Assembly (NCBI RefSeq): GCF_900090325.1
Contig: NZ_FMHW01000001.1
Location: forward strand, 1 to 31,618
DNA from: Micromonospora pallida
Lineage (GTDB): Bacteria; Actinomycetota; Actinomycetes; Mycobacteriales; Micromonosporaceae
Direction: 5' to 3'
Length of the DNA stretch: 31,618 nt
Positions within the stretch are counted from its first letter, which is position 1. Each line of letters starts with the position of its first letter. The position numbers and the translations under genes were made by a program. The notes under the pieces were generated by a model. The model was not told the origin of the DNA. It did no database searches and saw nothing but the letters and a program-made list of their open reading frames with translations. Of the stretch, positions 1-31,618 are shown piece by piece.

Positions 1-254
1 CCGGCCTTGCTCCCACCGCCCGTAGTACGGGCTGGCCGGATTCCTCGGCGTGAACAGGTTGTCGCCGTTCTTCAGCGCCCAGCCCATCTCGGTGGGCCTG
101 ATTTCCGCAGTCTCGTCCTGCCGCCGATCGTGACCTCCACGGCCTGGCCGCCGTCGCCGTAGTGCACCCGGTCCGTGATGTCCGTGTAGACCAGGGCCGG
201 ATCGTCCGGGTCATGGTCCAGGCCCACGCGCACGCTGATAGTCGGGTCCGCCAC
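1..254 (-). CDS. Distal tail / tail-tip protein, N-terminal part
   Basis: Partial gene running off the window start. GTG start at 254 with GGAGGGG just upstream; 13 bases after the tape measure stop. The N-terminus reads MADPTISVRVGLDHD, and after a frame correction near 119-126 continues GRQDETAEIRPTEMGW, then LFTPRNPASPYYGRW. The pattern 'GRQDE...xNGDxxFTPxNPASPYYxxx' is typical of a minor tail protein that actinophages encode directly after the tape measure gene. The frame break is a single missing C in the GGCGG run and fits the indel errors seen elsewhere in this part of the window. Position and motif support a distal tail or tail-tip role; the rest of the protein cannot be seen. Confidence 0.6.
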
Positions 255-267
255 TGCCCCTCCGCGC

Positions 268-2234
268 CTACGTCGTCGTGCTCATGCCCAGGTAGCGGCC
301 CACGACTGGCCACGCAGTGATGCGGCGTCGATCACCTCGTCCTTGATCTGCCGGCCGTCCGGTGGCGACGATGAGCCGCAGCACCCCGATACCGGCGGTC
401 GCCCCGCCGCCGTCGGCGAGCGGCTGGACGGTCGCCCCGCGGCCGAGGTGCACCAGCTCCGGACGCGCTCACCCACCACGGCCGTGCCGGCGCGCAGGAT
501 GTGACCGCCCTCAGCGAGGTACGGGATGTTCGGGGTGGAGAGGGTGACACTGGGGATGCCCATGCCCAGCACCGACCCGCCACCGAGGGTCAGGCTGAAG
601 TTGTTCCACTTGCCGATCATCCAGTTCAGGGCGCTGCGGAATGCATCCTTGATCCCATCGAACATGCGCGCGCCTTCGCTCGGATCCGCCCGGTAGCCCA
701 CTGAGGAAGCTGACGACCTGATCGAACTTGTCGGTGATCCAGCCCCAGGCGGATTTCACCCCGTCAACGATGCCGTTCCACAGTCCGGCGAAGAACCTGC
801 CCACCCCGGTCCAGAAGCCGGAGAAAGACGGCCCACCAGGTTTGGAAGGCGGCGACCAGGAAGTCCCACACGGCCAGTGCGGCGCTCTTGATGATCTCCA
901 GGCCCCGATCCAGAAGTTCCGGAAGCCCTCGAATTTCATCCACAGGCCGACGACCAGGGCGATAAGGCCGATGACGGCCAGGATGATCAGGCCGACGGGG
1001 TTGAGCATCATGGCGACGTTGAGTGCGATCTGAGCGGCGGCCCAGAGCTTGGTGCCGAGCACGACCAGGCCGATGATGCCGGCGAGGATGCCGAGCCCAG
1101 TCGCCAGCGGACCCACCCAGCCGGAGTTGCGCTGCAACCAGCCGAAGGTCTTCTCGATCATCGGGATGGCCTCGGCAAGCTTCTCGACCAAGGCACTCTG
1201 GGCTTGCCTTTTGAACGCCTCCAGCTTCTGCGAGCGCTCTGCTCGAGGGCTTGGCCGGCCTTGTCGGCAGCCCCGGCGACATCACCCAGCCCGTCCCGGC
1301 GGACTTCATGTTGCGAAGGAACTCGGGGATGTCCTGGACGTTCAGGTCCTCGAGCGGGGTGCCGAACAGGGCGATGGCGGTGTTGGCTTGCGCCGTCGGA
1401 TCCTTGATCGACAGCAGCCCGGACACGATCTTCTGGAAGGCGGCCTGCGCCGTATCGCCGCCTTCAGGATCTGGTTGGACATGGTCTCGGCGTCCAGGCC
1501 GATCGCCTTGTACGCCCCGACGGAACTGGCCGACATGTCGGTCGCCCGGAGCGTGAACTCCTTGATCGCGTCCCCGGCCTTGTCGATGCCGTACTTGCCC
1601 TTGGAGCTGGCTTCCACCAGCAGCGCGAACGCCTGCGACCCGTCGAAGCCGAGGGTGCGAAAGAACTGGCCGTACTCGTTCCCAGCCTCGAGGAAGTCCT
1701 CCCGGAGGGCAGCCGGCACCTTCCCGCTGGCGACGGTGATCAGGTCCAGTGCCTGGGTGGCGTTGTCGGCCAGCCCGGACCCGATCAGCGTGGACACGTA
1801 CTGCGTGGCCTCGGCCACGTCGGTGCCCCACGCGGTGGCGTACGCCTGCACCTTGACCGTGAGGTCCTCGATCGCCTTCGCATCGCCCTCGGGTACGAGC
1901 TTCGCGGACGCCACCGCCTGCACGGCCTGCATCGCCTCGGCCGCCGACTCGCCGAAGCCTCGGCCGTAGACGTTGCCGGCGACCTCGCCGAGCTGCTTGC
2001 CAGGGCCGGGTCACCGACCTGCGCGGCCAGCCTCGCCCTGGCCTTGTCCAGTTCCAGGCCCTGGAGGAGGCCGGCACCGATGCCGGCGGCGAGGGCCGCG
2101 CCGATGAGCGGGCCCTGCTGGCGGATCGACTCACCGGCCTGCTGGAGCTTCTGCTTGGCGGACTTGATGCCACGGTCGAGGGCGGTGTCGTCAGCGCGCA
2201 GGTACGCGACCAGCTCACCCAGCTTGAGCGCCAC
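268..2234 (-). CDS. Tail tape measure protein (reading frame broken by indels)
   Basis: Sets tail length and is threaded through the tail tube during assembly. GTG start at 2234 has an excellent GGAGGTGAT ribosome site. The N-terminus (MALKLGELVAYLRADDTALD) is followed by a helical region matching the phage tape measure family (segments TQYVSTLIGSGLADNATQ, FGTPLEDLNVQDIPEFL), a hydrophobic stretch (LGILAGIIGLVVLG, then LIILAVIGLIALVVGLWM) and a C-terminus ending in MSTTT. The product, about 655 aa, is recovered only by switching frame about nine times (near 1999, 1458, 1290, 1230, 900, 825, 690, 470 and 355). Most switches need one base added to a short G or C run; the one at 825 is an extra T. 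I read them as base-call errors, because the protein is otherwise continuous and the same error type breaks host genes. Confidence 0.85.
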
Positions 2235-2325
2235 GAGATCACCTCCACTGTCGGATCAAGGACCGTTCGGGCCGTCACCGGCCGGTACCGTGCGCGGGTT
2301 GTCCACCCCGTCACAGGAGGCATGA

Positions 2326-2748
2326 GTGAGAGCACGGCACGTAGCGGTCGCCGTCGTTGCGGCGATCGCGTTGGCGGGCTGCGGTAGCAGCGAGGAGACC
2401 CCGGAGGCGACTCCAACCACGCCGGGCGCGATCAGCTCCGAGGCGGTCGAGAAGGCGCTGGAGGCTGCCGGCATCCCGCCGAAGCCGGACCAGAAGACCG
2501 CTGACGCCTACCTGGCCGCGCTACGGAAGATCGACCCGGACATCGTCGGAGACAAGGACCCAGACCGGATCATCGACCGGGGCCGGGACCAGTGCCGCAC
2601 CATCAAGGACTGGCCGAACGACGAAGCCAAGGTGATCATGTTCGCCAACACGCGGTTCACCTCACCGGACCAGCCGAACGGGTTCGGCGAGGCGAAGGCG
2701 AAGAAGATCAACGAGGTGGTGCGTAAGCACCTCTGTCCCAGCTACTGA
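2326..2748 (+). CDS. Small secreted lipoprotein, DUF732-like, candidate moron
   Basis: 140 aa, GTG start with AGGAGG five bases upstream. It has a classical lipoprotein signal: Arg-containing N-terminus, hydrophobic VAVAVVAAIALAG and lipobox LAGC with the lipidated Cys at residue 19, then a Thr/Pro/Glu-rich linker. The mature part has two Cys (in RDQC and near the end in LCPSY) that could form a disulfide, and the 'AYLAALRKIDPDIV...RGRDQC' layout resembles actinobacterial DUF732 lipoproteins (recalled resemblance). It lies on the plus strand inside the minus-strand tail operon, facing away from the tape measure gene and converging (7-base overlap) on the chaperone gene. That placement is typical of lysogenic-conversion cargo; superinfection exclusion at the cell surface is an inference only. 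Confidence 0.85.
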   Translation: MRARHVAVAVVAAIALAGCGSSEETPEATPTTPGAISSEAVEKALEAAGIPPKPDQKTADAYLAALRKIDPDIVGDKDPDRIIDRGRDQCRTIKDWPNDEAKVIMFANTRFTSPDQPNGFGEAKAKKINEVVRKHLCPSY

Positions 2749-3471
2749 CCGGGCGTCTCGGGGACGGGCGCGAACGCCCGGTGCAGCCGGGTGTCCGCCG
2801 CCAGCAGACCGGAGATCCGGACGTCGAGCCACCGCCAGGATCGGGTCCGCAACAGGGCTCGGTCCTCGACGTCAACGCCGTATACGTCGTGCAGGTCAGC
2901 CTCGACGAGCGCCCACCGGCTCAGGATGTCCGCCCACGAGACCCGGTCCGCGTCCTGCTCCTGCCGGACCTCTTCCGGGTAGTCGTACCACTCGTAGAGG
3001 CCGCTGGCGGCGTCGCGGCGGCCCCGTCCGTACGGGTCTTCCGGCCACTGGCCCGGCGCTCCTGACGGTTCGCCGGGCCCGGTGCTTCCGGGCGGCCACC
3101 GGACGTCCAGTACCGCTGCGCCGCCTCCTCGCCCGCGATGATCCACAGGTAGGCAGTCGCCCCGCAGAACTGGATGTACGGGTCCGGCACCCGGTCGGCC
3201 ACCATCTGCTGGTAGACGTCGCCCAGGACCCGCTCCTGCAAGGTGATGTTCCTCCCGCCGGGCAGCTCGGGGAGCGCCTCGACCGCAGCGACCGCGGCCT
3301 GAATCTCGTCGGTGCCAGTGGCGGCGTTGACTTCCCCGGCGACGGCGGCGACGCGGCGGCACCACAGTCCCAGCTCTGCGACGGCAGCGGCAAGGTGTAC
3401 TCCTTGCCGCGTACCGTCAGCGTCAACCCGGGTGACCAGTAGTCGTCCAGGTCGCCGAACTTCGCACCCAT
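2742..3471 (-). CDS. Tail assembly chaperone, long form (-1 frameshift product)
   Basis: Extended chaperone made by shifting from the short-form frame into the -1 frame. After the slip the product reads GEPSGAPGQWPEDPYG and then the conserved-looking tail GLYEWYDYPEEVRQEQDADR, ending in FAPVPETPGQ at the TAG at 2742. In siphoviruses the two chaperone forms coat the tape measure protein before tail tube polymerisation, and a gene between tail tube and tape measure that extends by a -1 shift is the standard arrangement. The candidate slippery heptamer GGGCCCG lies in the correct phase at 3074-3080. Because a separate one-base error also exists upstream (near 3378), an assembly indel instead of programmed slippage cannot be fully excluded. 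Confidence 0.75.
2921..3471 (-). CDS. Tail assembly chaperone, short form
   Basis: ATG start at 3471 overlaps the tail tube stop (ATGA). The product begins MGAKFGDLDDYWSPGLTLTV, then KEYTLPLPS; with one G restored near 3378 it continues AELGLWCRRVAAVAGEVN and runs through ERVLGDVYQQMVADRVPDPY, QFCGATAYLWIIAGEEAAQR and GPANRQERRA to the stop at 2921. I recall similar proteins (DUF7426 type) downstream of the tail tube gene in actinophages. The role, chaperoning the tape measure with the longer -1 form, follows from position. The frame break near 3378 (TCGCAG where TCGGCAG is expected) is probably a base-call error. Confidence 0.75.
3074..3080 (-). promoter_or_regulatory. Candidate -1 ribosomal frameshift heptamer GGGCCCG
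   Basis: On the minus strand the zero-frame codons read CCG GGC CCG GCG, so the heptamer G|GGC|CCG fits the X XXY YYZ pattern in the right phase. Slipping back one base leads straight into the frame that encodes the WYDYPEEV segment. No other in-phase XXXYYYZ heptamer was found between here and the 2921 stop. GC-rich sequence downstream could form a stimulatory structure, but I did not fold it. Confidence 0.55.
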
Positions 3472-4234
3472 CAGGCGTACGTGTAGTCGTCGGCGGGCGC
3501 GTTCGGGCTGGTGCCGCCGGGGGTCGTCACGGTCACCTGGACGGTGCCGGCAGCACCGGCCGGGCCGTGGCCACGATGTGGGTGTCGCTGACCAGCGTGT
3601 AGTTGGTGGCGTTGTTCGCCCCGAACTTGACCCCGGTCGCACCGGTCACGCCGGTGAACTTCGAGCCGTAGATGTTGACCAGGTTGCCGCCGGCCGTGGG
3701 TCCGCCGGCCGGGTTGAGTCCGGTCACGGCCGGCACGGCGCTGGCGGCCGGGTTGGTGATCGGGGTCAGCGGGCCTTGGCCCTGGATGACCACGCTGACC
3801 GTGTCGAGGGCACCGGTGCCGCCGCCGTCGTGGGGCCACGCCTTCACGTACGCCCGGCCCTCGAAGCTGTCGCCGGCCAGTCCGTTGCGGTCGTACCAGC
3901 GGACCCCGAACTCCGCCGACGCCACGTTGCTGGCCTTCGCCGCGTTGAAGCGGTTCCGGAGGAAGGCGTGGACGCTGTCGATGCTGGTGCCGGCCGCGTT
4001 CGTCGAGTGCTTGATCTTCGCCTCGATGCGCCAGTTGTAGCCGGTGACGGCCTCCCGGGCCGCGCCGTCGTCCTCGTAGGTCTCGTCGGACTCGGTGCGT
4101 AGCTCCTCGATGAGCTTCAGCTCCTCGATCCCGATGAGCTGCTGGTACTGGCTGGCCGGGTAGGTGGCGGTGTCGATGTCGACGCGCATCCGCCGGGCGA
4201 GGGCGGTCACGCGGGTGGTGGGGGTCGTCGCCAT
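3471..4234 (-). CDS. Major tail (tube) protein with C-terminal IPT/TIG domain
   Basis: About 254 aa; ATG start at 4234 preceded by GGAGAGG. The N-terminal part (MATTPTTRVTALARRMRVDI, GYNWRIEAKIKHSTNAAGTS, RAYVKAWPHDGGG) has the position and composition of a siphoviral tail tube subunit. From about residue 165 an Ig-like IPT/TIG domain is evident: VPAVTGLNPAGGPTAGGNLV, IYGSKFTGVTGATGVKFG, VSDTHIVATAPAGAAGTV and TTPGGTSPNAPADDYTYA. The last part is reached only by adding one C to the run at 3562-3564; as printed, the frame stops early at 3533. Such Ig-like domains decorate the tail surface and are thought to aid weak adhesion. The stop overlaps the chaperone start. Confidence 0.85.
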
Positions 4235-4247
4235 GACGGTCCTCTCC

Positions 4248-4694
4248 TCAGTCGGTGCGGTTGCTGGTCGGGCGCATGGCCTCGACGTAGTAGTTGTGGC
4301 TGCTTTCCCACCGGCCGTTCGCGTCGGCGCCGAGCGCGGTGTACGACTGCCGGTACACCTGCACGATCGGGATTTCGCCCCAGACCAGGCCGTGAGCGCT
4401 GTCGAGCGCGTCAAAGACGCTGTCGCCCAGGTCCTCGGCCACCCTGGGATCCCGGGTGCCGCGCACGCGGATCTGGACGCCCTGGGTGTAGTCGGCCAGC
4501 CCCGGCGGGGAGGCGACGACGTACGGGGCGAGCGTGATGATCCGGTCCGGACTGGTGGGGATACCGCGGATGGTGATGCCGACCTCGTTGGCCTGGTAGA
4601 TGCCGCTGTCCCGCCAGGTGCCGATACCGGCGGCCTGGAGGTGCAGGGCGAGGCCGGTGAGGAGTCGTGAGGTCCAGCCGTCACCGGCCGCCAT
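4248..4694 (-). CDS. Tail terminator (minor capsid C / tail completion family)
   Basis: 148 aa, ATG start overlapping the preceding stop (ATGA). The layout, MAAGDGWTSRLLTGLALHLQ followed by YQANEVGITIRGIPTSPDRI, YTQGVQIRVRGTRDPRVAED and LGDSVFDALD, matches the small protein that caps the growing tail tube and joins it to the head. The 'PDRIITLAPY...GVQIRVRGxRDP' pattern is characteristic of this family in siphoviruses of Gram-positive hosts. Its place, directly before the tail tube gene and after the gp10-like gene, is the standard one. Reading frame intact. Confidence 0.8.
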   Translation of the reverse strand: MAAGDGWTSRLLTGLALHLQAAGIGTWRDSGIYQANEVGITIRGIPTSPDRIITLAPYVVASPPGLADYTQGVQIRVRGTRDPRVAEDLGDSVFDALDSAHGLVWGEIPIVQVYRQSYTALGADANGRWESSHNYYVEAMRPTSNRTD

Positions 4695-5050
4695 CAGGGG
4701 CCGCCCAGGGGCTTGCCGGCGGCCTTCGCGATCAGCGCCAGCATCACGTCGCGCTCGGTGCCCATCGGCTCCTCCAGGTACTTCGCCTGCCGCCCGTCGT
4801 CGTGCCGCAGGGTCATGTCCTCGTGCTGACGAACGGCGTAGGACCGGTCAAAGCTGACCGCGACCAGGCCAGACGCCCGGTCGGAGCTGACCTCACCGGA
4901 CCGCTCCAGGTCGCCCTCCTCGTGCGGGGCGAGGCCACTGGACACCTGGAGCAGATGCTCGGCGGCCAGCTCGGAGCCGTCGAAGGAGGCGTCAGACATC
5001 AGCGCGAGCACCTTGTCGCCGTCCCAGTCGAGGCGGAACTCGTCGGCCAT
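4694..5050 (-). CDS. HK97 gp10-like tail-completion / head-tail joining protein
   Basis: 118 aa, ATG start at 5050, three bases after the previous stop. MADEFRLDWDGDKVLALMSD, then a pattern in which a helix is followed by TGxL-like LERSGEVS, DRASGLVAVSFDRSYAVRQH and KYLEEPMGTERDVMLALIAK. The 'YAxxxHE...KYLExP' signature is that of the HK97 gp10 / minor capsid family, which works at the neck between connector and tail terminator. Gene order agrees. Confidence 0.75.
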   Translation of the reverse strand: MADEFRLDWDGDKVLALMSDASFDGSELAAEHLLQVSSGLAPHEEGDLERSGEVSSDRASGLVAVSFDRSYAVRQHEDMTLRHDDGRQAKYLEEPMGTERDVMLALIAKAAGKPLGGP

Positions 5051-5053
5051 GGG

Positions 5054-5401
5054 TCACTCCAGGGACAGCTCGACGTGCTCGGGCAGGCCGAGCCCGTGGT
5101 CCTCCATCACGCTGACGGCGAGCACCTTGGCGGTGCGGCCGGTCCACGGCAGGGTGACCAGGCTGGACGGCGGGGCGACCGTGGCCATCGGCGCGAACAC
5201 CGTGGTGGAGGAGACGCCCTCAGCGCCCTCGGCGTCCTGGGTCTGCACGACGACCCGGCGGGTGGTGTCGTCGACGACGCACGGGCCCACGTCGACGGGG
5301 TCGGCGTACACGTCGCCGTACGCGCCGGAGCCCTCGTACGCCTGCACCTGCACCGTCCGGGGCTCCGGGATGTGCAGCTCGATGAACTCTTCCCACGTCA
5401 C
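5054..5401 (-). CDS. Head closure / stopper-like protein
   Basis: 115 aa, GTG start at 5401, three bases after the connector stop. It is predicted to be beta-rich (VDVGPCVVDDTTRRVVVQTQ, TVFAPMATVAPPSSLVTLPW, RTAKVLAVSVMEDHGLGLPE). Such small beta proteins between connector and gp10-like genes are head closure (stopper) proteins that seal the portal after packaging. The assignment rests on position, size and the 'TxLPWTGRTAKVLAVxxxDxxGLGLPEHVELxL' ending common in actinophage homologues (recalled). Frame intact. Confidence 0.65.
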   Translation of the reverse strand: MTWEEFIELHIPEPRTVQVQAYEGSGAYGDVYADPVDVGPCVVDDTTRRVVVQTQDAEGAEGVSSTTVFAPMATVAPPSSLVTLPWTGRTAKVLAVSVMEDHGLGLPEHVELSLE

Positions 5402-5404
5402 GGC

Positions 5405-5776
5405 TCACCTGCTCTGGGGGCCGTGGCCGGTGAGCCCGGCGGCCTGGAGGATGGTCCACGCCTGCTCCCAGAGGCTGCCGATCCGGACCGGCCGGTCACC
5501 CGGGTCGCTGCTGGCCTGCACCGACAGCCGACCGATCGTGAACCCACCGGCCCGGCCCCCGCCGAGGCCGGTGACGTTCCCCGCGTTGAGGTTCGCCGCG
5601 ACCTGCTCCAGCGTCGCGTCCCGCAGCGCGGTGACGACGGCCTGGTCCTCCGGGTCGTAGACCGCGCAGAGCAGCGCCCGGTCCACGTCCCGGGACGCCC
5701 GGTCGAGGAGCTGCTGCGCGTTGACCGGCGTCCGGCCGATGTACTCGGTGAGCTGGTCGACGGTCGCGTACGCCAC
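5405..5776 (-). CDS. Head-tail connector (adaptor) protein
   Basis: 123 aa. GTG start at 5776 chosen because GAGGAGG lies four bases upstream; a longer reading upstream would add a proline/arginine-rich stretch without a ribosome site. The protein is mostly helical: VDQLTEYIGRTPVNAQQLLD, RASRDVDRALLCAVYDPEDQ, ATLEQVAANLNAGNVTGLGG. This matches the HK97 gp6-like / SPP1 gp15-like adaptor family that forms the ring below the portal. The next gene starts three bases after its stop. Confidence 0.75.
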   Translation of the reverse strand: MAYATVDQLTEYIGRTPVNAQQLLDRASRDVDRALLCAVYDPEDQAVVTALRDATLEQVAANLNAGNVTGLGGGRAGGFTIGRLSVQASSDPGDRPVRIGSLWEQAWTILQAAGLTGHGPQSR

Positions 5777-5832
5777 GTGCCCTCCTCGGGTACGGCGGGG
5801 TGGCCGGGCCGCGAACCCGGCCACCCCACGAC

Positions 5833-6501
5833 TCACTCGGCCGTCGGGCCGTACGTTGCGCGCAGGTCGTCGCGCTTCATCGCCCGCACCTCGGCCTCGT
5901 CGAGGTCGGGGCGGGTGGCGATGACCCAGTCCGCCCAGGTCTCCTGCGAGGCATTGCCGGCCGGCGGCTCCGGCGTACGGTCACCAGCCGGCTGGCCGAC
6001 CTCGGCACCCAGCTCGGCCGTCACCTCCGGCACATCGCGGCGCTCCAAGAACACCTGCTCTGCGGCGGTGGTCTCCCGCCGCTGCTGCTCCTCGGTGTCC
6101 GTGATGACGACCTGGCCGCCGTCCTCGGTCCGCTCCAGCCGGCCGACCGGGCCAGGCACGATCGGCCCCGGGCCGGCCACTGCGTGGATGCCGGGCGCCA
6201 CCACATCCGGGCCGTGCGGGTTGGCCTGGCCGGCGTTGACCGGCGGAAGGAAGTCGGTTTCCCGCGGGTCGACGGCGGCATCGCGCAGTCGCGTGCCGAG
6301 CTGCTCCTCCGTGACGTCACGCGGGTCCGCCGGCTCCGGAGTGCCCTCGACCGGGCTGTCGGTGGTGCCGTCCACCTCGTAGCCGGCACCCCGGCAGTAC
6401 TGGATGACCGCCTGGTCGTCGGTCTCCGCGACGCCGTCGCGGAAGACGACGTCACCGATGCGCCCGTTGTACTCCCGGTTCGGGGCCTTGATCGTCGCCA
6501 T
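5833..6501 (-). CDS. Head-associated protein, possible LEM/HeH-like C-terminus
   Basis: 222 aa; ATG start overlaps the major capsid stop (ATGA), implying coupled translation. The N-terminal 45 residues (REYNGRIGDVVFRDGVAETD, AVIQYCRGAGYEVD) form a compact module found in actinophage head genes just downstream of the capsid gene. A long acidic, Pro-rich linker follows. The C-terminal about 35 residues (WADWVIATRPDLDEAEVRAM, RDDLRATYG) resemble a short helix-extended-helix fold. The role is unproved: decoration, head-completion or capsid-maturation proteins commonly sit here. Confidence 0.55.
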   Translation of the reverse strand: MATIKAPNREYNGRIGDVVFRDGVAETDDQAVIQYCRGAGYEVDGTTDSPVEGTPEPADPRDVTEEQLGTRLRDAAVDPRETDFLPPVNAGQANPHGPDVVAPGIHAVAGPGPIVPGPVGRLERTEDGGQVVITDTEEQQRRETTAAEQVFLERRDVPEVTAELGAEVGQPAGDRTPEPPAGNASQETWADWVIATRPDLDEAEVRAMKRDDLRATYGPTAE

Positions 6502-7508
6502 CAGGCCGAGACCTTCACGTTCCGCAGCACGCCCGCGGCACGGGAGCGCTTCAGGACCGGCGCGACCGGGCCCATCTCCACCTCACCGGTCTTGACCGCG
6601 CCGGCCTTGCTGAAGTCGGGCAGCCAGTTCTGCACGAGCGGCCGGCCCGCCATGCTGACGCCGTGGAAGCCATCCAGGCCGAACCGGACGGCGTAGATGT
6701 CGCTGAGGCCGGTGATGTTCCCGCCTGCGCCGCCCGCGTCCGCGTCCCGGGTGACCGTGCCGATGACGTCGTTGTTGCTGCCGGCCTTCGTGCCGAGGTC
6801 GACCAGGTCGATCCCGCGGTACTGCTCGATCGTCTCGCCGAACGCGTTGGTGGTCTTGTCGATCATGTCGGCCCACGCCGCGACGAACAGGAAGTACGCC
6901 TTGGTCAGGGAGTTCATGAACAGCGCGTCGGGCTTGGCGTCGAGCTTCCCGAGCCAGTTGTTGACGTGCAGCATGAACTGCAACGCCTTCTGCTTGGTGT
7001 CGATCGTGGTCATGTCCAGGTACCCGGTTGCGACGCCGTTGCTCAGCGGCAGGTACTCGGTGGTGGTGCCGGTCAGGATCTTCGACAGGCCGTCGAATCC
7101 GTTGGCGTCCACCGCGCTGTCCCCGTTGACCACCTGGTCGGCGAAGAACGCACGCGAGGCCTTGATCTTCTGGGACATCTGGAGCGCGGTCTCGGCGCCG
7201 GCCGCGACGCCGTCGAGCACACGGTCGATCTGGAAGGAGCCACCGAGCGGCTTCAGATCCACGCTGGCGCGGACCTTGGTGACCTCGGCCGGGGTGTACT
7301 CGCTGTTGATCGCGCGGAACGCGGCGGTCGGCTGCGAGGTCAGTCGGGTGTAGCCGTAGGTCAAGGTCGCGCCGTTGCCGGCCTGGTTCACGACGTCGTC
7401 GAAGGTGAGCTTGTCCAGCAGGTAGCTGGACTTCTGAAACTCGTCGATGACCTGGACATCGACGTCATCGGTGGCCATCAGCTTGGCCTGGGCGAGGGTT
7501 ACGGGCAT
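6501..7508 (-). CDS. Major capsid protein
   Basis: 335 aa; ATG start at 7508 with GGAG seven bases upstream. It begins MPVTLAQAKLMATDDVDVQV and contains ELLDKL-like YLLDKLTFDDVVNQAGNG, SQPTAAFRAINSEYTPAEVT, DLKPLGGSFQIDRVLDGVAA and a C-terminus rich in turns (GNITGLSDIYAVRFGLDGFH). The series 'LxLKPLGGSFxIDRVL' with 'SLxKAYFL' and 'YAVRFGLDGFHGVS' is that of an HK97-fold capsid protein group of actinophages and streptococcal Sfi-type phages. No N-terminal delta domain is evident, consistent with a separate scaffold gene immediately upstream in transcription order. Confidence 0.88.
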   Translation of the reverse strand: MPVTLAQAKLMATDDVDVQVIDEFQKSSYLLDKLTFDDVVNQAGNGATLTYGYTRLTSQPTAAFRAINSEYTPAEVTKVRASVDLKPLGGSFQIDRVLDGVAAGAETALQMSQKIKASRAFFADQVVNGDSAVDANGFDGLSKILTGTTTEYLPLSNGVATGYLDMTTIDTKQKALQFMLHVNNWLGKLDAKPDALFMNSLTKAYFLFVAAWADMIDKTTNAFGETIEQYRGIDLVDLGTKAGSNNDVIGTVTRDADAGGAGGNITGLSDIYAVRFGLDGFHGVSMAGRPLVQNWLPDFSKAGAVKTGEVEMGPVAPVLKRSRAAGVLRNVKVSA

Positions 7509-7522
7509 GGTCTACTCCGGTG

Positions 7523-8272
7523 TCAGGAGCCGCCGAGCTTGGCGGTGATCGCGTCGGTGAGGTTCTTCGGCTTGCCCTTCTGGCCGCCGGCACCGGAGTG
7601 GTCGGTGCCCTGCTTGCCCGGCCCTTGGCCGGTCGGGGTGGAGGCGAGCTTCGGGTTGGCCTTCACCGCCGCCTTAATCGCGGCGGTGACCTTGTCCGGG
7701 AAGTCGGCCGCGTCCGGGTCGAGGTCGGCGACCTGGGCGAGGAATCCGCGGCTGTCGAGTACGGCGTCCGGGTCTGCACCGGCCTTGCCGGCGGACTTGT
7801 AGACCGCCAGCTCGACGGCGGTCTCACGGGCGCGGGCGACGGCCTTGTCCCGCTCGGCGGCTGCGGCCTTGAGCTGCTCGGCGGGGTCGGTCTTCCCGTC
7901 CGGGGTGAGCCCGGCGGCCTTCAGTACGGCGGCGAGCCGTTCGTCGGCGGCCTTCCTCGCCTCCTTGGCCTTCTTCTCTCCCTCACGGGCGGCGGCCAGG
8001 GCGCGGGCGTGCCGGTCCGGATCAAACTCCCCGGTGATCTTCGGGGTCTTCGTCTTGTCGTCGTCCTGGCCGTCGTTGGCGCCGGCCTGGTCGTCGGTGC
8101 TCCCGCCGTCCTCGTCGCCGCCGGGGTCGCCCTCGCCGGATCCACCCGCGATGACGCGGATGGGTCGGCCGTCGCGTCGGTAGCCCAGGATCTTTCCCGG
8201 GGTGACGTGGTGGCCGGTGAGTGGGTTGACGAAGCCGGGCGTGACGGCGGTCGGCAGGGTGGTGCGGTCCAC
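7523..8272 (-). CDS. Capsid scaffolding protein
   Basis: 249 aa. GTG start at 8272 chosen for GGAGG six bases upstream; a longer frame upstream lacks a ribosome site. After a short N-terminal segment (TPGFVNPLTGHHVTPGKILG) comes an acidic Gly/Asp-rich stretch, then a long Ala/Lys/Glu helix likely to form a coiled coil (ALAAAREGEKKAKEARKAAD, EQLKAAAAERDKAVARARET). The basic C-terminus ends KNLTDAITAKLGGS. Position between minor capsid protein and capsid gene, low complexity and the charged coiled coil are typical of phage scaffolds, which template procapsid assembly and then leave. Frame intact. Confidence 0.8.
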   Translation of the reverse strand: MDRTTLPTAVTPGFVNPLTGHHVTPGKILGYRRDGRPIRVIAGGSGEGDPGGDEDGGSTDDQAGANDGQDDDKTKTPKITGEFDPDRHARALAAAREGEKKAKEARKAADERLAAVLKAAGLTPDGKTDPAEQLKAAAAERDKAVARARETAVELAVYKSAGKAGADPDAVLDSRGFLAQVADLDPDAADFPDKVTAAIKAAVKANPKLASTPTGQGPGKQGTDHSGAGGQKGKPKNLTDAITAKLGGS

Positions 8273-8331
8273 GGGTGCCTCCTTGAGGCTGTCGGGATGG
8301 TTCCCGCCGGGCCTCGCCGGCGGTGGTCTGG

Positions 8332-9480
8332 TCAGCGGCGCGGCAGGTTGCCAGCGCCGATCGCCTCGCGATACGGCAGCCTCTTCAGCTCCGGGTTCGC
8401 GGCGAGGTGGTCGCGCATCGTGGCCTGCCACTGGCGGACCTTCGCTGCGGCCGTGGCCTTGGCGGTGTCGTCGAGCGCGCCAAGTTCCCGCTCTTTCCAG
8501 TGGCGGATCTGCCGCTCAATGGCCCTCTGTCGTTCCTTGGCTTCGTAGCCCTTCGGGTTGGCCGTGGGCTTGGTCGGGCGGCGGGTTGCACCGGGCAGGT
8601 ACGACCGGAGCGCGTGCGTGCAGTTCGGGTGCTGGAGTCCAGCCGCGCGGGCCTCGGCGACGCTGCCGGCGATGTCCACCACCACGGTGCCGTCGCCGAC
8701 CATGCTGGGCAGCTCCACCCGGCCGCGCAGGGTGCCGGAGATGGAGAGCACCTTGCCTTCCCACGGCCGGCATCGCGGGCACTCGCGCGGAGAGTCGGAG
8801 ACCTCGACCGTGTCCACGCCGAGCGTGGTCAACCGGTCCGTCTGGCCCTGCACAGCGGCCCGCTGGGTGACGGTCCGCGTGCCCATCTCGACGTACGACG
8901 AGAGCCGCCAACGCCGGCCACCGGAGTCGACGAACGACACCACGCCCTGGTCGACGAACCGTGCGTACGCCCACTGGCTGGCCTGCCGACGGGTCATCCC
9001 GCCCGCCACGGACACGGCGGTCGCCTGCTGGATCACCGCTCGGTACACATCCAGGACGTGCCTCAAGACGTTGGAGTGCCGCTCCCCGACGTCGGCGACC
9101 AGTGCCGCAGCGAGGTTCTCCACCACGCCCGCGCGGGTGACCAGCTCGGCGACGACACCGGCCGCGCGGACAGCGTCAGGGTCACGCGGGAGCAGCGCCG
9201 CCGGAATGCCGGTGGTGGCAACCGCCTGACCGCCCCGGTACGCCCGGGCGATGGCCTCGCGGATCCGCTCCGCCCCCTCCACCTCCACCACACCAAGGAT
9301 CCGCTCGACGGTGCGCCGCAGCGTGCCGAGCGCGCCGAGGCGGGTGACCGCCCAGTCGGGGGCGTCGATGCCGGCGAGCAGATGCCGAGTGACCTCACGG
9401 AGGATGGCCTGCTCGGCGGCCCGGTACAGGTCGACCGTGTTGCGGGTGGCGGCCTCGATCTGGTCGCCGGTGAGGGCCAT
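8332..9480 (-). CDS. Phage minor capsid protein 2 family
   Basis: 382 aa, ATG start at 9480, three bases after the portal stop. The long helical N-terminus (EAATRNTVDLYRAAEQAILR) leads to SVAGGMTRRQASQWAYARFV, then the family hallmark region SSYVEMGTRTVTQRAAVQGQ, DSPRECPRCRPWEGKVLSIS and LQHPNCTHALRSYLPGATRR. The Cys pair in ECPRC and the HPNCTH motif suggest a metal-binding core related to the MuF/minor capsid group. These proteins sit at the portal vertex inside or at the capsid and may be ejected with DNA. The portal-minor capsid-scaffold-capsid order is SPP1/Sfi11-like. Confidence 0.88.
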   Translation of the reverse strand: MALTGDQIEAATRNTVDLYRAAEQAILREVTRHLLAGIDAPDWAVTRLGALGTLRRTVERILGVVEVEGAERIREAIARAYRGGQAVATTGIPAALLPRDPDAVRAAGVVAELVTRAGVVENLAAALVADVGERHSNVLRHVLDVYRAVIQQATAVSVAGGMTRRQASQWAYARFVDQGVVSFVDSGGRRWRLSSYVEMGTRTVTQRAAVQGQTDRLTTLGVDTVEVSDSPRECPRCRPWEGKVLSISGTLRGRVELPSMVGDGTVVVDIAGSVAEARAAGLQHPNCTHALRSYLPGATRRPTKPTANPKGYEAKERQRAIERQIRHWKERELGALDDTAKATAAAKVRQWQATMRDHLAANPELKRLPYREAIGAGNLPRR

Positions 9481-9483
9481 CTA

Positions 9484-11079
9484 CTACTCCTCGGCCGGCG
9501 GTTCCTCGGCGTCCTGGTCGGCGTCGTCGGCGGCCGGCGGGCCGTTCCCGGCGAGGGCGCCCAGGGCACCGCCCACCTCCACCGTCGGCGGGGCGTCGCC
9601 CTTGATCCGGGCAACCTCCTCGCGGACCTGGATGTCGTCCCACTCGGGATGGACCGTGCGGACCATCGTGTCGACGGAGACGGCCCCGGCAGCCGACAGG
9701 AGCTGCAGCGTGCGAGCGGTCGTCTCCGGGGACTCGCTGACGCTGTCGCCGAACTCGACATTGGGCCTGACCGGGTCAGCTTGGGCGTTGAGCTGGGCGC
9801 GCTCGACCGCCAGGAGTAGCTCGATAGCGTCGGCCAGCGCGGGCGCCCAGGTACCGATCCGGTTGCCGCGGGTCGTGAAGCTTTGCCGCTCCCGGGCCTG
9901 GACCTCGGTGGCCGTGACCGCGACGTCGCCCTCCTCGCCGAGGGTCTGCGACGACAGGCCGGCGTGCCGCAGCGCGGTCTCCACGATCGCGTCGGCGGTC
10001 GCCTTGTGCTCGGCGTGCCGGATCGCGAACTGGCTGAGGGTGATCCCGGCGTCGCCGCCCTGCTTGTTCGGCATTTGGGTGAGCGCGGTGAAGACTTCCT
10101 GCTCGGCGTCCCAGGTCGCGCCGTTCCCGGGACCCAACGACCGCAGCATGTACTCGGGCACGAGGATCCGGGAGCGGGCCAGCCGCAGGTCCCGCATCCA
10201 CGAGGTCCACACGTCATCGAGGGCGTCGAACCACTGCTCGTTGCCGTCGAAGTCGGAGCGGCCGAGGTACTTGAGGCCAGGCAGGGTGCGCCACAGGCGT
10301 TGCGGGCCGGCGTTCGGTACCCGCACCACGTCGAGGCGGTCCAGGCCGGTCGCCTGGCTGCTCTCTTCGTCGACCAGGTCCGCGAGGTACGCCGACGCGT
10401 TCTGCTCGGTGAGCGGCACGGCCCGTCCCAGGTGGGTGCTGGTGCCCTCGTGGAGGGCGTACACAATCCGCCCCGCACCGTTGACCACCTCGTGGTGTTC
10501 CAGCAGCCGCACGTGCACGTCCCCGTCGACCAGCAGCGTCGACCAGAAGGTGACCTCGATCAGCTTGCCCCACCGGATGACCGGCACGGCCCCGTCGGCG
10601 TGCACGGCTGCGAGGAATGCCCGGTCCGGGTAGACGTCCTCGTCGATGACGGGCCGGAGGTAGACGTCGCCGAGTGCGGAGTCGGCTTCGGCGGCGTGGA
10701 GCAGCACGGTGGCGAGGCCGTCCTCGACGAGCTGCTCCAGCCGGGCCATGACTGCGGTGTCTTCGTGGTCGAGCTTCGGCGGCTCGCTGAAGAGCAGGTT
10801 CGCCGAGGTGGCGGCGAGGTCGGCAGGCAGGGGCACGTGGAGGCGGCCGTCGCGTTGCCCGACCGGGGAGGGTGCGCCCCACAGCCAGCGGGACACCATG
10901 CCGACCAGGCCGCCGGACCGCTGGCCGGGGCGGGTCTTGGGCCGGGCCGTGGTGCGGTTGGCGTACACCTGGCCGAGCTGGTCAGGGCTCCCGCCGTACC
11001 AAGCATCCCAGTCGCGGTAGGCGTCGTAGGCGGGGGTGAGCTGCGGCGGCGGCCAGGCGCCATCGGTCGGGATCGGCAC
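9484..11079 (-). CDS. Portal protein (SPP1 gp6-like)
   Basis: 531 aa; GTG start at 11079 with AAGGAGG upstream, 13 bases after the terminase stop. Early region DAYRDWDAWYGGSPDQLGQV and YANRTTARP; then LHVPLPADLAATSANLLFSE, a region typical of portals of this family in actinophages. The segment DVWTSWMRDLRLARSRILVP followed by EYMLRSL and later LGEEGDVAVTATEVQARERQ corresponds to the clip/stem region and the long crown-facing helix. The C-terminus is acidic and probably disordered. The dodecameric portal is the DNA gate and terminase docking site. Frame intact. Confidence 0.9.
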   Translation of the reverse strand: MPIPTDGAWPPPQLTPAYDAYRDWDAWYGGSPDQLGQVYANRTTARPKTRPGQRSGGLVGMVSRWLWGAPSPVGQRDGRLHVPLPADLAATSANLLFSEPPKLDHEDTAVMARLEQLVEDGLATVLLHAAEADSALGDVYLRPVIDEDVYPDRAFLAAVHADGAVPVIRWGKLIEVTFWSTLLVDGDVHVRLLEHHEVVNGAGRIVYALHEGTSTHLGRAVPLTEQNASAYLADLVDEESSQATGLDRLDVVRVPNAGPQRLWRTLPGLKYLGRSDFDGNEQWFDALDDVWTSWMRDLRLARSRILVPEYMLRSLGPGNGATWDAEQEVFTALTQMPNKQGGDAGITLSQFAIRHAEHKATADAIVETALRHAGLSSQTLGEEGDVAVTATEVQARERQSFTTRGNRIGTWAPALADAIELLLAVERAQLNAQADPVRPNVEFGDSVSESPETTARTLQLLSAAGAVSVDTMVRTVHPEWDDIQVREEVARIKGDAPPTVEVGGALGALAGNGPPAADDADQDAEEPPAEE

Positions 11080-11092
11080 CGGGCCTCCTTCG

Positions 11093-12370
11093 TCATGCTG
11101 CGAGGTCGAGGGCTCCCTTCACCAGGGGGCGCCACAGCACCTCGGGGGTCTTGATCGCGTACCGGCCGGCGTCCAGGGAGTGGTCCCCGGCCTTGATCGG
11201 CTTGTCCTCACCCAGGAGCGCGGCTTTCTCGTCCCACACGTAGCCGGGGATCTCCTCGATCCAGCCCTCGCAGGACTCGTGGACGAAGAGCAGGCCCTCG
11301 GCGAGGAGACTGGCCACCAGGCGGATGCCGTCCAACACGTCGTTGTCGGCGTTGGTCGGGAGCATGCCGTCCCGGAAGAGCTGGGTGGAGAAGCTCGCGG
11401 CGGACGGGTCGACGCAGATCCAGTCCGGGCGGATGCCGAGCTTGTCGAGCCAGGCGCGCAGCCGGGCGGAGTACTCCGCGTCGGTGAGGCTGCGCTGCTG
11501 CTTCTTCGAGTCCCACCGCCACTCGCGGGCGAGGTACAGCTTCCCGTCGACGCCGACGCCCAGGAGCAGGCCGGCGAACGGGTTGGTGGTGCCGTAGTCC
11601 ACGCCCAGCGAGACCCACCGGGTGATGCCGGGCAAGGTCTTGACCACGTGCTTCGCGGGGTTCCAGCCCTCGTAGACGGTGCCCTCGGCCACGCACCAGT
11701 CGCCGAGGATGTTCCGCCGGTAGTAGAGGCCGGTGTACTGCCGCCGGTACCGGGCCTTGACCGCCTCGGAGAGGACCGGGTTGTCGTCGAGGAGGAACTT
11801 CAGCACGTACCAGTCACCGGCGAGGTCACCGCCCGGGCGGGCCCGCTCGATGCCCTCGGTCATCAGCCAGTGTCGCGGGTTGTCCGGGTTGGTGTTCCCG
11901 AAGATCTGGCTGCCGTCGACGGAGCAGCGGCCGAGGAGCTGCTCATGGAAGCTGCGGGGCATCAGGGACCACTCGTCGACGTACGCGCCCCGGCAGGTCA
12001 TGCCCCGGAGCCGGTTCTCGCTGCGTTCGTCGTTGAAGGTGATGACCTCGACCGTGGTGCCGAGGATCGTGGCGGTCGGTGCGCCCCGGGTGTACGTCGT
12101 CGCCTTGGCCAGCGGTCCGAAGAGCACCGGGTCTCGCAGCGGGTTGAAGATGTTCCGGACCGCCGTGTCGTACGTCTTCGCGGTAACGACCAGGTCCCCG
12201 CTCTTCGGGGTCTTCGGGTCGGCGAGGTACATCAGCCACCGGAGCAGACCGGAGGCGGTCTTCCCGGACCGGATGGCGCCCTCGGCGAGGTTGACGAAGA
12301 AGTTGCTCTCGCAGACGTACTCGATCTGCTTCTCCGACAGGGGCAGGCCCCGGAGGTCGACGCCGGTCAC
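11093..12370 (-). CDS. terL: Terminase large subunit
   Basis: 425 aa; GTG start at 12370 overlaps the small-subunit stop (GTGA). ATPase motor: Walker A GAIRSGKT at 31-38, Walker B YVDEW around 130-134 (Asp132, Glu133), and a coupling-type segment GNTNPDNPRHW near 158-168. RNase H-like nuclease: Asp258 in SLGVDYGTTNP, Asp321 in CVDPSAASF, and Asp396/Asp400 in GDHSLDAGRYA near the C-terminus. The pattern fits the PBSX/Terminase_3-type family and full family length. It translocates DNA into the procapsid through the portal and cuts the concatemer. Confidence 0.95.
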   Translation of the reverse strand: MTGVDLRGLPLSEKQIEYVCESNFFVNLAEGAIRSGKTASGLLRWLMYLADPKTPKSGDLVVTAKTYDTAVRNIFNPLRDPVLFGPLAKATTYTRGAPTATILGTTVEVITFNDERSENRLRGMTCRGAYVDEWSLMPRSFHEQLLGRCSVDGSQIFGNTNPDNPRHWLMTEGIERARPGGDLAGDWYVLKFLLDDNPVLSEAVKARYRRQYTGLYYRRNILGDWCVAEGTVYEGWNPAKHVVKTLPGITRWVSLGVDYGTTNPFAGLLLGVGVDGKLYLAREWRWDSKKQQRSLTDAEYSARLRAWLDKLGIRPDWICVDPSAASFSTQLFRDGMLPTNADNDVLDGIRLVASLLAEGLLFVHESCEGWIEEIPGYVWDEKAALLGEDKPIKAGDHSLDAGRYAIKTPEVLWRPLVKGALDLAA

Positions 12371-12864
12371 GTCGCGTCCTTACGCGCGTTGATCAGGGCT
12401 TCGCGCAGGTCGGTGAGCATGCTCTTCTCGGACTCGTTGCCGGTGGCCTTGTCGTACTCGGCCAGCTTGAGTGCGGTGTTGGCGAGGGCCTGAATGGCGC
12501 TGGCGATGTCCCGCTTGTCCCGGAACGGCGGCTCGTCGACGTCGCGCTCGTTGTAGTCGTTCTCCTTGCCACCGAAGTTGTAGATCTTGGCCTTGGAGAA
12601 CATCTGGCCCATCAGCTTCTGGGCACCCGCGAGTGCGTCGACCTGGAGCTTGGCGCGGCGGGCGGCGGCGTCGTCCTTCTTGGCCTGGGTGGCGACCTTC
12701 GTGCGCTCCCGGTCGAACGTCAGGCCGAGCTCGTCGGCGATGCGGGAGATGGTCTTCCCCGAGCGGCCCATCTCCTTCGCGATGGCGTTCCGGCTCAGCT
12801 TCTGGGCGTGCAGCTCCTTGACGCGGTCGTAGTCGGCCTGGGTGACGGGGCGGGGGCGGGTCAT
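12367..12864 (-). CDS. terS: Terminase small subunit
   Basis: 165 aa, ATG start at 12864. An N-terminal helix-turn-helix (QADYDRVKELHAQKLSRNAI, KEMGRSGKTISRIADELG) recognises the packaging site, followed by a basic linker (KVATQAKKDDAAARRAKLQV) and a region for oligomerisation and contact with the large subunit (IASAIQALANTALKLAEYDK). Overlaps terL by four bases, supporting joint translation and function. Identification is mainly from HTH plus direct linkage to terL. Confidence 0.88.
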   Translation of the reverse strand: MTRPRPVTQADYDRVKELHAQKLSRNAIAKEMGRSGKTISRIADELGLTFDRERTKVATQAKKDDAAARRAKLQVDALAGAQKLMGQMFSKAKIYNFGGKENDYNERDVDEPPFRDKRDIASAIQALANTALKLAEYDKATGNESEKSMLTDLREALINARKDAT

Positions 12865-12892
12865 GGGTCACCTCGTCACGGCCCTTGGCCGG

Positions 12893-13090
12893 TCAGGGGT
12901 CGGCGGACAACTCGACGTGGGCGGGCGGGGCGGCGAACCCGACCGGAGAGCTGCGGGCGTATCCGGCCGTCTCGCGGAACAGGTCGAGTGCCTTGGCGGC
13001 GACGACGTCCAGGGGCTCGGCGGCTTCGACGATGACGGTGTGGCCGGCCACGGTGACGTCCACCTTGACCGGGGCGGGCGGATCGGTCAC
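12893..13090 (-). CDS. Hypothetical small protein, first gene of the late operon
   Basis: 65 aa. GTG start at 13090 chosen because GGAG lies about eight bases upstream; a longer reading upstream would run into the palindromic control region. Sequence has a beta-type start (VKVDVTVAGHTVIVEAAE) and a helix (DVVAAKALDLFRETAGYA). No family recognised. It lies 28 bases before terS and divergent to a plus-strand 58-aa gene, so it may be the first gene of the late transcript. Confidence 0.6.
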   Translation of the reverse strand: MTDPPAPVKVDVTVAGHTVIVEAAEPLDVVAAKALDLFRETAGYARSSPVGFAAPPAHVELSADP

Positions 13091-13102
13091 GACTGCTCCG
13101 AG

Positions 13103-13125
13103 GGGGAATTCCCCGCCCTGCGGGG
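13103..13125. promoter_or_regulatory. Overlapping palindromes in divergent intergenic region
   Basis: GGGGAATTCCCC (13103-13114) is a perfect 12-bp palindrome. It overlaps the inverted repeat CCCCG-N5-CGGGG (13111-13125). Both lie in the 92-bp gap between the late operon (minus) and the 58-aa gene (plus, 13183). A TTGACC at 13129-13134 could be a plus-strand -35 element, but no good -10 follows at 17 bp. Plausible operator or attenuator; untested. Confidence 0.4.
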
Positions 13126-13182
13126 ATGTTGACCACATTCGGTGCCGGCAGTGGGGCCGGCCGAGTCCATAGGGGGCGGATC

Positions 13183-13359
13183 ATGCCGAACAACGGCAAC
13201 GATGAAAACGAGCTGCTCCGCGAGGCGAAGGTGTCGATCCTCAAGAAGATCACCGAGCTCAACACCACCTCCGTGGGCCTGAAGGGGACCCTGGAGCTCG
13301 CGATGGCGTACACCGTGCTCGACCGGGGGAAGCTGCCGGGCGAGACGCCGAAGAGCTGA
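13183..13359 (+). CDS. Hypothetical 58-aa protein
   Basis: ATG start at 13183 with AGGGGG upstream; an earlier in-frame start at 13126 lacks a ribosome site and overlaps the palindromes. Sequence NDENELLREAKVSILKKITE followed by NTTSVGLKGTLELAMAYTVL is predicted all-helical and acidic at the N-terminus. No family recognised. It is transcribed against the late operon and ends at a strong hairpin pair, so it is an independent unit, perhaps expressed in the lysogen. Confidence 0.6.
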   Translation: MPNNGNDENELLREAKVSILKKITELNTTSVGLKGTLELAMAYTVLDRGKLPGETPKS

Positions 13360-13367
13360 CCGGGTGT

Positions 13368-13401
13368 GCGGGCAGGCCGGCCACCACAGCGACCTGCCCG
13401 C
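13368..13401. repeat. Inverted repeat after 58-aa gene
   Basis: Arms GCGGGCAGG (13368-13376) and CCTGCCCGC (13393-13401) are perfectly complementary with a 16-base spacer. It begins nine bases after the plus-strand stop codon and may act together with the next hairpin in termination. Confidence 0.5.
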
Positions 13402-13433
13402 GTTCCCCCGGCGCGTCCGACCTGGACGCGAAA

Positions 13434-13465
13434 CAGCCCGGGAGCCGTGGGGCTCTACCGGGCTG
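13434..13465. terminator. Strong bidirectional hairpin between convergent genes
   Basis: Stem CAGCCCGG + GAGCC, loop GTGG, GGCTC, two-base bulge TA, CCGGGCTG: 13 paired bases. It lies between the convergent 58-aa gene (ends 13359, plus) and the zinc-ribbon gene (ends 13503, minus), where a terminator for both is expected. There is no long U tract, as is common in high-GC actinomycetes. Confidence 0.7.
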
Positions 13466-13502
13466 CGGACAGACTCCGCCTATGGGAGTCGGTGAACAAT
13501 CA

Positions 13503-13799
13503 TCATGCGGCGAGGGCGACTCCAACGTCAACTCGGCGTCGTCGTCCGCGGCCGCCGGTGCGCTTGTCCGCCTCAATGCGGGCGGCTTCGTCCAATGGGC
13601 TGTAGCCGCGCTGGGTGGTGAGGCCGTCCCGGTCCCGCCACCGCCGGACCATCGCGGTGGTGATGTCGACGCCCAGGCGGTGGACGAGCTGCTGGGCGGT
13701 GCCCCACTGCCGGCCGGCGTACGGGAGGAGTGGGGCCTCGGCGGGGCAGCGGCCGTCGGCGTCGAGGCGGAGACCGCAGCGCGGGCAGCGGGTAGCCAT
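13503..13799 (-). CDS. Zinc-ribbon plus helix-turn-helix protein
   Basis: 98 aa; ATG start at 13799 with AGGAAGG 12 bases upstream. N-terminal zinc ribbon CPRCGLRLDADGRCP supplies three Cys; a winged-helix/MerR-like segment follows (WGTAQQLVHRLGVDITTAMV, RRWRDRDGL) and a very basic C-terminus (TGGRGRRRRVD). Similar small DNA-binding proteins are common in actinophage genomes, with no defined role. It lies alone on the minus strand between the terminator and an AT-rich promoter region, so it may regulate the late genes or the divergent gene at 13981. DNA binding is inferred from sequence. Confidence 0.7.
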   Translation of the reverse strand: MATRCPRCGLRLDADGRCPAEAPLLPYAGRQWGTAQQLVHRLGVDITTAMVRRWRDRDGLTTQRGYSPLDEAARIEADKRTGGRGRRRRVDVGVALAA

Positions 13800-13837
13800 G
13801 ATCCGAGCGTACCTTCCTAGGCTACTTCGGATGGCTC

Positions 13838-13874
13838 CACCATAAGTGGCATTATGGTGCCCCATTTTTGGGGC
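13838..13874. promoter_or_regulatory. Two adjacent inverted repeats in AT-rich divergent promoter region
   Basis: CACCATAA (13838-13845) and TTATGGTG (13852-13859) are perfect inverted arms with six bases between. Immediately after, GCCCC (13859-13863) and GGGGC (13870-13874) flank ATTTTT. The region 13800-13980 is clearly less GC-rich than its surroundings and separates the minus-strand zinc-ribbon/HTH gene from the plus-strand gene at 13981. Likely operator or promoter architecture for one or both. Confidence 0.5.
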
Positions 13875-13980
13875 TAATCGGACATCGGCAGCCGCCCTGG
13901 TTCCCCTACGCACCGACGTGATTTCGACTGGACGGGTCGGTGAAAATTGATGGCGACTCACCTATGAACCAGGAGGACGA

Positions 13981-14859
13981 GTGGAACGAGCCGAACGCTT
14001 CCTCGCTGCGCTGCGCGAGACGCTCGAGCTTACGGATCGGCTGAACAAGCGCAGTCTCGAGCGGCAGTTCTGGGTGCCCCGGCCATCTTCGGTGTTCGAC
14101 CGTGAGTTGCAGAACACTCAGGTTGACAAGCGGGGCATCCCGTGGGGACAAGATGAGGCAACGTACGCGTTCGAGATGGCCTACATGAGCATGTTTGCAG
14201 TTGGCGACCACCTGGCGGCCATCCATACGCTCCTCCAGCCCCCGATACCGGTGCTCGGTCAGGCGGTTCTGGCCAGATCGGTCTTCGAGAGCGCCGCCTT
14301 CGCCTTCTGGATCATGGACCCCCACATCACCGTGCGCCAGCGGGTGGCCAGGGCGTACCTCGTGTTCTGGTCCGAGGCCAAGAGGAACCTCAAGGTGACC
14401 CCGAAGCACGAGACGGCCAACGTCGCCGCCGCTCAGATGCATCTCGACAAGGTCTTAGGGCGCATCGACGAGTTGGGGCTCAGCAGAGCCGGTGTCACCG
14501 TCGAAGGTGAGCAGATCCCGTCGAAGACGGTCCTAGTCGCGGAGCTATTCGCTGACGACCTCCTACAACCCCACAAGAACATTTACTCGCCCTACTCTGG
14601 CGTAACCCACGGGGAGATGACGGCGCTAATGACTCGCAAACTCACCCCAACCGGTGCCGACCCTGTCTGGTCCATCACGCCGCGGCAACTCACCGAGAAC
14701 GTCGAACTCGCGATGGCCGCGTTCCGAGCGCTCCACCGGCGGCTCTGCTTCGGTGGTATGGGTGCTCAGGGTATGGGCGGCCAGCCGGGGTTGGAGCACA
14801 GGCTCTGGGAGAACAACGTGGGACGCCGCCTAGAAGCCATCCACCGGGCTCTGGTCTAA
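13981..14859 (+). CDS. Hypothetical protein, accessory (moron) candidate
   Basis: 292 aa; GTG start at 13981 with AGGAGG four bases upstream. Predicted largely helical and soluble, no signal peptide. Segments include QVDKRGIPWGQDEATYAFEM, AVLARSVFESAAFAFWIMDP, VRQRVARAYLVFWSEAKRNL, FADDLLQPHKNIYSPYSGVT and HGEMTALMTRK. The 'ARSVFESAAFAFWxxDP' core recalls uncharacterised actinobacterial proteins; I cannot name a family. Base composition is visibly lower in GC than the neighbouring phage genes, it has its own promoter region, and it is on the opposite strand between the late and early modules. It is followed three bases later by the end of the convergent early operon. These are the marks of a recently acquired cargo gene; a defence or host-modifying role is speculation. 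Confidence 0.8.
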   Translation: MERAERFLAALRETLELTDRLNKRSLERQFWVPRPSSVFDRELQNTQVDKRGIPWGQDEATYAFEMAYMSMFAVGDHLAAIHTLLQPPIPVLGQAVLARSVFESAAFAFWIMDPHITVRQRVARAYLVFWSEAKRNLKVTPKHETANVAAAQMHLDKVLGRIDELGLSRAGVTVEGEQIPSKTVLVAELFADDLLQPHKNIYSPYSGVTHGEMTALMTRKLTPTGADPVWSITPRQLTENVELAMAAFRALHRRLCFGGMGAQGMGGQPGLEHRLWENNVGRRLEAIHRALV

Positions 14860-14862
14860 GCA

Positions 14863-15537
14863 TCAGATGGCGTTCAGCACTTGGCCCTTCCGGTCAGCCT
14901 TCCGGGCCACAGCGAGTACGGCGGCCCGGGGCCAGATGTGCGCGACGCCTTCCACCGCACCGTCCAGCCCGCACCGGCAGCCCTGGCCGGTGCACAGGCA
15001 CTGCTCGGCGCACACCACCGTCCACACCTCCACCGGGCCGGCGGTCTGCACCTCGAGGCGACGCACCTGGCACACCGGGCACGGCGGCTCACCGGGCACG
15101 AGGGACCGCTCGGCGTAGAGGCCGACGGCGTTGCGGATCCAGGCGTCCTCGTCGGCCAGGTGCCGAGCCACGATCGCGGCGGTGCCAGGCAGGAGAGCGG
15201 GGATGCCGGCGATGAGGCGGCCGAGCGGGTCGGTGTCGGCGGCGAGCCGGGTCATGACGGCGAGTCCGGCGATGCGCCGGTCAGCGCGGTCGAGGAGCAC
15301 CTTCCACCGGTTGATGCGGGGCATCCGGTCGGCGGTGGCGACCATGTCCGGGGTGGGATCTCCGTGCCCACCGAGCGCGTGGCGCCGCCCCCAGGACGGT
15401 GAGCGAAGCGCCTCCGGAGCTTCGAGCTGCTCGGCGGCGATCTGCTTGGCCTCGTCGTCGGCGAGCTGGGCGAGGTGGGTATGCGCCTTCCGGAGGGACC
15501 AGGCGTTGGCGGTGGCGTGCAGGTGGTACGGAGTCAT
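14863..15537 (-). CDS. Hypothetical protein with C-terminal zinc-binding region
   Basis: 224 aa, ATG start at 15537 overlapping the previous stop (ATGA). The N-terminal two-thirds is helical (NAWSLRKAHTHLAQLADDEA, INRWKVLLDRADRRIAGLAV, PGTAAIVARHLADEDAWIRN). Toward the C-terminus lies a Cys cluster: CPVCQVRRLEVQ, then CAEQCLCTGQGCRCGLDG, a treble-clef or ribbon-like arrangement. Such proteins are frequent in early operons of actinophages without assigned function. It is the last gene of the early operon and converges on the plus-strand gene at 13981 with a three-base gap and no terminator visible. Confidence 0.7.
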   Translation of the reverse strand: MTPYHLHATANAWSLRKAHTHLAQLADDEAKQIAAEQLEAPEALRSPSWGRRHALGGHGDPTPDMVATADRMPRINRWKVLLDRADRRIAGLAVMTRLAADTDPLGRLIAGIPALLPGTAAIVARHLADEDAWIRNAVGLYAERSLVPGEPPCPVCQVRRLEVQTAGPVEVWTVVCAEQCLCTGQGCRCGLDGAVEGVAHIWPRAAVLAVARKADRKGQVLNAI

Positions 15538-15713
15538 CGGGCCTTCCGGGTGAGCAGGTTGATGGCGGCGCAGCCGAGCCAGGCCGCGGTGAGGGCGAGG
15601 AGGGTGGCGGCGGCGGGGTTGCCCCAGGTGCGTGCGGCGGCGTCGAGGGCGAGTACGGCGGCCGCCCCCGCCACCAGTGCGGCGGCGGAGGCGGCCAGGA
15701 TGTGGCGGGTCAC
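15534..15713 (-). CDS. Small two-helix membrane protein
   Basis: 59 aa, GTG start at 15713 overlapping the preceding stop (GTGA) and ending with an ATGA overlap into the next gene. Two hydrophobic segments, ILAASAAALVAGAAAVLALD and AATLLALTAAWLGCAAINLL, are joined by a short polar loop; the C-terminus TRKAR is positive. Position within the early operon and translation coupling support it as a real gene. It may be an inner-membrane protein affecting the host envelope, but a holin role is unlikely so far from the late tail-end genes. Confidence 0.65.
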   Translation of the reverse strand: MTRHILAASAAALVAGAAAVLALDAAARTWGNPAAATLLALTAAWLGCAAINLLTRKAR

Positions 15714-15988
15714 AGGTGCGCCCCGGACGGCTGGATGGTGACCACGGGCTGGATGACGTCGTCCGGCCAGGGCTGGTCGTCGTCGGGGGTGCAGGTGCAG
15801 TTGCCGATGCCGCAGCACTCCCCGGCGCAGTCGTACTCTTCGCAGTCGCAGATGCCGTCGTCGCCGCTGCACAGGTACGAGCCGCGGGCTACGCCGCAGC
15901 CGTGGTCGCAGCGTGGGCAGTCGCAGGAACCGATGCCATCGCCCTGGCCGGCGTACGGGTCAGGAAGGCCGCAGACGTCGCACCTCAC
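15710..15988 (-). CDS. Extremely cysteine-rich small protein
   Basis: 92 aa with 14 Cys, all within the first 66 residues (3, 6, 22, 24, 27, 31, 40, 47, 49, 54, 58, 59, 64, 66). The repeated pattern G-I-G-x-C-x-C (IGSCDCPRC, DGICDCEEYDC, IGNCTCT) suggests internal duplication and multiple zinc sites, or a metallothionein-like metal store. The C-terminus (DDDQPWPDDVIQPVVTIQPS) is acidic and Cys-free. GTG start at 15988; stop overlaps the next start by four bases. No signal peptide, so metal coordination rather than disulfides is likelier. Function unknown. Confidence 0.7.
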   Translation of the reverse strand: MRCDVCGLPDPYAGQGDGIGSCDCPRCDHGCGVARGSYLCSGDDGICDCEEYDCAGECCGIGNCTCTPDDDQPWPDDVIQPVVTIQPSGAHL

Positions 15989-15991
15989 CGG

Positions 15992-16198
15992 TCAGCCCTC
16001 CACCGGCGCGGCTTGCGCCTGCTTGGCGGCCCAGGCGATGCACTCGTCGTGGGAGTAGCCCGCTGGCTGCCGCTGCCAGGTGTACGCCTCGCCCTTGTAG
16101 ACGCCGCGGCGGCAGTACTTGCAGGTGGTGAGGTAGGTGGTGGTGTTGCCGCTGGGCTTGAGGCTGGTGAGTGCGGTGGTGGGTCGGATCCGGGGCAC
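15992..16198 (-). CDS. Small zinc-finger-like hypothetical protein
   Basis: 68 aa, GTG start at 16198, three bases after the previous stop. Contains TCKYCRRGVYKGEAYTWQRQ followed by PAGYSHDECIAWAAKQA: Cys-x2-Cys plus a His-x2-Cys pair 22 residues later would make a single zinc site. Similar 'CxxCxxxIxkGExY...HxxC' modules occur in many actinobacterial and phage proteins that handle nucleic acids. Part of the early operon. Confidence 0.65.
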   Translation of the reverse strand: MPRIRPTTALTSLKPSGNTTTYLTTCKYCRRGVYKGEAYTWQRQPAGYSHDECIAWAAKQAQAAPVEG

Positions 16199-16201
16199 CG
16201 G

Positions 16202-16933
16202 TCAGCCCTCCTGCTGGTCGAGGGCCGCCAGGACGGCTTCAACGCACTTCTCCCACACCGACAGCGGCACGAACGGCCCGATGTCCAGCAGGGTGCGGGT
16301 GAGGGCGTTGAAGACCAGGGCGTGACGGCGGCGGGCGGTCGCCTCGTCGTCCTGCGCGCGGGGCCCGGCGGAACCGAGGGCGGCGGCCTTCGCGCGGTCC
16401 GCCATGCCGGAAAGCAGCTCGGCCAGCGCAGCGCGCATCTCGTCGTCGGTGGGCTCGGGTGCGATTTTCCGGGCGCACGCCTTGATGGTGCGCTTACGGG
16501 CGGCGCGTGGGCCGGTGCCTCCTACGTCGCCCATTTCCTCGGCCCATGCCCACAGTAGGTCGCTGGCCTCGGTGAACGCCTGGCGCTTGGCCTGCTCCAG
16601 TGCGGCTCGCGCCTGGTCGCGTTCGGCGGTGAGGGTGGCGATTTGCCGGTCGCGGTCGTACATCTCGGCGAGTCGGCCGGTGGCGAGGAGTCGGGCGGCG
16701 TCGCGGTCGCGGCGGAGCTGCTCCGGCTCGTCGTGCACCGGGAGGGGTCGGCTGGCGACCGGGGCGTCTCCGGCGTCGTACGGGGCCGCGTCGGCGGGCT
16801 GCTGGCCCAGGTCGAGCTTGCCGAACGGGGCGAGCTGTCCGGCGCCCTCGCGGATTAGGCGTGCGTTCCAGTGCTCGCCGGGAAGCTCGGTGCCGGTGGG
16901 CATGGCGCGGGTGTCGGGGGTCTGGTCGGTCAC
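16202..16933 (-). CDS. Hypothetical coiled-coil protein
   Basis: 243 aa; GTG start at 16933 with strong GGAGG six bases upstream. N-terminal 80 residues are Pro/Gly-rich; residues about 75-125 form a charged coiled coil (RRDRDAARLLATGRLAEMYD, TLTAERDQARAALEQAKRQA). A helical C-terminal half follows (DDEMRAALAELLSGMADRAK, WEKCVEAVLAALDQQEG). No catalytic motif seen. Common type of uncharacterised early actinophage protein; role unknown. Confidence 0.65.
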   Translation of the reverse strand: MTDQTPDTRAMPTGTELPGEHWNARLIREGAGQLAPFGKLDLGQQPADAAPYDAGDAPVASRPLPVHDEPEQLRRDRDAARLLATGRLAEMYDRDRQIATLTAERDQARAALEQAKRQAFTEASDLLWAWAEEMGDVGGTGPRAARKRTIKACARKIAPEPTDDEMRAALAELLSGMADRAKAAALGSAGPRAQDDEATARRRHALVFNALTRTLLDIGPFVPLSVWEKCVEAVLAALDQQEG

Positions 16934-16946
16934 GGTGTCCTCCGGG

Positions 16947-17177
16947 TCAGGCGCGGGTGCCGTGGGTGGCGTAGACGGTGGGCTCGGTCGGGGTGCCGGT
17001 GGACGTCTGCGCGCCGCCGGGCGTGGACTGGTAGGCGGCGGCGTGGAGGGCGTCGCACAGCCGGCCGAGCGGGTCGTCCTGGGGGGCGTCGTCGACGAGG
17101 TGCTGGTGGAGGGTGGCCAGCTCGGTGGGGCTGTAGGCCGTGGCGAGGGCGTCGGCGAGGGCGGTGTCAGCGGGCAC
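16947..17177 (-). CDS. Hypothetical small protein
   Basis: 76 aa, GTG start at 17177 overlapping the upstream gene by 11 bases. Helical N-terminus (ALADALATAYSPTELATLHQ, HLVDDAPQDDPLGRLCDALH) and a Thr/Pro-rich C-terminus. No family recognised. Supported by coupling to its neighbours in the early operon. Confidence 0.55.
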   Translation of the reverse strand: MPADTALADALATAYSPTELATLHQHLVDDAPQDDPLGRLCDALHAAAYQSTPGGAQTSTGTPTEPTVYATHGTRA

Positions 17178-17367
17178 GGTGGGTCTCCTCGAGTTCGTGG
17201 CGGATGGCTCGTGCGCGGGCGGGGGTGACGTAGGGGTACTGCCGTCCGAGGGCTTCGTCGTCGTCCTCGGGGGCCGGCGGGGGGACGTGGGCCTGGGCGC
17301 GTCGGATGGCCTCGCGGGCGCTGGCCCTGGCCCGCTTCATGCCGGGCGTCAGGTGTCGGGTGGTCAT
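17167..17367 (-). CDS. Small basic hypothetical protein
   Basis: 66 aa, ATG start at 17367 overlapping the stop of the replication-initiator-like gene (ATGA). Basic and helical: TPGMKRARASAREAIRRAQA, then an acidic Pro-rich link and TPARARAIRHELEETHRAR. No domain recognised. Its immediate coupling to the initiator-like gene suggests a helper in replication (an analogy to helicase loaders, which lambda and similar phages place after the initiator), but it is very short and shows no motif for that. Confidence 0.55.
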   Translation of the reverse strand: MTTRHLTPGMKRARASAREAIRRAQAHVPPPAPEDDDEALGRQYPYVTPARARAIRHELEETHRAR

Positions 17368-18221
17368 GCGCTGCTCCGGGTGTGGGTGGCGCAGGCGTTG
17401 CCGGCGATCGGGTCGACGGCGAGGGTGGTCTGCCCTTCGGCGTGGCACTGGAGGCAGAAGCCGAAGCCCTCGCGGGTGGGCTGCCGGTCGGAGTTGGTCA
17501 CCAGGCGGAGGTTCGGACCGCGACCGGGCTGCGTCTCGCGCGCGCGGTCGTGAGTAACGGTGGGAGCTTGCGGTGGTAGCTGTTCCGCCGGAGAGAGTGA
17601 GCTTTCAATCCCAGTCCCAGGCGCCGGAGGCGACTGGGGGCGCAGGGGGTCTGGGGGCAGCGTGCCCCCAGAGGGAGGTTCCTGGGTGGTTTCTCGGGTG
17701 GTTCCCGGACGGTTCACGGGTGGTTCGGGGGGCGCTGCGTCCGTACGTACGTCGTCAGGATCCGTACGTACGGACTCTGTGTCGGTACGTACGAACGCAG
17801 AATCCGTACGTACCGACTCTGCGTCCGTACGCTGCTTCTTCTGCTTGCGCCGGTACTCCCGCAGCCGGGCTGCCTCAGCCGCCTTCTTCTCATCGATCTC
17901 GGCCTCTAGCTGAGCCCGCTCAGCGGGGTCGCGCTTCTTGGTCATGTCGAGGTTCCAGCGGGGGGTGCCCCACCGGGTGGTGCCGTCGGGGACCAGGAGG
18001 CCGGCGGCCTCGAGCCGAAGCTCGGCGCGCTGGATCGTCCGCTCGTCGAAACCGGTGCGCCAGATGACGTCGGCGATGCTGGCGTGGGTGTCGCGGCCGA
18101 ACTCGTCGGCACGCTCGGCACGGGCGACGAGCACCGCGCGGGCCGTCGTGTCCGGCAGGCCGGCCTTTGTGCGCAGCATGGGTGCCTCGTCGAGGGCCCA
18201 CTGCACGGCCTGGTAGCTCAC
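17364..18221 (-). CDS. HTH replication-initiator-like (replisome organiser) protein
   Basis: 285 aa; GTG start at 18221 with AGGAG eight bases upstream. Residues 1-90 form a winged helix of the HTH_36 type (VQWALDEAPMLRTKAGLPDT, ADEFGRDTHASIADVIWRTG, FDERTIQRAELRLEAAGLLV). A charged helix follows (AEIDEKKAAEAARLREYRRK), then five exact heptads of the type VRTDxxx at about 131-161, encoded by 21-bp DNA repeats, a Pro-rich linker and a C-terminal zinc-like part (FCLQCHAEGQ, CATH). Phage initiators such as lambda O carry the origin inside their own gene, with the HTH domain binding the iterons. Domain type, operon position and the repeats make this the best replication initiator candidate in the window. 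No polymerase or primase gene is visible, so host replication proteins are presumably recruited. Confidence 0.7.
   Translation of the reverse strand: MSYQAVQWALDEAPMLRTKAGLPDTTARAVLVARAERADEFGRDTHASIADVIWRTGFDERTIQRAELRLEAAGLLVPDGTTRWGTPRWNLDMTKKRDPAERAQLEAEIDEKKAAEAARLREYRRKQKKQRTDAESVRTDSAFVRTDTESVRTDPDDVRTDAAPPEPPVNRPGTTRETTQEPPSGGTLPPDPLRPQSPPAPGTGIESSLSPAEQLPPQAPTVTHDRARETQPGRGPNLRLVTNSDRQPTREGFGFCLQCHAEGQTTLAVDPIAGNACATHTRSSA
17740..17835. repeat. Five 21-bp iteron-like repeats (candidate phage origin)
   Basis: Copies of TCCGTACGTACG begin at 17740, 17761, 17782, 17803 and 17824, exactly 21 bp (two helical turns) apart; the first four keep the self-complementary GTACGTAC core, the last is degenerate (TCCGTACGCTGC). 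On the coding strand they read GTA CGT AC(G/C) GA(C/T). GTA for Val and CGT for Arg are unusual choices here, where GTC/GTG and CGG/CGC dominate, and they are kept in nearly all copies while the spacer codons vary. This suggests selection on the DNA and not only on the protein. Confidence 0.7.
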
Positions 18222-18300
18222 CCGGTGCTCCTGATCTGCTGGTACTAGTCGGTCGGGGTGGCGGTCCGGGCCCCGGGGAGGTGAGGCCCGGACCGTACGG

Positions 18301-18588
18301 TCAGCGGGGCTCGGCGTCCGGCCAGCAGGCGTCCTCGGTGCACGCCTGGGCGCCGCGGTGGTCCGCCCACGCGGCGGAGAGCAGCGAGCACTCGTCGTCG
18401 TCCTGGGCGCACGCGGCCACCGGGACGGAGGACCTCTGTTCCTTGCCGAAGACGAACTTCCCGTTGGGCCGCTGGACGTACGTCGGCCGGTGGGCGACGG
18501 AGCCAGCACCGAAGGGCAGCCGGACGGCGACGGACGACCCGCCGTTGGTCAGCTCACGGGGCAGGCGGGGCATGGTCGTGGTGGTCAC
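18301..18588 (-). CDS. Hypothetical small protein
   Basis: 95 aa; GTG start at 18588 chosen for AGGAGA eight bases upstream, giving a 35-base overlap with the preceding gene. Sequence: MTTTTMPRLPRELTNGGSSV, then RLPFGAGSVAHRPTYVQRPN and GKFVFGKEQRSSVPVAACAQ, ending in an acidic part with three more Cys (DDECSLLSAAWADHRG, ACTEDACWPD). No known domain. Eighty bases separate it from the initiator-like gene. Confidence 0.6.
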   Translation of the reverse strand: MTTTTMPRLPRELTNGGSSVAVRLPFGAGSVAHRPTYVQRPNGKFVFGKEQRSSVPVAACAQDDDECSLLSAAWADHRGAQACTEDACWPDAEPR

Positions 18589-18742
18589 GATGGTTCTCCT
18601 CGGTCTGGTCGTGCCGGGTGGCCATGGCGACGAGCAGGACCCGGCGGCGGTAGGCGGTGTGCTCTGGGTGCTCCCGGGCGATCTCCTCCGGCCGCGGCCA
18701 CCGTTCGGCGATGACGGCCTGGAGCAGCTCGGCCCGGTTCAT
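18554..18742 (-). CDS. Hypothetical small protein
   Basis: 62 aa, ATG start overlapping the preceding stop (ATGA). Helical N-terminus MNRAELLQAVIAERWPRPEE followed by IAREHPEHTAYRRRVLLVAM and a His/Asp-rich tail (HRDHHDHAPPAP) that could bind metal. No family recognised; kept because of translation coupling on both sides. Confidence 0.5.
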   Translation of the reverse strand: MNRAELLQAVIAERWPRPEEIAREHPEHTAYRRRVLLVAMATRHDQTEENHRDHHDHAPPAP

Positions 18743-19116
18743 CAGCCGGTCCGGATGGAGGCGCGGCGGCGGGCCCGCTGGCGGGTGACGGTGCGCGTCG
18801 TGACGCCGAGCCGCTTAGCGATCTCCCGGGCGGACTCGCCGCGTGCGGTGAGTCGGTCGATCGCGGCGTGAATCTCCGGCAGGGTCATCTGCGCCGGTCG
18901 CGGACCGTCGACGGCCCGGTCCACGACGACCTCGTCGAAGCCGTGTCTGGGTGCGCGCTGGTTGCTGACGGACCCTCGGATGTAGCCGCGGCTCAGGTAG
19001 CCGCGATGGTTGGCGGCCTTGGCGGCGGCGATGGCCTCGGGGCAGCAGCAGCGCTGGTGGCGGCGTGCGCTGGCGGTGCCGTGCCTGCGGGCCGGACAGT
19101 CCGGTGTGGCGGTCAC
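18742..19116 (-). CDS. Helix-turn-helix DNA-binding protein with Cys-rich N-terminus
   Basis: 124 aa, GTG start at 19116 overlapping the preceding stop (GTGA). N-terminal motif DCPARRHGTASARRHQRCCC with PEAIAAAKAANHRGYL, a short Cys/His module common in actinobacterial HTH proteins, is followed by a C-terminal resolvase-like HTH: MTLPEIHAAIDRLTARGESA, REIAKRLGVTTRTVTRQRAR. The 'GES AREIAKRLGVTTRTVTR' segment is a clear recognition-helix pattern. Likely a transcription regulator within the early operon. Confidence 0.75.
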   Translation of the reverse strand: MTATPDCPARRHGTASARRHQRCCCPEAIAAAKAANHRGYLSRGYIRGSVSNQRAPRHGFDEVVVDRAVDGPRPAQMTLPEIHAAIDRLTARGESAREIAKRLGVTTRTVTRQRARRRASIRTG

Positions 19117-19313
19117 TGGTCTCCTCCGATCCTGCGTAGCTGTTCGGCTTGGGCGGCATCGCGGTCGGCCTCGAGGGCGGCGACCGCGGCCTGGTCGTGC
19201 ACCCCGTTGGCCTCGGGGAGACGGCACCGGTGGCAGCAGCCGGGCGTCTGGTCGGACTCCTGGTACGGGTGCGGGTCGGGGCGGCGGATCGTGGCGATCG
19301 TGCGGCGGCTCAC
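19113..19313 (-). CDS. Small Cys-containing hypothetical protein
   Basis: 66 aa, GTG start at 19313 overlapping the preceding stop (GTGA). The N-terminal half carries GCCHRCRLPEANGVHDQ, a possible Cys3His zinc knuckle; the C-terminal half is helical and charged (VAALEADRDAAQAEQLRRIG). No family recognised. Confidence 0.55.
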   Translation of the reverse strand: MSRRTIATIRRPDPHPYQESDQTPGCCHRCRLPEANGVHDQAAVAALEADRDAAQAEQLRRIGGDQ

Positions 19314-19612
19314 CGGACACCAGCCCGGACGGTGATGGTCACGGTGACCGGGGTCAGCGGCCCGCACTCGTGGTCGCCGTACGGCCGGCTGTACCGGGCA
19401 CCGCAGGCCCGGCAGGCGTACGACTCGTAGGCGGTGAGCACCTCCGGTCCGGGCACCGGTGCCGGCGCGGCGCCGGCCGTGAAGGTGGCGCACGTGGTGC
19501 AGTGCCGGCAGCCCTCCCAGGACTTCTCGCCCCACTTCAGGCCAGCGCGGTGGCAGGCCCGGACGTGCCCGCAGGTGCACATGAGCTCGAGGGCCGTGGG
19601 AGCTGCCATCAC
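19310..19612 (-). CDS. Zinc-ribbon protein
   Basis: 100 aa. The start may be GTG at 19612 (GTGA overlap with the preceding stop) or ATG at 19609; the two differ by one residue. Two Cys clusters: MCTCGHVRACHRA with CRHCTTC, and ACRACGARYSRPYGDHEC, separated by a Pro-rich linker. The second is a clear zinc ribbon. Probably nucleic-acid or protein binding; specific function unknown. Confidence 0.65.
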   Translation of the reverse strand: MMAAPTALELMCTCGHVRACHRAGLKWGEKSWEGCRHCTTCATFTAGAAPAPVPGPEVLTAYESYACRACGARYSRPYGDHECGPLTPVTVTITVRAGVR

Positions 19613-19872
19613 GCACCGCCCCGGATCCGGTCCAGCTCGTCGGCCAGCTCCCGGCGGAGCGCCTCCAGGTGGTGGATCTCGTCGCGCAGGGCCGGGATGT
19701 CGTCGGCGCAGAGCCGGGCGTAGAGGTTGACCGTCCAGGCTCCGGAGTCGCGGGCCTCGACGTAGGCGGTGTACCGCTCGCCGATGCCGTCGAGGTCGGC
19801 CGGGAGGCGAGGCGGCCCGGCCGGGGCCGGCGTGGTGCCGGCCCCGGGGAACAGCGGAATGACCTCAGCCAC
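19609..19872 (-). CDS. Hypothetical coiled-coil protein
   Basis: 87 aa with GTG start at 19872, giving an eight-base overlap with the preceding gene; an upstream in-frame start at 19908 is less likely. Pro-rich N-terminus (AEVIPLFPGAGTTPAPAGPP), then a helix (DSGAWTVNLYARLCADDIPA) and a C-terminal coiled coil (LRDEIHHLEALRRELADELD). No known domain. Confidence 0.6.
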   Translation of the reverse strand: MAEVIPLFPGAGTTPAPAGPPRLPADLDGIGERYTAYVEARDSGAWTVNLYARLCADDIPALRDEIHHLEALRRELADELDRIRGGA

Positions 19873-20134
19873 CGGACACCACCGCCGGCCCGCACTGCGG
19901 AGACTCACCAGACCGGCAGATCCGCTCCGTCAGGTCCATCTGGCCCTGGTTGTAGCGGTCCCACGCCTCCGCGCGCTCCGTGTGCGTGGTGCGGGCGTCC
20001 ATCAACTGGCCGCCGCCCACCTCACGCGGGTTGCGCGGGTCGTAGGAGTAGTCCTGCCAGTCCCGCCAGATCTGCTGGTGTGCCCCGCACAGGCCGGCGG
20101 GGGTCCGGCGGCTGAAGCGCGCGTACTCACCCAC
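19865..20134 (-). CDS. Hypothetical protein
   Basis: 89 aa, GTG start at 20134 overlapping the helicase stop by eight bases. Sequence GEYARFSRRTPAGLCGAHQQ, WRDWQDYSYDPRNPREVGGG, QLMDARTTHTERAEAWDRYN, QGQMDLTERICRSGE. It has CGAHQQIW and IC near the ends, possibly a single metal site. No family recognised. Coupled to the helicase gene, so co-expressed with it. Confidence 0.55.
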   Translation of the reverse strand: MGEYARFSRRTPAGLCGAHQQIWRDWQDYSYDPRNPREVGGGQLMDARTTHTERAEAWDRYNQGQMDLTERICRSGESPQCGPAVVSGG

Positions 20135-21914
20135 GGGACGCTCCGGCGGGCAGCGGGGCGGGCCAGGTGGCGCGGATGGCCGGGTTACACAGGAAGCAGT
20201 TGCAGCGCGACTTCTGGTCGGCCGCAGCCCGCTCCTGCTCCCGCTCGACGATCCCGGGCAGGCAGGCCATGCACAGGTCGCCGTGCATCGGCTCCAGGCC
20301 GGCAGCGATCTGCTCCTCGTCGGTCGCCCACTGGCAGCCGCCGGGGCACGGGCTGTTCTCGGTGCAGCCGCACCGGCGGCAATCCACGATCTCGCCGCCA
20401 CCGGCGTCGATCGGGTCCGGGGCGTCCGGCATGATCGCGGACTCCGGCCACCGCGGGGCCGGCGGCACCGGCGCCGCACCGGCCGGGCCGGCGTACCGGT
20501 CGATCCAGGCCAGCCCGTACCGGTCGAGCTGCCGCTGCGCCCGGGTCACCGCGACGTACGCCAGCATCGCCTCGTCCTCGGCGATCCGGTGCGTCCCGTC
20601 CTCCTGCTGGCGGGGCTCCGGGAAGTCGTCGGCGATCAGCACCGACCCCCACTCCCGGCCCTTGGCCTTGTGCGCGGTGCTGACCACCACGTCCGCGCGG
20701 TCCTCATCCACCAGGGCGTCACACACCCGGATCACCTCGCGGGTGCCGTGCTTGTCGATCAGCCGCACGAACACCCGCAGGTCGGACCCGCTCGCGTCGT
20801 GCTCGACGTACTCCTGGACCTCCGCCCAGCTCTGGAAGGCGAACAGTTCCGGGTGATCCGTCGGGAGCTTGGCCTGCAACCGCTGGGCGGCCTCGGCCAT
20901 CCGCCGGATGTCGGTGCCGCCACCGACGAGCGCGACCCGGCGGCCCTGGTCGATGGCGTCCATGACCCGCAGGACCGCCCCGCCGTTGGACCGGCACAGG
21001 ATCGCGTCCGGCTCGTCAACGGGCCCGACCCGGGACGGGATCCGGTCGTACCCGGTCAGCCGCAGCGGCGTTTCCAGCAGGGACAGCCACTTGTTCGCCT
21101 CCGCGGCGACCGCCGGCCCGAACCGGAAGGACTGGCTGAGCTGGAAGCGGCGGCCGTCGAAGCTGGCCATGGCGTCGGTCGCGCCCCGCCAGCCGTAGAT
21201 GGCCTGCGCGCGGTCGCCCACGAGGATCCGCTGCGCCGGCTGCCGCGACACCAGGCCGGCGACGGCCGGGTTGGAGTCCTGCGCCTCGTCCAACAGCACG
21301 TAGTCGGCGTGGATCACCGGGTCGGCAAGGATCCACATCTTCAGGTACATGTCGTGGGTGAAGCGCAGCCGGCCGTCGAGCTGGGTGAGGTCGGTGTCCC
21401 ACGCCTTCTGCGCGATGGGGATCAGGTACTTCGCCAGCTCTGCCTGGCCGGGCCGGTCGAGGCCGTTGACCAGCGGCACGTGCATCCGCTGGACCTCGCG
21501 GTCGTCGGAGTAGCAGAACCGCTGCACCGTCTCCCCGACGAGGCGGGCGAGCTGCTGAGGGGCGAGCATCGTCTCGCCGAGCTTCACCGGCTCGTTCAGG
21601 CCGAGGATGATCGCGGCCTGCCGAGCCGGAATGCGGGGCCCGTTGAGCCGGTGGGCGTACTGCCGGCCAACCGCCCCGTACGCGAAGGAGTGCGCCGTCT
21701 TGCAGGTGACGCTGCTCGGGAACTCCTTGGCCGCGTCGGTGGCGATGCTCTTGTTGTAGGCCAGGTAGGCGCCACGCCGGTTCGCCCGGTCGCGGGCCAG
21801 CATCTTCAGGGTGGACGTCTTGCCGGTGCCGGCACCGGCCTCGATGGTCAGGTCGTCGCCGGTGCGGGCGGCCTCGATGATCGCGGCCTGCTCGTCCGTG
21901 GGGGTATGGCTCAT
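20127..21914 (-). CDS. UvrD/Rep-family superfamily 1 DNA helicase with C-terminal zinc motifs
   Basis: 595 aa; ATG start overlaps the ATPase stop (ATGA). SF1A motifs: Walker A AGAGTGKTS (about 26-34), motif Ia NKSIA, motif II DEAQD (209-213), motif III GDRAQAIYGWRGA (233-245), motif IV QSFRFG, motif V VSTAHKAKGREW, motif VI YVAVTRAQRQ. It is shorter than cellular UvrD, with reduced accessory domains. After residue 510 a tail holds CRRCGCTENSPCPGGC (Cys at 512-527), CMAC (548-551) and CNCFLC (571-576), three Cys clusters for zinc. An ATP-driven 3'-5' helicase for phage replication or recombination is expected; pairing with the adjacent Sak4-like ATPase argues for recombination-dependent replication. 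Confidence 0.9.
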   Translation of the reverse strand: MSHTPTDEQAAIIEAARTGDDLTIEAGAGTGKTSTLKMLARDRANRRGAYLAYNKSIATDAAKEFPSSVTCKTAHSFAYGAVGRQYAHRLNGPRIPARQAAIILGLNEPVKLGETMLAPQQLARLVGETVQRFCYSDDREVQRMHVPLVNGLDRPGQAELAKYLIPIAQKAWDTDLTQLDGRLRFTHDMYLKMWILADPVIHADYVLLDEAQDSNPAVAGLVSRQPAQRILVGDRAQAIYGWRGATDAMASFDGRRFQLSQSFRFGPAVAAEANKWLSLLETPLRLTGYDRIPSRVGPVDEPDAILCRSNGGAVLRVMDAIDQGRRVALVGGGTDIRRMAEAAQRLQAKLPTDHPELFAFQSWAEVQEYVEHDASGSDLRVFVRLIDKHGTREVIRVCDALVDEDRADVVVSTAHKAKGREWGSVLIADDFPEPRQQEDGTHRIAEDEAMLAYVAVTRAQRQLDRYGLAWIDRYAGPAGAAPVPPAPRWPESAIMPDAPDPIDAGGGEIVDCRRCGCTENSPCPGGCQWATDEEQIAAGLEPMHGDLCMACLPGIVEREQERAAADQKSRCNCFLCNPAIRATWPAPLPAGASRG

Positions 21915-23212
21915 CCGGCCATCTCCATCTCGCGCTGCGCGGGCGGGGTCTGCTGGGCGATGAACGACTCGGTCCGCTCGATCACCCGGGCCACCTCGTC
22001 GTCCGTGAGGTCGTTGGTGCTGCCGACCGGCCGGTTGGCGATGTCGCTGACGTACGCCAGGCGCTCGTCCCGGTCGGTGATGTCGGCCTGGCCGAGGAGG
22101 GCGAACATCTTCCGGCGCTGCGGGTCGTTGCCCGGGTTCTTCGCCGGCGGGAACAACTCGTTCTTCCGGGCCTTCCACCGGCCCTGGATGTGCTCGGCCT
22201 CGGCCGGGCTGATCCGGCCCTCGTTGACCGCCTCGCCGGCGGCCCGCCACACCCGGCGGAGCCCGGTCTCGTCGCTGGCCTGCGCCAGGTCGTGAAGCAG
22301 ACCGGTGGCGGCCGCGGAGAGGGCAGCGGGCGGCCCGGAGGTCGGCCGGTTGGCCGGCGGCCCGGACACGGGACGGTCGTCGTCCGGCTCGGCCGGCTGC
22401 ATCGCGACCAGGTCCCGGACGTGCGCCTCGGCCGGCGCGCATTGCAGCGTGTCGAAGACGATGTTCTCGACCGTCCAGTTCCGCGCCAGCTCGATCGGGT
22501 CGTCGTAGCCGGGCCGGATACCGACGTGCACCGACCGGACACCGATCACCGTGCCCGGCTTCGACCGGTCCAGCCGGATCCAGCACGACACGTCGAAGCC
22601 GAGCGTCTTGTGGCCCTCGACCCGGTACTCGCGCTGACGCTCGATCGGCTTGCCGGCGTCGTCGAGGGCGGCTACCTCCTTGCCGCGGGCCGTCAGCAGG
22701 ACGATGCCCGGGAAGGTCATCAGGGTGGTCATCAGCTTGCGGTGGCGGGCACCGGCCTCGTTCCACAGGTCCATCGAGATCTTCGGCTCTTCGTCCGGGC
22801 CGAGGGGCTTCGCGTTGTACTTCCGGACCTTGACCTCGTGGCGGCGGCGGGCCTTGTCGGAGGCCCAGTCCTTGAGCAGGTCCCACTCGGCGGTCATCGA
22901 GTCGATGACCAGCACCACCGGCGGTTCACCGGCGGCGGCCGCGCGGGCGGCCTCGGCCTTGACGGCGTCGACAGCGCCCTGGATCTGCGCCCAGGTGCCG
23001 TTGTGCTCGACGACCAGGTAGTTCGCGCCGGGGATGGCGCCGTACTCGTCGGCGGCTCCCTCGCCGAGGTCGATCCAGTACATCTGGCCGATCCGCGGGG
23101 AGGTGGAGAACTGGGCGCAGGCCCAGGACTTGCCGGACTTCTCGCCGCCCTCGATGAGGATGAGCGGCCACGGGACACGGCCGGTCGGGCGGCGGGTCTT
23201 CAGGGTGGTCAT
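21911..23212 (-). CDS. Sak4-like RecA/AAA-family ATPase (phage recombinase type)
   Basis: 433 aa, ATG start overlapping the preceding stop (ATGA). Walker A EGGEKSGKS (21-29), Walker B VVLVIDSM with Asp104. The segments GQMYWIDLGEGAADEYG, KLMTTLMTFPGIVLLTARGK and EYRVEGHKTLGFDVSCWIRL follow the RecA-like AAA_24 phage nucleotide-binding family that includes Sak4 annealing proteins. A Pro-rich linker (about 280-300) leads to a separate helical C-terminal domain (TGLLHDLAQASDETGLRRVW, EAEHIQGRWKARKNELFPPA). It likely promotes single-strand annealing in phage recombination, usually with an SSB, which I do not find here. Confidence 0.8.
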   Translation of the reverse strand: MTTLKTRRPTGRVPWPLILIEGGEKSGKSWACAQFSTSPRIGQMYWIDLGEGAADEYGAIPGANYLVVEHNGTWAQIQGAVDAVKAEAARAAAAGEPPVVLVIDSMTAEWDLLKDWASDKARRRHEVKVRKYNAKPLGPDEEPKISMDLWNEAGARHRKLMTTLMTFPGIVLLTARGKEVAALDDAGKPIERQREYRVEGHKTLGFDVSCWIRLDRSKPGTVIGVRSVHVGIRPGYDDPIELARNWTVENIVFDTLQCAPAEAHVRDLVAMQPAEPDDDRPVSGPPANRPTSGPPAALSAAATGLLHDLAQASDETGLRRVWRAAGEAVNEGRISPAEAEHIQGRWKARKNELFPPAKNPGNDPQRRKMFALLGQADITDRDERLAYVSDIANRPVGSTNDLTDDEVARVIERTESFIAQQTPPAQREMEMAG

Positions 23213-23508
23213 GCGCTGGGTCCTTCGGTACGCGCGGTCTGGATGTCGTCGAGGCGGAGCCGGCCGGTGCGGTCGTCCGGGCCGGCCGGGAGCTGCCGGG
23301 TGGCCCACCAGCCGGGGGCGAGGGCCTGCCGGTCGGCCGGGTGCAGGGGCGACCAGTCGCCGGGCACGGGCCGGTCGATGAGGTGCCGCTCGCCGCGCCG
23401 GCCGTGGCTGGCCCGGTGGCGGCCGATGTAGCCGTCGGGGGCCGGCCCCACGGTGGGGGCCGGCACGACGGTGGGCTGCTGCTGGGTGGGGGCGTCGAGG
23501 TGGATCAC
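23209..23508 (-). CDS. Hypothetical protein
   Basis: 99 aa, GTG start at 23508 overlapping the preceding stop (GTGA) and ending in an ATGA overlap with the ATPase gene. N-terminus IHLDAPTQQQPTVVPAPTVG is Gln/Pro-rich; the remainder (PDGYIGRHRASHGRRGERHL, DRPVPGDWSPLHPADRQALA, DRTGRLRLDDIQTARTEGPS) is basic, with many Arg and His. No known domain. Tight coupling to the ATPase suggests a shared function. Confidence 0.55.
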   Translation of the reverse strand: MIHLDAPTQQQPTVVPAPTVGPAPDGYIGRHRASHGRRGERHLIDRPVPGDWSPLHPADRQALAPGWWATRQLPAGPDDRTGRLRLDDIQTARTEGPSA

Positions 23509-23738
23509 CGGGGTCCGTCCTCTCGGTGGGTGTTGGCGTAGGTCTCGATGGCCGCGATGTCGTCGGGGGTGAGCAGGGCGGCGGCGGTGCTCCGGATGGC
23601 GGCCCGACGCAGGGCCACCACCTCGGCCCGCAGCTCGCGGTTCTCGGCCTGCGCGTCGCGGCGGTCCCGGTCGGCGGCCCAGAGCAGACCGGCGAGCACG
23701 GCGACGACGACCAGGGCCACAGCCAGGGCGACGGCCAT
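23505..23738 (-). CDS. Small membrane-anchored coiled-coil protein
   Basis: 77 aa; ATG start overlaps the GGDEF-protein stop (ATGA). One N-terminal transmembrane helix (AVALAVALVVVAVLAGLLWA), then a charged coiled coil (DRDRRDAQAENRELRAEVVA, LRRAAIRSTAAALLTPDDIA) and a short tail. The layout recalls phage spanins such as Rz, but it lies in the early operon. It is translationally coupled to the GGDEF gene, so the two could work together at the membrane (inference). Confidence 0.65.
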   Translation of the reverse strand: MAVALAVALVVVAVLAGLLWAADRDRRDAQAENRELRAEVVALRRAAIRSTAAALLTPDDIAAIETYANTHREDGPR

Positions 23739-24568
23739 CACGCGGCGGCCCTCCCAGCGAGGTACGCCTCCGGGGCCGGGTACCAGCCGAGCGACACCCC
23801 GACCCAGTACGCGCACTCCTCGTCGTGCAGGTCACCGGCGATGTGCCCGCACGGCAGGGCGTCCACGGTGATCAGGCCGGTCGGCTGGGTGGGCTCGTCG
23901 TCGTCCCGCCGGGCCGGCTGGGTCGGGGCCGGCATGGGCCGGGCCGGTCCGGGCGGCATCGGCTGCTCGCCCGGCCATGCGGCGGCCACGTCCCGAACCC
24001 GACGGCGGCCCGTGCCAGCCGGCACCGTGGCGTCCAGCTCCGGGTACCACGTCTGCCGCAGGCCCCGACCGGTTCGCTTCGCGTCGTACATCGCCACGTC
24101 GACCCGGCGCAGCGTCTCCGCCAGATCGGCCAGCGCGGTGGTGACACCGACCGTGCCGGTGACCGTGATCTGCCCGGTGGGCAGGTCCACCGGCCACGAC
24201 GTCACCAGGTCGGCCAGCATGTCCGGTGCGGCGAGCAGCAGCAGCTCGTCGCCGCCGAGCCGGACCGCCGTGCCGTACAGGCGCAGCCCGGCGGCGACCG
24301 CGACCAGGGCGGCGTCTCCGGCGGCGTGGCCGAGGGTGTCGTTGATGTCCTTGAAGTGGTCGAGATCGACCAGGGCGACGGCGAGGCCGGCGGGCCGTTC
24401 GGCCGGCCAGGTCTCCTCGAGCCAGCGCCGGTTGTACAGGCCGGTGAGCGGGTCGGTGGTGGCCTGCCAGGTGCGCTCGGCGAGCCGCTGCTCGAGGTGC
24501 GCCTCGCGGATCTCCAGGTAGGCGATGCGGGCCTGGAGGGCGTCGACGTCGATGGTGGGGGCGGTCAC
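23738..24568 (-). CDS. GGDEF-domain protein, probable diguanylate cyclase
   Basis: 276 aa; GTG start at 24568 is fixed by a GTGA overlap with the preceding gene. A coiled-coil stalk ([20 protein letters not shown]) leads into the GGDEF start [11 protein letters not shown] (38-48). Metal- and substrate-binding residues are present: [13 protein letters not shown] (Asp68, Asn76, Asp77), GHAAGD (80-85) and GGDEL at 105-109, where Leu replaces the final Phe. The inhibitory RxxD site has lost its Asp (RLYG), so product inhibition is unlikely. No membrane or sensor domain. After a Pro-rich linker the tail has [13 protein letters not shown] (Cys240, Cys252), possibly a metal site. It should convert two GTP to c-di-GMP. 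In actinomycetes c-di-GMP holds the developmental repressor BldD on DNA, so a phage enzyme could keep the host in vegetative growth. GGDEF proteins also occur in actinobacterial integrative elements. Confidence 0.88.
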
Positions 24569-25335
24569 CGGGCACCGCCCTGCGTGGCCTCGAGCGCGGC
24601 GCGCAGCTTCGCGTTCTCCGCCTCCAGCTCGACGCGCGACCGGAGCTTCTCCTGCCGCGTCGGCGGGTTCGGCATCCGCGCCGCCGCCGCCACCCGAACC
24701 TTGCCGAGCGTCGCCTTCATCTTCCGCTCGGTGCTCCGGTTGTTCCCCCGCCCCTCGGTCTGGGTCAGGGCCGTCGTGCCGAAAGCGGCGGCGAGGGCGT
24801 CCACGACCGGCACCGCGCGGTCCGCGTCGGACTCGACGTAGCTGGTGTAGATGCCCAGGTAGGGGCCGAAGACCGGCGGCGTGTCCGTGCCGGCGAGGGC
24901 GGCGGCCCGTTCGGCGATCGTGCGCAGGTCGGCGGCGAGGGACAGCCACCAGTCGGCCTTGATGCAGTCGGCGCAGTGCAGGCCGCCCGGCTCCGGGGTT
25001 CCGGTGCACCCGTGTCCCGGGGTGAGCAGGTTCAGGCAGGCCGGCTGAACGCTGTCCGGGGCGAGCCCGGCACCGGTCACCGCGCCCACCACCTGGCCGA
25101 GGTCCAGGCCGGACAGGGTCACCGTGTGCTGTCCGTCCGGGTAGACGACCGCGCTGGCCTCCCGACCCGACGGGTGGATCAGGCCGTAGACGGTGGCGTC
25201 GTCGGCGATCTCGTAGCTGTGGTCCGCCTTCCAGCCGGCGGCGAACAGCTTGCGGAGCAGGGCGATGGCGGGGGTCAGGTCGGGGGTGGTGTCCGGCTCG
25301 GCCGGGATGATCGTCGGGATAGGCTGGTCGTGCAT
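24565..25335 (-). CDS. Hypothetical protein with coiled-coil C-terminus
   Basis: 256 aa, ATG start at 25335 with AGGAG seven bases upstream; the GTGA overlap at its end couples it to the GGDEF gene. N-terminal about 85 residues look like a small alpha/beta domain ([40 protein letters not shown]). A Cys cluster follows ([20 protein letters not shown]), then helices ([20 protein letters not shown]) and a basic coiled coil ([20 protein letters not shown]). No family recognised. As the gene before the cyclase it is a possible partner or regulator. Confidence 0.65.
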
Positions 25336-25406
25336 CTGGACATCTCCTCTTCAGGGATCCGTGTTGTCCGGGTGTCGAGCCCTCTGCCGTTGCCGCGGCC
25401 GGGGGC

Positions 25407-25673
25407 TCAGCTCGTCTTGGTGCGGGGCCGGCGGCGGGCGACCCGCTCCGCCGTCCCAGCGAGGTCCTGCTCGCGCTGGCTCGCCGTCGCGCTCGTGACC
25501 GTTGCGCCCTGGAGTAGCTCCAAGACCTGCTCGCCGGTGAGGTAGCGCTGCTTGCCGATCTTGATGTGGGTGAACGCCCGCTTCCGGGCCTTCCGCTGGA
25601 GACCGATCAGCGACAGCCGATACCGCTCCGCGACCTCCTCCAGCAGGTGGAGCTCGGGCAGTGCCTGGGTCAT
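25407..25673 (-). CDS. Small HTH_17-like DNA-binding protein
   Basis: 88 aa, ATG start at 25673 overlapping the excisionase stop (ATGA). [20 protein letters not shown] with [20 protein letters not shown] gives a winged HTH like that of MerR-type excisionases: recognition helix, short wing ([10 protein letters not shown]) and third helix. A Lys/Arg-rich C-terminus follows ([13 protein letters not shown]). Together with the preceding gene it makes a tandem pair of similar small DNA-binding proteins; one may be the recombination directionality factor and the other an early regulator. Confidence 0.7.
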
Positions 25674-25876
25674 CCCGTCCTCTCTTCCGCCTTGACGGTG
25701 TGGGCCTCGAGGTAGGCGGTGAGGCTGGAGAGCGGGATGCGGATCGAGCCGTTTGGGCCGTCGGCCTTGATCGCTGTGAGCGCGCCGGCCTTGATGTACC
25801 GGCCGATGCTCCAGCGGGAGACCCGCAAGCTCTTCGCGACCTCGTCGACGGTCAGGTACTGCTCCGTCGTCTCCAC
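25670..25876 (-). CDS. Excisionase-like (HTH_17/MerR) protein, first early gene
   Basis: 68 aa if translated from GTG at 25876, which has GAGG at a six-base spacing; further GTG codons at 25882, 25888 and 25891 are possible but lack a site. TTEQYLTVDEVAKSLRVSRW, SIGRYIKAGALTAIKADGPN, GSIRIPLSSLTAYLEAHTVK is the classic excisionase/BldC-type winged HTH. It is the promoter-proximal gene of the early operon and lies next to the repressor and integrase, as expected for a directionality factor that works with the integrase in prophage excision. Confidence 0.85.
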   Translation of the reverse strand: METTEQYLTVDEVAKSLRVSRWSIGRYIKAGALTAIKADGPNGSIRIPLSSLTAYLEAHTVKAEERTG

Positions 25877-25891
25877 CCGCACCCTCACCAC

Positions 25892-25977
25892 CTTGCATCG
25901 AATCGTAGCGTGTCCGTGCGATTCAAGACGTTAGACGACACGGCAAGACGATGCAAGACGCTACGGTGCAAGTTGCA
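25892..25977. promoter_or_regulatory. Operator cluster between excisionase and repressor genes
   Basis: Several repeats lie in this intergenic region. CTTGCATCG (25892-25900) recurs inverted as CGATGCAAG (25949-25957); CGTAGCG (25904-25910) recurs inverted as CGCTACG (25959-25965). CAAGACG occurs at 25924, 25944 and 25954, spaced 20 and 10 bp on one face of the helix. TGCAAGTTGCA (25967-25977) is a perfect 5-1-5 palindrome. This is the place and style of a lysogeny switch bound by the adjacent repressor and/or the HTH_17 proteins. Confidence 0.65.
25928..25956 (-). promoter_or_regulatory. Candidate early promoter
   Basis: On the minus strand TTGCAT (25956-25951) and TAACGT (25933-25928) are separated by 17 bp, a good sigma-70-type match. 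Transcription would start near 25921 and run into the excisionase gene. The CAAGACG repeats overlap both hexamers, so a repressor bound there would block the early operon. Confidence 0.5.
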
Positions 25978-26048
25978 GTGACGGGCCTCTAGCAGCGCCT
26001 ATGAGCTGGGGCTATGTCCGGATCGTGCGGACGTGCTACAACCTGCAC

Positions 26049-26450
26049 ATGAGCGAACGGGGTGTTGCCTACGCCTTCTGGCTGCGAGTGCGGTCCGAGC
26101 AGGCCACGCGCGGCTGGACGGACGACGAGCTGAAAGAACGCTCGGGCATCGCCCGTACCACCATCGACCGCCTCGCCAAGGGCAAGCGGCCACCGCTTGC
26201 CCGGGTCGTTAACTCCCTCGCCAAGGCGCTCGACATCGACAACGACGAGGCGCACCGGCTCGCCGGCCGACTACCCGGAGAACCGGACCAGGCCGAGGGC
26301 GAGCCGTCCCCGGCGGAACGCCGGATCAGCGCCCGCGAAGCCGTCCTGAACGACCCAGACCTCAACGACCAGCAGAGGGCGGTCATCCTCGGCGTGATCG
26401 ACCTGATCACCGGAGGCGGCGGCGAGGATCAGGGGCGCCAGGCGTCCTAA
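26049..26450 (+). CDS. XRE-family HTH repressor (immunity candidate)
   Basis: 133 aa from ATG 26049; an alternative in-frame ATG at 26001 would add 16 residues that look like translated control region. The HTH is clear: AFWLRVRSEQATRGWTDDEL, KERSGIARTTIDRLAKGKRP, ARVVNSLAKALDIDNDEAHR. The C-terminal half is short (ARRxx-free, ISAREAVLNDPDLNDQQRAV, ILGVIDLITGG) and lacks a LexA-type Ser/Lys peptidase, so induction by RecA-driven self-cleavage is not expected. No Shine-Dalgarno precedes either ATG, so a leaderless mRNA, as for lambda cI, is possible. Divergent from the excisionase operon and convergent with the integrase; the two stop codons overlap at 26447-26450. Confidence 0.85.
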   Translation: MSERGVAYAFWLRVRSEQATRGWTDDELKERSGIARTTIDRLAKGKRPPLARVVNSLAKALDIDNDEAHRLAGRLPGEPDQAEGEPSPAERRISAREAVLNDPDLNDQQRAVILGVIDLITGGGGEDQGRQAS

Positions 26451-27784
26451 TCCGGTCGCGCCGACTTACGAGCGTCCGCCACCGCGTCCACCGCAGCGTC
26501 GATCGCCTGCGGCATCAGGTCCCCGTAGATCTCGCTCGTCGTGGCGAGCTGCTGGTGACCAAGCAGCCGCGAGATGGCCAGGGGAGTCATCCGGGGGTCG
26601 CTGAAGAGCCAGCTCGCGTACGTGTGCCGTAGGTCGTGCCACGACGGCGCGGAGTGCAGCACGGTGGGACAGTCGCAGTCCGACACCGATCCGACCCGGG
26701 GGCCGTAGTGCGCCGCGCACCGCGTCGTGTCGTCGACAACCCGGGCGCCACACGGCTGCCCCGCCCACGTCGTACCGCCGTAGTCTCGGCACCGACCGCG
26801 CGCGCCCTCCAGGCGCTCACCCTCGCCGGTCGGTGGGTGAGTGGGGCAGAGACGGGCCCGGAGAAGGGCCGGCTTCCACGCCTGGTCGTACATCCGGTCG
26901 TAGTCCAGGGCACCCTTGTCATCCCGGAAGATAAGCGTCTCTGGCGGCTGCCCCTCGACGAGTTTGGTGAGTGTGCGGTAGAGGTCGTCGCCGATTGGAA
27001 GAACTCGCTTGGCCCGGCCCTTCGTCGTGCCCAAGTACCGCTTGCCGCTTGCCTCCTTCCACGCCCGCCAGACCCTCAACCTCGGCCCCGAGGAATCAGT
27101 GGCCGGCACGAGGTGCATTGCGGCCAAGGCGGTCACTTCCGACCAGCGGAGCCCGGTTTCGACGATGCAATCCAGCAGCGAATGCCACTGCTTGGCAAAC
27201 TGGGCACGCAGCAGCTCGAACTGCTGCGGCGTCAGGTAGACCGCGTGGTGCTCACCGGTGTCGTCGTCGGCCCGTTGATCCCGGATGAAGTCTGTGCCGT
27301 GGCACGGGTTCACGCTGATGTGCCCGTGGCGCATGGCAGCGGTGAGCGCGGTGTGCAGCAGCGAGTAGTAGCGGGTCACCGTCTTCTGGCTCATCCCGCT
27401 GGCGCGTAGTTCGTTTAGCCAGGTGCCGATAGCGACCGACGTGAGCTGAGGCAGGGGAGTGTCGCCGAAGGCGGGGTATATTCTGTCGCGGAGCTGTTGT
27501 TCGTACCGCTCTCGCGTTCCAGGTGAGATGCGAGTCTTCGACGGTAGCCATTCCTCGCACCACTGTTTCAGAGTGATGCCATCATCGGCAGGGGAATTGG
27601 AATCCCCCGTGGGAATGCCCATATCCGTGTACACGCGGTCGGCGGTGATGCGCCCTCGGTGGCCCTCGACGATCGATTTCGCCTCGTTGGCGTATTCCTC
27701 GGCAGGCCACGAGGTGTACTGCTTCTGGCCGTCGTACCGCCAGACGACCCGCCAGGAGTCCCCTCGTCGCTCGATGCTCGCCAT
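26447..27784 (-). CDS. int: Tyrosine-recombinase phage integrase with Cys-rich insertion
   Basis: 445 aa, ATG start at 27784. N-terminal arm-binding part (RRGDSWRVVWRYDGQKQYTS), SAM-like core-binding domain about 68-165 (ITLKQWCEEWLPSKTRISPG, SQKTVTRYYSLLHTALTAAM) and a catalytic domain with Arg213 (ETGLRWSEV), Lys255 or Lys259, His383 and Arg386 (HDLRHTYASW), His410 (LLGHQQ) and the nucleophile Tyr420 (SEIYGDLMP). Unusually, about 65 residues (312-378) with Cys313, 332, 345, 356, 370 and 372 plus His316 and His359 are inserted just before the HxxR motif, probably a zinc module. It recombines attP with the tRNA site at 27921-27965. No recognisable Shine-Dalgarno; the start codon sits in a palindromic region. 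Confidence 0.95.
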   Translation of the reverse strand: MASIERRGDSWRVVWRYDGQKQYTSWPAEEYANEAKSIVEGHRGRITADRVYTDMGIPTGDSNSPADDGITLKQWCEEWLPSKTRISPGTRERYEQQLRDRIYPAFGDTPLPQLTSVAIGTWLNELRASGMSQKTVTRYYSLLHTALTAAMRHGHISVNPCHGTDFIRDQRADDDTGEHHAVYLTPQQFELLRAQFAKQWHSLLDCIVETGLRWSEVTALAAMHLVPATDSSGPRLRVWRAWKEASGKRYLGTTKGRAKRVLPIGDDLYRTLTKLVEGQPPETLIFRDDKGALDYDRMYDQAWKPALLRARLCPTHPPTGEGERLEGARGRCRDYGGTTWAGQPCGARVVDDTTRCAAHYGPRVGSVSDCDCPTVLHSAPSWHDLRHTYASWLFSDPRMTPLAISRLLGHQQLATTSEIYGDLMPQAIDAAVDAVADARKSARPD

Positions 27785-27813
27785 GGGGACAGATCATCGT
27801 CCCCATGGGGACA
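27781..27813. promoter_or_regulatory. Palindrome and direct repeat at the integrase start
   Basis: GTCCCCATGGGGAC at 27799-27812 is a perfect 14-bp palindrome. Its half CCATGGGGACA is repeated at 27781-27791, where the integrase ATG lies on the minus strand. Candidate arm-type integrase sites or an operator that controls int. Confidence 0.5.
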
Positions 27814-27920
27814 CGGATCAAGCCTTACGGGTCCACTTGGGGTCGACAGAGTCACGGAACGCACAACATGAACCCGGACAATCTGTGTCACCGCAGCTCA
27901 GTATGGGGGTAGCCGATCGG

Positions 27921-27965
27921 CTCATAATCCCTCGGTCACGGGTTCGAGTCCCGTCCGCCCCACCA
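27921..27965 (+). other. Right attachment site: 3' half of tRNA-Met(CAT)
   Basis: The sequence holds a correct anticodon loop CTCATAA (27921-27927, anticodon CAT), 3' anticodon strand, five-base variable loop, T arm ACGGG-TTCGAGT-CCCGT (27938-27954), acceptor strand CCGCCCC (27955-27961), discriminator A and CCA (27963-27965). Upstream bases do not pair with the acceptor or the anticodon stem, so the 5' half is absent. This is the hallmark of the distal copy created when an integrase inserts at a tRNA anticodon loop. GCCGATCGGC (27912-27921), a perfect palindrome, abuts the core. Confidence 0.85.
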
Positions 27966-28191
27966 GCCCAGAGGCCACGTGTGATCTTGGTCTTCCCCTG
28001 CTGACGCCAGGAAACCACCCGCCGGCACTTCCTGCGCCACCTGCGCGCCGCCAGCCGGGTGGGGGAGAGCACGCCGGCGGCCCTCGCCCGTACCCGTCAT
28101 GATCATCTTGATCTAGCAGTCCTTGCATCCCGGAAGCTCCGACCCGGATATTGGTCGGGCTGGGCGGAGGTGGTTCGGTAGCCTGTTGTCC

Positions 28192-28338
28192 GTGCGGAGG
28201 TTCAAGCTCGGTAAGGTGCCGGTGCGGGTCGCAGTGACCGGCCGCACTGTCGGGCTGCCGCTGTTCGAGTCGATCGAGATCCTCGGACGTGAGCGAACCT
28301 TGGCTCGCCTGCGAGCCACACTCGACCGCCTCAGCTGA
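28192..28338 (+). CDS. Possible small protein (weak)
   Basis: 48 aa from GTG 28192: [40 protein letters not shown]. The composition is protein-like (periodic hydrophobics, basic), but there is no well-placed ribosome site (a GGAGG lies about 12 bases too far upstream). No family recognised. It may be a remnant of a longer gene disrupted near the tRNA site. Confidence 0.3.
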
Positions 28339-28349
28339 CCCCTTCGCGT

Positions 28350-28369
28350 CCGGCGGATCGATCCGCCGG
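28350..28369. repeat. 20-bp perfect palindrome upstream of argS
   Basis: CCGGCGGATCGATCCGCCGG is fully self-complementary. Its GGCGGATC/GATCCGCC motif recurs in the hairpin at 28412-28438 and partly at 28381-28392 (CGATCGATCCGC). Confidence 0.6.
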
Positions 28370-28411
28370 TAACTGGTCGTCGATCGATCCGCTCCCTGAA
28401 CGATTCCGGAA

Positions 28412-28438
28412 GATCCGCCTCCCTGCCCGAGGCGGATC
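28412..28438. repeat. Hairpin in the argS leader
   Basis: GATCCGCCTC (28412-28421), seven-base loop, GAGGCGGATC (28429-28438): a perfect 10-bp stem ending 23 bases before the argS start. It could be a terminator/antiterminator arm with the palindrome at 28350, or an operator. No T-box consensus was recognised. Confidence 0.5.
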
Positions 28439-28461
28439 GGAGCGAGATTGGCGTACCTTTC

Positions 28462-30179
28462 ATGGATCTTGAAAAGCTGCTGGCCGACCGGCTGGCGCAG
28501 GCGTTCTCCGTCGTGGCCGGCGGGCCGGTCGATCCGGTCGTGCGGCGGTCGCAGCACGCGGACTACCAGTCCGATGCCGCCCTGTCCCTGGCACGTCGGC
28601 TCGGCCGCCCGCCCCGGGAGATCGCCACCGAGGTCCTCGGTCAGGCAGAGCTGGCGGACCTCTGCTCGGCTGTGGAGGTGTCCGGTCCGGGGTTCATCAA
28701 CCTGACGGTCGCCGACCCGGCTCTCGGCGCGCTGCTGTCGAGGATGGCCGTCGACACCCGGCTCGGCGTCGCGGTGAGCGCCGCTGCCGAGACGGTGGTC
28801 ATCGACTACTCGGCGCCGAACGTGGCCAAGGAGATGCACGTGGGGCACCTCCGGTCGACCGTCATCGGTGACGCCGCCGTACGGCTGCTGGAGTGGCTCG
28901 GACACCGGGTGATCAAGGCCAACCACCTGGGCGACTGGGGCACCCCCTTCGGGATGCTCATCGAGCACCTGCTCGACCTGGGCGAGTCGGAGGCCGCCCA
29001 CGAACTGTCCGTCGGCGACTTGGACTCGTTCTACAAGGCGGCCAGGGTCAAGTTCGACACCGACGACGCCTTCAAGGAGCGGGCCAGGCGGCGGGTGGTC
29101 GCCCTGCAGAGCGGCGACGAGCTGACCCTACGGCTGTGGCGGCTGCTGGTGGCCGAGTCGGAGGAGTACTTCCTCACCGTCTACGACCAGCTCGGCGTCC
29201 TGCTCACCGAGGAGGACTTCCACGGCGAGAGCTACTACAACGACATGCTCGCTCCGGTGACCGACGAACTGGACCGGCTCGGGCTGCTGCGGGACAGCGG
29301 CGACGCCGCCTGCGTCTTCCCCGAGGGCTTCACGGGGCGCGACGGGCAGCCGTTGCCGATCATCGTGCGTAAGCGCGACGGCGGATACGGCTACGGCGCC
29401 ACCGACCTCGCGGCGATCCGGCACCGGACCCGGGATCTTGGCGCGACCCGACTGCTCTACGTCGTGGGGCTGCCGCAGCGGCAGCACTTCGAGATGGTGT
29501 ACGCGGTCGCCCGGCAGGCCGGATGGCTGACCCCGCCAGCGAAGGCCGAACACATCGGCTTCGGCTCGATCCTCGGCTCCGACGGCAAGATGCTGCGCAG
29601 CCGGGCCGGTGGCTCGATCAAACTTGTCGGACTGCTCGACGAGGCCGTGACCAGGGCCGCCGAACTGGCCCGGCAGAAGAACCCCGACCTCCCCGAAGCC
29701 ACCGTCGCCGACGTTGCCCGCGCGGTCGGCATCGGCGCCATCAAGTACGCCGACCTGTCCACCGACCGGATCAAGGACTATGTCTTCGACTGGCAACGGA
29801 TGCTCGCCCTCGACGGCAACACCGCTCCGTACCTGCAGTACGCCCACGCCCGGATCCGGTCCATCTTCCGTCGCGCCGGGATCGAGCAGTTCACCGCGAC
29901 CCCGATCTCGATCGTGCACCCAGCCGAACACGCCCTCGCCCTCGAACTGGCCGCGTTCGGCACCGTCGTCACCGCGTCGAGCAGAACCTGGAGTTCCACC
30001 GGCTCGCCGGCTACCTGCACACCCTCGCCGCCACCTTCAGCGGCTTCTACGAACACTGCCCGGTCCTGCGCGCCGAGGGCGAGGTGCGGGACAGCCGGCT
30101 GGCGCTGTGCGACCTCACCGCCCGAGTCCTGCACCAGGGCCTGTACCTGCTGGGCATCGCCGCCCCGGACCGCATGTAG
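28462..30179 (+). CDS. argS: Arginyl-tRNA synthetase (one frame error near 29974)
   Basis: Class I aminoacyl-tRNA synthetase charging tRNA-Arg; about 572 aa once one G is restored at the ACCGCG near 29974. N-terminal Add1 domain (MDLEKLLADRLAQAFSVVAG, SAVEVSGPGFINLTVAD), HIGH motif HVGHLRST (126-133), KMSKS counterpart SDGKMLRSR near 372-380, characteristic YSAPNVAKEMH and AIKYADLSTDRIKDYVFDW, and after the correction the anticodon-binding end VEQNLEFHRLAGYLHTLAAT, with LTARVLHQGLYLLGIAAP to the stop at 30179. As printed, the frame runs on to 30297 with unrelated residues. Host gene downstream of the phage integration site. It may be the sole ArgS or a second paralogue; the window cannot tell. 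Confidence 0.92.
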
Positions 30180-30189
30180 CCATCGAAGC

Positions 30190-30750
30190 TCAGGACGCTG
30201 GCTTAGGCCCGTGGTTACCGTCGTAGTCGCCCAGATTCACGGACGACAACCGGCCGTCCCAGCTGTCCAGTACGCCTGCTTCTTCGAGCCCCAGTAGTAG
30301 TTGCGGTATCCCAGCAGTTCGCCAAAGCCCTCATGGCGTTCGACGCTGTCGGGTGTCCCGAACGCGGTAAGGAACTGCTCGTACGACCGCAGCGAACTGA
30401 AGTAGGCCAGCGCGCCCCGCTCCGCGCCGTACAACGCGAAGCCGACCACCCTTCACCCGCGATCTTGTAGCTGACTTTGTCAGCAGTGTGCAGCATGCCG
30501 TGATCGTCGATGACGCTGGCGACTACCTCGTCGAGAGTGAGCCGCTGGCCGTCTGCGCCGTAGTATTCGGCTTCGATGCCGGTGCCGCTCTTCCCCCTGT
30601 GAACGATCGGGGAGAGGGTGACCTGTTCGATCCGCTCTCGGTCGATGGAGTCAGCTGCGTTCGATCCGTAGCGAATCCCGGCGAGGGTCAGCGTCCGGAG
30701 ATCAAGGACGGCTGGGCAAGGACATCGAGGCTGTCCAGGATCTCGATCAC
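30190..30750 (-). CDS. Hypothetical host protein (frame broken by indels)
   Basis: Reconstructed from GTG 30750: IEILDSLDVLAQPSLISG, a frame change near 30695, then RTLTLAGIRYGSNAADSIDR and DEVVASVIDDHGMLHTADKV, a change near 30450, then MVGFALYGAERGALAYFSSL, RSYEQFLTAFGTPDSVERHE and ELLGYRNYYWGSKKQAYW, a change near 30270, and DSWDGRLSSVNLGDYDGNHG to the TGA at 30190. About 186 aa. The strong residue periodicity in each part shows one real protein with about three indels. No family recognised. Ends 10 bases from the convergent argS stop. Confidence 0.6.
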
Positions 30751-30918
30751 CGGACCAAGATAGCGATGGCATACAGCCGAGACTGCCCGCAACGTCGCTG
30801 AGGGACGCTGCCCGAGCCGCTGTCCGCTGTCCCGCCGGTCGGCAGTTGCGCGGCGAAACCCGTCGTCTGCCGTGGACGCTCGCTGGTAGCGTCCTGGCCG
30901 TCTGAAGGGAAGATCGGC

Positions 30919-31618
30919 ATGGCCAAGCTCAACCAGATCATCGCGGTCACCAAGGGCGTGAAGGCCCAGACCACCCGGGAGTTCGTCGACGCCCAGCGCA
31001 ACATCCAGAAGGCGCCGATGCTGTCCGGCATCTCCGCAGCTACCAGCCGAAGGACGAGGAGGGTGAGCAGCTTCCGCCGGAGTCCACCCGGGTCCAGGTG
31101 TCGGCCACCGACGTGATCGGCGACGTGTCCAAGTCGCTGACCCGGCTCTTCGACCTCGTCCTCACCCAGGACGTCGCGAACACCCGGGCCAAGGCCGACG
31201 TGGTGGTGGACGGCCGGACGATCCTCGCCGACGTGCCGGTCACGTACCTGCTCTTCCTCGAGAAGCAGCTTGTCGACCTGTACGCCTTCGTCGACAAGCT
31301 GCCCGTGCTGGACCCGGCCGAGACCTGGACGTTCAACGACGCCCCGGGGCGTACGCCTCCGACCCGGTGAAGACGGTGCGCAGCCGCAAGGTGATGCGCA
31401 ACCACGTCAAGGCCGAGGCGACCGAGAAGCACCCGCCCAGGTGGAGGTGTACACCGAGGACGTCCCGGTCGGCTATTGGACGACCGTGAAGCTCTCCGGC
31501 GCCCTGCCCGCCACCCGGGTCAAGGAGTTGCGCGAGCGGGTGGCCAAGCTCCAGCAGGCCGTCAAGTTCGCCCGCGAGCAGGCCAACATGACCGAGGTGG
31601 AGGACCAGAAGGCCGGTG
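30919..31618 (+). CDS. Conserved actinobacterial hypothetical (partial, frame broken)
   Basis: ATG start with AGGGAAG upstream; runs off the window. Reads MAKLNQIIAVTKGVKAQTTR, EFVDAQRNIQKAPMLSGIS, then after restoring a C near 31034 RSYQPKDEEGEQLPPESTRV, and DVIGDVSKSLTRLFDLVLTQ, VPVTYLLFLEKQLVDLYAFV, DKLPVLDPAETWTFNDAPG. A G near 31348 and a G near 31435 restore ASDPVKTVRSRKVMRNHVKA and PAQVEVYTEDVPVGYWTTVK. I recall this as a widely conserved family (DUF7873-like) of unknown function. The corrected protein is a smooth match, which is the clearest proof that these indels are base-call errors. Confidence 0.8.

Follow-up and report, generated by a model that had tools for sequence, protein, structure and literature searches.

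Origins of replication that lie inside the gene of their own initiator protein are already known. In lambda and the Stx phages the origin is within the initiator gene, and the lambda iterons, placed mid-gene, are imperfect inverted repeats (available text of PMC7466680). The origin is also inside the initiator gene in the pSK41 and pT181 families and for the pPR9 hybrid Rep, which has a pfam13730 (HTH_36) domain (available text of PMC5703833). In phage SPP1, the replisome organizer binds direct repeats (oriL) within its own gene 38; a further origin, oriR, is present in this phage, as are an AT-rich unwinding element and a loader and helicase of its own (available text of PMC6316719). The available parts of PMC6669507 and PMC4569894 contain nothing on intragenic origins. 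Among the papers listed by the literature searches, mostly non-subscription papers and with AACCNCC not among the queries, none deals with origins located within genes in Micromonospora or Streptomyces prophages, which is weak evidence of absence.

The locus described here is from Micromonospora pallida and lies in a stretch of 31,618 bp (the window), which is the entire contig C1 of a 7.76-Mb genome in four contigs. It is a candidate intragenic iteron origin of a Micromonospora prophage in its own initiator gene, a reading to which we give a probability of about 0.86, and it would be a variant, in GC-rich DNA, of the arrangement seen in lambda O, pSK41 rep and SPP1 gene 38. What is variant here appears to be the GC-rich form, with a word that changes between viruses.

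The lambda O/ori arrangement, with which this locus had been compared in a preliminary description of the DNA, is indeed among the closest known systems when considering the mid-gene place of the repeats, the comparable codons at which they lie and the codon-shuffle signal, which is likewise found at the annotated ori of lambda O. The differences are that AT-rich DNA comes after the iterons in lambda, whereas an AACCNCC tract and a GC hairpin are found here, that no P-like helicase-loader gene is named among the 20 window ORFs scanned (several small ORFs adjoining the initiator gene being outside the scan), and that the sequence resembles O-like families only weakly (phrog_391, E 0.043). The pSK41/RepA_N rep and the pPR9 hybrid Rep belong to low-GC plasmids; here there is no RepA_N Pfam match (no row at E <= 1 in six proteins), and many unrelated winged-helix folds score the same or higher against the window protein. 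The likeness to SPP1 is in the repeats inside the gene of the replisome organizer; the second origin, the AT-rich element and the own loader and helicase are SPP1 features.

The prophage at the tRNA-Met gene

The element is a Micromonospora prophage at a tRNA-Met gene, and the nearest named relatives in the homologue searches are also Micromonospora. It has the features of a temperate phage: an integrase, att repeats at a tRNA gene, and packaging and head genes. From the right end, the gene order is integrase and excisionase-like genes, a DNA helicase and RecT-like region, the initiator-like gene, and then terminase, portal, head and tail genes (Table 1), with PHROG matches in 15 of the 20 window ORFs scanned. 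The matching tRNA-Met gene (L104, 2491-2567) is in the right part of the chromosome contig C2, both ends of which are inside the prophage, and on contig C4 (41,855 bp) the two prophage ends are joined across the 45-bp core, which is the attP junction. The prophage length is about 40.2 kb, as obtained from the matches (12.26 kb on C2 and window positions 1-27965).

The assembly thus holds the prophage three times: split over the ends of C2, as C1, and as C4 with the attP junction. The initiator gene copy of C4 has in-frame stops in the search output, perhaps due to long-read indel errors, with the array retained.

Table 1 Coordinates of the initiator-like gene, its DNA elements and the prophage genes in the window
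Feature	Position	Strand	Basis
Replication-initiator-like gene (285 aa; GTG start, AGGAG six bases upstream)	17364..18221	-	ORF, translation, PHROG, homologues, AF2
Predicted winged-helix domain (about the first 91 codons), presumed iteron reader	17949..18221	-	pLDDT >90; HTH_36 weak here
C-terminal Cys/His-rich segment (FCLQCH...CATH), ordered in the model	17367..17474	-	Translation, AF2 model
Iteron array (four palindromes and a half-site)	17739..17831	-	Word counts, codon shuffles, relatives
GTACGTAC palindromes (8 bp)	17743-17750, 17764-17771, 17785-17792, 17806-17813	-	Exact 21-bp steps
Half-site TCCGTACG	17824-17831	-	In register with the array
AACCNCC tract (11-bp period, 4.8 copies), directly downstream of the array in gene sense	17673..17726	-	Tandem repeat row
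Perfect hairpin TCTGGGGGCACGCTGCCCCCAGA (10-bp stem, 3-nt loop), encoding part of SGGTLPPDP	17650..17672	-	Hairpin search
Attachment core (attR), 45 bp	27921..27965	.	Identical sequence at the tRNA-Met gene 3' end (L104) and at the attP junction of contig C4
Integrase gene	26447..27784	-	phrog_1, E 2.2e-51
Excisionase-like gene	25407..25898	-	phrog_1840, E 1.2e-5
ORF with DNA helicase (UvrD-type by eye)	20127..22886	-	phrog_1967 DNA helicase, E 5.4e-93
Head and packaging genes (major head protein, head morphogenesis, portal, terminase large subunit)	6501..12370	-	PHROG matches

The initiator-like protein

In the AF2 model, the protein consists of an ordered winged-HTH N-terminus, a linker and a small Cys/His C-terminus; the linker, over the array, is modelled with low confidence, as if unstructured. 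It is possible that the Cys/His segment forms a zinc site. The protein matches the PHROG replication-initiation families (phrog_1032, phrog_270 and phrog_391), the best match being phrog_1032 (E 1.7e-5, residues 2-181), which is in agreement with its earlier description as an HTH protein of replisome-organiser type. When considering the relatives, P0076 reaches 1e-11, and the close relative P0003 has a weak match only (phrog_2447, E 0.0021). The scores for Pfam HTH_36 (PF13730, cut-off 25 bits) are 16.6 for the window protein (P0001), which is below the cut-off, 12.2 for P0003, 24.9 for P0040, 24.6 for P0044, 24.4 for P0028 and 29.7, above the cut-off, for P0076.

A Foldseek search of the PDB with the model gives no match at E <= 0.001, the best matches being mostly transcription regulators, and in a second fold comparison the RepA-type initiators are not set apart from many other winged helices. 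The PDB sequence search gives a single weak match (1v4r, E 0.021), and in NCBIfam four of five proteins are without a match, P0076 having weak rows for regulators. The best BFVD match is gp71 of the Streptomyces phage TurkishDelight, whose gene passes the same codon test as used below.

The iteron array

There are four copies of GTACGTAC in the window, all of them in the array, when 0.12 are expected, and at least four are found in none of 100 shuffles. The 12-mer TCCGTACGTACG is exact at 17740 and 17761 and has one mismatch at 17782 and 17803. Five copies spaced by 21 bp had been proposed; four palindromes are at exact 21-bp steps, and the fifth copy (17824) is a half-site, because only its first 8 bases are kept. 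The 14-bp palindrome TCCGTACGTACGGA is exact at one array site and in the C4 copy, and at no other site in the 7.76-Mb genome.

The repeats encode R/V-R-T-D heptads of the minus-strand gene (codons 131-161, starting about 390 bp into the gene), and all repeats of the window are in frame 0. The codon choice is as had been described, with GTA in 4/4, CGT in 4/4 and ACG in 3/4 of the four VRTD units, and it is unusual, GTA being 2.7% of the Val codons and CGT 6% of the Arg codons in 11 prophage genes; GTA is found at 0 of the 9 remaining valines of the protein (GTG start excluded). Four copies of GTACGTAC are seen in none of 5000 within-gene synonymous shuffles, and all 5000 resamplings from prophage codon usage have at most two. 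With a blunter measure, the count of the commonest 8-mer (6), the observed value is reached by 3/5000 synonymous shuffles and 28/5000 codon-usage resamplings.

The array DNA is at the 98th percentile of instability in window positions 1-27965 with 58% GC, and is not AT-rich. The 100-bp segments starting at 17650-17750 have 58-69% GC. No AT-rich unwinding region is found beside the iterons, the downstream 100-bp segments (starts 17525-17700) having 64-72% GC, and the GC skew has no turning point at the array.

Conservation of the repeats as DNA

A search for relatives found 84 homologues among 7997 scored candidates, these being the candidates sharing most words. The genome-contig scan gave no relatives with a single protein as the query, and relatives were found with alignment A1; there was no match in plasmid records, nor in viral scans with the single proteins P0044, P0025 and P0054. 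DNA for 79 loci (14 + 65) together with the window gives 80 CDS (window and L024-L102), of which 70 are distinct after leaving out L045 (no usable frame) and nine duplicates. The very distant L101 and L102 are within the 70 CDS of the shuffle test and outside the 68 CDS of the word, frame and palindrome counts.

In the four VRTD relatives (window, L024, L025 and L039), the codons are GTA for 15/15 valines, CGT for 15/15 arginines and ACG for 12/15 threonines. The synonymous differences at identical residues are 5/108 in the cores, 109/528 in the N-terminus, 29/240 in the C-terminus and 0/42 in the hairpin (core versus rest, Fisher p = 0.025 with 18 core columns, a small sample). These rare codons are kept between relatives that are 71-79% alike in protein, and VRTD repeats with freely varying codons, the outcome that the preliminary description had named as refuting, are not seen among the four VRTD relatives. 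Since the core sample is small, the family-wide test weighs more.

When the linkers (codons 101-210) are compared by their repeated 8-mers on both strands, the count in 69 of the 70 CDS is above that of every one of 300 synonymous shuffles, and in the remaining CDS one shuffle equals it, such that all 70 are at <=3/300. The N-terminal control (first 100 codons) exceeds all 300 shuffles in 0/70 CDS and is at <=3/300 in 5/70, so that this control is imperfect. The comparison of 69/70 linkers with 0/70 N-termini argues that the repetitiveness is kept in the DNA and not in the protein. Together with the differing palindromic words of the relatives and their presence in other frames, it bears out the suggestion that the DNA sequence is the conserved entity. 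The spacer word TCTGCG/CGCAGA (either orientation) is at 4.94 per kb in the linkers versus 0.49 in the N-terminal regions of the 68 CDS, a tenfold difference. Perfect palindromes of at least 8 bp are hardly enriched (2.5 versus 2.0 expected per 390 nt, 68 CDS), and this weak enrichment across the family suggests that the palindromic packing is confined to some classes.

Some linkers have other forms of repetition. Those of L046, L071 and L075 contain long perfect inverted repeats with stems of 16-18 bp. In L101 and L102, GDIPSG peptide repeats (GACATTCC words) follow the HTH, and a segment of DnaA N-terminal type, as judged by eye, comes after them.

The test was also applied to isolated phages. 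In lambda O, where the annotated iterons are about 116-144 codons in, codons 96-205 have 24 repeated pairs versus 2.7 expected, a value reached by 0/500 shuffles. Nine other genes of this general kind give 0/500 in six cases (ST64T gp18, Pseudomonas phi2, Arthrobacter Toulouse, Pseudomonas AV001, Vibrio 1.135.O and TurkishDelight gp71) and 2/500 for Vibrio K67, 6/500 for Shewanella 3/49 and 7/500 for Anoxybacillus A403. Some N-terminal controls are repetitive too (Pseudomonas phi2 0/500, lambda O 6/500, Toulouse 6/500). As the codon-shuffle test flags the known lambda origin from sequence alone, it could help to locate intragenic origins in other phages.

Diversity of the iteron words

Members of the family do not share one conserved iteron word, a point that is absent from the preliminary description. 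The word TCCGTACGTACGGA is found in the window, L024, L025 and L039, TCCACACGTGTGGA in L026 and partly in L040, TCCGTGACGTCACGGA in L041, GTCACGCA words in the Streptomyces relatives, GTAACGGA in L028 and L046 and GTCCGGGA in L043, and GTCACG-type words are also present among the relatives; the ARAD class and the distant VRTD class rest on peptides. Between TCCGTACGTACGGA and TCCACACGTGTGGA the changes are paired in both arms, and the dyad symmetry is thereby retained. Among proteins P0001-P0085 (85 in all), the first and third heptad residues are V/T in 67 cases, T/V in 20, A/A in 19 and another pair in 28, which is what palindromic pairs of codons should produce. Half-sites of the GTCACG/GTAACG types are distributed over the three frames as 180/81/28 in sense and 64/16/0 in antisense orientation.

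The tree of the N-terminal domain is weakly resolved, with 51 of its 99 inner branches open. About 16-22 changes of iteron class are placed on it, and it appears that the specificity shifts often. This tree has 102 of 147 rows, with P0084 excluded and only 11 locus rows of the VTD class kept, and for most rows the class labels are from peptide patterns, not from DNA. In the wing, P78 is found in 14/18 VT rows versus 1/19 other rows and P87 in 16/18 versus 3/19; with only one independent pair on well-supported branches, this association is a lead only and is not independent of the phylogeny.

The AACCNCC tract and the hairpin

The tract and the hairpin that adjoin the array had been missed in the preliminary description. 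In the region of nucleotides 361-780, at least two AACCNCC or AACCATC words are found in 42/68 CDS, in frames 48/58/48, with spacings of 12, 11 and 10 bp being commonest (27, 25 and 8). AACCNCC alone is at 4.75 per kb in this region versus 0.04 per kb in the first 360 nt. The hairpin is the best hairpin in 9/70 CDS, with a compensatory stem change in two of these (L040 and L042), and its core or a close form is seen in 13/70. In none of the Streptomyces genome loci is it the hairpin that was found, and it therefore looks lineage-limited. That it is a common genomic repeat was rejected: its 19-bp core matches one site, that of the window, in 7.76 Mb, the C4 copy not being exact.

AACCACC or AACCATC repeats directly after the iterons are also found in the Pseudomonas phage AV001 (annotated replisome organizer) and in the Arthrobacter phage Toulouse; in lambda and ST64T there is AT-rich DNA after the iterons instead. 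A scan for three AACCACC words 3-5 bases apart gives at least 120 viral stretches. Of the 120 listed, 81 were set aside as having only the 12-bp, in-frame period; in the 80 loci with printed peptides, the stretches of 12-bp period are by eye mostly repetitive Pro- or Thr-rich coding sequence. For the 39 listed stretches with another period, 20 ORFs were PHROG-scanned and 11 belong to replication-initiation, helicase-loader or primosomal families (L186, L202, L238, L258, L260, L268, L277, L279, L297, L299 and L301); three more (L203, L226 and L240) have the initiator sequence of the present family. This gives a raw count of 14/39 listed stretches across O-like, DnaD-like and primosomal families, and the remaining 25 are unmatched, matched otherwise or outside the scan. 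No other repeats precede the tract in L238 and L299. In L207 and L291, AACCACC arrays are beside Cro-like or repressor genes and not inside a recognised initiator.

A tentative and somewhat doubtful generalization is that the AACCNCC tract, with its helical spacing, serves intragenic-origin phages in general as an origin element not described before. It would replace or reinforce the AT-rich unwinding region in GC-rich genomes and recur in unrelated initiator and primosome families, while the iteron word diversifies with the winged helix, such that each phage has a private origin.

Function of the array

If the array is the origin, the N-terminal winged-helix domain would bind the 21-bp-spaced palindromes as dimers, in a complex like the lambda O-some, and because 21 bp is two helical turns these dimers would be on one face of the helix. 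The complex would put strain on the adjoining AACCNCC tract, next to which the hairpin lies, and open it, and the C-terminus of the protein may help to load the host replicative helicase. In this way, the anatomy corresponds to that of lambda ori, with a winged-HTH reader, iterons in the linker codons and then the place of duplex opening. The array encodes only a disordered linker, so that the DNA would be free to follow the specificity of the protein by paired changes of the palindrome arms.

It could also be proposed that the array is an operator, at which the HTH protein autoregulates by blocking transcription within its own gene, and not a start of replication. Palindromic sites for a winged-helix protein also fit a repressor, as do the transcription regulators among the best Foldseek matches (none at E <= 0.001), but we regard this as unlikely, when considering that the array begins some 390 bp inside the gene, that the linker is repetitive in 70/70 CDS (<=3/300 shuffles), that the PHROG matches are replication-initiation families and that this anatomy is also seen in lambda O, whose role as an initiator is proven. 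The operator and origin functions are compatible and not mutually exclusive. Clustered palindromes are also typical of centromere and packaging sites. However, a partition (parS-like) or packaging site that lies by chance within the initiator gene is highly improbable here, as the prophage is integrated and has its att sites at a tRNA gene, the PHROG scan of 20 window ORFs (15 with matches) names no Par protein, and the terminase gene is about 5 kb away. The least probable proposal, and one already largely refuted, is a coding heptad repeat selected at the protein level (for example for partner binding), with DNA likeness from recent duplication: tandem heptads are common in linkers, the repeats of the window are all in frame 0 and the segment is modelled as if unstructured, but the relatives encode quite different peptides there, their DNA words also lying in different frames and on the opposite strand, the rare codons are kept, and 69/70 CDS exceed the codon shuffles. 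Generic drift of tandem repeats, and selection at the protein level, were likewise rejected by the codon shuffles, the family test and the comparison of the VRTD relatives.

The intragenic origin, being the preferred reading, provides a concrete candidate for a large group of actinobacterial prophages, for which the replication start was not found in the literature searched. From the AACCNCC tract that they share comes a testable proposal for the opening of a GC-rich origin that has no AT-rich stretch. The family, with one initiator fold and at least six DNA words at the same place, is a natural series for studying the choice of origin. Among viral stretches with two GTACGTAC copies 21 bp apart, only L141 and L039 of 20 are of this family, and among those with three CACGTG words only L172 of 21, as judged from contig name and printed ORF. 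CACGTG or GTACGTAC repeats 21 bp apart are within coding sequence in L162, L168, L170, L174 and L150, and the encoded protein is, by eye, helix-turn-helix or replication-like in L162, L168 and L170.
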